DNA of 64,000 nucleotides. It comes from Opitutia bacterium. GTDB taxonomy: Bacteria > Verrucomicrobiota > Verrucomicrobiia > Opitutales > Opitutaceae. The position numbers and the translations under genes are program-made. Positions 1-64,000 of the stretch are shown here, one piece after another (positions within the stretch are counted from its first letter, which is position 1; each line of letters begins with the position of its first letter). A model generated the notes under the pieces. The model searched no databases. It saw nothing but the letters and a program-made list of their open reading frames with translations, and had not been told where the DNA came from. The DNA lies in contig JACPIT010000010.1 in NCBI GenBank assembly GCA_016187945.1, forward strand, positions 62,001 to 126,000, written 5' to 3'.

Positions 1-3000
1 AGTCGCCGGCGTCGGCGTTGGACGCGCTGGCAATCGTGTAGGAGTCGCCGGTCGCGCCGGAGATGTCGCTGCCGTTGTGTTTCCACTGATAGCTGAGCGC
101 GGTGGCGCTGACGGCTTTGACCTTCAACGTGACGCTGGCGCCGGCGGTGACCGTCTGCGATTGCGGTGCGGCGACGATGAGCGGCGAGTTGGAGAACGTC
201 AGGACGATGTCGGTGGTCTGCGCGGAACCGACGTTGTTGGTGACGGTGAGGCGATACGTGCCCGCGAGATCGCTTGTGACGGCGCCGAGGTTGAGGAACG
301 GGCCGACGGCGCCGAGGACGGGCTGGCCGTCGTGCGTCCAGGCGTAAGTCGCGCCGTTGCCGCCGAAGGCACCGGCGAAGAGCTGGACGTTTTGTCCGCC
401 GTAGATGGTGCGGCTGGTGGATTGGCCGACGATGACCGGAGTGACGTTCGCGATCGCGACGCGCTTGTAGCCGACAGGGCGGACGTCGCTCGGAGCGGCG
501 ACCGGGCCGAGGAGGTGCAGCCAGCCGCGGCCGGCGACGAGCTTCGTGCCTCTTGCGAGCGGATCGCGAATCTGGACGCCGGGCGACCACGCGGTGTCGA
601 GCGAGCCGTCGGTGGCGAAACGGATGATGCCGGCGGCGGCGTTGCCGTTGGCCGTGTCGAAGCGGCCGGCGAGGTAGATGCGGCCGGAGTCGTCGAGACC
701 GAGGGCGTTGGCGAAGGCGGAGAGGCCGAGCGGGGCGTTGTTGGCGAGCGCGACGTCGGGGACGTTGGCGTCGACGGTGCCGGCGGCGGTGAGGCGCGCG
801 ACGTTGCGGGCGGTGCCGCCGATGTTGAGCGTGCCGGCGACCCAGGCGCTGCCGTCGGGGAGGACACGGAAGACGATGTTCGCGCCGCCGAAGCTCGTGA
901 TCGTCGCTTGCACGTAGGAATTCACGACCGGGTCGAAATAGGAGGTCGAGAACCCGGCGGAGCTGGGCGCGTCGGCGATCGGCGTCGGTGTGTAGTTCGG
1001 ATCAAGCGTGCCGTTGGAACGCAGTTTGTAGACCGTCATCTTGCCGTCGCGTCCGCCGAGCAGCACGAAGATCGAGCCGTCGCCGGCGACCTGCACGTCG
1101 GAGATCGTGGCGGTTTCGAAGACCGGGAAGTTGCTCGCGTCGCGTGTGGCGCTGACGAGTCCGCTGAGATCGGGCGCGAAGCTCGGATCGTAGGAACCGT
1201 CGGCGTTGTAGCGGCGCACCCAGTCGCTCGTGCCGAAGTAGGAGTATTGCGTGACGTCGAGCGTCGAGCGCCACGCGATCACGCCGCCGTCGGGCAGCGC
1301 GGCGTAGTTGTATCGCGTCGGATCGTCGGGGAAATGCCAGTTGCCGCGCGCGGAGCCGTCGGCGTTGTAGCGGACGAACGTCGGATCGGAGGAGCCGGCG
1401 CCGGTTTGTTGCTCGCCAAAATCGACGCGCACCACGCCGAACGAGCGGTCGGGCCACTGGAAGACGTAGGCGTAGGGATTCTGCAGGAGGACGCCGGGGT
1501 TGTGGAACGCGGTGGAGTCGCCCGCGAGCAGGCCGGTGGCGCCGAAGAGCGCGGTGCCGGGCTGGCGGAGATCGCCGAAATGATCGAACGTGCCCGCGGC
1601 GAGCACGCGACCGTCGTTGAGCAGGATCGCCGTGTCGGGCACGACCGTGCTGCCGAACCCGCCGGTGTTGAAGCCGTCGAGCGGTGCGCCGGATGAGGTG
1701 AGCGCCAGGATGTTGCCCGGGGTGTTGTTATCGAGGTCGGGCACGTAGAGATTGCCGGAGGTCGCACTGCGGCAAATCCAGAAGAGTTGACGATTGTTGT
1801 AGCCGGTGCCGTTGGTCGGCCAGGCGCCGTCGAGCGTGCCGTCGGCATTGAAGCGCAGGAGGCGCTCGACGGTGACGAGGAACTTGTCGTTCGCGTCGAT
1901 CACGGCGTAGCGCGCATAGGCGCCGGACGAGCCGTCGACGGGGGTTTCGCTGCGCAGCGGCCGCGCGAAGGCGTCGTCGAACGTGCCGTCGGTGTTGAAG
2001 CGCACGGCAAGGATCGGGTTGCTGCTCGTGTTGCCGCGGGCGGTGTAGCCGAAACGGCCGACGATGACGGCGCGGCCGTCGCTCTGGAAGATCACGGCGC
2101 GGGCAACGGTGCCGTTGGACCAACCGGCCGGGAGTTGCGCGGAGTCGCCCATGCTGTCGAGCACGCCGCTCGAATTCACGCGCGCGATGGCGCGGCGGGC
2201 CGTGCCGTTCACGGCGCTGAAGTTGCCGACGACGTAGACGTTGCCGGCGGCGTCGGTGACGGGCGGGCAGAAGATCGTGCCGCCGTTCGTGAGCACGACG
2301 GGCGTGAAGGAGTTGTCGGAGCTGCCGTCGGTGTTGAGGCGGTAGATCGTCGGCTGCGCGACGTCGATGCTGCCGGCGGGGAGCAGCGCGTTGCCGTTGA
2401 CGAGATCGGAGGCGGAGACGAGGAGCTTGCCGTCCGCTTGGCGATGGATGAAGCGGATCGAACGGCTGAAGCGCGGCGCGGTGTAGGTGTCGTCCCACGA
2501 GCCGTCGGCGTTCACGCGGACGACGGTCGCGCCTTCGCCGTAGGCGTGGTTGACGGCGACGAGGAGCTTGCCGTCGGGCTGGAAGGCGACGAACAGCGGC
2601 GAACCGAGCCGCTCGTCCCACACGAACGTCGGATCGATCGCGCCGGTCGCTTCGTCGAGGCGGAAGAGGCTGCCGACGCGGATGCCGGCGACGACGTCCT
2701 GCGCGCGGCTCACCACGTTCCACGTCATGAAGAGGCGGCCGTTGCCGTCGGAGAAGACGCGGCTCGGCGAATACATGTTCGCCTCGGTGTCGTCCCAGAA
2801 CGCCGGCGCGGCGCCGACGGTGGAAACGGAGAGTTGCGCGTCGGAGCTGACGACGGTGCCGTAGGTGTTGGTGACTTCGACGCGGTAGCTGCCGGCGTCG
2901 TTCGCGGGGACGGCGTTGAACGCGAGGGTGGTCGACGTGGCGCCGTTCAGGGGGGTGTTGTTCTTGAACCACTGATAGGAAATCGGCCCCGAGCCGCTCG

Positions 3001-6000
3001 CAGCGACGCCGAACGTGAACGCCGTGCCTGCGGCCGCGACGCCGCCCGTGGGCTGCTGCGTGATGCTGGGCGGGCCGTTCACGACGAGGACGGTGACGTT
3101 GTTCGTCGCCGTGCCGCCGGTGGCGCGGCCGGTGGCGACAACGGTGTAGGTGCCGGCTTGGCCGTTGGTGAGATTGGCGAGGTCGAGCGTGGCGGAGGAC
3201 GCGCCAGCGATCGCGGTGCCGTTGTAGAACCACTGGTAATTCAGCTCCTCGCTCGTCGCGAACGGCGCACCGAGACTGAGATTGCGGCCGATCTGGCCGA
3301 CGAACGTCAGCGGCGTGCTGGCGACCGGGGCCGGACGCGCGAGCGGCTTGTTGGCGCGGTAGATGCCGCCGCCACCGCCGACATAGTAGAGGCGGTTGTT
3401 GAACTGCGTCGGCGCGCCGACGGGGAATTCCGACGACGGGAGTTCGGTGCGGACCCAGCCGTCGCTGTCGGGCTCGAAGGTGTAGACGAGGCTCGCACGC
3501 GATTCGTCGTTCGAGCGCTGGACGTGGGCGACGAACGGCGCGCCGAGGCGCGCGGCGCCGACGAGCGTGCCGAGGTTGCCGGCGATGCTTTCCCAACCCT
3601 GACTCGGGTTGGCGGAGAACGTGCGGAGCACGCGGCCGCTGGTGAGAAAATAATAGAACTGGCCCTGATCGAACACGATCGCGCGCACCGCGGTGGAGCT
3701 CAGTCCGGGCTGCTGGTCGATCACCCAGCGCGTCCAAGTGACGGTGTCGGTCGAGAAATAGATCGCCCCCTCGGTGTAGTTGTTTGTGGGAACGTTCACG
3801 CCGAACAAACCGACGACGTAGTAGCCGCCGCCGTAGGCGAGCGAGGCGACGCCGCCACCGTTCGGGAGAGCACGGCGCGTCCAGGCAGAGCCGTCCGACG
3901 AGGTGAGCACGACGCCGTTCGAGGCGCCGGCGAGGAGCAGGCCATTGAGCGAGGCAAGGCGGTTGATCGAGCCGATGGTGAGCGCGGAGTCGTTCGAGAT
4001 GCGCGTCTCCCAGGTCGCGCCGTCGCTCGAAGCGACGATCGTCCCGACGGCGCCGCCAGCGTAGAGCACGCCGCCGTGGACCGCGAGCGTGGTGAGATTG
4101 TTGGTCGTCGAGGTCGGGCGCGCGGTGAACGTGTTGCCGTCGGCCGACTCGTAGACCATGCCGCCCGTGCCGGCGACGTAGAGTTTATTTTGGAAAACCA
4201 CGGCGTCGTTCAGGTTCACGTTGCGCGCGAACTGCGTGGCGTTGCCGTCGAGCCGCGTGAAGCTGCCGTTCGTGGCGAAGCGATACAGGGCGCCCTGCGG
4301 ACCGGGCAGATAGGTGAAACCGTCCGGTGCGGCGACGGCGTCGGCGAAGGAGATGCCGTTCTCCGGGTTCGACGCGAAAGTCCAATTCACTCCGTCGGAC
4401 GACGTGCCGGTGCGGGCGCCGGAGACGACGAAGGTGTTGTTCGTGAAGGTGGAGCCGGCGAAGAAATCCGTCGAGACGCCGATGGGGACTTCGGCCCACG
4501 ACACGCCGTTATTCGTCGAGTAGGCGACGCGGCCGCTGTTGCCGACGACGATCCACTTCCCCGCCCCGAAGGTCGCGGTGCGATAGAAGTTGGAAGTCGC
4601 ACCGGTGAAGGCGAGCGTCCAACCCGTCCCGTTCGTGCTCGTGAAAATCGCCGAGCGCGTCCCGCCGTTCACGACGGTGGTGCCGGTGGCAACGAAGAGG
4701 CCGTTCGCGTAGTCGAGGCCGAAGATCGAGAGCGTGGCCGAAGCCGACGCGATGCGGTTGCCGCGTTTCCAAGTCAGGCCGAGGTCGGAGGAACTCCAGA
4801 TGTAGCCGCTGGCCGTGATCGAGACGAAGCGCGTGCCGTCCCAGACCATGCCGAACTGCCCGCCCTCGTTGTCGGGCGCGCTGCCGCGCCAGGTCGTGTG
4901 CACGAGTTTCCACGTCGCGCCGTGATCGGCGGAGCGCCAGATCTGCGTGTTACCCTCGGCGACGAGCACGCCGGCGCCGTTGCTCGCGATCGAGAAAAGA
5001 TCCTGCGAATTCGGGAGCTGCATGAAGGTCCAGTTCACGCCGTCGGCCGAGCGCCCGATCGTGCCGTTGATGCCGGTGACGACGTGATGCGTGCCGGAAT
5101 AGGCGTATTTCGAGAGCGGACCGGAAACAGGATTGGGGTTGAGCCGGGTCCAGCCGAGATCGGCCGAATAGCCGGCCTCGACGAGCGCACGGGCAAAAAA
5201 TTCGCGCGACGTGCCGAGCATGACGCCGCCGAGCGACGCGTCGGCGATCGCCAGCGGATCGAAGCGGCCGTTCGTCATCGCGGGCAGCGAGCCGCGGAGC
5301 GACCAGCCGGACGTGAACGTCGGGGCGAGCGAGACGTGCAGGTTGCCTTCGTTGAGTTCGACGTAGTCGGTCGCGGCTTTTTCCAACTCGGAGAGGTGCT
5401 GGCGGAATTCGGCCTCGTCGGAGAAATCCTGCTCGGTCTGGAGCATGAACATGCGATCGACTCCCGGCGCGCGCGAGCGGACGGCCGCCGAGGCGCGGCG
5501 GTAGAGCGTGACGAAATCGATCAGCGCCTGCTTCGCCGCCTGGCGATTCTCGAGCGGACCGGCCTTGAGCAGATCGGGATTTTCTTCGAGCGCCTGGCGG
5601 AGCGTAAGCACGTCCCCCTGCGCGAGCTTCATGAGGCGCGTGTAGTCGGCGTTGAAATTCTGGCCGAGGCCGGCGTTGACGAGCATCTCGAACGCGCGCA
5701 GGCCCGCCTGGATCACGAGGAGGTCGGCGCGATCGAGCGTCACCGAATGCGAAGCGCCGATCTCGGTCGGCGTCAGCGTGAGCACGAAGGCGTCGTCGGT
5801 CACCGCCGCGAAATCGGCGCGGACCGCGGCCGCCGTCGGCAGCACGGCGTCGCGCCAGAACGGTCGGGTGGATTCGAGATTATAGGCGTTCGGGAGCACG
5901 AGACGGTCGTCGGCGTCGTGCGCGATGTCGGTGTTCCAGTTGTAGACGTCGCGTCCGGTGATCGACACGCCGAGGCCGTTGAGCACGGCGTTGGCGGGAG

Positions 6001-6226
6001 CGTCGCCGATCATCGCGAACCAGCGCGTGAGGCCCGAGAGCGCCGCGGCGGTTTGGTTCGTCGAATCGGCCGTGCGGGCCTGCTGGAACTTGGCGCGCGC
6101 GGTGGCGAGATCGTGGGCGGCCAGTGCGGCGCGACCTTCGGCGATGCGATCGTCGACCGGAGCGGCTCGAAGGACGAGCGAGCTAACAACTAGAATCAGC
6201 GACGAGAAGACCAGTTTGGCTTTCAT
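1..6226 (-). CDS. Very large secreted protein with photosynthesis-system/exo-sialidase-like beta-propeller segments, Ig-like domains and delta-60 repeats; C-terminus truncated by the window edge
   Basis: Open reading frame on the minus strand from ATG (CAT at 6224-6226) to the window edge. Translation begins MKAKLVFSSLILVVSSLVLRA (signal peptide-like). It contains repeated 'W..SADG..W' propeller motifs, Ig-like 'YQWFKNNTPLNGATSTTLAF' segments and 'ADGSFDPSFAP'-type delta-60 repeats. Confidence 0.85.
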   Translation of the reverse strand, partial: MKAKLVFSSLILVVSSLVLRAAPVDDRIAEGRAALAAHDLATARAKFQQARTADSTNQTAAALSGLTRWFAMIGDAPANAVLNGLGVSITGRDVYNWNTDIAHDADDRLVLPNAYNLESTRPFWRDAVLPTAAAVRADFAAVTDDAFVLTLTPTEIGASHSVTLDRADLLVIQAGLRAFEMLVNAGLGQNFNADYTRLMKLAQGDVLTLRQALEENPDLLKAGPLENRQAAKQALIDFVTLYRRASAAVRSRAPGVDRMFMLQTEQDFSDEAEFRQHLSELEKAATDYVELNEGNLHVSLAPTFTSGWSLRGSLPAMTNGRFDPLAIADASLGGVMLGTSREFFARALVEAGYSADLGWTRLNPNPVSGPLSKYAYSGTHHVVTGINGTIGRSADGVNWTFMQLPNSQDLFSIASNGAGVLVAEGNTQIWRSADHGATWKLVHTTWRGSAPDNEGGQFGMVWDGTRFVSITASGYIWSSSDLGLTWKRGNRIASASATLSIFGLDYANGLFVATGTTVVNGGTRSAIFTSTNGTGWTLAFTGATSNFYRTATFGAGKWIVVGNSGRVAYSTNNGVSWAEVPIGVSTDFFAGSTFTNNTFVVSGARTGTSSDGVNWTFASNPENGISFADAVAAPDGFTYLPGPQGALYRFATNGSFTRLDGNATQFARNVNLNDAVVFQNKLYVAGTGGMVYESADGNTFTARPTSTTNNLTTLAVHGGVLYAGGAVGTIVASSDGATWETRISNDSALTIGSINRLASLNGLLLAGASNGVVLTSSDGSAWTRRALPNGGGVASLAYGGGYYVVGLFGVNVPTNNYTEGAIYFSTDTVTWTRWVIDQQPGLSSTAVRAIVFDQGQFYYFLTSGRVLRTFSANPSQGWESIAGNLGTLVGAARLGAPFVAHVQRSNDESRASLVYTFEPDSDGWVRTELPSSEFPVGAPTQFNNRLYYVGGGGGIYRANKPLARPAPVASTPLTFVGQIGRNLSLGAPFATSEELNYQWFYNGTAIAGASSATLDLANLTNGQAGTYTVVATGRATGGTATNNVTVLVVNGPPSITQQPTGGVAAAGTAFTFGVAASGSGPISYQWFKNNTPLNGATSTTLAFNAVPANDAGSYRVEVTNTYGTVVSSDAQLSVSTVGAAPAFWDDTEANMYSPSRVFSDGNGRLFMTWNVVSRAQDVVAGIRVGSLFRLDEATGAIDPTFVWDERLGSPLFVAFQPDGKLLVAVNHAYGEGATVVRVNADGSWDDTYTAPRFSRSIRFIHRQADGKLLVSASDLVNGNALLPAGSIDVAQPTIYRLNTDGSSDNSFTPVVLTNGGTIFCPPVTDAAGNVYVVGNFSAVNGTARRAIARVNSSGVLDSMGDSAQLPAGWSNGTVARAVIFQSDGRAVIVGRFGYTARGNTSSNPILAVRFNTDGTFDDAFARPLRSETPVDGSSGAYARYAVIDANDKFLVTVERLLRFNADGTLDGAWPTNGTGYNNRQLFWICRSATSGNLYVPDLDNNTPGNILALTSSGAPLDGFNTGGFGSTVVPDTAILLNDGRVLAAGTFDHFGDLRQPGTALFGATGLLAGDSTAFHNPGVLLQNPYAYVFQWPDRSFGVVRVDFGEQQTGAGSSDPTFVRYNADGSARGNWHFPDDPTRYNYAALPDGGVIAWRSTLDVTQYSYFGTSDWVRRYNADGSYDPSFAPDLSGLVSATRDASNFPVFETATISDVQVAGDGSIFVLLGGRDGKMTVYKLRSNGTLDPNYTPTPIADAPSSAGFSTSYFDPVVNSYVQATITSFGGANIVFRVLPDGSAWVAGTLNIGGTARNVARLTAAGTVDANVPDVALANNAPLGLSAFANALGLDDSGRIYLAGRFDTANGNAAAGIIRFATDGSLDTAWSPGVQIRDPLARGTKLVAGRGWLHLLGPVAAPSDVRPVGYKRVAIANVTPVIVGQSTSRTIYGGQNVQLFAGAFGGNGATYAWTHDGQPVLGAVGPFLNLGAVTSDLAGTYRLTVTNNVGSAQTTDIVLTFSNSPLIVAAPQSQTVTAGASVTLKVKAVSATALSYQWKHNGSDISGATGDSYTIASASNADAGD

Positions 6227-6816
6227 GGTGCAGCGCCGGAGCGGGATGAGGTTGAGTCGAGGAGAGGGGAAATTTGGAAACTGCCGGCCTGCGGGCCGCG
6301 CAGCGGGAGCACGACGCGGTGCGGCTCGCCGCCCGCCAGCACGGCACGCGGCAACACGAGTTCGCGCGCGGTGGTGAGTTCGGCGTCCGCCGCGGCGATG
6401 CGCGGCTCGTCGCCGGGGCGCAGGATCACAAGATCGTGGATGACGACACCGCCGGCGCCGCCCATTTTCTGGAACGCCTCGGCAAGTTGGTCGACGACGC
6501 TCGGCCACGCGATCGCGTTTTCGATCCGCAGTTCGACCCCGCTGAGCAGCGGTCGCGCTTTCCACGCCACGCGGAAGACACCGTGCTTGCCGTAGTCGAG
6601 GCGCACGTGCGCGACTTGGAGGCGCGCGATGCGCTGGCCGCTCTCGCGATCGAAGAAACCGTAGACGAGGTTGTCGGGGCCGTTGCTTTGGCCGATTTCG
6701 ACGTAGAACGTCTCGGCCGGCTTCACGGTGTCGGCGCTCGCGGAGGACGCCGCGCCGCACAGCAGGATGAAGCAAAGCGCAACCATGCGACGAGCGCTGG
6801 GGCGAAGGGATGACAT
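6223..6816 (-). CDS. Small secreted hypothetical protein, translationally coupled (ATGA) to the giant protein downstream
   Basis: Translation MSSLRPSARRMVALCFILLCGAASSASADTVKPAETFYVEIGQSNG..., signal peptide-like. The stop overlaps the next ATG (ATGA at 6223-6226). The upstream part of the tracked ORF (to 8973) is antisense to asnB and was discarded. Confidence 0.7.
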   Translation of the reverse strand: MSSLRPSARRMVALCFILLCGAASSASADTVKPAETFYVEIGQSNGPDNLVYGFFDRESGQRIARLQVAHVRLDYGKHGVFRVAWKARPLLSGVELRIENAIAWPSVVDQLAEAFQKMGGAGGVVIHDLVILRPGDEPRIAAADAELTTARELVLPRAVLAGGEPHRVVLPLRGPQAGSFQISPLLDSTSSRSGAAP

Positions 6817-7143
6817 ACGGGGATTGTTGTCGTGTGCGACGGGATGAAATCGCGCCTCGGGCCAGGAGGGGGTATGCGCAATCGCGGAGCCGTCGTGTGC
6901 GGAGCGAGAGTGTGTGTGCGTTAAATCGTCCTCCTGATAACGCGCCGGCGCGAGGCGAAATTTCAGGATAGTTTCCCAAGGTCGTTTCCAATTTGCCCTT
7001 CTACACCGCACCCGGCCGGGCGTTGTCCGACTCGCGCCGACATCGCCAGGACCGCCTTCACCACTCGGCCCGCCGATCGTCCCTGTCGGAGCGCGCCGTG
7101 GAATTGGTTTGAGCCGCTCCGCCGGTTTGGTGTGCTCACAAAA

Positions 7144-9042
7144 ATGTGCGGCATCGCCGGAGTCATCAGCCCTGAACTGGACGTTCGACGCCGCGAGGAC
7201 TCGGTTCGGCGCATGGTCGCGCGCCAGCGTCCCCGCGGTCCGGACGACGACGGCTATGTCGCCGACGGACCGGCGACGCTCGGAATGTGCCGGCTCGCGA
7301 TCTTCGACCCCGCGCACGGTCACCAGCCGATGACGAGCGCCGACGGGCGGTTTCATCTGATCTTCAACGGGGCGATCTACAACTTCCGCGAGCTTCGCCG
7401 CCGGCTCGCCGGCCTCGGCGCGGTCTTCCACACCGAGTGCGACACGGAAGTGCTGCTGGCCGCCTACGCGGCATGGGGCGACGAGTGCGTGCAACAGCTC
7501 CGCGGCATGTTCGCGTTCGCCGTGTGGGATCGCACGACGCAACGCCTCTTCGCGGCGCGCGACTCGCTCGGCATCAAACCGCTCTACTACGCGCAGCGCG
7601 CGGACGACGTCTTCGTGTTCGCGTCGGAGCTGAACGCGCTGCTCGCGAGCGGACTCGTCGCGCGCGAGATCGATCCGGTCGCCGTCGGCGATTTTCTCGC
7701 GTGGTTCGCCGTGCCCGCGCCGCGCACGATCTACCGCGGCATCGCGAATCTCCCGCCGGGCCACTCGCTCTCCGTCGACTGTGAAGGCCGCTGTCGCGTC
7801 CAGAAATGGTGGCGGCTGCCCGCGGCCAGCCACGGCGTCGCGCCGCGCAAGGATTACCCGACCTTCATCCGCGAACTGCGCGCGCAACTCGAGGACACCA
7901 TCCGCGCGCACCGTCTCGCCGACGTGCCCGTCGGCGCGTTTTTGTCCGGCGGACTCGACTCGACCGCGGTCGTCGCGCTCATGGCGCGCACCGGCGCGAG
8001 TCACCTGAAGACTTTTTCGCTGATCTTCAACGAAGCCGACTACTCCGAAGCGGAGCAGGCCCGCCTCGCCGCGAACGCGATCGGCGTCGAGCACCACGAG
8101 GAGATTCTCACCGGCGAACGCATCGCCGCGGACATGCCGCGCATCCTCGCGCAATTCGACCAACCGACCGGCGACGGCATCAACACCTACTACATCAGCC
8201 AGGCCGCGCGCGCCGGCGGCGTGAAGGTCGCGCTCTCCGGCCTCGGCGGCGACGAGATCTTCGGCGGTTACCCGTCGTTCACCGACATGCCGCGGCTCGC
8301 GCGCTGGATTCCCGCGTGGCGGCAGGTGCCCGGGCGGCTCCGCTTGCACGTCGTGAACATCCTGCGCCGGCGCAGCGCGCGCTCGCGCAAGCTCGCAGAC
8401 TTCCTCAACTCCGCGCGCGATCTGCACGAGCTGTGTTCGCTGCGCCGCCGCGTCCTTTCGGAATCCGCCCGCATGGAACTGCTCGCGCCCGAAGCCCGCC
8501 GGCTCGCCGCGCGCCAGGGCTCCACGCATCCGATGCTGGACGATTTCGTGTTCGAGCTCCTCGGCGCCGATCCGATCCAGATCGTCAGCGCGTGGGAGAT
8601 GCGCACCTACATGTCCGACGTGCTGCTGCGCGACAGCGACGTGTTCAGCATGGCGAACTCGCTCGAGCTGCGCGTGCCGTTCGTCGATCGCGCGCTGGTC
8701 GAATGGTGGTGGAACCAGCCGCGCGAGTTCCGGTTCGATCCGGCGCGTCCGAAATCGGCGCTCGCCGACGCCGTCGCCGATTGCGTGCCCGAGGAAATCC
8801 GCTCGCGCCGCAAGCGCGGCTTCACCCTGCCCTTCCCGCTCTGGATGCGCCGCGAGCTGCGGCCGTTTCTCGCCGAGACGTTTTCCGACACCTCGCTCGC
8901 GCGCTGCCCGTGGCTCGACACGGCGGCCTCGCAGCGCGAGTGGCTCCAATTCGACCGCGGCGGCGACGACCACAACTGGGGCCGCGTGTGGACGCTCGCG
9001 ATCCTCATCGCCTTCGCCAACCGCCCGGAGGAACGCGCATGA
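7144..9042 (+). CDS. asnB: Asparagine synthase (glutamine-hydrolysing), exopolysaccharide-cluster type
   Basis: MCGIAGV N-terminus with catalytic Cys2; 'FNGAIYNFRELRRRL'; 'PVGAFLSGGLDSTAVVALMA' PP-loop; 'SGLGGDEIFGGYP'. Start placed at MCGIAG rather than the tracked MLTKMCG. Confidence 0.93.
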   Translation: MCGIAGVISPELDVRRREDSVRRMVARQRPRGPDDDGYVADGPATLGMCRLAIFDPAHGHQPMTSADGRFHLIFNGAIYNFRELRRRLAGLGAVFHTECDTEVLLAAYAAWGDECVQQLRGMFAFAVWDRTTQRLFAARDSLGIKPLYYAQRADDVFVFASELNALLASGLVAREIDPVAVGDFLAWFAVPAPRTIYRGIANLPPGHSLSVDCEGRCRVQKWWRLPAASHGVAPRKDYPTFIRELRAQLEDTIRAHRLADVPVGAFLSGGLDSTAVVALMARTGASHLKTFSLIFNEADYSEAEQARLAANAIGVEHHEEILTGERIAADMPRILAQFDQPTGDGINTYYISQAARAGGVKVALSGLGGDEIFGGYPSFTDMPRLARWIPAWRQVPGRLRLHVVNILRRRSARSRKLADFLNSARDLHELCSLRRRVLSESARMELLAPEARRLAARQGSTHPMLDDFVFELLGADPIQIVSAWEMRTYMSDVLLRDSDVFSMANSLELRVPFVDRALVEWWWNQPREFRFDPARPKSALADAVADCVPEEIRSRRKRGFTLPFPLWMRRELRPFLAETFSDTSLARCPWLDTAASQREWLQFDRGGDDHNWGRVWTLAILIAFANRPEERA

Positions 9043-10136
9043 AGACGCTTCTGATCTGCCCCGACCTCTTCAACGCCGAGGGCGGCATCGCGCGCATCAT
9101 GCGGCTCTACCTGCGCGCGCTGTGCGAACAAGCCGGGCCCGGCGGCGAAGTCGGCTGCGTCGCGCAACTCGACAGCGGCGACACCTCCGCGCGACTCAAA
9201 ATGCTGCTCGGCGAGCACCACGCGCGCATCGACAACTGCGAACGCAGCCGCGTGGGTTTCCTGTTCATCGTGCTGCTGCGCGGCTTCGGGGCGCACCGCA
9301 TCGTGTGCGGCCATCTCCACCAGCTCATCATCGCGCGCCTCGCGAAGATGCTCAACCCGCGGCTCGACTACTACCTCGTCGCCCACGGCATCGAAGTGTG
9401 GCGCCCCTACACGTTGCTCGAACGCGCGGCGCTGCGCGGGACGCGGCGGATTTTCTGCGTCAGCGAATACACGCGCCGCCAGATGCTGCGTTTCGACAGT
9501 TCGCTCGCCCCCGGGCAACTCGTGGTGCTGCCGAACACGTTCGATCCCGTCTTCAAGGCCGGCAGTGTCCCGCCGCCATCCCCCGGCCGGCATCCGCGCA
9601 TCCTCGTCGTCTCGCGTCTCGTCAACTCCGACCCCTACAAGGGCGTCGATCTGATGATCGAGGCGATGCCGGCCATCCTCCGCCAATTTCCCACCGCGCA
9701 ACTCCGCGTCGTCGGCGGCGGCGACGCCCGCGCTTCGCTCGAGGCGCTGGCGCGCGAGCGGTCGCTGGGCGACGCCGTGCGGTTCCTCGGCCTCGTGGAC
9801 GACGCCGTGCTGCGCGACGAGTATCAGAGCTGCGATCTCTTCGCGTTGCCGAGCCGGAAGGAGGGCTTCGGCCTCGTTTATCTCGAAGCCATGAGCTACG
9901 GCAAACCCTGTGTCGCCGCGCGCGCCGGCGGCGCCCCGGAGGTCGTCGACGATCACGTCGGGGCGCTGGTCGAATACGGCAACGTCGAACAAATCGCGCT
10001 CGCGGTCGCCGACCTCGTGCGCCACCCGCGCAACGCCAAAGCGATCGCCGCGCGCGTGGTGCAGTTCAGCTACGCGAATTTCTCGGCGAAACTCGCGGCA
10101 CTGCTGGAAGCGGGCGGCGACGCCGACGAAAAGTAG
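9039..10136 (+). CDS. Glycosyltransferase family 4
   Basis: MKTLLICPDLFNAEGGIARIMRLYL...; 'ALPSRKEGFGLVYLEAMSYGKPCVAARAGGAPEVV' GT4 motif. ATGA overlap with asnB. Confidence 0.9.
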   Translation: MKTLLICPDLFNAEGGIARIMRLYLRALCEQAGPGGEVGCVAQLDSGDTSARLKMLLGEHHARIDNCERSRVGFLFIVLLRGFGAHRIVCGHLHQLIIARLAKMLNPRLDYYLVAHGIEVWRPYTLLERAALRGTRRIFCVSEYTRRQMLRFDSSLAPGQLVVLPNTFDPVFKAGSVPPPSPGRHPRILVVSRLVNSDPYKGVDLMIEAMPAILRQFPTAQLRVVGGGDARASLEALARERSLGDAVRFLGLVDDAVLRDEYQSCDLFALPSRKEGFGLVYLEAMSYGKPCVAARAGGAPEVVDDHVGALVEYGNVEQIALAVADLVRHPRNAKAIAARVVQFSYANFSAKLAALLEAGGDADEK

Positions 10137-10192
10137 CGCGGTGCTTCGGCCCGCGCCGGAGGATTTTCAGCGCGGGCTGAAGCACCGCGCTA
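10134..10192. repeat. 23-bp inverted repeat containing the GT4 stop codon (REP-like or terminator hairpin)
   Basis: TAGCGCGGTGCTTCGGCCCGCGC ... GCGCGGGCTGAAGCACCGCGCTA, 22/23 complementary. Confidence 0.75.
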
Positions 10193-10217
10193 CCTCAAGC
10201 CCACGCGCGCGTGAACG

Positions 10218-10428
10218 GTAGGAGCGGTTTTACGCCGCGATTGCTGTGCGCGGTCGGCATCGCACAGGCAGGGCGGGACCGTTGGGCCCGCCGCGCAGGC
10301 GTTTCGGCGCGCCCAGCGGTCGCGTCCTACCTGCAGAAAGGAGCAACATTACTGGGCGATTGGGTATGCCCGCTGTGACCGGCTGCGCGCGCGGCTACAC
10401 GTTCGCATCGCGGCGTAAAGCCGCTCCT
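10218..10428. repeat. REP-like inverted pair, GTAGGAGCGGYTTTACGCCGCGAT
   Basis: GTAGGAGCGGTTTTACGCCGCGAT (10218-10241) and reverse complement of GTAGGAGCGGCTTTACGCCGCGAT (10405-10428), 23/24. A second inverted pair (GACCGTTGGGC/GCCCAGCGGTC) lies between them. Confidence 0.75.
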
Positions 10429-10463
10429 ACAACTACCCGGCCACTGGCGCGCCACCGTCGGCC

Positions 10464-10778
10464 TTACGCCAAATGAAAAAGCGACTTCAGCTCGCGCGAC
10501 ACGGGGCTGTTGTCCGGATGGCTCGGCATGATGTCGCGCATGTGCGCCCACCACTGGCGGCATTCGGGCGTCTGCGCGATCGCGGCCCAGCGCGCCTCGT
10601 CTTCGATCTCGACGTAGCCGAAGAGCTGGCGCGTCTCCGCATCGAGGAAGATCGAGTAGTTGTGCACGCCGTGCGCCTTCAGCACCGCTTCGAGCTCCGG
10701 CCAGATCGGCTGGTGGCGGCGGGCGTATTCCGCCTCCGCGCCCGCGTGCACGCTCATCAAAAACGCTTTTCGGATCAT
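10464..10778 (-). CDS. rhaM: L-rhamnose mutarotase
   Basis: [60 protein letters not shown]... [28 protein letters not shown]. Confidence 0.93.
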
Positions 10779-10791
10779 GGCGCGGAGCGAA

Positions 10792-11952
10792 TCACGAACG
10801 CACCGCGACGGGCAACGCCCGATCGTGGAACGCACGCTGGAGAATTTCCTCGAGCCCCGGCGAACACAGCATCGGCTCGCCGCCGCCCTGGCGCGGGCGG
10901 CTCTCGACGCCGCCGGGCGCCGGGACGATCTCGCCGACCTCGTGCACGCTCGCGACGAGTTCCGTCTGACGCAGCGCGATCTCGGGCGTGCACACGAAGG
11001 CCGTCGGATCGCTCAGGCGGCGCATGACCGCCTTCATCATCTCCGTGCGCGTCACGCTCGTGTCGGGCAGGGCGATGCGCTCCGCCGCGCCGCTCGTCGG
11101 TGCGATCACACACTCGCGCTCGTGGCGCCAGACGATCTGACCGCACTCGCCCTCGATCACGATTTCCGGCTCGCGGTTCACGAGCGACGCGTGCGTGACG
11201 CCGAACCAGAGTTGCACGCCGTCGGTCGTGCCCGCGCGCACGACGCCGGTGTCGAAGCTCTCGATCGGATTCGTGCGCCAGAGCACCGCCTCGACGTTCT
11301 GCGCCTGCGCCGATGCGCCGAACTCGCGTCCGGCGAAAAACAGCCCGAGGTTCACGAAGTGCGCGAAGGCGTTGTTCAGCGGCGAATCGAGCACCAGCGC
11401 GCCGTCCGCGCGGAGGCGGCCTGCCCAGCCGTTGCGCGAAAAATAACTCGCCGGCCGCGGCCACAAGCCGAGCAACCGCACCGAGGTCACGCGCCCGATC
11501 GCGCCGTCGAGGATGCGGCGCTTCACCTGTTGCGCGGTGGAGGCGTAGATGTCCTGAAAACCCACCGCGACGAAGCGCCGCGCCGCCGCTGCGGCAACCT
11601 GCACCTCCTGCACTTCGGCCACGGAAGCCGCGAGCGGTTTCTCGACGAGCACGTTCATGCCCGCGCGCAGCGCCGCCAGCGTCATGCGCGTGTGCCAGGC
11701 GATGCCGGTCGGGATGAGGCAGAGGTCGATGCGGCCGGCCTCGACGCGCATCATCTCCTCGTAGTTCGAGTAGATCGTGCAGCCCGCGGCGCGGAGTTGC
11801 CGGAGGTTTTCCTGCTCCTCCTGCGGGTTGATGACGACCGCCGCCGCCAGCGCGAGGCCGTCGGGGGCTGCTTCGCGGGCGAGTCCGAGATGGATTCGTC
11901 CGTAACCGGAAATGCCGACAATCGCGGCGCGAAAACGAGTGGGAGCGCTCAT
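10792..11952 (-). CDS. Gfo/Idh/MocA family oxidoreductase
   Basis: [27 protein letters not shown]...; '[17 protein letters not shown]' motif. Start overlaps the symporter stop (ATGA). Confidence 0.85.
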
Positions 11953-13970
11953 CGAGCGGTGGTGAGATTAAGCAGAAAGACGAACAGCCCGATGATGCCG
12001 CCCGAGATCGCGCAGCAGACGGCGAAGCCGACGGCGTCCACGCGCGTCCAGCGCGCGAATTCCCAGTCGGTGCGCGGAAAGAGCTTCGTGCCGTCGAAGC
12101 GCGCGGGCTCGCGGCGCGTTTTTTCCATCTCCTCGGCGTCCGCCTCGGGCGTCTCGGCCACGGGCGTCTTCATCTTGCCGTAGAAGAGATCCGTGCGCGC
12201 TTTCTCGGTGCGGGGCGTGAAGTAGCTGACGAGCATCAGCAGCGCGAACGGGAACAGCCCGTCGAAGAAGAACTGCGCCGTCTCGCGGCCGTTCGGCGTG
12301 AAGCGCGCGGTGTGCACGCCGACGCGGTCGAGCAGCCAGCACTCGAAATTGAAACGGCCGCGCCCTTCGAGCGCGCTGTCCTCGCGCGCGGGATCGACGC
12401 GCACGAGTTGCCGCCAGTAGACCGCCACCGGCCGGCCATCGGCGCCCGCACTGGCGATCGTGAGCGATTTCGCCTGGCGAATCGCCGGCACGTAGTCGCC
12501 GACCAGCGGCACGACGAGAATCGCGAGCACGCTCACGATCACCGAAACCCACACCGCCTGCGCCGTGAGTCGCCGCCAGAAGAAAATCATGAACACCGCC
12601 GCGCCGAACGGCACGTTCACCGTCAACACGAGGACGACGATCGCCTGGACGTTGTCCATGAGGATCGCCGACACCACGCCGAGCGCGAGCACGGCGATGA
12701 CGGCCATGCGCGCCGCCACGAGCGCCTGCTCCGCCGTCGCATCGGGACGGATATGCCGGTAGAAATTCCGCACCGTGAGCGACGAGATCGCGAGCGCCTT
12801 GGCGGCGAGCGTCGACATCGTGCCCGCGAGCACGCCGGCCAGCATCAAGCCGACGAGGCCGGGCCCGAGCAGTTGCTTCGACATCGTTCCCCACACCATG
12901 TCCGGATCGGACAACCCGCCCACGCCGAACAGCGCGATCGCGATCAGCCCCGTGAACGCCCACAGGATGATCATGAAACGCTTCAGATAATTGCCCGAGA
13001 CGCCGAAACGCGCGGCGAACTCGTTTTTCGCCGAGCCGAAGATCGTCATGTTGTGACTCAGCGCGTGGATCTGGACGATGCTCACGAGCAGCACCGCCGC
13101 GATGAACCACAGCGAGTTGCCCTCGCCCGCGAACAAGTCCGCCATTTGCACCGGCACCTTGCTCGCGAACGCGCTCCATCCCCCCGCCGCCGCGATGCCC
13201 GTCGGGATCAGAATCACCGAGAACACGATGATCAGCACGCTTTGCAGGCCCTCGTTCACCGCCGCCGCCGACATCCCGCCGAGCACGATGTAGAGGCCGA
13301 CGATCGCGGTGAACGCGATATAGAACGGCACCGGGCGGAGCAGCGTGATGAAATTGCGCAGCTCGCCGCGCGCATAGCGGTCCCGCAAGTCGGTGAGCTC
13401 GGCGCGCCGCTCCGGCGCGAGCTTGCCGGCAGCGTCGGCGCGCTCGAGCTGCTTGTATTTTCCGTAGTTTTCCACGGACGCGCGCTCGACGACCGTCATC
13501 TGCGCCTCGGCCTTCGTCACGAGCGACGAGGCGATCTTGTAGGCGACGAAATTCGCGAAACCCAAAAACACGCACGCGACCGCCACCTGGCTCAGCGTGT
13601 AGAGGCGGCTCAGGCCGCGGCTGCCGAAACGGTCCTCGAACAGATCGGCCGACGTCATCAACCGCACGCGCCGGAACCAGACGTTCATGAACCAGAAATA
13701 CGGATTCATGAACACCGTCTGGAACGAGAACCACACGCCCGCCACGCCGCGCTGGTAGACGAGGCTCGCGGTGCTGACCGCGCCTTGCGGCTCGGTCGCG
13801 TTGCCGAACGACAGGAAGAACTGGTAGAGTTTCCCGAGCTTGCGACCGGCGAGGAAGAAACCCTCCTCGCTCTTCGTGGCCTTCGAGGCGCGCTGACCGA
13901 TGTAGATGACCGCCGCGAAATACGCGACGACCACCGCAATATCCAACCAGTGCAGGCTGCCGAAAATCAT
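11949..13970 (-). CDS. Sodium:solute symporter (SSS) family transporter
   Basis: MIFGSLHWLDIAVVVAYFAAVIYIGQRASKATKSEEGFFLAGRKLGKLYQFF...; multiple TM segments; SSS-type start. Confidence 0.88.
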   Translation of the reverse strand: MIFGSLHWLDIAVVVAYFAAVIYIGQRASKATKSEEGFFLAGRKLGKLYQFFLSFGNATEPQGAVSTASLVYQRGVAGVWFSFQTVFMNPYFWFMNVWFRRVRLMTSADLFEDRFGSRGLSRLYTLSQVAVACVFLGFANFVAYKIASSLVTKAEAQMTVVERASVENYGKYKQLERADAAGKLAPERRAELTDLRDRYARGELRNFITLLRPVPFYIAFTAIVGLYIVLGGMSAAAVNEGLQSVLIIVFSVILIPTGIAAAGGWSAFASKVPVQMADLFAGEGNSLWFIAAVLLVSIVQIHALSHNMTIFGSAKNEFAARFGVSGNYLKRFMIILWAFTGLIAIALFGVGGLSDPDMVWGTMSKQLLGPGLVGLMLAGVLAGTMSTLAAKALAISSLTVRNFYRHIRPDATAEQALVAARMAVIAVLALGVVSAILMDNVQAIVVLVLTVNVPFGAAVFMIFFWRRLTAQAVWVSVIVSVLAILVVPLVGDYVPAIRQAKSLTIASAGADGRPVAVYWRQLVRVDPAREDSALEGRGRFNFECWLLDRVGVHTARFTPNGRETAQFFFDGLFPFALLMLVSYFTPRTEKARTDLFYGKMKTPVAETPEADAEEMEKTRREPARFDGTKLFPRTDWEFARWTRVDAVGFAVCCAISGGIIGLFVFLLNLTTAR

Positions 13971-14138
13971 CAGAGGAAGGGGAAGACGTCGTCGCGCGAC
14001 CGGGACCAGGTCAACGAGTTGTTCAGTCGGGTTCGGGGCAACAGCGCGGTCACAAACTACGGGCACATCCCGCAGCGACCACGCCGCCGGAGCCTGACAG
14101 TCCGACCTCGCCCCGACCCGCGAGCGAAAAACCAAGCA

Positions 14139-14275
14139 AATGGAGGGCCCGCGTCCCCGCGGGCCGTGCAGCGTTGCCGCAGACCGCCACGATCGCGAAC
14201 CCGCAGCTACTCGCGCCACGACTCCGCTCGACGCTCATCGCGGCCCGCAAAGGTCGCGGGCCCTTCTGCTTCTCT
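14139..14275. repeat. REP-like inverted pair (GGGCCCGCG...CGCGGGCCG)
   Basis: ggagggcccgcgtccccgcgggccgtgcag and gcggcccgcaaaggtcgcgggcccttct, approximate inverted copies that also form local hairpins. Confidence 0.6.
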
Positions 14276-14447
14276 CGCGCGTGCGGCAGCGTCCGCCGCT
14301 TCCCGGTCCCTCCGTCCGCCCCGGCTCGCCTCGCCCGTCTAACTGTCAGTCGCGCGCGCGCCTCCTTTTCGCCACCGACCGCGTCACGCTTCCTCCGCCT
14401 TGCGACCTGCCTCGCCTTCGCCGAATCTCCCCACCCTCTCCGCTCCC

Positions 14448-15794
14448 ATGTCCACTCAACGCATCGCGCTCGTCGGCACCGGCGGCCGCGCCCTGTCCTT
14501 TGTCGAACCGATCTTCGCGAAATACGCCGCGCACAACCAGCTCGTCGCCTTCCTCGATCCGAGTCCCACGCGCATGGCTTACTACAACGAGCTCATCGCC
14601 ACGCGCTGGCACGCCGCGCCGGTGCCGACGTTCGCCCCCGCGCAATTCGACGAGATGCTCCGCGCCACGCGCCCGCAGACCGTGATCGTCTGCTCCGTCG
14701 ACGCCACGCACCACGACTACATCGTCCGCGCGCTGCGCGCCGGCTGCGACGTCATCACCGAGAAACCGATGACGATCGACGCCGAAAAATGCGCCGCGAT
14801 CCTCGCCGCGCAACGCGAGTCCGGCCGCCGCGTGCGCGTCGCCTTCAACTACCGCTGGGGCCCGTTCCGCACGAAAGTCCGCGAACTCCTCGCCGCCGGC
14901 ACCATCGGCCGCGTGCAATCGGTGAACCTCGAGTATCTCCTCGATACCTCGCACGGCGCCGACTACTTCCGCCGCTGGCATTCGCACCTGGCGCAGTCCG
15001 GCGGCCTGCTCGTGCACAAGTCCACACATCACTTCGACCTCGTGAACTGGTGGCTTGACGCGATCCCCGCCCAAGTCTTCGCCCACGGCTCCCTCGTTTA
15101 CTACGGGAAGGAAAACGCCCTCGCGCGCGGCGACGAGCGCTGGACGCGCTACCCGCGCTACACCGGCGCCGAGACCGGCGACGACCCGTTCAAACTCGAC
15201 CTGCGCGAGAGCGAGAGTTTCCGCCGCCTCTACTTCGACGCCGAAAAAGACACCGGCTACCAGCGCGACCAAAACGTGTTTCGCGACGGCATCGACATCT
15301 ACGACCAGATGTCCGCGCTCGTCCGCTACCGCACCGGCCAGGTGCTGAACTACTCGCTCATCGCCTACAGCCCGCGCGAAGGCATGCGCGTCACCTTCAA
15401 CGGCGACCGCGGCCGCCTCGAGTATCACGAGTTCATCGGCTCGCACATGAACCGCGCCGTCGTCAGCTCCGAGTTCAAACTCGAGCAACACGGCAGCGCC
15501 GAAGCCGAAGGCGAGTGGATCCGCGTCTTCCCGCATTTCCAGCCGAGCTACGTCGTGGCGATGCCCGCCGCCACCGGCCCGCACGGCGGCGCCGACGAAG
15601 TGATGGTCGAACAACTTTTCTCCTCCGCCCCGCCCACCGACCCGTGGCAACGCAGCGCCGGCCACGAGCAAGGCGCCGCCTCCATCCTCGTCGGCATCGC
15701 CGCCAACCGCTCGATCCAAACCGGCTCCCCCGTCACGATCGCCGACCTCGTGCCGCTCCACCTCGGCGCACAACACCTCAGCGAACTGGTCTGA
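14448..15794 (+). CDS. Gfo/Idh/MocA family oxidoreductase
   Basis: MSTQRIALVGTGGRALSFVEPIFAKY...; 'CDVITEKPMTIDAEKCAAIL'; 'HKSTHHFDLVNWWLDA'. Confidence 0.88.
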   Translation: MSTQRIALVGTGGRALSFVEPIFAKYAAHNQLVAFLDPSPTRMAYYNELIATRWHAAPVPTFAPAQFDEMLRATRPQTVIVCSVDATHHDYIVRALRAGCDVITEKPMTIDAEKCAAILAAQRESGRRVRVAFNYRWGPFRTKVRELLAAGTIGRVQSVNLEYLLDTSHGADYFRRWHSHLAQSGGLLVHKSTHHFDLVNWWLDAIPAQVFAHGSLVYYGKENALARGDERWTRYPRYTGAETGDDPFKLDLRESESFRRLYFDAEKDTGYQRDQNVFRDGIDIYDQMSALVRYRTGQVLNYSLIAYSPREGMRVTFNGDRGRLEYHEFIGSHMNRAVVSSEFKLEQHGSAEAEGEWIRVFPHFQPSYVVAMPAATGPHGGADEVMVEQLFSSAPPTDPWQRSAGHEQGAASILVGIAANRSIQTGSPVTIADLVPLHLGAQHLSELV

Positions 15795-15811
15795 CCACGC
15801 CCCCGATCGTC

Positions 15812-15835
15812 GTAGCAGCCGAGGTGACGAGGCTG
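15812..15835 (+). repeat. REP-like unit GTAGCAGCCGAGGTGACGAGGCTG (copy 1)
   Basis: 24/24 identical to 26974-26997. Confidence 0.75.
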
Positions 15836-15864
15836 CCATCCAAGCACCTTCCCCGATTCAAGAA

Positions 15865-16082
15865 CCACAGAATACTCAGAACACACAGAAAACAGACCGC
15901 AGGCCCCCGCTATCCGCCAAACACCCCGCGACGCGTGAAGAATTTTCGCCACGAAGAAACATCAGATTTCACAAAAGAACCCTGTCTCTTTTCGCGCATT
16001 GTCGCGCCTCTTCGTGGCCAATCGCTCAGGGAATCGACTCCGGCCGCGTGATCTTTTTCTGTGTATTCCGTGTTTTCTGTGG
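15865..16082. repeat. Nested nonamer-repeat hairpin: outer CACAGANNN arms, inner CACGAAGNN arms
   Basis: Outer: CACAGAATA.CTCAGAACA.CACAGAAAA (15865-15894) versus reverse complement of 16055-16082 (CACAGAAAA.CACGGAATA.CACAGAAAA). Inner: CCACGAAGAAA... (15949-15980) versus ...CTCTTCGTGGCC (15988-16020). Confidence 0.75.
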
Positions 16083-16102
16083 TGATTAAACCGCCCTTCC
16101 CC

Positions 16103-17344
16103 ATGCCCCGCCTCGCGACCGCACTCCTCTCCGCGCTTGTCCTCACTAGCTCCCTCGCCGCGGCGCCGGCCGCGCCGCGCGAATTCGACCTCACGCAACC
16201 CGCGGCACTCGCCGCCTTCACCCCCGCCAACGGCGCCGGCTTCGACCTCGGCACGCGCCCGCACGACAACGCGCCGTTCTACTTCTCCGTCGCTGTGCCC
16301 GAGGGCAACTACCGCGTCACCGTCGTGCTCGGCGACGCCGCCGCACCGTCCGCGACGCTCGTCCGCGCCGAATCGCGCCGGCTGATGCTCGAGACCGTGC
16401 GCACCGCCGCCGGCGAGTTCGCGACGCGCACCTTCATCGTCAACGTTCGGGACACCGCGCTTCCGCCGCCGCCCGCCAACGCCCCCGGCGCCAGCGCCGT
16501 CGCGCTCAAGCCGCGCGAGCGCGACTCGTTCACGTGGGATGAAAAACTCACGCTCGAGTTCAACGGCCCCGCGCCACGCGTGCGCTCGATCCGCATCGAG
16601 CCCGTCGACGTGCCGACCGTATTTCTCCTCGGCGACTCCACCGTCACCGACCAGCGCGCCGACCCCGCCGCGAGTTGGGGCCAGATGTTGCCGCGCTTTT
16701 TCCGCGCCGACATCGCCGTCGCGAACCACGCCGAGTCCGGCGAGACGATGAAATCCTTCCTCGCCGAGCACCGCCTCGCCAAGGTGCTCAGCCTCGCCCG
16801 CCCAGGCGACTGGGTGCTGATTCAGTTCGGCCACAACGACCAGAAATCCAACTGGCCGCAAACCTACGCCGAGGCGCACACCACGTTCCGCGCCTACCTG
16901 AAAGCCTTCGTCGCCGAAGCAAAACTCCGCGGCGTGGAACCGATCCTCGTCACCTCGCCCGAGCGCCGCACCTTCGCGTCCGACGGAAAAATCCGCAGCA
17001 CCCACGGCGACTATCCCGCCGTCGTGCAGCAAGTCGCCACCGAGGAAAACATCCCCTGCCTCGATCTCCGCGCCGCCAGCGTCGCCTTCTACGAAGCACT
17101 TGGCCCGCAGCGTGCTCCCCTCGCCTTCAACGACGGCGGAAAAGACGCCACGCACCACAACTCCTACGGCGCCTACGTCCTCGCCGCGTGCATCGCCGAC
17201 GCGATCAAGCGCGACGCCCCCGCCCTCGCCGCCCACCTCGCCGAAGACTTCGCGGGCCTCGATCCGCACCACCCACCCGCAATCGACTCCCTCGCCTTTC
17301 CCGCGAGCCCCACGCGCACCGACGAAACGATCGCGGGCAACTAG
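16103..17344 (+). CDS. SGNH/GDSL hydrolase, rhamnogalacturonan acetylesterase-like, with N-terminal beta-sandwich domain
   Basis: MPRLATALLSALVLTSSLAAAPA signal peptide; 'TVFLLGDSTVTDQ', 'SWGQMLPRFF', 'DWVLIQFGHNDQK', 'DATHHNSYGA' SGNH blocks. Confidence 0.88.
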   Translation: MPRLATALLSALVLTSSLAAAPAAPREFDLTQPAALAAFTPANGAGFDLGTRPHDNAPFYFSVAVPEGNYRVTVVLGDAAAPSATLVRAESRRLMLETVRTAAGEFATRTFIVNVRDTALPPPPANAPGASAVALKPRERDSFTWDEKLTLEFNGPAPRVRSIRIEPVDVPTVFLLGDSTVTDQRADPAASWGQMLPRFFRADIAVANHAESGETMKSFLAEHRLAKVLSLARPGDWVLIQFGHNDQKSNWPQTYAEAHTTFRAYLKAFVAEAKLRGVEPILVTSPERRTFASDGKIRSTHGDYPAVVQQVATEENIPCLDLRAASVAFYEALGPQRAPLAFNDGGKDATHHNSYGAYVLAACIADAIKRDAPALAAHLAEDFAGLDPHHPPAIDSLAFPASPTRTDETIAGN

Positions 17345-17427
17345 CGCGGTTTAAGGGAACTGTATTTCCCGTTACAAGTTCTCCGAACGTCCCCGACCCG
17401 CCGTCCTCAATCTTCCATCATCCGTCC

Positions 17428-17766
17428 ATCGCGTCGGCGGGGCCGTTTACGCGACGATCCAGCGGCGAGCGCACGCCCAGCCCCGGCTTCCGCGTAAACA
17501 GGCTGCGGCCTGACGCGGCATCAGCCAATCTCACGTTTGCTGCGCTTTGGGTGCTTCGCGAAATTACCCGCTTGGTGCTGTGCGAGTCGTCGCCGCAGAT
17601 CCGAACTGTAGCCAATGTAGAGACCATCGTCGGTCTGCGACTGAAGCACGTAAACGTAATACATATTTTTCGTTCAGCACGTTCTCGCGGCGGCGCAGCC
17701 ATTTCTCATCGCGTCGGCGCAGCCGTTTACGCGATCTATCGCGTCGGCGCAGCCGTTTACGCGATC
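17428..17766. repeat. REP-like unit ATCGCGTCGGCGSRGCCGTTTACGCGAT, three copies (two in 30-bp tandem)
   Basis: Copies at 17428-17455 (divergent), 17708-17736 and 17738-17766. Each has ATCGCGT/ACGCGAT self-complementary ends. Confidence 0.75.
17521..17664 (-). pseudogene. Truncated GIY-YIG-like endonuclease fragment
   Basis: 47-aa frame MYYVYVLQSQTDDGLYIGYSSDLRRRLAQHQAGNFAKHPKRSKREIG*. GIY-YIG N-terminal motifs present, remainder of the domain missing or degenerate. Confidence 0.65.
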
Positions 17767-18264
17767 GCCTTTGCCGCCTTTCACGCGCACCTGCCGCCGC
17801 TCCAGGTCGAGGTGATGCACCCGCAGCCTGAGCAGCTCCATCAACCGCAGCCCCGCCCCATACGCCAACTCCGTCATCAAGCGCGGCGTCCCCTCCAACT
17901 GCGCAAACAACGCCCGACACTCCCCCGCGGTCAACACCATCGGCAGCCGCCGCTTCGGGAAAGCCCGCGTGAACTTCATCTCACCCAAATCGCGCGAGAG
18001 CACTTCCTGCATGAGAAATACCAGCGCATTCAACGCCTGCTTCTGCGCCGACGGGCTCGCCCGCCCATTTACCGCCAACGCCGAGAGAAACGCCGCGACA
18101 TCCGTCCCATCGGCCGCATAGGGGCTCCGCGGAGCAATAAACCGCGCAAAGCGCACGGCCCACTCGCGGTAAGTCTGCTCCGTGCGCCACAGCATCCCGC
18201 GCTCGCGCAACACTCGCACGAGTTGCCGCTCCCACGGTTCCTCCCCGAGGTCCTCCGCCGCCAA
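17674..18264 (-). pseudogene. Truncated integron-integrase-like tyrosine recombinase (IntI family), C-terminus lost into REP-like repeats
   Basis: ...RTEQTYREWAVRFARFIAP... ALNALVFLMQEVLSRDLGEMKFTRA... LMTELAYGAGLRLMELLRLRVHHLDLERRQVRVKGGKGDR, then VNGCADAIDRVNGCADAM encoded by the 30-bp repeats. The H-x-x-R...Y catalytic part is absent. Confidence 0.75.
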
Positions 18265-18392
18265 CCGCGGCGGCGCCGCACGCCCGCGACTCGCAACCGG
18301 CGCGCCGCTCCCGCCCCCCGGGATCGCAGACGGCTCCGTCGCTGCTGGCCGCTCGCGGTGGTCGCCGCCGTCCCCAGCGCAAATGCCCGCGC

Positions 18393-18485
18393 GCCGCGCT
18401 CGACGCTGTTCCTCGACACGGACTTCACGGCTAGCTTCGGATTACCCGGATCCGTTTTATCCGTCCCGATCCGTCTGATCTGTGG
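18393..18485. repeat. CACGGANNN/ATCCGTNNN repeat hairpin with leader GCCGCGCTCGACGCTGTT
   Basis: cacggacttcacggctagcttcgg...atccgttttatccgtcccgatccgtctgatctgtgg. The leader is repeated at 18651. Confidence 0.6.
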
Positions 18486-18540
18486 CCAAGTCTACGTCCG
18501 CCCGCGACAACGCGCCCACTCGCCGCTCGACCCCAGCTTT

Positions 18541-18617
18541 CAACACAGAGGACGCAGAGCACACAGAGACAGACCGCGCGGCGCGTCCCCCCGCGTCCTC
18601 TGCGTCCTCCGCGTTAA
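18541..18617. repeat. CACAGAGNN repeat hairpin
   Basis: AACACAGAGGACGCAGAGCACACAGAGAC versus reverse complement TTAACGCGGAGGACGCAGAGGACGC. Confidence 0.75.
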
Positions 18618-18650
18618 ATTAATCTGCCAGCAATACGGCGTCGGACCCAC

Positions 18651-18913
18651 GCCGCGCTCGGCGCTGTTTCTCGATCACGGATTTCACCGATCGCATGGAT
18701 CACGCCATCGGGTTCATCCTAAATTCCGCAGAAGATTAACCACTGATGCACACTGATGAATGAGAAGGCCGAAAAACGCGGCGTGAGGTAGCTCACCTGA
18801 CAGGTGGACGATCGCGGCGATGCAAGTCTGCTTCGATGAGTGCGCATCAGTGAAAATCAGTGGTTCAACTGCGCTTTCTAGGTTCATCCGTGTTATCCGC
18901 GTAATCCGTGGTC
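18651..18913. repeat. Nested hairpin: outer CACGGATNN arms, inner CACTGATNNN arms
   Basis: Outer 18676-18704 / 18885-18913 (catccgtgttatccgcgtaatccgtggtc). Inner 18738-18764 (aaccactgatgcacactgatgaatgag) / 18834-18869. Confidence 0.75.
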
Positions 18914-19078
18914 AAAAAACGCTGTTCGCTCGCGGTGCGTGCAGCACCGCGGCTCGGGAAAAACCGAACAGGGTCACGGGTTGACCCTCGACCGCAGCGG
19001 TGCGACGCCGAGGTCGCTCTCGCCCCACAGAGGGGAAAAGCGCGACGCCAGCGCGACTCCGATTCGAGCTGCGGCGAG

Positions 19079-21280
19079 CTAGACGCCGAGGATCGCGATG
19101 CCGTGGGCCTCGAGCGAAACCGGTTTCCCGGCGCGCCCGCCGGCCAGCGTCACGGTCGTCTGCTGCGGTTCGCCGGCGTTGTTGATGACGACGAGTTTTT
19201 TGGCCTTTGCGAAGTAGGTCGCTTCCGTCTTCACGTTGCTCGACTGCCACGCGCCCCACGCAGCGTCCTGCGACGCGGTCCAGAAGAGCGCGCGGTGCAA
19301 CAGGCGCGTGTTCTCGAAGGAGAATTTGAAGCCGCTAAGGTAGACACCGCGGCCTTTGCCGAACGCGTGCGCGGTGAGGCGCGGCGAGTTGTCGCGCTCG
19401 GCGAGCACCTGCGTGTCGCCGTCGAAAACGTAGATGCCCTCGACGTCCTTGCCGAGGTCGAGCGGCGCGGTGACATCGGTCGTGATGAAGTGCGGCGCGA
19501 CCGGTGACGCCGGGGCGGCATACTTGAACTTGCCGTTGGCGACGCGGTCGCCGGTGTCGCGATCGAGGCCGAGCACGCGCGCGAGCTTGAAGGTCTGGCC
19601 GGCGCGCGGGCGCGCGCTGGGTTCGCCGATGCCGACGAGGCCACCGCCCTTCTGGACGAATTGCGTGAGGATTTCCTCGACGCGCGGTTCATCCCAGTAG
19701 TGACCGCCGCTCCACGCGGAGCCGGCGCGGCCGCAGTTAACGATCGCCTTTACGCCGCGCGGCACGCCGTTTTTGACGAGATCGTCGAAACTGATGAACA
19801 CCACGTCGAGCGCGAGGCCGGCGAGCGATTCGAGCACGTCGTAGAGCGCGACGCCGGGCGTGAAGTGCCCCGAGCAGGTCCACGCGCGGAGATCGCCCCA
19901 TGCGGTGAGCACGGCGACCTTGAACGGCGCGGCCCAGGGCTTGTCGCCGGCGTGGAAGCTCTTCAGCACGCGAAACTCTTTCGCGAGTCCTTCGATGTAG
20001 TCCTGAAAATCCGGGAACGGCTCCACGAGCGACAGGTAGCCGCCGAGGCCGATGCGATCGATCGGCGCGCGCACGAGACCACGGCGCGCGTCGATCCAGA
20101 AATTCTTCGCGTCGAGCGTGGGATTGCCGCCGGCCTTGAAGGTCGGCTCGCCCTTGAGCCCCGTCGGAAACAGATACGGGTGCAGGCGCAGCTCGCGGGT
20201 CTTCGCGCCGGTGGAGTGCGCGCAGAGGCGGACTTCGAAGGCGTTGAACACGCACTTGATCAGGCCGTCGAAGCCGAACTCCTTGAAGCGCGGGCTGCTC
20301 GGCTCCACGCCGACCCAGTGGTCGTCGTAGAACACGTAGGCGAGCTTCTCGTAGCGGTGGACGAGATCGATGCACTTGCGACCGAACTCGATCACGAAGT
20401 CGTGCACGAAATCCATGTAGTCGCGGTAGCGGCGCGAGGGCGCGTTGTGCGTCGAGTTGTAGAGGCCGCCGTTGACGAAGTCCTCCGACGTGAGCCGGTA
20501 GCCGTATTTTTTCTCGAACAGCTTCAGCGCGCGCGGGCTGACGGTCATCTCGTAGTCGCCCCAGTCCGAGTAGATGTCGCGCAGCTTCGCGTGATCGGCG
20601 CCCCAGAACCACGAGAAGTTGTAGAACATCGACGTGAAGCGCACGACCTTCGTGTCCGGGTGCTCGCGCAGCCACTTGTCCAGAAACGCGAGCAGCACCT
20701 TCTGCGTCTCCGGCTGCATCGGATCGACGGCGGCGAGATGTTCGCGGTCACCCCAGTTGTTCGTGAGGTGGTTATACATCGAGATCTCCTCCCAAACGCG
20801 AAACGCGAGGAAGTTCACGGTGTATTGGTGGCCCGGCACGGTGCCTTCGATCGTGACGGTTCCTTTCTTCGCATTCGCCGACCACTTCGCCTTCGCGACT
20901 GGGTTGCCGGTCGTGCGATCGAAGACCTGCCACCACTGCTTCGGGCTGTCGCCGAAGTTCACCACGAACTGTTCCGTGTAGTAGCCGGCGAGCAGCGTGA
21001 TCGTCGTGCGCGCTTTCTCGGCGACGACGGGGAAACTCATGAGGAAGTTTTGCTGGAGCTTGTCTCGATGGACGCACGCCCATGGCTGCACGGAGCGCAC
21101 GAGGCAGACCGTCGAGTAGATCGCGTAGCCGGATTGGACGATCCCGGGCGAGAGCTGCGTGCCGTCGGAATCGCGGATCGTGTCGGCGCCCCATTTTTTC
21201 GCGAGGCGGAGCGTGAGCTGCTCGTAACCGGCTTCGCCGGGCAGCGTGAAATCACCGTGGGAGAGAGAGTCGTTGCTCAT
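19079..21280 (-). CDS. GH112 phosphorylase (galacto-N-biose/lacto-N-biose or D-galactosyl-1,4-L-rhamnose phosphorylase family)
   Basis: MSNDSLSHGDFTLPGEAGYEQLTLRLAKKWGADTIRDSDGTQLSPGIVQSGYAIYSTVCLVR...; 'FYDDHWVGVEPSSPRFKEFGFDGLIKCVFNAFEVRLCAHS'. No signal peptide. Confidence 0.85.
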   Translation of the reverse strand: MSNDSLSHGDFTLPGEAGYEQLTLRLAKKWGADTIRDSDGTQLSPGIVQSGYAIYSTVCLVRSVQPWACVHRDKLQQNFLMSFPVVAEKARTTITLLAGYYTEQFVVNFGDSPKQWWQVFDRTTGNPVAKAKWSANAKKGTVTIEGTVPGHQYTVNFLAFRVWEEISMYNHLTNNWGDREHLAAVDPMQPETQKVLLAFLDKWLREHPDTKVVRFTSMFYNFSWFWGADHAKLRDIYSDWGDYEMTVSPRALKLFEKKYGYRLTSEDFVNGGLYNSTHNAPSRRYRDYMDFVHDFVIEFGRKCIDLVHRYEKLAYVFYDDHWVGVEPSSPRFKEFGFDGLIKCVFNAFEVRLCAHSTGAKTRELRLHPYLFPTGLKGEPTFKAGGNPTLDAKNFWIDARRGLVRAPIDRIGLGGYLSLVEPFPDFQDYIEGLAKEFRVLKSFHAGDKPWAAPFKVAVLTAWGDLRAWTCSGHFTPGVALYDVLESLAGLALDVVFISFDDLVKNGVPRGVKAIVNCGRAGSAWSGGHYWDEPRVEEILTQFVQKGGGLVGIGEPSARPRAGQTFKLARVLGLDRDTGDRVANGKFKYAAPASPVAPHFITTDVTAPLDLGKDVEGIYVFDGDTQVLAERDNSPRLTAHAFGKGRGVYLSGFKFSFENTRLLHRALFWTASQDAAWGAWQSSNVKTEATYFAKAKKLVVINNAGEPQQTTVTLAGGRAGKPVSLEAHGIAILGV

Positions 21281-21421
21281 GGAGAGACTGCGGGAAGGAA
21301 AGAAGGCCCGAGCCTACGGCGCCGCGCAACCCTCCGAGAGCCCGCCGCAGTCGGACGGTCCGAGGGCCACGGTGGGGCGGCGATTCCCCTCGCCGGCACG
21401 GCGCGGAGCGGAGTTCGCGCC

Positions 21422-24238
21422 CTACCCTGCGTCCGATACAAACAGCCCCCGCACCCCGTCGACCGACACCTCGACCTCCGGCACGAACTGCTTGCTCGCC
21501 GCGTAGGCCAGCAAGCTCGCGCGGAGCTGACGCACGACGGGATTCGCCGCGCCACCGGCTTCCAGATCGACGCCGCACACCAGCAAGCGCCCCCGCCCCA
21601 CGCACACCTCGAACACGAGCCCGAGTCGCCGCGCCGTATACCAGTCGTCGATCACCTCCACGATCGGACGCAACTCGCGCGGCAACGCGTCGAGGATCAG
21701 CGCGTCGGCCTCCCGGAGCGCGTGCCACCACTGCCAATTTGAGTGCGCTTCCGTCGGAAACTCCGCGAGCGCCGGGTGCGCCGGGTCGCACACAATGCCG
21801 AGCGTGTGCGGCGCCTGGCGTTGCGTGCAGGCGGTGTTCCAGAAGATCGGCGTGAAACCCAACTCGAAGCGCCCGCGCGCATCGCCGCGCGCCCGCCCGC
21901 GTCCGCCCCAGAGCACGACGCGGCCGCCATCGCGCAGCACGCGCTCCGCGTCGGCGTCGAACGTCCGCGCGAGGCGCACATCGACCGCCGACGCCAGCGC
22001 CACGCGCGCCGGATAAACCCACAGCTCCCAATCGTTCTCGATCGGCGTCCCCGCGAGACCGACGACGAGCCGCAGCTTGCGCGCCGTCGCATCGGCGCCG
22101 AGCGACACGCGGATTTCGCCCAACGACGTGCCGTTGCCCAGTGGCACGTCGCGCGGCGGCAATTCCCCGCGCGCGATCTCGCTGCCCGCGTCGGCTTCGA
22201 GTCGCCACTGCACGCGCGCGCCCACCATCGGTTGCGGACCGAAGTGCGCGATCTCGACTGCGGCCTGCAGCGTCTCGCGCGTCACGAAAACCCGTCGCGG
22301 CAAGCGCGCGAGCAGCACGGTCGGCCCGCAGAAACGGCGAAACTCGGCGGCGCTCGCGTAGCGCTTCGATTCCCAGAAATGGTCGAGCACGCCGACGGGC
22401 GCCGTGCCCTGCCCCGCGAAATCCTGCAAACCGAGCAGTTGAAATCCGCCGAGGCCTGGCGTGCGGAGCTGCGCCTCGATCTCTTCCTTGGAGCAGAGCA
22501 CCTGAAGGCGACCTGCCGCGTGCGCGAACGCCTCGTAGCGCTCCGTCAGCCCGTGCTCGCGCAGCCAACGCTCGAAGATCTCGAGATTCGCCGCGCGCAA
22601 ATGACCGGTGTGTTTCGCCGTCGTTTCGAGCGCGGGATACGAACACCATTGCCCAATCTCGTGGCTGATGAGCGGCGCCGACCGGCGCTCCACGCTCGCG
22701 CGATAATCCACCATCGTTGCCGGCGGCGTCGCGTTCAGCCGGCCGGCGAGACCGTCGCCCCACTGATGCGTGCGCGACTCGGGCAGCACGTGAAAGTCGT
22801 TTTCGACCAACTCCGGCCAGCCCGCAGCGCCGGTGTAGAGACGCCGCGAATCGATCGCACGCATCGCCTCGACCCAGCGCGCGAGATACTCGCGGTGATG
22901 CGGACCGCCGGGCTCGTTGCCAGCAGCGAAGAGCAGAAAGCACGGATGATTGCCGTAAGCGCGCAGGATGCGCTCGCCCTCCGCGAGCGCCCATGCGTCG
23001 ACCGCGTCGCCGTCGCCGATGCCACGCGGCGAATTGAACGCGAGCACCGCCACCGCGTTCGGCCACGTCGCCGCCTCCACCTGGAAATACATCCCGAGTT
23101 CGTCACCGGCGACGAACGCCGCCTCCGGCGGACACCACGAGTGAAACCGCACGTGGTTCAGACCGTGGCTCTTGATCGTGCCGAGAATCCGCCGCCACTC
23201 AGCGACGTCCGTCGGCGGAAAACCCGTCCGCGGAAACAGCGCGCAATCGAGCGTGCCGCGGAGAAACAGCGGCCGGCCGTTCAGCAGCAGTCGCCGACCG
23301 TCACGGCGCACTTCGCGCAGCCCGAAGCGCACGCTGCGCTCCTCGCCGTTCGGCAGGCGCACCGTCAGCGTGTGCAATACCGGCGAAAACTCGTCCCAGA
23401 GTGCGGCGTCGGCACCGAGCGCGACCTCCGCGCCGAAGCGACCGTCCGCCGCGATCGGGTGGAGCGACTTGACCTCAAGCCGCTCCGAACGCGTTGAGGT
23501 CAACGCGTTCCACCCCAGTTGCGCCGCGATCTCGATCTGCTCTGGCGGCGAAGCATGCGCCGCGACTCGCACGCGTCCGCACACGCGCACCGCGCGCGCT
23601 GCGACGTTCGGGTAAACCGCGATTTCTTCGATCCACGCGCACTCCGTCGCGCGCAACTCGATCGCACCGACGACACCGTTCCAGTTGCCCTGCGTGTGAT
23701 CGCTGACGCTGTGCGCGTTCTCGCCAACGTCCACGACGAGCCGATTGTCCACGCGCAACGTCAGACGGTGCAACCCCGCCGCCTCAAACACGCCCAGCTC
23801 GAACCCATGCGGCGTGCTCAGGCTGTCGCGCGCGCCGAGTTCGCGCTCGCCGAGCCAGGCACGCGTTTGCCAATGCGGTCGCTCGAGCGTGAGCACGACG
23901 CGCCGGCCGACCCACTCGGCGGGAATCTCGATCTCGCGCTGATACCATGCCGCGCCAACGAACACGTTGTCCGGCGTCAGCCAGAACGGCAGCTTCACCG
24001 GCGTTGGCGAACGAAACGGCGCGTATTCCGACGCGGAGAAATAGCTGCGGTCGAAAATCGTCCCGGTCCACGGCGTGTCCGCGCCGACCGGATCGCCGAG
24101 CCGCTGCTCAGCGAGCGAGCCCGGCAGGCGCACGCCGCGCCCGCCGGCGAGCGTGTGCGCGAACCAGCGCGCGGCCACGCCCGCATCCGCGCAGTCGAGC
24201 GCCAGTCGCCATTCGCCGTGAAGAGAGATCGCAGGCAT
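21422..24238 (-). CDS. Glycoside hydrolase family 2-like protein (cytoplasmic)
   Basis: MPAISLHGEWRLALDCADAG...; 'FDRSYFSASEY...WYQREIEIPAEW'; 'GLNHVRFHSWCPPEAAFVAGDELGMYFQVE'; 'LFAAGNEPGG'. Confidence 0.82.
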   Translation of the reverse strand: MPAISLHGEWRLALDCADAGVAARWFAHTLAGGRGVRLPGSLAEQRLGDPVGADTPWTGTIFDRSYFSASEYAPFRSPTPVKLPFWLTPDNVFVGAAWYQREIEIPAEWVGRRVVLTLERPHWQTRAWLGERELGARDSLSTPHGFELGVFEAAGLHRLTLRVDNRLVVDVGENAHSVSDHTQGNWNGVVGAIELRATECAWIEEIAVYPNVAARAVRVCGRVRVAAHASPPEQIEIAAQLGWNALTSTRSERLEVKSLHPIAADGRFGAEVALGADAALWDEFSPVLHTLTVRLPNGEERSVRFGLREVRRDGRRLLLNGRPLFLRGTLDCALFPRTGFPPTDVAEWRRILGTIKSHGLNHVRFHSWCPPEAAFVAGDELGMYFQVEAATWPNAVAVLAFNSPRGIGDGDAVDAWALAEGERILRAYGNHPCFLLFAAGNEPGGPHHREYLARWVEAMRAIDSRRLYTGAAGWPELVENDFHVLPESRTHQWGDGLAGRLNATPPATMVDYRASVERRSAPLISHEIGQWCSYPALETTAKHTGHLRAANLEIFERWLREHGLTERYEAFAHAAGRLQVLCSKEEIEAQLRTPGLGGFQLLGLQDFAGQGTAPVGVLDHFWESKRYASAAEFRRFCGPTVLLARLPRRVFVTRETLQAAVEIAHFGPQPMVGARVQWRLEADAGSEIARGELPPRDVPLGNGTSLGEIRVSLGADATARKLRLVVGLAGTPIENDWELWVYPARVALASAVDVRLARTFDADAERVLRDGGRVVLWGGRGRARGDARGRFELGFTPIFWNTACTQRQAPHTLGIVCDPAHPALAEFPTEAHSNWQWWHALREADALILDALPRELRPIVEVIDDWYTARRLGLVFEVCVGRGRLLVCGVDLEAGGAANPVVRQLRASLLAYAASKQFVPEVEVSVDGVRGLFVSDAG

Positions 24239-24311
24239 CGGAAAATTCCCCGTCACGATGCGAGCCGATCACGCCGCGCGAAAGCCGAAACCGACGGCTA
24301 GATTGCAGGAC

Positions 24312-24342
24312 TGTCCGGCGGACGCAGCGTCGCCGCCGGACA
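24312..24342. promoter_or_regulatory. Perfect 10-bp inverted repeat TGTCCGGCGG-N11-CCGCCGGACA in the divergent GH2/GH3 intergenic region
   Basis: Exact inverted repeat between divergently transcribed genes. Candidate regulatory or REP element; function unproven. Confidence 0.4.
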
Positions 24343-24478
24343 CAGGAACGCTTGATTGAGACTTCCGGCCCACCCTCGCGATCATGTCTCACGTTTCCGT
24401 CCGCCCCCCCCTCTTTCGAGTGACGGGCCGACGGTTGCCTTCCCTCCGCTTCCGACGTTTCGTAGTCTCGTTTTCCCC

Positions 24479-26959
24479 ATGACACCCCGTTGCCTCGCTG
24501 TTCCCTTCGCGTTCGCGCTCGCTGCGCCGGCCTTCGCCGCTCCGACTTCCGATCAATTCATCGATCCGCGCCCGCTCGCCGCGATCTATCACGAAGGCTG
24601 GATCGATCTGAACAAGAACGGCGTCAAAGATCCTTACGAGGACGCCGCCGTGCCGCTCGAGACGCGCGTCGCCGATCTGCTCGCGCGCATGACGCTCGAG
24701 GAGAAAACCGCGCAGATGGCCACGCTCTACGGCTACCCGCGCGTGTTGCAGGACGAGTTGCCCACCGAGGCGTGGTCGCGAGAGCTGTGGAAAGACGGCA
24801 TCGGCAACATCGACGAGCAGTCGAACGGCAACCTCGGCTGGAAGAGCGATCTGCCGCAGCCGAAATACGATCTGCCGTGGGGCCAGCACACGCGGCAACT
24901 GAACGAGGTTCAGCGCTGGTTCGTCGAGCACACCCGCCTCGGCGTGCCGGTGGATTTCACGAACGAAGGCATCCGCGGCCTCCTGCACGCGAAGGCCACC
25001 AGCTTCCCCTCGCAACTCGGCGTCGCCGCGGCCTTCAACCCGGAACTCGTCCGCGAGATCGGCCGCATCACCGGCCGCGAGGCGCGCGCCCTCGGCTACA
25101 GCAACGTCTACTCGCCCATCCTCGACCTCGCGCGCGATCCGCGCTGGGGCCGCACGACCGAGACTTATGGCGAAGATCCGTTCCTCGTCGGCGAACTCGG
25201 CGTCGAGCAGGTCCGCGGGATTCAGGAGCAGAACGTCGTCTCCACGCTGAAACACTTCGCCGTCTACTCGATCCCCAAAGGCGGACGCGACGGCGAGGCG
25301 CGCACCGACCCCCACGCGACGTGGCGCGACGTCGAGACGATCTACCTCGAGCCGTTCCGCCGCGCCGTGCGCGAGGCACACGCGATGGGCGTGATGGCTT
25401 CCTACAACGATTACGAGGGCGTGCCCGTCGAAGCCTCGAAGAAATTCCTCACCGACATCCTGCGCCGCGAGTGGGGTTTCAACGGCTACGTCGTCTCCGA
25501 CAGCGCCGCCGTCGAGTTCATCCACACGAAGCACCGCACCGCGCCGACCTACGCCGACGGCGTGCGGCAAGCCGTCGAAGCCGGCCTGAACATCCGCACG
25601 CATTTCACGAAGCCCGAAGTTTACGTCGAGCCGCTGCGCCAACAGGTGCGCGACGGGAAACTCGCGAGCGCCGTCGTCGACGAGCGAGTCCGCGAAATTC
25701 TCCGCGTGAAGCTCCGCCTCGGTCTCTTCGATGCGCCGTATCGCGATCCCGCCGCCGCCGAGCGCACCGTGCGCGCGCCCGCGCACCTCGCCGCCGCACA
25801 CCTCGCCGCACGCCAGTCGATCGTGCTGCTGAAAAACGACGGCGCGCTGCTGCCGCTCGACGCGAAGAAGCTGAAGAAAATCCTCGTCACCGGTCCGCGC
25901 GCCGACGACCCGCACGGCTGGTGGTCGCGCTACGCTCCGCAGCAACTCGACTTCGTCACGCCCCTCGCCGGACTCCGCGCGAAGCTCGGCGCGAGTGTCG
26001 AAGTGCGTTACGCGAAGGGTGTCGAGTCGAAGGATGCGGCCTTTCCCGAGAGCGATCTCTTCAAAGAACCGGCGCCGGCCGACGTGCGCACCGGCATCGC
26101 CGAAGCCGTCGCCGCTGCCGCAGACGTGGACGCGATCATCGCCGTGCTCGGCGAGACCGACGACATCAGCCGCGAGTCGGCCAGTCGCGTGAGCCTCGAC
26201 TTACCCGGCTATCAGGAGGACTTGCTGCGCGCGCTGCACGCCACCGGCAAGCCGCTCGTGCTCGTCCTGAGTAGCGGTCGTCCGCTGAGCGTCAACTGGG
26301 CGGCGAAGCACGTGCCCGCGATCGTCGAGCTCTGGTTCCCCGGCGAAGAGGCCGGCCACGCGCTCGCCGACGTGTTGCTCGGCGACGTCAACCCGAGCGG
26401 CCACCTGCCGATCACTTTCCCGCGCAGCGCCGGGCAGATTCCGTTTAACTTCCCAACGCACCCCGGCGCGCAGGATCGCGACTTCGGACAAGTCGCCGGA
26501 CCGCTGTTCCCCTTCGGCCACGGCCTGAGCTACACGACGTTCAGCTACGCCAACCTCCGCATCACACCCGAGCGCGCACCGACCGACGCGACGATCACGG
26601 TCGCCTGCGACGTCACCAATACCGGCTCGCGCGCCGGCGACGACGTCGTGCAACTTTACCTGCGCGACGACTACAGCTCCGTCACGACCTACGACAAAGC
26701 GCTGCGCGGCTTCGCGCGCGTGAGCCTCGCGCCCGGCGAGACGAAGCCCGTGAGTTTCACGCTCTCGCGCCGACACGTCGAACTCTACAACGCCGACCGC
26801 CAGTGGGTCGTCGAGCCCGGCCGGTTCACGGTGATGCTCGGCGCGTCGTCGGAGGACATCCGCCTGCGCGGACACTTCACGCTGACCGCGCCCGACGGCT
26901 CGGCGCCGTTCGAGGAGCCGCTCGACGATGCTCCCGGAGCAAAAAAAGATCGCCCGTAA
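24479..26959 (+). CDS. Glycoside hydrolase family 3 (beta-glucosidase/beta-xylosidase-like)
   Basis: [20 protein letters not shown] signal; '[32 protein letters not shown]'; '[17 protein letters not shown]'; C-terminal FnIII-like '[19 protein letters not shown]'. Confidence 0.92.
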
Positions 26960-26973
26960 CTGCTCTCCGCCTC

Positions 26974-27044
26974 GTAGCAGCCGAGGTGACGAGGCTGTCG
27001 CTCGCGGCCCCACTCAATCCCAGCCTCCTCACGTCGGCTGCTAC
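26974..27044. repeat. REP-like inverted pair GTAGCAGCCGAGGTGACGAGGCTG ... CAGCCTCCTCACGTCGGCTGCTAC
   Basis: Left half identical to 15812-15835; right half an approximate reverse complement. Confidence 0.75.
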
Positions 27045-27143
27045 GACTCGTTTCCGCTCGCGTCGCTCTTCGTTCACCTGGCACCTAACGGTCAAGCGCA
27101 CGCGCAGTTGTGGCTGCCCGCTTTCCGGAAACCATTTTTCGCC

Positions 27144-28691
27144 ATGACACCCCGACCCCTGTTTGCGTTCGCGGCGTTCGCGTTGATGGCCGCGTTTTCC
27201 AGTGTCCGCGCCGCCGACGCCACGCTCGTCCTCCGCGCCGACCAGCCCGGCCCGGTCATCAACCGGAACATCTACGGGCACTTTTCCGAGCACCTCGGCC
27301 ATTGCATCTACGAAGGCATCTGGGTCGGCCCGGATTCGCCGATCCCGAACACGAAGGGCTACCGCAACGACGTGCTCGCGGCGTTGAAGGCGCTCAAGGT
27401 GCCCGTGCTGCGCTGGCCGGGCGGCTGCTTCGCCGACGAGTATCACTGGAAGGACGGCATCGGTCCGCGCGAGTCGCGCCCGTCGATGTTCAACTCGCAC
27501 TGGGGCGGCGTCGTGGAGAACAACCATTTCGGCACGCACGAATTTCTCGATCTCTGCGAGATGCTCGGCATCGAGCCCTACGTGTGCCTCAACGTCGGCA
27601 GCGGCTCCGTGCAGGAAGCGATGGAGTGGGTCGAATACATGACGTCCCCCGCCAGTTCGCCGATGGCCAATCTCCGTCGCGCGCACGGCCGCGACAAGCC
27701 GTGGAAGGTCACCTACCTCGCCATCGGCAACGAGAGCTGGGGCTGCGGCGGCAACATGACGCCCGAGTTCTACGCCGACAATTACCGGCGCTATAACACC
27801 TTTGCCAAAAACTACACCGACAACCGCCTCTACCGCGTCGCCTGCGGCCCGAACTCCAACGACTACAACTGGACCGACGTGCTGATGAAGAACGCCGGCG
27901 GACACATGAACGGCCTCTCGCTGCACATGTATACGCTGCCGACCGGCGACTGGAAAAAGAAGGGCACGTCGACCGGCTTCGCCGAAGCGGAGTGGTTCTC
28001 CACGCTGCGCAACACGCTCGGCATGGACGAACTCGTGACGAAGCACTCCGCCATCATGGACAAATACGATCCCGCGAAAAAGGTCGCGCTGATCGTCGAC
28101 GAATGGGGCACCTGGTATGACGTCGAGCCGGGCACCAATCCGGGCTTCCTCTTCCAGCAAAACTCGCTGCGCGACGCGATCGTCGCCGCGCTGAACTTCC
28201 ACATCTTCCACAAGCACGCTGACCGCGTGACGATGGCCAACATCGCGCAGATCGTGAACGTCCTCCAATCGGTCATCCTCACCGACAAGGAGAAGATGGT
28301 GCTCACGCCGACCTACCACGCGTTCGAGATGTTCAAGGTCCACCAGGACGCCACATCGCTGCGCGTCGATCTCGTCACGCCCGACTACGCGTTCGGCAGT
28401 GAGAAGATTCCCGCCGTCAGCGCCTCCGCTTCCCGCGACACCGCCGGCAAAGTCCACCTCTCGCTCGTGAACACCGATCCGCACAACGCGATCACCGTCA
28501 CGTGCGCGCTCGCCGGCGTCGAAGCCAAGTCGATCTCCGGCCGCATCCTCACCGCCGACGCGATGGACGCGCACAACACCTTCGCCGCGCCCGACGTGGT
28601 AAAGCCCGCCGCCTTCAGCGGCGCCAAGCTCGAGGCTGGCAAAGTGGTGGTCGCGCTTCCGGCCAAATCTGTCGTCGTCCTCGAACTCTGA
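27144..28691 (+). CDS. GH51-type alpha-L-arabinofuranosidase
   Basis: '[27 protein letters not shown]', '[22 protein letters not shown]', '[15 protein letters not shown]', '[47 protein letters not shown]'. Confidence 0.94.
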
Positions 28692-28856
28692 GTAGCGCCG
28701 GTCTTCGACCGGCGTCTTCCTGTGGGCGGGATGAGAACACCCCGCCCACACAGAAATCTGCCGCAGTTCGCGTTAGTTGCTTGGGTCGGTCTTCGATCGA
28801 CCCATTCTCAGCTCACCACGTTCCACGGCCAGTCGGAGACTGGCCCTACCCCAGCG
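28692..28856. repeat. Cluster of three small REP-like hairpins
   Basis: CGCCGGTC-ttc-GACCGGCG (28696-28714), GGTCGGTCTTCGATCGACC (near 28785-28803), GGCCAGTCGGAGACTGGCCCTACC (near 28829-28852). Confidence 0.65.
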
Positions 28857-28878
28857 CTCACCTCGCGCCGCTCACGCC

Positions 28879-31248
28879 ATGAGACTTCTCCCCCTTGTCA
28901 CGCTCGGCACCGCGTTCGCCGTCGTGTCGTCGTCGCCGGTCCACGCTGCCCAACCGGGCTGGCTCAACGCCCCGCTCGACGTCTCGCCGGATTTCGCCGA
29001 CCCGAACAACACGTTCTTCGTCGCCAGCAGCGTCGCCTCGTTCGATCCGGCGACCGGTGCCGGCCAGCTCGGATGGAAACGCTCCGCACGCGGCATCGGC
29101 GTGTCGTTCAACAACGCGCGGCCCGGCATCAGCCCGACCAAGCCGAACGAGTGGCCGCCGCAGGAATACGCCGCCGACCCGACGCTGCCCTTTTCGCTCG
29201 AATTCGTTTCGCCCAACACGGTCCGCCTCCGCATCGCGACGACCGCCACGCCGCCGCCCGCTCGCGAGGAGCTGATGCTCGTCAAGCCGCCGGCGCGCGA
29301 CAGCTCGTGGCAAAGCAAGCGCATCGACGGCGGCTGGGAATTCCGCGGCTCTTACGGCACGGTCGTCCTGCACGAGAAACCGTGGTTCGTGGAATTTCGC
29401 GACGCCTCCGGCCGCCTGCTCACGAGCACGCGGCCCCAACCGAGCGCGGCGCCCTTCTGTTTCATCCGACGCATGTCCGACTACACGCGCAGCGTGCAGC
29501 CGGTCTTCTCCCTCTCCCCCGGCGAAAAGCTCGTCGGTGGCGGCGAGTCGTTCAGTCGCCTCGACAAACGCGGCCAGAAGCTCGTGCTGTGCACGAGCGA
29601 CGCGCTCGGCGTCGAAAACCCGGCGCAATACAAGCCGGTGCCGTTCTTCCTCAGCAGCCGCGGCTACGGCGTGTTCTTCCACACTTCCGCCCCGCTCACG
29701 GCCGATCTCGGCGCGACCCATTTTTCCCAAAGCACCGTCTCGCTCGGCGACGACGCAGTCGATCTGTTCGTATTTTTCGGCTCTCCGAAAGAAGTGCTCG
29801 CGTCCTACACCGACCTCGTCGGCCGGCCGCCGCTGCCGCCGTTGTGGTCGTTCGGCCTGTGGATGAGCCGCATCACCTACAGCTCCGAAGCCGAGGTGCG
29901 CGACGTCGCCGCGAAGCTCCGCGAACACCGCATCCCCTGCGACGTCATCCATCTCGACACCGGCTGGTTCGAAACCGACTGGCGCTGCGACTACGAGTTC
30001 GCCCCCTCTCGGTTCACCGATGCCGGCAAGATGATCACCGATCTGAAGCGCGACGGCTTTCACGTTTCGCTCTGGCAGCTCCCCTACTTCGTTCCGAAGA
30101 ACAAACTCTTCCCCGAGATCATCGCGAAGGGCCTGCACGTGAAGGATGCCAAGGGCGGCACGCCGCGCGAGGACGCGGTGCTCGATTTCTCGAATCCCGC
30201 CACCGTCGCCTGGTATCAGGAAAAACTCGCCGGGCTGCTCAAGCTCGGGGTCGGCGCGATCAAAGTCGATTTCGGCGAAGCCGCGCCGCTCGACGGCCTC
30301 TACGCCTCCGGCTCGACCGGCTTCTACGAGCACAATCTCTATCCCGTGCGTTACCAGAAAGCCGTGATGGAAGTCACCGAGCGCACGAATCACGAATCGA
30401 TCATCTGGGCGCGCGCGGCGTGGGCGGGCAGTCAACGCTACCCGCTGCACTGGGGCGGCGACTCGCACACGACGGACGGCGCGATGGCCGCGTCGTTGCG
30501 CGGCGGCCTGTCTTTCGGCGCGAGCGGTTTTTCCTTCTGGGGCCACGATATCGGCGGCTTCTTCGGCAAATCGCCCGAGGAACTCTACCGCCGCTGGTTG
30601 CCCTTCGGCATGTTCACCTCGCACAGCCGCTGTCACGGATCGCCGCCGAAGGAGCCCTGGCCCTACGGCGAGAATTTCACCGACGAATTCCGCCGCGCCG
30701 TGGAGCTGAAATACCGGCTCATGCCCTACGTCTACGCGCAGGCGAAAGACAGCGCCGATCGCGGCCTGCCGATGCTGCGCGCGCTCTTCTTCGAATTCCC
30801 CGACGACGCCGGCGCATGGACCGTCGACGACGAATACCTCTTCGGCTCGAGCCTGCTCGTCGCTCCCCTGTTCGAGGCGAACACGACCGCGCGCGACGTC
30901 TACCTGCCCGCCGGTCGCTGGATCGATTATCAAACCGGCCACGTCTACGCCGGCGGCTGGCATCGCATCAAAGCCGGCCCCGTTCCCATCGTGCTGCTCG
31001 TGCGCGACGGCACCGTGCTGCCGCACATCGGCCTCGCGCAATCGACGGCGCAACTGGATTGGTCGCAACTCGAACTCGTCGCCTACAGCACCGACGGCGC
31101 CGCCGCGCGCGGCCTCGTCTTCCGACCCGGCGACACCGCGTTGCAAACCGTCACGCTCAACCCCGCCGCCGACGGCCAGCGTCAGCTCGCGAACGATCCG
31201 TTCTCGGGGCAGGTGAAGTGGACGGTGCGCGCTGCCACCGCGCGCTAA
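28879..31248 (+). CDS. Glycoside hydrolase family 31 (alpha-xylosidase/alpha-glucosidase-like)
   Basis: 'PPLPPLWSFGLWMSRITYSSEAEV', 'KVDFGEAAP', 'SFWGHDIGGFFG', 'LFGSSLLVAPLFE'; signal peptide MRLLPLVTLGTAFAVVSSSPVHA. Confidence 0.92.
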   Translation: MRLLPLVTLGTAFAVVSSSPVHAAQPGWLNAPLDVSPDFADPNNTFFVASSVASFDPATGAGQLGWKRSARGIGVSFNNARPGISPTKPNEWPPQEYAADPTLPFSLEFVSPNTVRLRIATTATPPPAREELMLVKPPARDSSWQSKRIDGGWEFRGSYGTVVLHEKPWFVEFRDASGRLLTSTRPQPSAAPFCFIRRMSDYTRSVQPVFSLSPGEKLVGGGESFSRLDKRGQKLVLCTSDALGVENPAQYKPVPFFLSSRGYGVFFHTSAPLTADLGATHFSQSTVSLGDDAVDLFVFFGSPKEVLASYTDLVGRPPLPPLWSFGLWMSRITYSSEAEVRDVAAKLREHRIPCDVIHLDTGWFETDWRCDYEFAPSRFTDAGKMITDLKRDGFHVSLWQLPYFVPKNKLFPEIIAKGLHVKDAKGGTPREDAVLDFSNPATVAWYQEKLAGLLKLGVGAIKVDFGEAAPLDGLYASGSTGFYEHNLYPVRYQKAVMEVTERTNHESIIWARAAWAGSQRYPLHWGGDSHTTDGAMAASLRGGLSFGASGFSFWGHDIGGFFGKSPEELYRRWLPFGMFTSHSRCHGSPPKEPWPYGENFTDEFRRAVELKYRLMPYVYAQAKDSADRGLPMLRALFFEFPDDAGAWTVDDEYLFGSSLLVAPLFEANTTARDVYLPAGRWIDYQTGHVYAGGWHRIKAGPVPIVLLVRDGTVLPHIGLAQSTAQLDWSQLELVAYSTDGAAARGLVFRPGDTALQTVTLNPAADGQRQLANDPFSGQVKWTVRAATAR

Positions 31249-31261
31249 ACGAACGGTCGCG

Positions 31262-33643
31262 ATGTTCCTGGCACGCATCAGTCGGCGAATCTTCCTGCTG
31301 GGAGGCTTCGTCGGCTCGATCGCGATCGTGCAAGCGGCATTCCCGCTCGTAGAAGCCGGCCGCGCAGCGCCGCTCATCGTCAGCGAAGGCGACGCCCGCG
31401 TCGTCCAACTCGCCACCGCGGATCTCGCGCGCGACATTGCGACAATCACCGGCGCCACGCCCGAAATCGTTCCCTGTAGGACGGGGTCTCCCGATGCCGC
31501 CTCTGCCGGCCCGCGCGTTCTCATCGGCACGCTCGGCTGCGCGCCCGCCATCGACGCGCTCGTCGCCTCGGGCAAGCTCGATGTCGGCCACCTGCGCGGC
31601 GCCTGGGAATCGTTTCTCATCGCTACGGTGGACGACGCGCTCTTGATCGTCGGCAGCGATCGCCGCGGCACCGCCTTCGGCGTCTACGAACTCTCGCAGC
31701 AGATCGGCATGTCGCCCTGGCATTGGTGGGCAGACTCCGTGCCGGAAAAGAAAAGTGAGCTGCTCATCCCGGACGGCACGCGGCGCTTCGGTCCGCCGTC
31801 GGTGCGGTATCGCGGCATTTTTCTCAACGACGAGGACTGGGGCCTGCAGCCGTGGGCCGCGACGAACTTCGAGCCGGAGAACGGCGGCATCGGCCCGAAG
31901 ACCTACGCGAAGGTCTTCGAACTCCTGCTCCGCCTGAAGGCCAATACGCTCTGGCCCGCGATGCACGCGTGCACGAAGCCGTTCAACGCCGACCCACGCA
32001 ACGCCGCGCTCGCCGACGACTACGCGATCGTCATGGGCTCCTCGCACGCCGAGCCAATGCTCCGCAACAACGTCGGCGAGTGGCCGCACGAGCGCGCCGT
32101 CGACTACAACTACGTCACCAACCGCGACGGCGTGCGCGCCTACTGGGAAGAGCGCGTGCGCACCAACGCCCGCTACGAAAACCTCTGGACGCTCGGCATG
32201 CGCGGCATCCACGACAGCGCCATCCAAGGCGCCAAAACCGACGCCGAACGCATCGCCGTGCTCGAACAGGTTTTCGCCGACCAGCGCGCGATGCTCGCTG
32301 CGCACGTCAACCCGGCCGTCGAACGCGTTCCTCAAATCTTCTGCGCCTACAAGGAAGTCCTCGACCTCTACCGCGCCGGCCTGCGCGTGCCCGACGACGT
32401 CACGATCGTCTGGCCCGACGACAATTTCGGTTACGTGCGCAACTACGCCTCGCCCGAGGAGCGCAAACGCAGCGGCGGCTTCGGCGTTTACTACCACATT
32501 TCCTACCTCGGCCGCCCACTCGCCTATCTCTGGCTCTGCACGACACCGCCCGCGCTCATCTGGGAGGAGATGACGAAGTCCTACGCGCACGGCGCCGATC
32601 GCGTCTGGATCGTGAACGTCGGCGACATGAAGCCCGCCGAGATCGGCACCGAGTTCTTCCTCCGCCTGGCGTGGGACGTGAAACAATGGGGCCCCGACGC
32701 GCAGCCGAAATTCCTCCACGAGTTCGCCGCACGCGAGTTCGGCGCAGAGCACGCTGAACGCAGCGCATCGATTCTCGACCGCTACTACACGCTCAACTTC
32801 GCGCGTAAACCGGAGCATCTCCAATGGTGGCTTCCCGGCCAGGCACCGCGCCCGAGCGACTGGATGGACAGCGACCTCGATGCACGTCGGTCAGCCTTCG
32901 ATGATTTGCGGTCCGACGCCGACGGCTTGGTCGAAAGGATTCCGGTCACCAAGCGCGACGCGTTCTTCGAATTGGTCGCCTACCCGGTGAGAGGCGCCGC
33001 ACTCGCCAACCGTCGCTACATTCTCGGAGAGCAAGGGCTTCACCTCGATGCCGCACACGCCGCCGACGCCGAACTGCGCGAGCTCACGCGACGCTTCAAC
33101 GAGGACATCGCACATGGCAAGTGGCGCGGGCTGATGCGCCTCGAACCCGCCGATCAAAACTGGAAGAGCATGCGCGTGGAGCCGTGGCGACCGTTGGTTA
33201 TTGCCCGGACCAAACCCACCGAAGTCGAAGGCCGCATTTCTGTCTCTGCGTTTCTCCCGCCTGAAGCCAAGGGTAGCAGCGCGGTCACCCACGGACTCGG
33301 ACGCTCGGGCGGTGCGCGACGACTCACAACCGGTGCGCGCTTCACCTACGAATTCGACTCCGACGCGCGCGACTTCGATCTGAGCTTCGAGCTTCTCCCC
33401 ACCCACCCGCTCCGCGGCGACGCGCTGCGTCTCGCCTTCGCGATCGACGACGACCCACTCCAAACGCTCGCCCTCCCCGTGCGCGACGGCGGCCCCGAGT
33501 GGGCGCAAGGCGTCCTCAACGGCTATCGCCCGCTCACCACGCGCATCCGCCTCGCGGAACCCGGCACACACAAACTCACCATCCGCGGTGTCGACGACGG
33601 CGTCGTCCTCGACCGCATCGTCCTCACTCCCGTGAAACCATGA
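31262..33643 (+). CDS. Glycoside hydrolase family 115 (alpha-glucuronidase-like)
   Basis: 'GTAFGVYELSQQIGMSPWHWWADSVPEKKSEL', 'RYRGIFLNDEDWGLQPWA', 'LRLKANTLWPAMH', 'DNFGYVRNYASPEERKRSGGFGVYYHISYLGRP', 'DRVWIVNVGDMKP'. Confidence 0.92.
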   Translation: MFLARISRRIFLLGGFVGSIAIVQAAFPLVEAGRAAPLIVSEGDARVVQLATADLARDIATITGATPEIVPCRTGSPDAASAGPRVLIGTLGCAPAIDALVASGKLDVGHLRGAWESFLIATVDDALLIVGSDRRGTAFGVYELSQQIGMSPWHWWADSVPEKKSELLIPDGTRRFGPPSVRYRGIFLNDEDWGLQPWAATNFEPENGGIGPKTYAKVFELLLRLKANTLWPAMHACTKPFNADPRNAALADDYAIVMGSSHAEPMLRNNVGEWPHERAVDYNYVTNRDGVRAYWEERVRTNARYENLWTLGMRGIHDSAIQGAKTDAERIAVLEQVFADQRAMLAAHVNPAVERVPQIFCAYKEVLDLYRAGLRVPDDVTIVWPDDNFGYVRNYASPEERKRSGGFGVYYHISYLGRPLAYLWLCTTPPALIWEEMTKSYAHGADRVWIVNVGDMKPAEIGTEFFLRLAWDVKQWGPDAQPKFLHEFAAREFGAEHAERSASILDRYYTLNFARKPEHLQWWLPGQAPRPSDWMDSDLDARRSAFDDLRSDADGLVERIPVTKRDAFFELVAYPVRGAALANRRYILGEQGLHLDAAHAADAELRELTRRFNEDIAHGKWRGLMRLEPADQNWKSMRVEPWRPLVIARTKPTEVEGRISVSAFLPPEAKGSSAVTHGLGRSGGARRLTTGARFTYEFDSDARDFDLSFELLPTHPLRGDALRLAFAIDDDPLQTLALPVRDGGPEWAQGVLNGYRPLTTRIRLAEPGTHKLTIRGVDDGVVLDRIVLTPVKP

Positions 33644-35754
33644 AAAGAACCCTGTTCGCCGCACTTGCTGGCGTCGTGCTCGCGGTCGGCATCGCCGCGC
33701 ATGCGTTAGCCCGCGCCGAGGCGGAGCCCGCCGCCAAACCGCTCTTCCGCGACCCGGTCTTCGACGGCGCGGCCGATCCGGTCGTCGTCTGGAACCCGCA
33801 CGCGCGCGCCTGGTGGATGTTCTACACCAATCGCCGCGCGAACGTCCCCGGCCTCTCCGGCGTCGCGTGGGTGCACGGCACACCCATCGGCATCGCCGAG
33901 TCGCGTGACCGCGGCAAGACATGGTCCTACGTCGGCACCGCCCACATCGACCTCCCGCCCGAAGTCGCCGGCCCACCCGGCACCACCACCCTCTGGGCCC
34001 CCGAAATCGTCACCGCCGCCCAAGCCAAGTGTAACCTATTAGGTTACACTCCCGATACCACCCGAGCGAACCGGGACGCGCAAAGTAACCTATTAGGTTA
34101 CAAGTCCCCAACGGCCCCGGTCGATGCGGACGTCACGCACCACATGTTCCTCACCGTCGTGCCGGGCGTGTTCGAGGATTGGAAGCACCCGCGCCGCATC
34201 GTTCACCTCACGAGCACGGACCTCCGCTCGTGGAAATACGTCGCGACGCTCGCACTCTCGTCCGACCGCGTCATCGACGCCAGCGTGCACCGTTTGCCGG
34301 ACGGCACGTGGCGGCTCTGGTATAACAACGAGCGCGACCGAAAATCCATCTACTACGCGGACAGCCCCGACCTCTTCACCTGGTCCGACCGCGGCGAATG
34401 CACCGGCGTCGGCGAGCGTCCGGGCGAAGGTCCGTTCGTTTTCTCCTGGCGCGGACACCACTGGATGCTCGTCGATCTCTGGCGCGGGCTCGGCGTCTAT
34501 CGCTCGGACGATTTCGCGCACTGGACCGCGCAAACCGATAATCTCCTCGCGCAACCCGGCCGCGGCACCGACGACGGCGTCATCGGCGGACACCCCGGAG
34601 TCGTCGTGAACGGCGATCGCGCGTTTCTGTTCTACTTCACGCATCCCGGCCGCACGCCCGACGCCGCGCACGCCAAACTCGACACGACCGAGCAGCGCCG
34701 CAGTTCGATCCAGGTTGTCGAGCTGCACGAACGCGACGGCGTGCTCTCCTGCGACCGCGACGCCCCGACGTTCGTCGATCTCGGCGAGCCGCCAGCCGCC
34801 CCCGCGCACTACGCGAACCCGCTGATCGAACAGCGCGCCGATCCGCACATTTTTCGCCACACCGACGGCTGGTATTATTTCATGGGCACCGTGCCCGAGT
34901 ATGACCGCCTCGAACTGCGCCGCGCGCGCACGATCGAGGGCCTCGCCACCGCCGAGCCCAAAACGATCTGGCGCAAGCACGCCGCCGGACCGATGGGTGC
35001 GCACATCTGGGCGCCGGAGATCCATTTCATCGACGGCAAATGGTTCATCTACTTCGCCGCCGGCGAGGCGGAAAAAATCTGGAACATCCGCAACTACGTC
35101 CTCGAAAACTCCGCCGCCAACCCGCTCGACGGCGAGTGGATCGAGCGCGGCCAGATCGACACCGGCTGGCAATCCTTCGCGCTCGACGCGACGACGTTCG
35201 CGCACCGCGGGCGCCGCTACCTCGTGTGGGCGCAAAACGACCCCGCGATCAAGGGCAACACCAACCTCTACCTCGCGCCGCTGGCCTCGCCCACCCAACT
35301 CGCCGGCCCCGCCGTGCGGATTTCGCGTCCGGAGTTTCCGTGGGAGCAAGTGCGCTACTGGGTCAACGAAGGCCCCGCCGTCCTCGTGCGCCACGGCCGC
35401 ATCTTCATCACCTACTCCGCCGCCGGCACGGGCGCGGAGTATTGCCTCGGCCTCCTCAGCGCCGACGAAAACGCCGACCTGCTCGACCCGCAATCCTGGC
35501 AAAAATCCCCGACGCCCGTCTTCACCACGAGCGAAGCCAACGGCATTTTCGGCCCCGGTCACAACTCGTTCACGACCGCGCCCGACGGCGCCGATCTGCT
35601 CGTCTATCACGCGCGCAACTATCGCGACATCCGCGGCGATCCGCTGCGCGATCCTAACCGCCACACCCGCGTGCAACCGATTTCGTGGCGCGCCGACGGC
35701 ACGCCCGACTTCGGCGTGCCCGTGCCCGAAACCGCCGCGCCCTCTCCGCGATGA
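33640..35754 (+). CDS. Two-domain GH43-like glycoside hydrolase carrying an in-frame palindromic insertion
   Basis: ATGA overlap with GH115. N-terminal 'FRDPVFDGAADPVVVWNPHARAWWMFYT' and C-terminal 'YANPLIEQRADPHIFRHTDGWYYFMGTVPEYDRLELRRA', 'GAHIWAPEIHFIDGKWFIYFAAG' GH43 blades. Confidence 0.9.
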   Translation: MKRTLFAALAGVVLAVGIAAHALARAEAEPAAKPLFRDPVFDGAADPVVVWNPHARAWWMFYTNRRANVPGLSGVAWVHGTPIGIAESRDRGKTWSYVGTAHIDLPPEVAGPPGTTTLWAPEIVTAAQAKCNLLGYTPDTTRANRDAQSNLLGYKSPTAPVDADVTHHMFLTVVPGVFEDWKHPRRIVHLTSTDLRSWKYVATLALSSDRVIDASVHRLPDGTWRLWYNNERDRKSIYYADSPDLFTWSDRGECTGVGERPGEGPFVFSWRGHHWMLVDLWRGLGVYRSDDFAHWTAQTDNLLAQPGRGTDDGVIGGHPGVVVNGDRAFLFYFTHPGRTPDAAHAKLDTTEQRRSSIQVVELHERDGVLSCDRDAPTFVDLGEPPAAPAHYANPLIEQRADPHIFRHTDGWYYFMGTVPEYDRLELRRARTIEGLATAEPKTIWRKHAAGPMGAHIWAPEIHFIDGKWFIYFAAGEAEKIWNIRNYVLENSAANPLDGEWIERGQIDTGWQSFALDATTFAHRGRRYLVWAQNDPAIKGNTNLYLAPLASPTQLAGPAVRISRPEFPWEQVRYWVNEGPAVLVRHGRIFITYSAAGTGAEYCLGLLSADENADLLDPQSWQKSPTPVFTTSEANGIFGPGHNSFTTAPDGADLLVYHARNYRDIRGDPLRDPNRHTRVQPISWRADGTPDFGVPVPETAAPSPR
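34028..34101. repeat. Two AT-rich palindromes (GTAACCTATTAGGTTAC) in frame inside the GH43 CDS
   Basis: AGTGTAACCTA-T-TAGGTTACACT (34028-34050) and GTAACCTA-T-TAGGTTAC (34085-34101), 54 nt apart. Both encode NLLGY. Confidence 0.9.
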
Positions 35755-37139
35755 AACTCCGCTCGCTCCGCTCCGCCGCCACGCTCCTCGCCGCGCTCGC
35801 GCTCTCGTCCGCCGCGTTCGCGCGCGCCGCCGATCGCTGGGACGCCCCCGGCGCCGCCAATCCGATTCTCCCCGGCTATTTCGCCGACCCGTCGCTCGTG
35901 CCGCACGACGGCAAGTTCTACCTCTACGCCACGATCGACCCGTGGGGCGGCCGCACGCTCGGCTGTTGGGAATCGAGCGATTTCAAAAACTGGATCTTCC
36001 GCGAACTCAACTGGCCGACCAAGGAAGCGTGCACGAGCCCGACCTCGAAGAGCGCGATGGTCTGGGCGCCCTCCGTGATCCGCGCGCCCGACGGCCGTTT
36101 CATGATGTTCGTCTCCGTCGGCAGCGAGGTCTGGGTCGGCACCGCCGCCTCGCCGCTCGGCCCGTGGCGCGACGCCAACGGCGGCCGCCCGCTCATCCCC
36201 GCGACGTGGAACACGACCTACCACATGATCGACGCCGAAGCGTTCGTCGACGACGACGGCGCCGTCTACCTCTTCTGGGGTTCCGGCTGGGGCTGGAAAA
36301 ACGGCCACTGCTTCGCCGCGAAACTTAACCCCGACCTCGTGAGCTTCGCCGGCGAGCCGCGCGACGTCACACCCGCGCACTACTTCGAAGGCCCCTTCCT
36401 CTTCAAACACGCCGGCCGCTACTACCTGACCTATTCGAACGGCAAAACCGTCACCGACACCTACCAAGTCCACTACGCCACCGGTCCCGGTCCGCTCGGA
36501 CCTTTCACCGAAGCGCCCAACAGCCCGCTCCTCGTCACCGACGCCGCACACGACATCGTGAGCCCCGGCCACCACGCGATGTTTCACCGCGGCGCGCAGG
36601 CGTTCATCCTCTACCATCGTCATCGCCTGCCGTTCGTCACCGACACGGCGTTCCGCCAAACCTGCGTCGACGAACTCCATTTCACCGCCGACGGCCTGAT
36701 CGAAAAAGTCCGCCCGACCCACGCCGGCCCCGCGCTGGTGCAAGGCCGCGCCGCCGCCCACCTCGCGGCCACTGCCACGGCGTCGTCCTCGCTCGACGCG
36801 TTGCATGACGCGGCGCGGGCGACCGACGACAACTACGCCACGCGCTGGGCCGCCGCGCCGACAGACCGCAACCCCACGCTCACTCTCGACCTCGGCCGCG
36901 CCACGCGCGTCGACCGGCTCGAGTTGCGCCCCGAGTTTGCCGCAAACGCCTGCGCGCTCGCGCTCGAAGTCTCCGCCGACGGCGAGCGCTGGCAAACGCT
37001 CGCCGACCACCGCGCGGCCGGCCTGCGCGGTTCGCCGCTCGTCCTGTCCGTCGCGCGGGAATGCCGCTACCTGCGTCTGACCTTTCCCGCCGCGGGCGAG
37101 ACGCAGACGGCGTCGCTCTGGGAATGCGCGGCGTATTGA
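35751..37139 (+). CDS. GH43 family hydrolase with C-terminal F5/8-type (discoidin) carbohydrate-binding domain
   Basis: 'ANPILPGYFADPSLVPHDGKFYLYATIDPWGG', 'MVWAPSVIRAPDGRFMMFVSV', 'GPFLFKHAGRYYLTYSNG'; C-terminal 'ATASSSLDALHDAARATDDNYATRWAAAPTDRNPTLTLDLGRATRVDRLEL'. ATGA overlap with the upstream GH43. Confidence 0.9.
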   Translation: MKLRSLRSAATLLAALALSSAAFARAADRWDAPGAANPILPGYFADPSLVPHDGKFYLYATIDPWGGRTLGCWESSDFKNWIFRELNWPTKEACTSPTSKSAMVWAPSVIRAPDGRFMMFVSVGSEVWVGTAASPLGPWRDANGGRPLIPATWNTTYHMIDAEAFVDDDGAVYLFWGSGWGWKNGHCFAAKLNPDLVSFAGEPRDVTPAHYFEGPFLFKHAGRYYLTYSNGKTVTDTYQVHYATGPGPLGPFTEAPNSPLLVTDAAHDIVSPGHHAMFHRGAQAFILYHRHRLPFVTDTAFRQTCVDELHFTADGLIEKVRPTHAGPALVQGRAAAHLAATATASSSLDALHDAARATDDNYATRWAAAPTDRNPTLTLDLGRATRVDRLELRPEFAANACALALEVSADGERWQTLADHRAAGLRGSPLVLSVARECRYLRLTFPAAGETQTASLWECAAY

Positions 37140-37167
37140 GCGCCGCGGTCCGCCCGACGCCGCGCGC

Positions 37168-39918
37168 TCACTCGCGCGGCATCTGATCGCCGACGAGCGC
37201 GAGGCACTGCATCGCGGCGAGGCCCCATTGCGCGGTGTCGTTCGTCGACACCCCCGCCGCCTCGTGCACGGCGCGCAACACGGCCGGTCCCGGCACCAGT
37301 TGCGCCTCGTTGCGCAGGCGATTGCGTCCGCGCCCCGGGGCCGGCGGGTTGAGAAACTCGCGCCACGCGCGAGCCGCGAGCGCGGCGTCGCCCGTCTGCT
37401 TCGCGGCGAAAGCCGTCAATCGCGAGTGCCCTTGCTCGAGGCCGATGCCCGACAGCGGCGCGCCGAAACGCGCGGCCTGCTCGTCCCGCGTCGCATTGTA
37501 GATCCGGCAGTAGTCGAGCCACGCGGTCTTGAACTCCGGCACCTCCGGCAACAGTTGCACGAGTTCCGCGCAAACCTCGACGAGCCCGAACACGGCGGAG
37601 AGGTGCGACACGTTCGGCTTTTTGAACGACGACTCCGCGAACGCGCCGCTCGCGAGTTCCATGCGCGCTCCGCCCGTAAAGAACCCCTGCGGCTGCGCCG
37701 CGATCGTCTTCATGCTCGCGACGAGACGCTCGCGCATCCGCGCGTCGCCGGTGCGTTCCCACTCGGTGAGCCACGCGCCCGCGAGCGAACCCCAGTCCGT
37801 GCCGAAGCCGACGTAGACTTCCTTCGCGTTCGGATCGGGCGCGGTGACGCGGTCCTTCGCGACCTTGCGGTTCGCCTGGATCGTCGTGAGCGCGCGCGCC
37901 GCCTCGATCTGCTCGCGCATCAAATCGCCCACGCGCTCGTCGCCCGTCAGGTAATAGTAGAAACGCCGGTTCACCGCCGTGCTGATGCGGAGCTGCTTCG
38001 CGCTGCAACCCCAGTGCAGCACGTTGTGCCGCGAGCCGAGCGGCGCGAATCGCCCGAGGTGGTGCACGTCGACTTCGCCCGTGTGGCGCGTCATCGCCTC
38101 GGCGAAACGAAACACGTCCGCCCGCCCCGTGCGCAGGAAGTAGAACCACAGCCACAAATCGGTCGACAACTCCGAGTTGTCCCACGCGTAGCCGCCCACG
38201 TCGTAGCGCCACTCGTGGCGGTCGGCATCGTAGGTGTGCATCACGTCGCCGTAATTCCAGAAACCATACCAGCGCCGCTCCTCGCGCTGTTGCTCGTAGA
38301 ACTTGAACAGCCAATCGAGTCGGTCCTCGACCTGCGCCTTCGCCGGCGTGCTGCGATCGAGCGGCGACCACAAGCCGCCGAACACGCCGCAACGGTGCAG
38401 GTGCTCCGGCGTGGTCACGAGCAGCGCCGGCGCGCGGACCGCGCGCGCACACGCCGCGAGTTGCTCGCGCGACGGTGTGGCCGCGACGGGAAAGAGAAAC
38501 AGTTCGCTCGTGCGCGCGACGCCCTCGGGTTTGTCGAAGCCCGGCTCGTAGTCCTCGTAGGTGATCTCGAGGCCTTGCAGTTGTTTCTCGTGCGTGTCCT
38601 GCCCGAGGCCGTCGTGGTAGCCGCGCAAATCCATCGCGGCCGCCTCGGGCGCCCACAGCCACGCGGTCAGCTCCGCCGCGTCGCTCGTCGCGCCGCGCAC
38701 GTCGAGTTGCCCCGGGTAACTCTGCCAGAAATTCCGCACGCCGACCGCGAGCCCGCCGCCCGGCGTGCCGACGTAGGCGAGACCGCCGGCGCGTTGTCCG
38801 CGCGCCGCAGTCAGCCAGGTGCGGCCAGCCTTCGTGCGCTTGCGAATCTCGAAACCGTCCGCGCTCGACTGAAACAGCGTCCAGTCCGCGTAGGCTGCCA
38901 CGTATTTCAGCAACTCCGGCACCGGCGCGCGCCACGCACTCACGGGCGGCGTCGCCGCGCCGGCGAGCTGCGCCTCGCGCACCTCCTTGCCCGGATCGCG
39001 CCGCAAGCCCGTGATCCCGCGCACGGCCTCGGCGAAGAGCCCGTCGCCCTGCCCCGAAAAACGCACGTGCCGGTCGTGCAACTCGCCGCGCAGCGGCACC
39101 TCGAAGCGCACGCCGAGACCGCGGATGAAATCCTGGTTCTCGTCGCCGTCGTGCACGATCGTGTGCAGCATCCGGATCGTCTCGCCGCCCGCGTAGAAAT
39201 ACAGCCGCACCACGAACGGCAGCCACGCGCGCGGCGACGCCCCCGCGCCCACGCGCGCGTGCCGGCCCTCGATCTTCACGACCGCGCGCACCGGCCCGGC
39301 TTGCTCGACCGTGACCTGGGCGATCGCGCTTTCGAAATCCTCGACGTGCGGCCGCTCCGGGTCCGCGCGATCCTCGCGCAAGCAAACCAGCCGGCCGCGC
39401 CGCGCCACTTCCACGCCGTCGCGCGTGATGCGCTCGACGAGCTGGCTGCCGCCCGTGCCGAGCCGGCAGACGATTGCGCCGGTGTCGACGGTCACGGCGT
39501 CCGCCGTCTGCTCGACGTGCAGCGCCTTGGCCGGAGTCGCCGGCGTTCCGGCAAAAACTTCGTAGCTCTTCGCCACCTTGCCCGGAGGCAGCGCATGGGC
39601 CGTCCATTTCAGCGAGCCGTCCGGCCACGTCGCGAGCGGCCAGCTTTGCACGGGCGCGGGCGAGCCGTCGTCGGCCCGGAGCGCGAACGTCGTCCCCGCC
39701 GCGTGCATGCCGCGCGGCCAGGCGACGCCCCACGTGCACCCGGGAAAATGTCCCGCACCATCGGCATCGAGCCAGCGCGATGGCGCCACGCCGGGCTTGA
39801 GCGGCGACGCGACCGGCGGCACGGCGTCGCTTTGCGCGCGCAGTTGCGACGCGAGTTGGAGCGCGGCGGCACCGAGCACGGTGCTCCGCACGAATTCCCT
39901 GCGAGTGAAGTGGGCCAT
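37168..39918 (-). CDS. YetA/PcRGLX-like exo-rhamnogalacturonan lyase (PL26-like), Tat-type signal
   Basis: MAHFTRREFVRSTVLGAAALQLASQLRA; 'GVAWPRGMHAAGTTFALRADDGSPAPVQSWPLATWPDGSLKWTAHALP'; 'YHDGLGQDTHEKQLQGLEITYEDYEPGFDKPEGVARTSEL'. Confidence 0.82.
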   Translation of the reverse strand: MAHFTRREFVRSTVLGAAALQLASQLRAQSDAVPPVASPLKPGVAPSRWLDADGAGHFPGCTWGVAWPRGMHAAGTTFALRADDGSPAPVQSWPLATWPDGSLKWTAHALPPGKVAKSYEVFAGTPATPAKALHVEQTADAVTVDTGAIVCRLGTGGSQLVERITRDGVEVARRGRLVCLREDRADPERPHVEDFESAIAQVTVEQAGPVRAVVKIEGRHARVGAGASPRAWLPFVVRLYFYAGGETIRMLHTIVHDGDENQDFIRGLGVRFEVPLRGELHDRHVRFSGQGDGLFAEAVRGITGLRRDPGKEVREAQLAGAATPPVSAWRAPVPELLKYVAAYADWTLFQSSADGFEIRKRTKAGRTWLTAARGQRAGGLAYVGTPGGGLAVGVRNFWQSYPGQLDVRGATSDAAELTAWLWAPEAAAMDLRGYHDGLGQDTHEKQLQGLEITYEDYEPGFDKPEGVARTSELFLFPVAATPSREQLAACARAVRAPALLVTTPEHLHRCGVFGGLWSPLDRSTPAKAQVEDRLDWLFKFYEQQREERRWYGFWNYGDVMHTYDADRHEWRYDVGGYAWDNSELSTDLWLWFYFLRTGRADVFRFAEAMTRHTGEVDVHHLGRFAPLGSRHNVLHWGCSAKQLRISTAVNRRFYYYLTGDERVGDLMREQIEAARALTTIQANRKVAKDRVTAPDPNAKEVYVGFGTDWGSLAGAWLTEWERTGDARMRERLVASMKTIAAQPQGFFTGGARMELASGAFAESSFKKPNVSHLSAVFGLVEVCAELVQLLPEVPEFKTAWLDYCRIYNATRDEQAARFGAPLSGIGLEQGHSRLTAFAAKQTGDAALAARAWREFLNPPAPGRGRNRLRNEAQLVPGPAVLRAVHEAAGVSTNDTAQWGLAAMQCLALVGDQMPRE

Positions 39919-40078
39919 GGGGTGAGGAGAAATTCCGCGGCGGGGGAACGCGGGGATGGGAGGTGACGCGCGCACTATGAACAAGGTTGCGGCCTTTGCC
40001 GGAGCTTAAAATTCGGACCGTCCGAGCTTTTTCGTTGAACCAGTCCGGTTGTGTGACTCCTTGAACGCTGCCGACCCC

Positions 40079-41149
40079 ATGGCCACCCCAACCCTGCGCA
40101 CTTTGGCCCGCGAACTGGGCCTTTCCCGCACCACGGTCTCCGATGCGCTGCGCGGCTCGCCGCGCGTGAAACCTGAGACCGTCGAACGCGTCCGCGCCGC
40201 CGCGAAGGCCGCCGGCTACGACCGCAATCCGCTCGCGGGCGCTGTGATGTCCTTCCTGCGCCGCTCGTGCGGACAGAAATTCCGCGGCGTGCTCGGTGTG
40301 CTCGAAATCGTCAGCGCCGAACAATCGCTCAACGCGCAACGCTACAACGACGCCGTCTTCGAGGGCGTTTCCGCGAAGGCCGAGCAACTCGGCTTCAAGG
40401 TCGACCGCTTCCAGATCGGCGCGACCGGCCTCAAGCTCAGCCGGCTCGACTCGATTCTCCAAACCCGCGGCATCAACGGCCTCATCGTGCTCCCTGCCGC
40501 CGGTTTTCCCGACCTGAGCGGCTTGAGCTGGACGCGCTACACCGCGGTCTACGTCGACTACTTCGTCGACAGCCCGCCGATGCACTGCGTGTGCTCCGAC
40601 CACTATCGCTCGATGATCGGCCTGCTGCGCGAGTTGCACGCGCGCGGTTTCCGCCGCCCCGGGCTCTTCATCGAGACGTCGCTCGACGAGCGCCTGCACT
40701 TCCGCTGGGAAGGCGCGTTTCTCGCGCTGCAGCATTACGTGCCGGAGATTTCGAAGGTGCCGATCCTGCGACCAGCGCGAGTGACGCCGGAGGTTTTTCA
40801 GGAGTGGTTCGAGAAATATCAGCCGGACGTCGTGCTCGGCCATTTCCCGGACGCGGTCGCGTGGATGAAGCGTTGCGGCGCAAAGATTCCCCGCACCCAC
40901 AGTTTCGTCTGCCTGAACTCGCTGCGCACCCAAGGCGAATGCGCCGCGCTCGATTTCCAAGCGCCCCAACTCGGTGCGCGCGCCACCGAACTCGTCACCG
41001 GTCACCTGATGCACAGCGAATTCGGCATTCCGTCGCAGCCGTCGCTCACGACGCTTCCCGCGCGCCTGCTCGAAGGCCCGACCCTGCGCGCATCCGGCGG
41101 AAAAGCCCCTCGCCCCGCCCGCCGCACGATGCCCGCAGCAGCCGTTTGA
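40079..41149 (+). CDS. LacI family transcriptional regulator
   Basis: MATPTLRTLARELGLSRTTVSDALRGSPRVKPETVERVRAAAKAAGYDRNPLAGAVMSFLR, a LacI HTH plus ligand-binding domain. Confidence 0.93.
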   Translation: MATPTLRTLARELGLSRTTVSDALRGSPRVKPETVERVRAAAKAAGYDRNPLAGAVMSFLRRSCGQKFRGVLGVLEIVSAEQSLNAQRYNDAVFEGVSAKAEQLGFKVDRFQIGATGLKLSRLDSILQTRGINGLIVLPAAGFPDLSGLSWTRYTAVYVDYFVDSPPMHCVCSDHYRSMIGLLRELHARGFRRPGLFIETSLDERLHFRWEGAFLALQHYVPEISKVPILRPARVTPEVFQEWFEKYQPDVVLGHFPDAVAWMKRCGAKIPRTHSFVCLNSLRTQGECAALDFQAPQLGARATELVTGHLMHSEFGIPSQPSLTTLPARLLEGPTLRASGGKAPRPARRTMPAAAV

Positions 41150-41426
41150 GCCGCTCACGCGGTCGCGCCACTCTGCCCGCGCTTGTGCTCTCCTTGTTCG
41201 CTACAGCGCGAGAGTCCGGAGCGCACGCGTCAGAATCCGCGGAGCGGCCTCGGATTCTGCTGGGCGCTCGACGCCGGAGAAGCGAGCGCCACGGCTCGGT
41301 CGCCGTGAGTTGTCCGGGAGCGTAGCCGAGAACGTGTAGGGTGGGCGCCGGAGTCGCCTTTCAGGTCGTTCGCGTCACTCCGGGGGTTGGCCCGCGCCGC
41401 GTGGAGTTCTACGGTGCCGTTCGGCT

Positions 41427-42386
41427 ATGATGGATTTGGCCCCAGTGAATCGCAGTGCGCCGTCCGACGGGTTGTCGGTGATCGTGCCGGTATTCCGCAG
41501 CGCGCCGATCCTGCCCGAATTAGCGGCGAGGCTGTGCCCGGTGCTGCAATCGCTCGGCAGTCGCTATGAGCTGGTGCTCGTCGACGATGGAAGCCCGGAC
41601 GATAGTTGGGCGACGATTCTGGGGTTGGCCGCGCAGCAACCGTGGATCCGCGGTGTGCGGATGATGCGAAATTACGGTCAGCACAACGCGCTGCTGGCGG
41701 GAGTGCGCGCGGCGCGCTTCGCCACGATCATGACGATGGATGACGATCTACAGCATCCGCCGGAGGAAATTCCGCGATTGCTGGCGGCGTTTGGCCCCGA
41801 CGTAGACGTGCTCTACGCCACACCGCAGCGGCCGCAGCATGGTGTCGTTCGCGATCTCAGCTCCTGGGTCACAAAAATCGCGCTGCGAAGTGCGATGGGG
41901 GCGGAGACGGCGCGGCTGGTCAGCGCGTGGCGCCTGTTTCGGACGGATTTGCGCGTGGGGTTCGCCGAATACCAAAGCCCGTTCGTCAACCTCGATGTGC
42001 TGCTCACGTGGAGCGGAAGAAGATTCGGCAGCCTCCCGGTGCGCCACGCTCCGCGTCGGACGGGCGAGTCGAACTACACGCCCGGGAAACTGGTGCGGCA
42101 TGCACTGAACATGATGACGGGGTTTTCTGTGATCCCATTGCAATTCGCGAGCGTCGTCGGCTTCTTGTTCACGTTGTTTGGCGTCGCCGTGTTGGTCTAC
42201 GTTGTGGTCCGCTATCTTCTCTCTGGGAGCACGGTCGCCGGGTTTCCGTTTCTGGCGTCGATCATCGCAATTTTCTCCGGGGCACAGTTGTTCGCCCTGG
42301 GAATCATCGGCGAATACCTGGCGCGCATTCATTTTCGCACCATGAACCGGCCAGCTTACACGATCGCAGAAACGATCTCGTCCTGA
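41427..42386 (+). CDS. Glycosyltransferase family 2 with two C-terminal TM helices (polyprenyl-phosphate glycosyltransferase, DPM/ArnC-like)
   Basis: 'LSVIVPVFRSAPILPEL', 'YELVLVDDGSPDDSW', 'MTMDDDLQHPPEEIPRLL', C-terminal hydrophobic pair. Confidence 0.9.
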   Translation: MMDLAPVNRSAPSDGLSVIVPVFRSAPILPELAARLCPVLQSLGSRYELVLVDDGSPDDSWATILGLAAQQPWIRGVRMMRNYGQHNALLAGVRAARFATIMTMDDDLQHPPEEIPRLLAAFGPDVDVLYATPQRPQHGVVRDLSSWVTKIALRSAMGAETARLVSAWRLFRTDLRVGFAEYQSPFVNLDVLLTWSGRRFGSLPVRHAPRRTGESNYTPGKLVRHALNMMTGFSVIPLQFASVVGFLFTLFGVAVLVYVVVRYLLSGSTVAGFPFLASIIAIFSGAQLFALGIIGEYLARIHFRTMNRPAYTIAETISS

Positions 42387-42390
42387 CCGC

Positions 42391-43125
42391 ATGCACGCGC
42401 CTCCCATCGCTGCCGCGCCCGTTCGAGTTCTGCCGTGGGACTCGGCGTTCTTCGGTTTTAGAATCGGGTGCGTGACATCGTCGCGACTCACGCCCGAATT
42501 GCTCGAAGCGACGCTGGCCGCCGGTGAGACGGAGCGCCTGCGCTGTCTCTACTTTGCGGCCGATGTCGGTTGCAAGGCATCGAGCGCTCTTGCGCGCCAA
42601 GGAGGGTTCGAGCTGATCGAACAGCGCATCGATCTGGCGCGCCCCGCGCCGTCCGCCGCGCGGGAGTTGCCGACCGGTTTCCGCGCAGCGGTGAAAGAAG
42701 ATTTGCCCACGTTCACCGCGTTGGCGCGCGAAGCGCACACTGGGACGCGTTTTTTCAAGGACGCGCGATTCCCGCGGGCGCGTGCGGCGGATCTTTATGC
42801 GACGTGGATCGAGCGGGATTTCCGCGAGCACGAGCTGTTCGCGCTCGGGATGGGAAAGCAGTGCGAACCGGTCGGCTACGTTTCCGTGCAGCGAGATTGC
42901 GCGAAGGGTATTGGCCGGATCGGCTTGATCGCGGTCGCGCCGCGACTGCGCGGCCACGGGTGCGGGCATAGGCTCGTGCAAGGAGCCGTCAGCCGGTGCG
43001 CCGAACTCGGATGCAGGGAAATTCGCGTGACCACGCACAGCGTCAACGCCACGGCGTTGAACCTCTACCGCGCGGAAGGATTTCGACCGATCGAAGTCCG
43101 CTCGATGTTTCACCGCTGGTTCTAG
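42391..43125 (+). CDS. GNAT-family N-acetyltransferase (WecD/RffC-like)
   Basis: 'RVLPWDSAFFGFRIGCV', 'YVSVQRDCAKGIGRIGLIAVAPRLRGHGCGHRLVQGAV', 'VTTHSVNATALNLYRAEGFRP'. Adjacent to a WecE-like aminotransferase. Confidence 0.85.
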   Translation: MHAPPIAAAPVRVLPWDSAFFGFRIGCVTSSRLTPELLEATLAAGETERLRCLYFAADVGCKASSALARQGGFELIEQRIDLARPAPSAARELPTGFRAAVKEDLPTFTALAREAHTGTRFFKDARFPRARAADLYATWIERDFREHELFALGMGKQCEPVGYVSVQRDCAKGIGRIGLIAVAPRLRGHGCGHRLVQGAVSRCAELGCREIRVTTHSVNATALNLYRAEGFRPIEVRSMFHRWF

Positions 43126-44382
43126 ATGCACCCCATGGAGCCGGCCACCGTCCCATTCAATCACTCGACCGTCGTGGGGCGGGAGCACGACTACATCCTG
43201 CAAGCGGTGGCCTCCGGACAAATCGCGGGCGATCAGCAGTTCTCCCGCAAATGCCAGGGGCTGCTTGAAGAGACCCTGGGAGTGCGCCGGGCATTGGTGA
43301 CGACATCGTGCACGCATGCCCTCGAGATGGCCGCGTTGTTGGTGGACGTGCGGCCGGGCGACGAGATCATTGTCCCGTCGTTCACGTTCGTTTCGACCGC
43401 AAATGCGTTTGCGTTGCGTGGCGCGCGGCTGGTGTTCTGTGACATTCGCCCCGATACGCTCAACCTAGATGAGAGCGCGCTCTCGAGGTTGATCACATCG
43501 CGCACCAAGGCCATCGTGCCGGTGCACTATGCGGGCGTCGCCTGCGAGATGGATGCGATTACCGCTCTCGCGCGCGAGCGGAACGTCGCGGTGATCGAGG
43601 ACAACGCGCACGGTCTCTTCGGGAAATATCGCGGCCGTTGGCTCGGCACACTCGGTTCTCTGGCGACGCAGAGTTTTCACGAGACGAAAAACATCACCTG
43701 TGGCGAAGGCGGTGCGCTGTTGATCAACGACGGGCGTTTTGCAGAACGCGCGGAAATCATCCGCGAGAAAGGCACCAATCGCGCACGCTTCTTTCGAGGC
43801 CAGGTCGATAAATACTCCTGGGTCGACGTCGGCAGCAGCTATGTGATGAGCGACGTTCTGGCGGCATTCCTCCTCGGACAGCTCGAGGTTTGGCCGCAAA
43901 TTCAGTCCCGTCGGCGCACGTTGTGGGCGCGGTATCAAGTGGCCTTGTCCGGCTGGGCTGAAGAACGCGGTATTCGCCTCCCGTTCGTGCCGACGCATTG
44001 CGACCAAGCATATCACATGTATTACCTGGTGCTTCCTTCGCTCGAACTGCGAACGGCCCTGATCGCGCATCTCAAGGCAGCGGGCGTCATGGCGGTTTTC
44101 CACTACCTGCCGCTGCATTTGTCGGAATTCGGGCGGAAATGGGGCGGAAAACCGGGAGACTGTCCGGTCACCGAATCGATCAGCGACCGCCTGCTTCGAC
44201 TGCCGTTTTTCAACGCGATGGCTCTCGAGCAGCAGGATCGCGTGATTGAAACGTTGCTTCGATTCGCGCCTAGCGACCACCGGAGAGCGACGTCGCGACC
44301 AATTCGGGCGCAGTGTCGCTCGGCGCGTCCACGTCCCCGACGAAAGCTGGTGGAGCGGGCAGGACTCGAACTCAGCCGGTGA
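43126..44382 (+). CDS. DegT/DnrJ/EryC1/StrS aminotransferase (WecE/RffA-like dTDP-4-amino-4,6-dideoxygalactose transaminase)
   Basis: 'FNHSTVVGREHDYILQAVASGQIAGDQQFSRKCQGLLEE', 'DEIIVPSFTFVSTANAFALRGARLVFCDIRPDTLNLDES', 'GTLGSLATQSFHETKNITCGEGGALLIN'. The last ~35 codons read through a tRNA-derived fragment, so the true end may differ. Confidence 0.88.
   Translation: MHPMEPATVPFNHSTVVGREHDYILQAVASGQIAGDQQFSRKCQGLLEETLGVRRALVTTSCTHALEMAALLVDVRPGDEIIVPSFTFVSTANAFALRGARLVFCDIRPDTLNLDESALSRLITSRTKAIVPVHYAGVACEMDAITALARERNVAVIEDNAHGLFGKYRGRWLGTLGSLATQSFHETKNITCGEGGALLINDGRFAERAEIIREKGTNRARFFRGQVDKYSWVDVGSSYVMSDVLAAFLLGQLEVWPQIQSRRRTLWARYQVALSGWAEERGIRLPFVPTHCDQAYHMYYLVLPSLELRTALIAHLKAAGVMAVFHYLPLHLSEFGRKWGGKPGDCPVTESISDRLLRLPFFNAMALEQQDRVIETLLRFAPSDHRRATSRPIRAQCRSARPRPRRKLVERAGLELSR
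44348..44372 (-). other. tRNA gene 3'-end fragment (TPsiC loop + acceptor + CCA)
   Basis: Minus strand AGTTCGAGTCCTGCCCGCTCCACCA. The upstream sequence does not complete a tRNA cloverleaf by eye. Confidence 0.65.
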
Positions 44383-44515
44383 GCCACGCAGGGCTTCGCA
44401 ACACGTCGCGTTGGAACGAGGCGGCGGCCAGCCGCTTTGCAGGCTAACGCACGACGCCAGCCCGCACGTTTTCTGCTCGGAATTGTCGGGAGCGAATCCC
44501 GACGTGCGAGCGGTC

Positions 44516-44580
44516 GCTCGAAGGCCCGACACTGCGCGCATCCGGCGAAAAAGCCCCTCGCGCGACCCGCCGCCGCACGC
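44516..44580 (+). repeat. Partial duplication of the lacI 3' end (41068-41128)
   Basis: ctcgaaggcccgacactgcgcgcatccggcgaaaaagcccctcgc versus ctcgaaggcccgaccctgcgcgcatccggcggaaaagcccctcgc, 43/45. Confidence 0.85.
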
Positions 44581-44691
44581 TCACCGTCGCCGGTTGATCG
44601 CCCCGCCGTTCGCCGCGCACGGCGTGCCCCGCGCGCCAGTCGTCGAGACTCGCTGAAGCGCGCGCGGGGTGCTCAGCGAAGCCGGCGTTCG

Positions 44692-46305
44692 TCACCGCGC
44701 CGGTCGGAACGCAGCGAGAGTCGAATCGCCCTCGACGATGCGTGCGAGCTCGTGCGCCACGATTGTGGCGTTCAGCTCCGCGCCGGCGCGGGTCGTGTGC
44801 GTGTGCTCGTCGGCGAAGAGGGCGTTCACGTCCGCCTCGCCGAGGGCGTCGTAGCGCGCGGCGACGAGCGTGTTCAGGTCGATGCAGCGCACGTTCTCCT
44901 GTTGCGCGATTTCCCGCGCCCAGGCGGCATAGCTGTCGGTCGCGCGGACGATTTTTCCGTCCTTCCACGTTTTCCGCGGCACGAGCGTGCAGACGATCGG
45001 CGTGGCGCCAGCGGCCTTCGTGTCGCGGATGTAGCGGCGCAGATACGAGCCGTAGGTGCCGACCGTCTCGCGTTCGTGCGTGAGCTGGTTGTCGATCGTT
45101 TCCGTCTCGCCGCCCACGCCGCGCAATGTGCCGCGCGCGCGTTTGTCGTCGTTCAGCGACGCGTTGTCGTTGTGGCCAAACTGCATCAGGACGACGTCGC
45201 CGCGTTTGATCAGCGTCAGCGCGCGCTCCCAGTGGCCCTGCGTGAGAAACGTGCGGCTGCTCAGTCCGCCGATGGCGCGGTTGACGAGATTGATCTTTGC
45301 GAGATCGAGATGCTCGCCGAGCAATTGTCCCCAGCCGAACTCGCCGTTGGCGCCGTCGCCGCGGCCGTTGCGGACGGTGGAGTCGCCGATGAGCACGAGG
45401 CTCGGCAGCTTCGGGTCGCGCGGCTCGGGTAGGTTCAGCCAGCCGATCGTGTCGGGCTTGATCGCGGCGCCGGCGGGCGAGAGCCAGCGCGCAAAGGCCA
45501 CTTCCTTCAAACCGGCGAGGCCGGCCACGACCTGTTGCGCGGTGAAGTCCGCGCCGGCCTCGTTGGTGTGCGTGTGATCCTTCGGGAAGAACGCCGCGAC
45601 TTTCTCCGCGCCGAGTTTCTGGTAGGCGTCCGCGAGAAGGCGACTCACGTCGACGAACGGGACTCCCTCGCGCTGCGCGATCTCGCGCGCCCAACCGCGG
45701 TGCTCGGCGCCACGGTTGATTTTTCCCTCGGCCCATTGGTTGCGGAGCGTCGGCGAAAGCAGGATCGGCGTTGCACCTTTGGCGCGCACGTCGCGGATCA
45801 TCTGGCGCACGTAGCTCCCGAAGGTGCGCACGGTCTCGGGCTGCGTCGTCAGGACGTTGACGATGTCCTGCGTTTCGTCGCCGAGGCCGGGCAACGAGCC
45901 GCGCGAGCGCATTTTCTCGCGGGGCATGGACGGATCTTCGTTCACGGGGCTGCTGTCGTTGTGGCCGAACTGAATCAGCACCCAGTCGCCCGCCTTCACG
46001 TCGGCGAGGAGTTTTTCCCACCAGCCTTGCGTGATGAAAGTGCGCGAGCTGCGTCCGCCGAGGGCGCGGTTGGAGAGGTTGACCTTGGTCAGTTCGAGGT
46101 AGTTCGCGAACGGCACGGCCCAGCCTTGTTGCGGCGGCTTCGCGCGCGCGCCGGTCGAGTCGCCCGCGACGAAGATCGTCGGCAGCGCCGGATCGATCTT
46201 GCCGGGATTCTCGGGCGGATCGTCGGACAACGGCGCAGGCGGAGGCGTTTGGGCGATGGCGGTGAGAGCGCTCAAGGCGAGGAGGAGAACTTTGACGGAT
46301 TTCAT
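44692..46305 (-). CDS. Tandem-domain SGNH hydrolase (two rhamnogalacturonan-acetylesterase-like domains)
   Basis: Two copies of the block set: 'PTIFVAGDSTGARAK...DWVLIQFGHNDSS...DHTHTNEAGA' and 'PSLVLIGDSTVRNGRG...DVVLMQFGHNDNA...EHTHTTRAGA'. Confidence 0.92.
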   Translation of the reverse strand: MKSVKVLLLALSALTAIAQTPPPAPLSDDPPENPGKIDPALPTIFVAGDSTGARAKPPQQGWAVPFANYLELTKVNLSNRALGGRSSRTFITQGWWEKLLADVKAGDWVLIQFGHNDSSPVNEDPSMPREKMRSRGSLPGLGDETQDIVNVLTTQPETVRTFGSYVRQMIRDVRAKGATPILLSPTLRNQWAEGKINRGAEHRGWAREIAQREGVPFVDVSRLLADAYQKLGAEKVAAFFPKDHTHTNEAGADFTAQQVVAGLAGLKEVAFARWLSPAGAAIKPDTIGWLNLPEPRDPKLPSLVLIGDSTVRNGRGDGANGEFGWGQLLGEHLDLAKINLVNRAIGGLSSRTFLTQGHWERALTLIKRGDVVLMQFGHNDNASLNDDKRARGTLRGVGGETETIDNQLTHERETVGTYGSYLRRYIRDTKAAGATPIVCTLVPRKTWKDGKIVRATDSYAAWAREIAQQENVRCIDLNTLVAARYDALGEADVNALFADEHTHTTRAGAELNATIVAHELARIVEGDSTLAAFRPAR

Positions 46306-48914
46306 TTCGCGAGAACTTCGATTTCGGACGGTGTGAGTCCTTCGGACGTGGCGGCGATCTTGATCGCCCCGCCCGCTCCGGCGCGAGGTCGGACAACGAT
46401 GAGCGCAACTCCGTTGAACGCGGCGCGCTCGGGACTCTGGAACGAGACGTGGCTCGTCGGGTCGCCGTTGTCGGTCGCGGCCAGGTCGGCCGGGCCGGTT
46501 ACGAAAAATTTCAGCAGCGGCTTCGCGCGGGGCACGGCGAGACCTTGCGCGTCGACGACTTCCGCGGTCACGAACACCAGATCGCTGCCGTCCGCACGCA
46601 ACGCGGTGCGGTCGGCGCGCAGGCGCACGGCCGCGGCGGGGCCGGTGGTGCGCACGACCGCGTCGGCCCAGTGCTGGCCGTGTTTGTAGGTGACGACCTT
46701 CAACGCGCCGGGCTGATACTTCACGTCGTCCCAGCGAAAGCGGTATTCGAGCGGACCGCGTTTTTTCCGTCCGAGCGACTGGCCGTTGAGAAACAACTCC
46801 GCCTCATCGCCCGAGGTGTAGACGTGCACCGGCGTCACCTGCCCCACCCGCTCCGGCCAATTCCAGTGCGGCAGGATGTGCGCCATCGGCAGGTCGGGCC
46901 GCCAGCGCGACTGGTAGAGGTAGAACCGGTCTTTCGGAAAACCGGCGAGATCGACGATGCCGAAATAACTGCTGCGCGACGGCACGCGGATCTTGCCGAG
47001 TTCGGCGAGTTCTTTCGCGGCGCGCTCGCGCGCAGCGGGATCGGCGAAGTTCAGCAGGTTGGTCGAGTCGGCGTTGAACGGCGTCGGCTCTCCGAGGTAG
47101 TCGAAGCCCGTCCAGACGAACTCGCCGAGCACCGGCGGATTCTCGTCGAGGCCTTTCCACTCGACGTCGGGCGGCAGCGCCCAGCGCGGCGCGTAGAGGT
47201 CGTAGCTGCTCACCTGGAAATCGGAGCGGCCCTCGGCTTTGTCGTTCGAGACCGGGAAGAAATACTCGCCGCGCGAGCTGACGGTCGACGCCGTCTCGGA
47301 GCCCATGAGGACGAGATGCGGGTAGCGCGCGCGGACCTTCGCGTAGTCGTCGGGCTTGTAGTTGTAGCCGACGACGTCGAGCACGTGCTGGAAACCCATG
47401 TAGGGCGCGTTGACGTTGTTCATGCCGGCGACGACAGGGCGGGTGCGGTCCTCCTCACGCACGATCGCGGCGAGGTGCGCGGCGAGCTTCCAGCCGTCGG
47501 CCTCGAAGAGTTCGCGCGTCTCGTTGCCGATGCTCCACTGGATGACGCACGGGTGATTGCGGTCGCGGCGCACCATCGCGCGCAGGTCCTTCTCGTGCCA
47601 GTCGTCGAAGACGCGGCTGTAGTCGTCGCGCTTCTTGCTGATGCGCCACGCATCGAACGCCTCGACCATCACGACGAAGCCCATGCGGTCGCACAGCTCG
47701 AGCAACTCGGGCGCGGGCGGATTGTGGCTCGTGCGGATCGCGTTGCAGCCCATCTCGCGGAGAATCTCGAGCTGCCGCTCGAGCGCGCGGACGTTGATCG
47801 CCGCGCCGAGCGCTCCGAGGTCGTGGTGATTGCAGACGCCGTTCAACGGCACGCGCTCGCCGTTCAGCAGGAAGCCCTGCTCGGCCGAGATCGCGATCGA
47901 GCGGATGCCGAAGGGCGTGCGCACCTCGTCGACGACCTTGCCGTCGCGCAGCACGCGCGTCTCGGCGACATAGCGGTGGCGCTCGCGCAAGCTCCAGAGT
48001 TTCGGCGACGCGACGGCGAGCGCGTGTGCGACGTTGGCTTGGCGGCCGGCGGGAATCTTCGCGGCCCGCGCACCGCTCTCGGCGATCGGCTCGCCGATCG
48101 CGCGGCCGTCCTCGTCGGCGGCGAAGAGGCGCACCGCCGCTTGGACTTCGACGGATTCGGTGGTGAGGTTGTCGAGCGTGACGGCGACATTCACGAGGGC
48201 GGAGGCAGCGCTCACTTGCGGCGTCGTGACCGCCACGCCCCAGCGCGCCACGGCGACGTTGCCGGTTTTCGTCAGCCAGACGTTGCGGTAGAGGCCCGCA
48301 CCCGGATACCAGCGCGATGACTCGCGTGGGTTGTCGAGGCGGACGGCGAGCGTGTTTTCCGCGCCGGGCTTCACGAAGCGCGTGAGGTCGACGCGCCAGG
48401 ATGTGTAGCCGTAGGGCCAGCCGCCGACGAACTCGCCGTTGCACCAAACGAGCGCGTAGGACATCGCGCCGTCGAACTCGAGGTGCACGCGCCGGCCCGC
48501 GTCGCTCGCGGGCAGCGTGAATTTCTTCCGATACCAGCCGACGCCGGCGTAGGGCAGCTTGCCGGTCTCGCCGGAGAGCGACTGGTCGAACGGTCCTTTG
48601 ATCGCCCAGTCGTGCGGCAGCGTGAGCGCGCGCCACGCGCCGTCGTTGAAATCGGGGCGCGCGTAGGCGATCGGGCGGCCCCCCGGCGGCACGTCGGAGC
48701 GGGCGCGCGGCGCGGCGAGGTAGTTGAGCAACTCGTCGCCGGTCGGCAGCACCCAGAGGCGCACGCGCTCGTAGTCGAGCGACGCGCCGACGTCGGGATG
48801 ATCGCCGCGCGCGAATTTCCAGCCATCGTTGAAAGAAAGCCGCTCGCGCGGCTCGGCGGCGGAGGCGCCGATCGCGAGCGCGGCAGCGAGAACGAGGGAG
48901 CTGAGGGATTTCAT
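46302..48914 (-). CDS. Glycoside hydrolase family 2 beta-galactosidase-like (secreted)
   Basis: MKSLSSLVLAAALAIGASAAEPRERLSFNDGWKFARGDHPD; 'LPHDWAIKGPF'; 'GCNAIRTSHNPPAPELLELCDRMGFVVMVEAFDAW'; 'VIQWSIGNETREL'. ATGA overlap with the esterase. Confidence 0.93.
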   Translation of the reverse strand: MKSLSSLVLAAALAIGASAAEPRERLSFNDGWKFARGDHPDVGASLDYERVRLWVLPTGDELLNYLAAPRARSDVPPGGRPIAYARPDFNDGAWRALTLPHDWAIKGPFDQSLSGETGKLPYAGVGWYRKKFTLPASDAGRRVHLEFDGAMSYALVWCNGEFVGGWPYGYTSWRVDLTRFVKPGAENTLAVRLDNPRESSRWYPGAGLYRNVWLTKTGNVAVARWGVAVTTPQVSAASALVNVAVTLDNLTTESVEVQAAVRLFAADEDGRAIGEPIAESGARAAKIPAGRQANVAHALAVASPKLWSLRERHRYVAETRVLRDGKVVDEVRTPFGIRSIAISAEQGFLLNGERVPLNGVCNHHDLGALGAAINVRALERQLEILREMGCNAIRTSHNPPAPELLELCDRMGFVVMVEAFDAWRISKKRDDYSRVFDDWHEKDLRAMVRRDRNHPCVIQWSIGNETRELFEADGWKLAAHLAAIVREEDRTRPVVAGMNNVNAPYMGFQHVLDVVGYNYKPDDYAKVRARYPHLVLMGSETASTVSSRGEYFFPVSNDKAEGRSDFQVSSYDLYAPRWALPPDVEWKGLDENPPVLGEFVWTGFDYLGEPTPFNADSTNLLNFADPAARERAAKELAELGKIRVPSRSSYFGIVDLAGFPKDRFYLYQSRWRPDLPMAHILPHWNWPERVGQVTPVHVYTSGDEAELFLNGQSLGRKKRGPLEYRFRWDDVKYQPGALKVVTYKHGQHWADAVVRTTGPAAAVRLRADRTALRADGSDLVFVTAEVVDAQGLAVPRAKPLLKFFVTGPADLAATDNGDPTSHVSFQSPERAAFNGVALIVVRPRAGAGGAIKIAATSEGLTPSEIEVLAK

Positions 48915-48947
48915 TTGGGGAAATACGATTGAAACGCGGAGAGGTTT

Positions 48948-49017
48948 ACACGAAGCAAGCGAAGGGAGCGAAGGTCGGAACTCGGAGCTTTGCTGGCTTC
49001 GCTACCTTCGTGTGAAA
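48948..49017. repeat. CACGAAGNN nonamer-repeat hairpin
   Basis: CACGAAGCA.AGCGAAGGG.AGCGAAGGT versus reverse complement CACGAAGGT.AGCGAAGCC.AGCAAAGCT. Confidence 0.8.
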
Positions 49018-49096
49018 GGAACCCGACCTCGTTCTGTGCACGATCGGTAAGAGTGTTGTTTTTCCTGCGTGCATCGTTGTTCGAGCCGAATTGAGA

Positions 49097-49159
49097 ACCA
49101 CTGATTCGCACTCTTCTTCACTGATTCCATCAGTGCTCATCAGTGTGCATCAGTGGTTC
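49097..49159. repeat. CACTGATNNN repeat hairpin with almost no loop
   Basis: aaccactgattcgcactcttcttcactgattcc | atcagtgctcatcagtgtgcatcagtggtt. Confidence 0.8.
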
Positions 49160-49328
49160 AAATCTTTCTCCCCTTTCGTGTTTTTCGTCTGTCTCGTGGC
49201 TTGATTGCTGCGGACGCCTCGTCGGCGGGGCGGCGCCAGGCGCTCCGTTCTCTCGGTTCTCTTCTGTTAAAATTCCTGCTCTTCAAAAACGATTCGCGTC
49301 GGCGCGGGCGAGCGCCTTCGCTGGCGGC

Positions 49329-50021
49329 ATGATGAGGATTCGCGGGCTGGTTCTTCTGCTGTCGATCGTAGGCTGCGCGTGCGCGGGAGAGCGCGTCGTG
49401 CACGCGGAAGACTTTTCGCGCGGACTTGCGCACTGGTCCGTCGAGCAGATGCCGGGCGGGCGCGTGTTCGCGGAGAACGGCCGGCTCGTGATCGACGACG
49501 CGGGCGGTTGCACGGTGTGGTTCCGCGAAAAACTCCGCGCACCGGTCACGATCCGCTATCGCGCGCGCGTGAGTTCCGCCAGCCGTGTGTCGGACCTGAA
49601 CTGTTTCTGGATGACGAGCGACCCGGCGCATCCCGACAAGTTGATCGCGAACGCCGCGGGCCGCACGGGAAAGTTCGAAGACTACGACCGGCTCGCGACC
49701 TACTACGTCGGCTGCGGCGGCAACGAGAACACGACGACGCGTTTCCGCCGCTACGACGGCACGGGCGCGAAGCCGCTGCGCCCGGAGCACGATTTGCGCG
49801 CGCGGCGTTTCCTGCTTGTCGGCGACCGCAGTTATCTGATCGAGATCACGGTGAGCGTCGACGGCCGCGTGCGTTGGGCGCGCGATGGCGAAGTGCTGTT
49901 CGACTTCGTCGATCCGCAGCCGCTGCGCGAGGGCTGGTTTGGATTTCGCACGGTGCATAGCCGGATCGAGATCGAGAGTTTCAAAGTTGCCGCGCCGACG
50001 GAAGCTGCCGCGACGCCGTGA
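49329..50021 (+). CDS. Secreted DUF6250-like protein (carbohydrate-associated beta-sandwich)
   Basis: MMRIRGLVLLLSIVGCACAGERVVHAEDFSRGLAHWSVEQMPGGRVFAENGRLVIDDAGGCTVWFREKL... 'LNCFWMTSDPAHPDKL' 'TYYVGCGGNENTTTRFRRYDG'. Confidence 0.75.
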   Translation: MMRIRGLVLLLSIVGCACAGERVVHAEDFSRGLAHWSVEQMPGGRVFAENGRLVIDDAGGCTVWFREKLRAPVTIRYRARVSSASRVSDLNCFWMTSDPAHPDKLIANAAGRTGKFEDYDRLATYYVGCGGNENTTTRFRRYDGTGAKPLRPEHDLRARRFLLVGDRSYLIEITVSVDGRVRWARDGEVLFDFVDPQPLREGWFGFRTVHSRIEIESFKVAAPTEAAATP

Positions 50022-50197
50022 CGATTTCTCGCGGCACCGCGAACACAACACCGCGAGGCGGAAGGAGCGGTGCGCCTTCGTCGGGCGGGCGCAAATCGTT
50101 CGTCGCGCTTTTCCAAGGCTCGCGGTCGCGTGAGCGGAGTAAGCGTCGTCTCGGGTGCCTCGTAGCTACGAGAGCGACGAAGTGGTAGGATGTGGTC

Positions 50198-50608
50198 ATG
50201 GTAACCAATACGACGGGAGCGACGGCGGAGACGGAGTGGGTCGACACCGGGGAGAAGCGTGATGCGTTGGGGCGGCGGCACACGCCGCGGGAGCGACGGG
50301 CGGAATTGCTGACGGCGTTCCGGGCCAGCGGGCTGACCCAGAGCGCGTTCGCGCGGCGGGAGGGGATCAATTACACGACGTTCTGTTCGTGGGCGCAGGC
50401 GGAGCGACAGGCCGGGCGGCTGGGGCCGGCGGGCAGGAAGCGACGGAGGGAGACGCGGGCGAGCGCCGCGCCGATGCGCTTCGCCGAGGTGGCGTTGCCG
50501 TCGAGCGTGAGCGGCCGCGGGCTGGAGGTGCGATTGGCGGACGGCACGGTGGTGCGCGGCGACAGCGCGAAGGAACTGGCGGAGCTGGTGCGGGCGCTGA
50601 GGGCGTGA
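50198..50608 (+). CDS. tnpA: IS66 accessory protein TnpA
   Basis: MVTNTTGATAETEWVDTGEKRDALGRRHTPRERRAELLTAFRASGLTQSAFARREGINYTTFCSWAQ..., IS66 TnpA-like HTH. An alternative start lies at 50192. Confidence 0.88.
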   Translation: MVTNTTGATAETEWVDTGEKRDALGRRHTPRERRAELLTAFRASGLTQSAFARREGINYTTFCSWAQAERQAGRLGPAGRKRRRETRASAAPMRFAEVALPSSVSGRGLEVRLADGTVVRGDSAKELAELVRALRA

Positions 50609-50611
50609 GCG

Positions 50612-50968
50612 ATGCTGGCGTTCCCCGCGGCGATCAAGCTCTACGTGGCGCTCGAGCCCGTGGACATGCGCAAGCAATACGACGGGCTGTGGGCGGCGGC
50701 GCAAACGCAGTTGGGCGAGGATCCGAAAAAAGGCGCGGTGTTCGTCTTCACGAACCGGGAGCGCACGCGGCTGAAGCTGCTGTATTGGGACGGCACGGGC
50801 GTGTGGGTGCTGGCGAAGCGGCTCGAACAGGGGCGCTTCTCGTGGCCGGCGCCGAGCGAGGCGAAGCGCAAGCTGGCGCTGGCGCCGGAGGCGTTCTCGC
50901 TGATCGTCAGCGGAGTGGACTTGAAAACAGCCACGCTCAAGCCGTGGTATGAGCGCGACGAAAAATAG
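50612..50968 (+). CDS. tnpB: IS66 accessory protein TnpB (IS66 Orf2-like)
   Basis: 'IKLYVALEPVDMRKQYDGLWAAAQTQLGEDPKKGAVFVFTNRERTRLKLLYWDGTGVWVLAKRLEQGRFSWP'. Confidence 0.96.
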   Translation: MLAFPAAIKLYVALEPVDMRKQYDGLWAAAQTQLGEDPKKGAVFVFTNRERTRLKLLYWDGTGVWVLAKRLEQGRFSWPAPSEAKRKLALAPEAFSLIVSGVDLKTATLKPWYERDEK

Positions 50969-50976
50969 CAGAACGG

Positions 50977-52518
50977 GTGCGGAACTTTTGGCGCGCGATC
51001 GGCACTCAACGCGGCGTCGTGAGCGCGGCCGCGATCAGTCTCGATGAAGTGCAACTCCTGCGTGAGGAGAACGCGTTGCTGCGCGTGCAGATCGCCTGGC
51101 TGACGCAGCAGCTCTTCGGGCCGGGCCGGAGCGAGAAGCTGGACCGCGCGCAACTGCTCTTGCAGATCGACGCGCTGGAGAAGCTCACGACCGCGGCCGA
51201 GCGCCCGGTCGAGACGATCACTTACGAGCGCGTCGCGGGCCCCGCGCCAAAGCGCACGCTGCCGGCGGAGTCGTTCGCGCACCTGCCGGTGAAGGAAACG
51301 CTCATCATCGAGCCCGAGGCGGTGCGCGCCGATCCCAGCCTCTACGAAAGAATCGCTGAAGAGCGCACCTTCGAGGTCGATGTGATTCCGCCGCAGTTGT
51401 TCAAGCGCGAGATCGTCCGCCCGAAGTATCGGCACCGCCTGGATCGCCACCGCGCGCCGCTGTTGGCGCCGGCGCCGAAGCGGATCGTCGCAGGCGGCTT
51501 CGCCTCGGCCGGCCTGATCGCGTGGGCGCTGACCGCGAAGTATGGCGATCACCTGCCGCTGTATCGCCAGGAGAAGATGCTCGCGCGCTGGTCGAACGCG
51601 AAGCCGGGACAAGCGCCGATCTCCCGGCAGAACCTGAGCGACTGGGTGGGGGCCGCCACCGCGCAGCTCGAAGCCTTGGTCAAAGCGATGAAGCGCGAGC
51701 TGCTCGCCACCGGTTACGTGCAGGTCGACGAGACCCCGATCCGCTGCAACGACCCGGACCTGCGCGACGGCCAAACCACCACCGGCTGGCTGTGGGCGCT
51801 CGCGCGGCCCGGCGGCGATGTCGTCTTCGCGTGGCGCCTGTCGCGCCGGCACGACGAGGCCGAAAAATTGCTCGGCAACTTTGCCGGCATCCTGCACTCG
51901 GACGGCTACGAAGCCTACGCCGCGTATGTGCGTGCGCACCCGCGCGTCGAATGGGCCGGTTGCTGGGCGCACGCCAGACGACGCTTCTTCGAATCAGCCG
52001 CGGAGCGGCCGCGGACCGCCGAGCGCGTCCTGTCCTTGATCGGCCAACTCTACGCGCTCGAAGCGCAGTGGGATGAGGAACAAGTCGGCGAGCGCCGCGC
52101 GGCGCTCCGGCAGGCACACTTCGCGCGCCCGCTCTTCCGGTTGCGCCGGCTCGTCTCGGCGTTGCAAAAGCGCGTGCGCCCCCGTTCCGGTCTCGGCCAG
52201 GCCAGCGCGTATCTGCTCGGCCAGTGGGAACCGCTCACCGCGCACCTGCGACACAGCCAGACCCGGCTCGACACCAACGCGGTCGAGAACGCCATCCGCC
52301 CGAGCAAGCTCGGTGCGAAAAACTGGCTCTTCGTCGGACATCCCGCCGCCGGCGACCGCGCGGCCGTCATCTACTCGCTGGTCGTCAGTTGCCAACGCCA
52401 CGGCCACGATCCGCACGCCTACTTGAAGGACGTGCTCACCCGCCTGCCCGCGATGACCTCCCAAGACGACCTCACCCCGCTGCTGCCCGCCCACTGGAAA
52501 GCGTCGGCAAACTCGTAG
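50977..52518 (+). CDS. tnpC: IS66 family transposase TnpC
   Basis: 'LQIAWLTQQLFGPGRSEKLD', 'RPKYRHRLDRHRAPLLAPAPKRIVAGGFASAGLIAWALTAKYGDHLPLYRQEKMLAR', 'YVQVDETPIRCNDPD', 'DGYEAYAAYV', 'GCWAHARRRFFE', 'NAVENAIRPSKLGAKNWLFVGHPAAGDRAAVIYSLV'. Confidence 0.96.
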   Translation: MRNFWRAIGTQRGVVSAAAISLDEVQLLREENALLRVQIAWLTQQLFGPGRSEKLDRAQLLLQIDALEKLTTAAERPVETITYERVAGPAPKRTLPAESFAHLPVKETLIIEPEAVRADPSLYERIAEERTFEVDVIPPQLFKREIVRPKYRHRLDRHRAPLLAPAPKRIVAGGFASAGLIAWALTAKYGDHLPLYRQEKMLARWSNAKPGQAPISRQNLSDWVGAATAQLEALVKAMKRELLATGYVQVDETPIRCNDPDLRDGQTTTGWLWALARPGGDVVFAWRLSRRHDEAEKLLGNFAGILHSDGYEAYAAYVRAHPRVEWAGCWAHARRRFFESAAERPRTAERVLSLIGQLYALEAQWDEEQVGERRAALRQAHFARPLFRLRRLVSALQKRVRPRSGLGQASAYLLGQWEPLTAHLRHSQTRLDTNAVENAIRPSKLGAKNWLFVGHPAAGDRAAVIYSLVVSCQRHGHDPHAYLKDVLTRLPAMTSQDDLTPLLPAHWKASANS

Positions 52519-52860
52519 CTCCCGTAGCTGCCGCTCCCGCTTCATCGTCGCTCCCGTAGTTACGTCCCAACCCAGTCCGTAGCTCTCGTAGTTACCATCC
52601 CGTCAAGAGGGCACCCGAAGCGTCGCTTACTGAGCGGATGACGCCGTGGTGTTTGTCCGTGTGCGCGTCGAAACAGAGTAGAAACCCGTCGCCGGCGCGC
52701 ACCGCGGACGGACCTTTGCTCCGAGCTTCGCGGGCGAAGGAGGGTCGATGAATCTGCAACGCGCGCGTTTTGGGCGGAGACCGATCACGGCGATCCGAGA
52801 CCGAAATTCAGGTTACCGCGCTCGGAGTCCGCGAGTCATGGTTTCCCGTTTTGGCTCGTG

Positions 52861-52911
52861 AAAAACAAAGTGCCCGAACGCACAACCGCAACGATCGCGC
52901 GTTCGGGCACT
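52861..52911 (-). terminator. Rho-independent terminator of the TonB-dependent receptor gene
   Basis: Perfect 13-bp stem AGTGCCCGAACGC...GCGTTCGGGCACT followed on the minus strand by TTGTTTTT, just after the receptor stop. Confidence 0.9.
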
Positions 52912-52920
52912 GGCAAAAGT

Positions 52921-55900
52921 TCAGAAATCGAAGGTCGTCGTCAGCGAGAACTGACGCGGATCGATGATGCGGTAGGAATACGGCGAACCATCAAGGTTGA
53001 CCGCGACCGGTCGGAGACCGCCATTCTCGAAGACGTTGGCGACGTTGAGCTGGATCTTGGCGCCGACTTTGTTGTTCCAAGTCCGGAAGCGGTAGCTGGC
53101 AAAGACGTCGGTGTAGTAGTGGTCGCCGTCATACACCGGCTTCGTAACGTCCGAGTAGTCGAGTGTGGGCTGGCCGTTGTAGTAGTTGGTGGAGACACCG
53201 GTGGAGCGGCCAAGATAACCGATGACAGCCTTGTCTTCCCAGCGGACGCTGCCGCCGACGGTGAGGCCCTTGAGGCGGCCGGCTTGGAAGTTGTAGCTGG
53301 AGAGGAACGACCAGCGATACTTCCGCTGTCCCTGGACCGACTGGCCCTGGAGGTCGCGATCGAGAGCAAGCTGCGGTCCGACATCGCGATTATAGACGCC
53401 TTCGGGGCTACCGGGGCCGTTTTCCGGGAAGACGTTGCTGTTCCAGCCGAAGGAACTCCAGAAGTTGGTGAGATTCACGGCACGGCCGGTTCCATCGACC
53501 TTGGTGTTGTAGGTGGCGTAGCTTTGGTATTGCGGCAGCAGGTAGTCAGTCGCCTTCGCCGCTTTCCAGACCGCCGTGCGGTCGTCATTCCACGGCGTGA
53601 ATTCCTTCAGCACGCTGGCGTATTTCGTGTCCTGCTTGCCGAAGGTGAACTTCAGGGTCCAGCTCCGCGTGGGGTTGTAGTTGAGTTCCGCTTCGACACC
53701 CTTCGCGACGGCATTCCGCGTGGCGCCGCGAGCGAACGTCTCGTAGTAGCCGTAAGGCAGCTTCCAGATTTTCTCTGCGGCGGCTTGGACTTCGGTTTCT
53801 TCCGCTGTGCTGAGACCGGAGCCGAAATTGGTCGAACCAATCGGATTATAGCGCGTGTCGTTCGGATGGCTCGCTTGCAGGTTGATCAGCGAAATCGTGC
53901 GCGCCCAGTTGCGGAAAAGGGTCTGGTCCATGATGCTGCTGAGGCGACTGAACACTGTCGGAGCGGAGATGTTCTCGTTTTCGTTCGAGGCCTCAAACCA
54001 AGTAACGCGAGCGAACAGCTTGTTGTCGAACAGGGCGAACTGAATGCCGTAGTCCTTGCCGTCACCCGTGGGCTTCGGCAGCGCTTTGCCGTAGAAGTCG
54101 TTCAGGGCTTGGGACGGCGGATTGAAATTGTCCGAAGTGTTGTAGCTGACGCCAAAATCGCGGACGAATTGCCAAAGCAGCGAACCGTCGTCGGCCTTGC
54201 GATCGATCGAGTTCCAATGCTGGAATGGGCGCAGAACGCCGCCGATCGTGCGGGTGCGTCCAGTGAGGCGCGTCCACCGGTCCCAGCGATTGAAGAGGAA
54301 ATCGCGCTGATAGACACCGTTCACCCACTTTTGCGCATTGGTGATCGCCGGCGAGATAATCGTGGTTTTGTCCGCTTCTGTCAGGGCCGCGAGGCCGCTG
54401 TTGGTATTACGAGCGCGGTATTTATCCTGGCGGAAACCGACGGTCGCGACGAGGCGGTTATCCCAGAAATAGCTGGTCGTGCCGGCGCTGATCGAATCGA
54501 TGATGCGCTGACTGCGGCCGCTGTTCGCATCGAAATCGGAGAACTGGGTCGTCATGTTCACCGGAATGAATTTCGATTGGTCGTAGTCGTAGACTTGGAT
54601 GTCGCCGGTGAAGCTCATCGGATCCCAATAGCCAGCGGATTTGGTGACGACGCCGTTGGGATCGTTCGGCGAAGCGAGGTAGTAGGTGCGACGGAGCGAG
54701 GTGCTCTGGTAGTTCCAACCCGTGGGCGTGCCATCCGCATTGTTGTTCGGATTGTTCATGAACCGGTAGCGACCGGTGTCGCTCGTGCTGGACATATACT
54801 GCAAGCGCTGGCGCAGCGTGGTCGCCATGTATTCGTCGCGCGACCACAGGCCGAGAACCTGATGGCGACCGAGCCATTTCATCCAACCGTTGCGTCGGGT
54901 GAAATCGGGGGTCCATGCGATCATGGCACGGTAATGATCGTCGAGTTCCGCGTTATAGTAGCTGTCGGGATCGACGTCCTGGACATACGTCTTGCCAAAA
55001 TAGGGATTCGCCGCGCCGGTGGGCAGATACTTGTTCGTATCCACGTAGAGCGTGGCGACATTCAGTTGAGCCACGGTGTAGTTGTTGCGAGACTTGTAAT
55101 CCTGACGGAACCAACCGGCATTGACGTAAAGATCCCACGGCAGTTCCTGCTCGAACTCGACGTTGTAGTTCTTGTTGCTCGCGCTGCCGAAGTTCATCGA
55201 GTTAATGTTAATGTCGGTCCAGTCGTAGATCGACTTGTCGGTCACGCCCGGATACCGCCAGGCGGTGCCGAGGATGCCGTTGCCGGCTGCGGTCCAGCCG
55301 CCCGAGGCGGTATAGCTGCGCGTGTAGTAATCGGACCAGGTGGGATTCGCGTAGACGCCGGTCGCTCCGCTTGTGCTCGGATACAGCGTCGGGTTGGCCG
55401 CGGGGTTGGTAGAGGTGCCGAAACCGGTGAGGTATTGGTATTGGTAGGTGGTGCGATACCAGCCGAGGAGCTGGCCATCCGCGATCTGCATGAAGCTGCG
55501 GTTGAGGTGAACGTCGTTGCCGCCGGCGATGATGCCGGGAACATACAAGATGTTGGGCGAGGTCTGGCCCGCAACGTAGCCGGCACCCGCTGCCGTGCCT
55601 CCCGGCATCGCCATGTAGCCGGTCGCTTCCGTGAAGATGCTGTAGCCGTTGTAGGTCGTCTTCGCGGGATTCCACTTGGAGGCGTCGTAGCCGGGAAGCG
55701 TCGCGATGAAATCGCGCAGCGCATTGGCATAAGGCGAGGAGGCATTGTTCACGATCATGCCGAGCGCCTTGCCGGTCTTCAGGCTGGAGATTGTATGCGT
55801 CGTGGAGTCGTAGTAGGGTTGACCCGCAAGATTCCACTGAGTCACGTAGTCGCGCGGGGTGAGACTGTTCGGGCGATGGTTGTCGTTGTCGTATTTCTCG

Positions 55901-56796
55901 AAGTTCGCGCGAATCGTGGTCTTCGAGAACGGCTTGATCGTGATCGCGGCGTAGTAGCGCTCGGTCTTGTCATAGGACGGCTTGCGCTGGAAACGGCGGT
56001 CGTCGTAGAGCGCCGCACCGTAGATCGCGACTTTGTCGTGAATCAAACCTTGGTTGAAGTTAACCGAGCTGCGGAATGAGCCGTTTTGATCCGTGCGGAA
56101 CGATATGCTGGCACTGTCTCGGTTGAGCAGTGCCCGAGCGGTGCTCTGGTTGGCAATACCGGCGGGGCTGCCGAGGCCGAAGAGCATCGAGTTCGGACCG
56201 CGGCTGATTTCGATCGACTGGGTGTTGTAGGCGTCGAACGGCACCGCGGAAATCGACGGATAGTAGTTCACCGCCGCGCTCGGCGATCCGAGACCACGCA
56301 CACGATTGGCACCGGCGTTCGTGTAGGAGGAGAAATTGCCTTGGCTCGCGCCCGCGATCGAGTCGATCACGCCATCGTTGCGGGAACTCTGGATGTTGGG
56401 CGTGTAGGTGAGCGAGCCCTCGGTGTTCACCTCGTAGCGGAAGATGTCGTTGATGTCCGTCGAAGCAGTGTCGTCCATCTGCTGCTTCGTGATGACGGAG
56501 ATCGACGCGCCGAGGTCGGCGAGATTCGTGTTCAGACGGCTGCCCGCGAGCGTGTTCGCCGCGAAATAGCCCTTGTCGTTCGACGTGGTGACGGTGAACG
56601 GCGACAAGACCACGGTGTCGTCTTTGGGCGCGGCAGCTTTCGTCGTCTCCACCGGGATCGTCTTAGGGTTATCCGGCTGCCGCTCGGCAGCAACGGGAGC
56701 CGCTTGCTGCGCCAAGCTCGTCTGGACGAGCAGGACGGCAAGCAGCGGAGCGAGGGAACGAACTCCATGACGGAGCCTGGAGGGTCGGTTCAGCAT
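52921..56796 (-). CDS. TonB-dependent receptor
   Basis: MLNRPSRLRHGVRSLAPLLAVLLVQTSLAQQA; 'DDTVVLSPFTVTTSNDKGYFAANTLAGSRLNTNLADLGASISVITKQQMDDTASTDINDIFRYEVNTEG' plug; 'IEISRGPNSMLFGLGSPAGIANQSTARAL'; C-terminal ...IIDPRQFSLTTTFDF. Confidence 0.94.
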   Translation of the reverse strand: MLNRPSRLRHGVRSLAPLLAVLLVQTSLAQQAAPVAAERQPDNPKTIPVETTKAAAPKDDTVVLSPFTVTTSNDKGYFAANTLAGSRLNTNLADLGASISVITKQQMDDTASTDINDIFRYEVNTEGSLTYTPNIQSSRNDGVIDSIAGASQGNFSSYTNAGANRVRGLGSPSAAVNYYPSISAVPFDAYNTQSIEISRGPNSMLFGLGSPAGIANQSTARALLNRDSASISFRTDQNGSFRSSVNFNQGLIHDKVAIYGAALYDDRRFQRKPSYDKTERYYAAITIKPFSKTTIRANFEKYDNDNHRPNSLTPRDYVTQWNLAGQPYYDSTTHTISSLKTGKALGMIVNNASSPYANALRDFIATLPGYDASKWNPAKTTYNGYSIFTEATGYMAMPGGTAAGAGYVAGQTSPNILYVPGIIAGGNDVHLNRSFMQIADGQLLGWYRTTYQYQYLTGFGTSTNPAANPTLYPSTSGATGVYANPTWSDYYTRSYTASGGWTAAGNGILGTAWRYPGVTDKSIYDWTDININSMNFGSASNKNYNVEFEQELPWDLYVNAGWFRQDYKSRNNYTVAQLNVATLYVDTNKYLPTGAANPYFGKTYVQDVDPDSYYNAELDDHYRAMIAWTPDFTRRNGWMKWLGRHQVLGLWSRDEYMATTLRQRLQYMSSTSDTGRYRFMNNPNNNADGTPTGWNYQSTSLRRTYYLASPNDPNGVVTKSAGYWDPMSFTGDIQVYDYDQSKFIPVNMTTQFSDFDANSGRSQRIIDSISAGTTSYFWDNRLVATVGFRQDKYRARNTNSGLAALTEADKTTIISPAITNAQKWVNGVYQRDFLFNRWDRWTRLTGRTRTIGGVLRPFQHWNSIDRKADDGSLLWQFVRDFGVSYNTSDNFNPPSQALNDFYGKALPKPTGDGKDYGIQFALFDNKLFARVTWFEASNENENISAPTVFSRLSSIMDQTLFRNWARTISLINLQASHPNDTRYNPIGSTNFGSGLSTAEETEVQAAAEKIWKLPYGYYETFARGATRNAVAKGVEAELNYNPTRSWTLKFTFGKQDTKYASVLKEFTPWNDDRTAVWKAAKATDYLLPQYQSYATYNTKVDGTGRAVNLTNFWSSFGWNSNVFPENGPGSPEGVYNRDVGPQLALDRDLQGQSVQGQRKYRWSFLSSYNFQAGRLKGLTVGGSVRWEDKAVIGYLGRSTGVSTNYYNGQPTLDYSDVTKPVYDGDHYYTDVFASYRFRTWNNKVGAKIQLNVANVFENGGLRPVAVNLDGSPYSYRIIDPRQFSLTTTFDF

Positions 56797-57023
56797 AAGG
56801 GTGCGGGGTCGGTTCGCTGGGGAAGCGAAGTGCTTGGGAGCGGCCCACGCGTGTTGGGAGGGGTGCGTAGGCGACGGAACTTTTCTGCACCCATCGCCGG
56901 GAACAGACAAATCACGTGCACCTCAGACAGTTCGATTTCCCCATTCTCGCATGCCCGGCGCGACGACTAGAAGCTCGCCGTCAACACGTGCACTGCCGCA
57001 CGCTTCGCTCTCATCATCGCACG

Positions 57024-58109
57024 ATGCCCTACTGCCCCACTCCACCGGACCTCGCGCCGCGCGAGAAACCGCAGCCCGTCGTCAACGGAGACGACTTCGT
57101 TTTCGCCGCCACGCACCTCGAGCACGGCCACATCTACGGCCAGTGCGAAGGACTCGTCGCCGCCGGCGCGCAGCTCAAGTGGATCTACGACCCCGACCCG
57201 CAAAAAGTCGCCGCGCTGCACGCGAAACACCCCACCGCGCGCGTCGCGCGTTCGCTCGATGAGATTCTCGACGATCCGGCAGTGCGCCTCGTCGCCGCCG
57301 CCGCCGTGCCGTGCGACCGCGGCCCGCTCGGCTGCCGCGTGATGCAGGCCGGCAAGGACTATTTCTGCGACAAAACTCCTTTCACCACGCTCGACCAACT
57401 CGCCGAGGCGCGCCGCGTCACCGCCGCGACCGGGCGCAAATACATGGTCTATTACAGCGAGCGCATCCACAACGAAGCCGCGATGCACGCCACCGATCTC
57501 ATCGCGCAGGGTGCGATCGGCAAGGTTCTCCAGGTAATCGGCCTCGGCCCGCATCGCCTCGGCAAAGCGAGTCGTCCGGCATGGTTCTTCCAAAAAGAAA
57601 AATACGGCGGCATCCTCTGCGACATCGGCTCGCACCAATTCGAGCAATTCCTCACCTGGTCCGGCGCGCGCACCGTCGAAGTCACGCACGCCGCCGTCGC
57701 GAACCACGGCAATCCCGACACGCCCGAACTCGAGGACTACGGCGAGGCCTCGCTGCTCGCCGACAACGGCGCGACGAATTTCGTGCGCGTCGATTGGTTC
57801 ACGCCCGACGGTCTCGGCATCTGGGGCGATGGCCGCAATTTCATCCTCGGCACGCGCGGCTACATCGAGCTGCGCAAATACATCGACGTCGCCCGCGACC
57901 CGCTCGGCAACCACGTCTACCTCGTCGACGAGCGCGGCGAACACCACATCCCCGTCGACGGACAGGTTGGCTATCGTTTCTTCGGCGAGCTGATCCTCGA
58001 TTGCCTCAACCGCACCGAACACGCGATGACGCAGCAGCACGCCTTCCACGCCGCCGAACTCTGCCTCCGCGCCCAAGCCGCCGCGCGCCGCCTGCCGCCG
58101 CGCGGCTGA
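57024..58109 (+). CDS. Gfo/Idh/MocA family oxidoreductase
   Basis: MPYCPTPPDLAPREKPQPVVNGDDFVFAATHLEHGHIYGQCEGLVAAGAQLKWIYDPDPQ...; 'DYFCDKTPFTTLDQLAEARRV'; 'GGILCDIGSHQFEQFL'. Confidence 0.88.
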   Translation: MPYCPTPPDLAPREKPQPVVNGDDFVFAATHLEHGHIYGQCEGLVAAGAQLKWIYDPDPQKVAALHAKHPTARVARSLDEILDDPAVRLVAAAAVPCDRGPLGCRVMQAGKDYFCDKTPFTTLDQLAEARRVTAATGRKYMVYYSERIHNEAAMHATDLIAQGAIGKVLQVIGLGPHRLGKASRPAWFFQKEKYGGILCDIGSHQFEQFLTWSGARTVEVTHAAVANHGNPDTPELEDYGEASLLADNGATNFVRVDWFTPDGLGIWGDGRNFILGTRGYIELRKYIDVARDPLGNHVYLVDERGEHHIPVDGQVGYRFFGELILDCLNRTEHAMTQQHAFHAAELCLRAQAAARRLPPRG

Positions 58110-58122
58110 GCGGCCGAACGCG

Positions 58123-59583
58123 TCAGCGCGCGGCGCCCTCGTTCAGCGAACGTAGAAAGGCGAGCAGCGGCGCGACGTCGTCGTCCGCCAAGCTCATCGC
58201 GGCGAACTCCGGCGGCGCGTTGCGCATCGCGCCGTCGCGCGCGAGATCGCTCATTTGCCGATAAAGCCGGACAACGCTCTCGAGCGAACGCGTGCTGCCA
58301 TCGTGTAGCAGCGGACCCTCGCCACCAAGATTGCGCACGCTCGGCGTCTTGAAACGCGCCAGCGTGAGCGCGAGCACCGCCTCGCGCGACAACACGCCCG
58401 TGCGATTGAGCTGTCTCTCGATCGCCGTCTGCGGCGCCTGCAGCGCGGGATTGGCGTAGATGTTCCATAAGCCGAGATCGACGCGCGCGGGATCGTCCCG
58501 CATCGGCGCCTCGCGCCACGGCCCGGCCGCGCGCGGATGCGCAACGCTCGGCGGGAGGTGACGCTCCGGCGCCGCGTTCCGCTCGGCCAATGCGGGGACT
58601 GCCGCCTTCGCGAAAGCGCCTTCCCCGTGCACCGCATCGTAGCGATCCTGCGTCGCGCCGGTGTTGTGAAAGCCGAAATCCGTAAAATGCGGCGGCACGT
58701 GACACTCAGCACAGTTCCCCGCACTCGCCGAGCGCACGTAACCCATCGCACCGCGAAAGAAAATCCGCATGCCGCGCAATTCCTCTTCGCCAAAACGAAA
58801 CGGCTGATCGTGTCGCGCTAGCCGCCGAGTGGGATCGTCGATGAAGGTCGGTTTGCGCAATGCCGCCACCGCGTTGTGCAGCCGACGCGCGTATTCGTGC
58901 GGAGTCTCGCCGGGATTTGGCGCGCGCGGCAGGCGGTTGGCCGCGAGAAACGCGTCGTAGGGCGACCCGTTGTGCCGCCCTTCCCCATCCCGCGATAATC
59001 GAAGCGTGCGCACGAACTCGGCGACGAATCGCGCCGACGCATCGAAAATCTGCGCGTCGCTCGCCGCCGCAACGTCGAGCCCTCCCGCGCAATCGCGGAA
59101 CAGTGCCGCGTAACTGACGCGCCCGGACGCCGCATCGCCGCCATCACAGCGAATCACTGCTGCGAAACGCGCGAGCGCGGCACTGTGTTCGTCCGGCAGC
59201 CAGCCGAAATTCCGTCCCGCGAACGTTGCCCTCACCAAGTCCTCCATCGAGGTGAATTCGCCGTCCCAATGCAGCAGTCCCCACCCGCCCTGCTCGGCGG
59301 ACTCGATCAAAGTCGAGGCGTGGCGCGGCGTCAGTTCTCGACCGTCTTCCGATTGCGCCGGCACGGCGCTGCGCGCCGCCGCATCCGCGAAAGCGCGCCC
59401 GTGTGCACCGTCGGAGAGATGACACGTCGCACAACTCATCGCAGCTGGCGGGCGGGCGAACCGAATCTCGCGGAACAAACGCTCGCCGAGCGACGCATCG
59501 GGGCTCGAAGCGTGCGCAACCATCGCCACGCCACATACAGTGAGCAGGGCCGAAAGCCAGCGGAAGAACTCTCGGCGACTCAT
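58123..59583 (-). CDS. Di-heme cytochrome c peroxidase (MauG/CcpA-like)
   Basis: Two CxxCH sites ('MSCATCHLSDGAHGRAFAD', 'GNCAECHVPPHFTDFGFHNTG'); 'FKTPSVRNLGGEGPLLHDGSTRSLESVVRLY'. An alternative start lies at 59619. Confidence 0.9.
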   Translation of the reverse strand: MSRREFFRWLSALLTVCGVAMVAHASSPDASLGERLFREIRFARPPAAMSCATCHLSDGAHGRAFADAAARSAVPAQSEDGRELTPRHASTLIESAEQGGWGLLHWDGEFTSMEDLVRATFAGRNFGWLPDEHSAALARFAAVIRCDGGDAASGRVSYAALFRDCAGGLDVAAASDAQIFDASARFVAEFVRTLRLSRDGEGRHNGSPYDAFLAANRLPRAPNPGETPHEYARRLHNAVAALRKPTFIDDPTRRLARHDQPFRFGEEELRGMRIFFRGAMGYVRSASAGNCAECHVPPHFTDFGFHNTGATQDRYDAVHGEGAFAKAAVPALAERNAAPERHLPPSVAHPRAAGPWREAPMRDDPARVDLGLWNIYANPALQAPQTAIERQLNRTGVLSREAVLALTLARFKTPSVRNLGGEGPLLHDGSTRSLESVVRLYRQMSDLARDGAMRNAPPEFAAMSLADDDVAPLLAFLRSLNEGAAR

Positions 59584-59860
59584 TGGCACGCAGCGAAGTC
59601 GCCAGTCGAAATTAGCCATACAAGCGCCGGGGTTACTAGGGCGTCCTTGAATTTCGCATCGCGACTTTCGCTCTCTGCTCCACACCGACCGACCAGCAGA
59701 AGACGCAGGCACCAGAACAACGGCCACAACAACGCAAGGACGACCAGCCAGGTCAGCATGGAGAAACGTGGAAACGAGTTTTGGCCCGCGCTGAAAATGC
59801 CTGCAGCCGCCGTGGTGCGCGATGCAAACTCTGCGAAACGTCCGTCAAATCAGGGCAGCC

Positions 59861-60262
59861 TCACCATACCCCCTTTTGCGGATCCCGAAGCTGATTAATA
59901 CACTGCAAAATTCGTGGCACATCAACATCGGTAGCTCCGAGTTCCGGCAGGCGCTGCACGCATTGTTGCAGCGAATCCAAAAGCATGTTCTGCCGTCCGG
60001 TCGAATCGGCTGCTTTGAAGGCCGCGTGATCAATAGCGGGTCTGAACTCTGCCTCCTTTCGCCGTTTACTAAACTTGGCGACTTCGGGGTTAAGGCCCTG
60101 CGCGAGGGAGGTAATCATCGGAATGAACGCGAGCTCCTGAATTGATTCTCCCGCATCAATCGCTGCTAGGTGCACGGCGAAGTCGGATTCAATTTTCTGA
60201 CGCAGACGTCTGTAATCATCAGCGATGTCCGCGTCGATTTCTCCAGAAATCCAAATTTTCAT
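59861..60262 (-). CDS. Immunity protein (Imm44-like) paired with the RHS toxin
   Basis: MKIWISGEIDADIADDYRRLRQKIESDFAVHLAAIDAGESIQELAFIPMI... Located 6 bp downstream of the RHS C-terminus, same strand, lower GC. Confidence 0.75.
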   Translation of the reverse strand: MKIWISGEIDADIADDYRRLRQKIESDFAVHLAAIDAGESIQELAFIPMITSLAQGLNPEVAKFSKRRKEAEFRPAIDHAAFKAADSTGRQNMLLDSLQQCVQRLPELGATDVDVPRILQCINQLRDPQKGVW

Positions 60263-60268
60263 TGGTAA

Positions 60269-63200
60269 TTAGTAGTCGCTTTTGTTCAGCGGCGGACGCT
60301 TCCCAAACTTACTCTTGTATTCAAGGATTCGTTGATGCTGCCAAGTGTGCATGTCCAGCTTAGATCCATGGCGTTCAAAGACCATTTCTGCATCGATCGC
60401 TTTGAGATATTTCTTGGAGTAGCGCTTCAATCCTCGCGTGGTTTCACCGAACTTTAGAATTTCGCCGGTCGACCTGTTGCGCAGGGTGTATCCGATCGCC
60501 GGTTTGGTTGTTTTCAGGCTATTTCCATGAACTTTTTGAACCTGAGGAAGAGCAACTTGGGACTCCGCTGTAAGGAGAATGGCTCCACCAGTGATACCCG
60601 CGTAGATGATCGCGTCAGATGACAGATCAATGAATGCCTGCGCCAGCAAATTGCCGCTGAAGTCGCCCTCGGTGAGGCCAAAATCATCCATTAGTTCCAG
60701 CGCATCCTCGTAATTACCTAGCGAGGTCACCGAAACCGGCGAGTAAGGATCTATGCCAATTTTTTCAAATACGCCCTCGAGCGCACCCCGAACCACGGGT
60801 TTCGCTATGGCATAAATCGTCGCGATAGCAGCAACGGTGACCGCGACCTCGACTAACGTGAAGTTGCCGGTGGGATCATTGAAGCGAACTGGAGAAGCAT
60901 GCGCGTAAAGGTATTTGTGCAGGGACGTGGGATCCGCGGCTGAACCTTCGTAGGTGTCGTGATTCCAGAAGCGGCCGGTGGATTGGTTGTAGAAGCGGGC
61001 GCGGAGGTAATACTGGCCTAGGTCGGTGTCGAAGCGTTCGCCGCGGTAGAGGTGGTCGCTGACCGTTGAGCCGACGCGGTGGAGCAGGTTGCCGAAGGCG
61101 TCGTAGTCGTAGGCGTCGGTGATGCTGCCGCTCGCGTCGGTGAGTTCGCGGACGCTGGCGAGGCCGTCGTAGGTGTAGTAGTTGAGAGTTGAGGGTTGAG
61201 AGTTGAGAGAGGTCGACTGGCTGATGAGGTCGTTGCCGTAGGCGTAGAGCTTCACCGTGGTGCCACTGGCGGTGTTGATGCGCTCTTCCAACACTTGAGC
61301 GTAGCCGGTGGGATTTACCGCGTCGGTGAAGTAGCCGGTGGCGCTGACGAGCGTGGCGGCGGCGTTGAAGAGCGTTTTTTGCCGCAGGATGCCGTCGGCG
61401 TCGTAGCTGAGGTTCACCGTGGTGCCGTCGGGCTTGCGGCGGATGATCAGGCGGTCTTCGAAGTCGTAGACGTCCGCGTTCGGCACGTTCGAGAGCGTCG
61501 AGGTGAGCGTGTTGCCGTTGGCGTCGTAAGTGTCGGTGTTCAGCCAATCGCGCGCGTTGTAGCTCAGCCCAACTTGAGAGCTCAGATTTGAAATCTGAGA
61601 CGTTCGGCTCTCGCGGTTTCCGACTTTGTCGAGGCCGTAGGTGACGGCGCCGTTGTTGCCGTGGCTGTCGCTGGCGACGGTTTCGCCGGTCAGGCGGTAG
61701 AGGTCGTCGTAGTCGAATGTCGTCGTGCGCGTGCCGTTCTCGACAATCTGGCGACGGTGGCCGGAGGCGCGCAGCTTGTATTCGTAGCTGTGGAGCGAGG
61801 TCGTGTCGCGGGCGACGTTCAGCGTGCGCAGGCGGTTGAGCGCGTCGTAGCCGTAGGTGTGCACGACGTTGTTCGGAGCCGTGATAGTTTCGAGGCTGCC
61901 GTTGGCGTTGTAGGTGTAGGAAGTAGTTGAGGGTTGAGAGTTGAGAGCTGAGAGAGCTGAAGTGTCGTCGACGTAGGCCAATCGGTTGGCGTCGTCGTAG
62001 CGGTAACCGAGTTTGATGCCGTCGCTGTTCGACGAGGTGATGCTCTCGAGCTGGCTGTTGGCGTAGTAGGCGTAGGTCAGCTTGCCGAGCGCGGTGTCCT
62101 TGTGAGCGCGGCGGTTGCGTTCATCGACGGGGGTGTCCTCGGCGTAGAGCATCGTGGTCCCCTTCTCCACCGTCGCGTCGGTGCGGTTGCCGGTGGCGTC
62201 GTAGCCGTAGGTGATCTTGTCCGGCGCGTGCGAGTAGATGAGCGACGGGTGCGAGGGATCGGCCTGCTTTTCGGTGAGGCGGTTGCGGACGTCGTAGAGG
62301 AACGTCGTGGTGTAGCCCTTGAAGTCGGTGCGTTTCCAGAGATTGCCCCACTCGTCGTATTGCAGGGACTCGAAGGCGACGTCGGGTAGCGTGCGCTTCA
62401 CGCGGCGGCCGAGCGTGTCGTAGCGGTAACTGGTGGTGTGGCCGCGCGCGTCGGTCTGCGTGAGCTGGTTGCCGAGTTCGTCGTAAGCGAACCTCGTCGA
62501 TACGAGGTTCGCAGTTGAAGGAGCCAAGTTGAAGTTGAAGTCGCCCGCCGCGAGCGATTGGTCGAGGTATTGGCGGACCTCGACGAGGCGGCCGAGGCCG
62601 TCGTAGCGATAGCGTGTGACTTTGCCTTCCTGGTCGGTGGCGGCGATGCGCTGGCCGAGTGCGTTGTAGGTGGTGACGGTTTGCGTGGACGGGTGCTCGT
62701 CGGTGGCCGGGTAAACGACGGTGCTCGCGCGGCCGTGATCGTCGTAGCGCGTTTCGACGGTGTTGCCGCGCGGATCGGTCACGAAGCGGACGTTCCCGGA
62801 GGCATCGTATGAATACGACGTGATGAGAGTTGAGGGCTGAGAGTTGAGAGTCAGATGCTGGATGCTCTGCTTCCGTCGCCCTGCGTCCGGAGTTCCGTCC
62901 GGGAAATAGACCACCGACGTGCGGTGACGGAGCTCGTCGTAGGTGTCGGTCACGTGACCGACGAGGTCGTAGACGGTCTCGGTGTAGGGATTGTCGGCGG
63001 TATTGGCCGGCGTGGCGTCGGGCTGGATCGTGAAGCGCAGGCGGCCAACGTCGTCGTATTGGAACGAGGTGCGGCGGCCGAGCGCGTCCTCGGTCCACTG
63101 GCGACGATTTTCGAGGTCGAAGCTGCTCGTCTCCGTTGCGCCGTCAGGATGCGTGACGGTGGTCTGGTTGCCGCGCGCGTCGTAACCGTAGCTCGTGATG

Positions 63201-64000
63201 CGAGCGAGCGAGTCGTTGCGCGACTGGTAATCGGCGACGCTGCGCCAGAGCAGCGACTTGTCGGTTTGGCCGAAGGACGTGTAGCGCGTCTCGGAAACTT
63301 TCTCGTCAGGCTGAATCGTGGCGACGAGGCGGTTTTCCGCATCGTAGACGTAGCGCGTCACGATGTCCTCGGTTCCGCCCTCGGGTAGCGTTCGGCGCGC
63401 GATGCTCGCGATCATGTTTTCCTGTGCATCGTAGAGCGAGCGCGTGGTGCGGAGGATGGTCGCAGAGGCGTTGGCCGGATCGGAACCGGCGGCGCCGGCG
63501 GGATCGGTGACAGTGACCGCGACTTCCTTCACTGCGCCCGGATAAGTGGCGTCGGAGAACGCGTAGTTGTAGGTGTGGCTGGTGACGTTGCCGAGGGCGT
63601 CGGTGATCGTGTCGAGCGTGCCGTCGGAGTTGTAGGTGTAGGTTGTGGTCGAGGGCGCGCTGCTACCCGCGGCGATCGTGTGCGTGAGCAGGTTGTTGGT
63701 CGTCGCGTCGTAGCTGAACGTCTGCACGCGGCCATCGGGGTCGGTGATCTGCGTGGGAGCGCTGCGGGCGTTGTAGATCGTCGACGTGGTGTGGCCGGTG
63801 GTCGGGTGCGCGGGATCGTCGCTCGCGCTGGCGCCGGTGGTTTCGACGACGACGTTGCCCTGCGCATCGTAAGCCATCGACTTCACGTTGCCGTAGTGAT
63901 CGGTCTCGGTCTTCACGCGATCCGAGTCGGCGTAATAGCTGTAGCTCGTGCGTGCGCCGAGCGGGTCGATCTTGAGCGTAACGTTGCCGCGATCGTCGTA
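60269..64000 (-). CDS. RHS/YD-repeat polymorphic toxin with C-terminal nuclease-like toxin domain (N-terminus beyond window)
   Basis: Many YD repeats; core 'ARFYNQSTGRFWNHDTYEGSAADPTSLHKYLYAHASPVRFNDPTGN'; C-terminal 'GYTLRNRSTGEILKFGETTRGLKRYSKKYLKAIDAEMVFERHGSKLDMHTWQHQRILEYKSKFGKRPPLNKSDY'. The frame stays open through the right edge; the tracked start at 63916 is an internal GTG. Confidence 0.92.
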   Translation of the reverse strand, partial: YDDRGNVTLKIDPLGARTSYSYYADSDRVKTETDHYGNVKSMAYDAQGNVVVETTGASASDDPAHPTTGHTTSTIYNARSAPTQITDPDGRVQTFSYDATTNNLLTHTIAAGSSAPSTTTYTYNSDGTLDTITDALGNVTSHTYNYAFSDATYPGAVKEVAVTVTDPAGAAGSDPANASATILRTTRSLYDAQENMIASIARRTLPEGGTEDIVTRYVYDAENRLVATIQPDEKVSETRYTSFGQTDKSLLWRSVADYQSRNDSLARITSYGYDARGNQTTVTHPDGATETSSFDLENRRQWTEDALGRRTSFQYDDVGRLRFTIQPDATPANTADNPYTETVYDLVGHVTDTYDELRHRTSVVYFPDGTPDAGRRKQSIQHLTLNSQPSTLITSYSYDASGNVRFVTDPRGNTVETRYDDHGRASTVVYPATDEHPSTQTVTTYNALGQRIAATDQEGKVTRYRYDGLGRLVEVRQYLDQSLAAGDFNFNLAPSTANLVSTRFAYDELGNQLTQTDARGHTTSYRYDTLGRRVKRTLPDVAFESLQYDEWGNLWKRTDFKGYTTTFLYDVRNRLTEKQADPSHPSLIYSHAPDKITYGYDATGNRTDATVEKGTTMLYAEDTPVDERNRRAHKDTALGKLTYAYYANSQLESITSSNSDGIKLGYRYDDANRLAYVDDTSALSALNSQPSTTSYTYNANGSLETITAPNNVVHTYGYDALNRLRTLNVARDTTSLHSYEYKLRASGHRRQIVENGTRTTTFDYDDLYRLTGETVASDSHGNNGAVTYGLDKVGNRESRTSQISNLSSQVGLSYNARDWLNTDTYDANGNTLTSTLSNVPNADVYDFEDRLIIRRKPDGTTVNLSYDADGILRQKTLFNAAATLVSATGYFTDAVNPTGYAQVLEERINTASGTTVKLYAYGNDLISQSTSLNSQPSTLNYYTYDGLASVRELTDASGSITDAYDYDAFGNLLHRVGSTVSDHLYRGERFDTDLGQYYLRARFYNQSTGRFWNHDTYEGSAADPTSLHKYLYAHASPVRFNDPTGNFTLVEVAVTVAAIATIYAIAKPVVRGALEGVFEKIGIDPYSPVSVTSLGNYEDALELMDDFGLTEGDFSGNLLAQAFIDLSSDAIIYAGITGGAILLTAESQVALPQVQKVHGNSLKTTKPAIGYTLRNRSTGEILKFGETTRGLKRYSKKYLKAIDAEMVFERHGSKLDMHTWQHQRILEYKSKFGKRPPLNKSDY
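61181..61210. repeat. Heptamer repeat (TTGAGRG)x4, in frame in the RHS gene
   Basis: TTGAGAG TTGAGGG TTGAGAG TTGAGAG on the plus strand; encodes SLNSQPSTLN on the minus strand. Confidence 0.9.
61574..61599. repeat. TTGAGAG plus 19-nt palindrome CTCAGATTT-G-AAATCTGAG, in frame in the RHS gene
   Basis: Perfect 9-bp arms; encodes part of SQISNLSSQ. Confidence 0.85.
61927..61960. repeat. Heptamer repeat (TTGAGRG)x3 plus decay, in frame in the RHS gene
   Basis: TTGAGGG TTGAGAG TTGAGAG CTGAGAGAGCTGA; encodes SALSALNSQPSTT. Confidence 0.88.
62488..62540. repeat. Hairpin CGAACCTCGT-CGAT-ACGAGGTTCG followed by TTGAAG repeats, in frame in the RHS gene
   Basis: Perfect 10-bp arms (62488-62511), then gttgaaggagccaagttgaagttgaag. 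Confidence 0.8.
62823..62850. repeat. Heptamer repeat (NTGAGRG)x4, in frame in the RHS gene
   Basis: ATGAGAG TTGAGGG CTGAGAG TTGAGAG; encodes LTLNSQPSTLI. Confidence 0.88.

Follow-up and report, generated by a model that had tools for sequence, protein, structure and literature searches.

The palindrome pair in the GH43 gene of the window (the whole 64-kb stretch of DNA that was analysed in the present study, C13:62001-126000 of the 5.47-Mb source genome G000) belongs to a dispersed repeat family of Opitutaceae, which are free-living bacteria of soil and water. We assign a probability of approximately 0.7 to the reading that this palindromic family was born by insertion and that its dyad is most likely the site for a dedicated XRE-like protein. 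The features of the locus, in window coordinates, are as follows:

33640..35754, strand +: host gene encoding a GH43-family protein of 704 aa, with the insertion in its N-terminal half
~34018..34125, strand +: in-frame insertion of ~108 nt (~36 codons), from protein alignment against GH43 homologs of other genera
34028..34050, no strand assigned: palindrome 1 in its extended form with 11-bp arms, AGTGTAACCTATTAGGTTACACT; in G000, AGT is more frequent than any other outer arm
34031..34047, no strand assigned: palindrome 1, GTAACCTATTAGGTTAC, GTAACC-TATTA-GGTTAC, exact match, read as (TGT)AAC CTA TTA GGT TAC = NLLGY
34048..34084, no strand assigned: spacer of 37 nt, in which the CACTCTG block that is common in spacers occurs in degenerate form as CGCTCGGG (reverse strand)
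34085..34101, no strand assigned: palindrome 2, GTAACCTATTAGGTTAC, the same 17 bp, 54 bp downstream, read as NLLGY

The sequence-only reading of this DNA had described a perfect palindrome that occurs twice in the GH43 frame with starts 54 bp apart, the first copy with 11-bp arms and both translated as NLLGY through rare leucine codons, and the coordinates and translation bear out each of these points as well as the flanking peptide that it quoted. Among the 133 leucine codons of three neighbouring CDS, CTA occurs twice, both times inside the palindromes, and TTA four times, two of them inside the palindromes. The palindrome has one open phase among the three frames in each orientation (NLLGY or NLIGY), and this is the one used by the GH43 gene, the ORF of which matches Pfam PF04616 (E = 2.7e-74) across its C-terminal half.

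The same reading had proposed a loop insertion that keeps the ORF open, and alignment with homologs agreed with this proposal in that approximately 36 residues are extra: the distance between the WAP and HHMF motifs is 48 aa in the GH43 protein of the window vs 11-12 aa in the homologs in which it was measurable, and the segment is missing from all 18 GH43 homologs of other genera, including those without a measurable WAP-HHMF distance. Same-genus orthologs (L178 in G040 and L179 in G074) have the insertion in diverged form, with WAP-HHMF distances of 51 and 44 residues, respectively. The limits of the insertion in GH43 are only approximate because its edges have diverged. The loop length at that position varies, as would be expected if the segment were no more than a normal GH43 loop, conserved or variable, with a palindrome pair produced by chance or low complexity; however, we give this explanation virtually no credence, since dinucleotide shuffles yielded zero matches even when up to three mismatches were allowed, and it is refuted by the number of copies in the genome and by the segment-free homologs.

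A pattern search of G000 found 31 exact copies of the palindrome in 18 clusters, vs 0 for the reversed control pattern, and the repetition elsewhere that had been anticipated from the window extends to the family: in a 150-genome sample of Opitutaceae, the palindrome was present in 30 genomes and 15 of 49 genera, with up to 38 copies per genome. Neither of the outcomes that the sequence-only reading had named as refuting it, a segment of conserved length in GH43 homologs or a palindrome confined to this locus, was observed. The dyad has the form N6-TATTA-N6 (17 bp) and occurs singly or in pairs. The two commonest spacings among 71 distinct pairs were 54 bp (22 pairs) and 66 bp (16 pairs), and the CACTCTG block was found in 26 of the 71 spacers, as compared with a mean of 7.1 and a maximum of 15 after shuffling. 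The complete genome of IMCC26134 (G075, CP011265.1) has 13 exact copies and two homologs of the helix-turn-helix protein described below. In some genera (L075, L048, and others), the palindromes have long symmetric arms, such as acaaaGTAACCTATTAGGTTACtttgt, which suggests an arm extension specific to the genome. A search of Rfam gave no match for the repeat with E values up to 1.

Three viral contigs of IMG/VR (L296, L297, and L298) contain one exact palindrome each, but none encodes a relative of the helix-turn-helix protein. An origin from phages or plasmids was considered and rejected; apart from these three exact matches, the searches of viral contigs, plasmids, and phages gave no relative of the protein. 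Integron attC, dif-type, and matS-type sites were dropped on the basis of the sequence: the dyad is symmetric, has no spacer core, and occurs at scattered places in genes.

At least six of the 18 clusters in G000 lie well inside genes, as judged from Pfam domains and orthologs, with gene calls made from the frame, codon composition, and domain matches:

Six host genes, G000: GH43; alpha-L-rhamnosidase (a single copy, between domains); methyltransferase; AAA_28 protein; NAD-dependent epimerase; RNA methyltransferase

Two further clusters, near the predicted N-termini of alginate export and FGE-sulfatase genes, are uncertain. Orthologous sites in same-genus genomes were located using a composite query of the two flanks with no selection for the palindrome, and this comparison alone is free of the bias in the loci first taken for G040, G074, G116, and G149, which had been chosen for their palindromes. 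At the six genes, both flanks lay in one open frame in 29 of 29 ortholog comparisons, also where the relatives lack the insert, and the insert in the RNA-methyltransferase gene is missing in three same-genus genomes by exactly 99 nt. The encoded peptide drifts along with the palindrome (NLLGY, NLIGY, NPIGY, NLMGY, HLLGD, HLFGD, and HIIDD). In IMCC26134, palindromes were also observed inside a biotin-dependent carboxyltransferase fusion gene and the gene for an allophanate hydrolase-like amidase (L161, 428000-446000).

The proposed parallel with Rickettsia palindromic elements, namely the in-frame insertion of a palindromic sequence, therefore holds at six genes, and the coding phase is always that of NLLGY/NLIGY. 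The suggestion of a mobile peptide-coding repeat stood only in part: the repeat is inserted, but peptide coding is not its general property, because 12 of the 18 clusters are intergenic or uncertain vs six in genes. Since most clusters are outside genes, peptide coding reflects tolerance rather than design. Mobility of the repeat is suggested by the empty sites and the dispersal of its copies, while any target-site duplication is unreadable because the edges of the insertions have diverged.

Regarding the persistence of these elements, orthologous pairs with equal spacing had spacers that were 22-67% identical (random expectation, 38%) between flanking genes that were approximately 80-92% identical, and the palindromes of the same pairs were identical at 15-17 of 17 positions, with differences mostly at the centre base. 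Simple decay after a single insertion is ruled out by these intact palindromes beside randomised spacers. Where stems at orthologous sites differ, they mostly differ on both sides, as in GTAACC-TATTA-GGTTAC, GTCACC-TATTT-GGTGAC, and GTCACT-TATTA-AGTGAC. The three outer bases follow the genome and not the site (AGT in G000, ATT/AAT in G040, CGA and AGT in G074, and TTG in G116); the likeness of outer arms was 3.28 of 6 within a genome, vs 2.27 between genomes for a given site and a background of 2.25, and none of 500 label shuffles reached 3.28. Genome-typical arms at enduring sites indicate that each genome homogenises or renews its copies, whose positions nevertheless last. The arms specific to each genome favour within-genome turnover, and coevolution with the helix-turn-helix protein would also be compatible with them. 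Two sites, one in the AAA_28 gene of G074 and the other intergenic in G116, hold a hairpin with an unrelated stem and the same TAATA centre (background, 0.03 per kb).

The candidate for the protein that recognises the palindrome, which was out of sight for the sequence-only reading, is encoded by a gene that is enclosed by copies of it:

C9:39613-39957 (G000): small helix-turn-helix gene, between two palindrome clusters at C9:39530-40028

This gene belongs to a family of XRE-like helix-turn-helix proteins of ~118 residues. For the family member of G040 (118 residues), Pfam, NCBIfam, and PHROGs gave nothing above the cut-off, and the nearest entries, YdaS, HigA, and a phage repressor, were only weakly similar. 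The AlphaFold model of the homolog L126 predicts a long helix and a four-helix domain with moderate confidence (pLDDT 76.8), and its best matches in the PDB were XRE-type DNA binders (HigA2, SinR, and CylR2), none of which was significant alone. No catalytic-looking invariants were present in a 52-sequence alignment of the protein family. Homologs were found in 73 of the 150 genomes, often several in each, and at least 30 different gene neighbourhoods were distinguished around them, among which no partner gene was constant.

The same palindrome was present within 320 bp on both sides at 41 of 55 homolog loci, a few of which represent the same genomic place twice, vs 13 of 3000 geometrically equivalent random windows drawn from a pool that is itself rich in palindrome loci. 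Paralogs have specific stems (GTAACC, GTCACC, GTCACG, GTAGTC, TTGCCG, ATGGCG, CTAGCG, TGTTCG, TTTGCG, and TTCACG). A helix-turn-helix homolog occurred in 28 of the 30 palindrome genomes (Fisher p = 1.5e-8), and distances between predicted recognition helices correlated with those between palindromes (Mantel r = 0.63, 0 of 2000 permutations; 0.54 for the rest of the protein; partial r = 0.49), and these Fisher and Mantel values overstate independence because the genomes share ancestry. The GTAGTC palindrome has 19 copies in G000 and 21 in G149, both of which possess that paralog, and 0 in G040, G074, and G116. The TTGCCG palindrome has 10 copies in G040, in which the flanked paralog is present, 9 in G074, and 0 in G000, G149, and G116; a matching flanked gene for it was not found in G074, which counts against the favoured explanation, as does the finding that five palindrome-rich genomes (G003, G037, G109, G136, and G149) have distant homologs only. 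Two paralogs in G000 were observed with flanking palindromes of their own, L389 (C9:904302-904601) with GTAGTCTATTAGACTAC, of which there are 19 dispersed copies, and L390 (C8:455838-456110) with ATGGCGTATTACGCCAT. The unit of gene and palindromes lies in G000 in the gap between PatB and Dus, names that we read from the flanking proteins, and this gap is empty (86-139 bp) in three same-genus genomes. That the unit yielded neither a transposase nor a nuclease also counts against our explanation. With regard to MITEs, which share terminal inverted repeats with a full-length insertion sequence and have target-site duplications, a full-length unit of gene and flanking palindromes exists here, but it has no recognisable transposase, and duplications are unreadable after divergence.

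The arrangement may also be viewed as that of a regulator with its operators, in which the palindromes are mainly host-selected sites, belonging to a regulon or organising the chromosome, that track the specificity of an XRE-like regulator and are not a selfish mobile repeat. The 17-bp dyad, the predicted XRE-like fold, and the sites upstream of its own gene are features shared with the operators of XRE/Cro-cI-type regulators and antitoxins (HigA, SinR, and similar), and the autoregulation-like flanking of the gene, retention of the palindrome while the spacer randomises, covariation of the stem with the recognition helix, and conservation of site positions across species all suit such a regulator. 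On the other hand, the sites come as ~100-nt insertions, also in functionally unrelated enzymes, with empty sites in sister genomes; they occur in pairs 54 or 66 bp apart and at the downstream end of the gene too, and the palindrome of another paralog (TTGCCG) occupies one position in an ortholog. We consider a host regulon to be unlikely as the main explanation.

A second alternative is an ordinary REP/REPIN family mobilised in trans by a resident RAYT (Y1) transposase. RAYT genes are flanked by REPs (PMC2817692, PMC3116915), and the Opitutaceae repeats resemble that system in consisting of short palindromes in many copies, single or in spaced doublets, with compensated stems, several families per genome, and a flanked cognate gene. 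PF01797 genes were, moreover, present in all 20 palindrome genomes tested, with up to 14 per genome. Nevertheless, the gene flanked by the palindrome is the helix-turn-helix gene, the product of which is a ~118-aa XRE-like putative DNA binder without a PF01797 match and not a Y1/HUH transposase; among the RAYT loci examined in 20 genomes, none was flanked by a GTAACC-family palindrome, and they carried either other hairpins (GGGCGATATTATATCGCCC, CGCCGG...) or none. The GTAACC family has an AT-rich TATTA centre and no GTAG-type head: the GTAG/CGTC tetranucleotide is absent at the foot of its hairpin, the flanks being AGT, ATT/AAT, CGA, TTG, and similar, depending on the genome. The uvrA genes (L354-L357) of G003, presumably Opitutus terrae PB90-1, do contain tagged hairpins, whose heads are GTAG or GTGG and whose stems are rich in GC, in agreement with the intragenic REPs that have been published for Opitutus terrae. 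Mobilisation as an ordinary REP/RAYT family is very improbable. G000 also possesses an ordinary REP/RAYT family that is distinct from the GTAACC family, in which a RAYT-type gene (L149, C9:597610-600843) has a REP-like hairpin of its own on its flanks, GGGCGATATTATATCGCCC, preceded by GGAG and followed by TTCC. In G075, three PF01797 matches of equal score with an exact spacing of 836 bp (C1:723729-725730; L234, L247) represent an apparent tandem triplication of a Y1 gene.

Translated intragenic palindromic repeats have been known in Rickettsia since 2000, and their spread and the protein, if any, that recognises them have long been open questions. To our knowledge, no cognate gene is known for the Rickettsia palindromic elements, whereas a candidate is at hand for the present family. 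Both are palindromic inserts translated in frame in unrelated genes that are open in relatives (here six genes, 29/29 comparisons); the Rickettsia elements, which were reviewed in PMC10969869, are ~150 bp in length vs 17 bp for the dyads described here, most copies of which lie outside genes.

The sequence-only reading had also supposed that the element was undescribed in this lineage, which appears to be correct for the family itself and not for the phenomenon. For Opitutus terrae, in-frame REPs inside genes have already been reported, although of another family: Di Nocera and colleagues described this species as having the most intragenic GTAG-tagged REPs (PMC3733652). Those repeats occur in the same bacterial family as in-frame inserts of ~20-30 aa, often as dimers, but are GTAG/CGTC-tagged and GC-rich, while the GTAACC family is untagged with a TATTA centre, and neither GTAACC nor GTTAC appears in the main text of PMC3733652. 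In the literature searched, we found no earlier description of a palindrome family linked to a helix-turn-helix gene.

Taken together, the following mechanism may be envisaged for the insertion-born family with its XRE-like protein. The 17-bp dyad, usually paired 54 or 66 bp apart, would be the binding site of the ~118-residue protein, as suggested by synteny and covariation; a homodimer that reads each half-site fits because the dyad is symmetric and both half-sites covary with the recognition helix, and pairs approximately five helical turns apart could be bridged by the protein. The layout of the unit would be RAYT/REP-like, in that a single cognate gene has the palindromes on either side of it, and numerous copies without the gene lie elsewhere. 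Copying may be performed by the host or other enzymes in trans, possibly through host recombination or a transposase, and the palindromes may be kept intact either by selection related to binding or by conversion from other copies. Intragenic copies would survive only if their length is a multiple of three, the single open phase (NLLGY/NLIGY) is used, and the recipient loop is tolerant, such that retention in genes would follow from reading-frame selection. Whether this amounts to a selfish or domesticated element that consists solely of a dyad repeat and the small XRE-like protein binding it, that encodes no nuclease for its spread, that exists in several specificities within one genome, and that resides stably and in frame in enzymes, is a more tentative matter, and we regard it as possible with somewhat less than even odds.

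What appears to be new in the present study is a palindromic repeat that is apparently recognised by its own small helix-turn-helix protein. Many related palindrome types exist, each tied to a small protein with a covarying predicted recognition helix, and the system is open to simple binding and deletion tests. The intragenic copies offer a set of natural enzymes in which one and the same inserted peptide is tolerated, and the paralogs and their palindromes provide ready specificity pairs, helix vs half-site, for an uncharacterised family of putative DNA-binding proteins.
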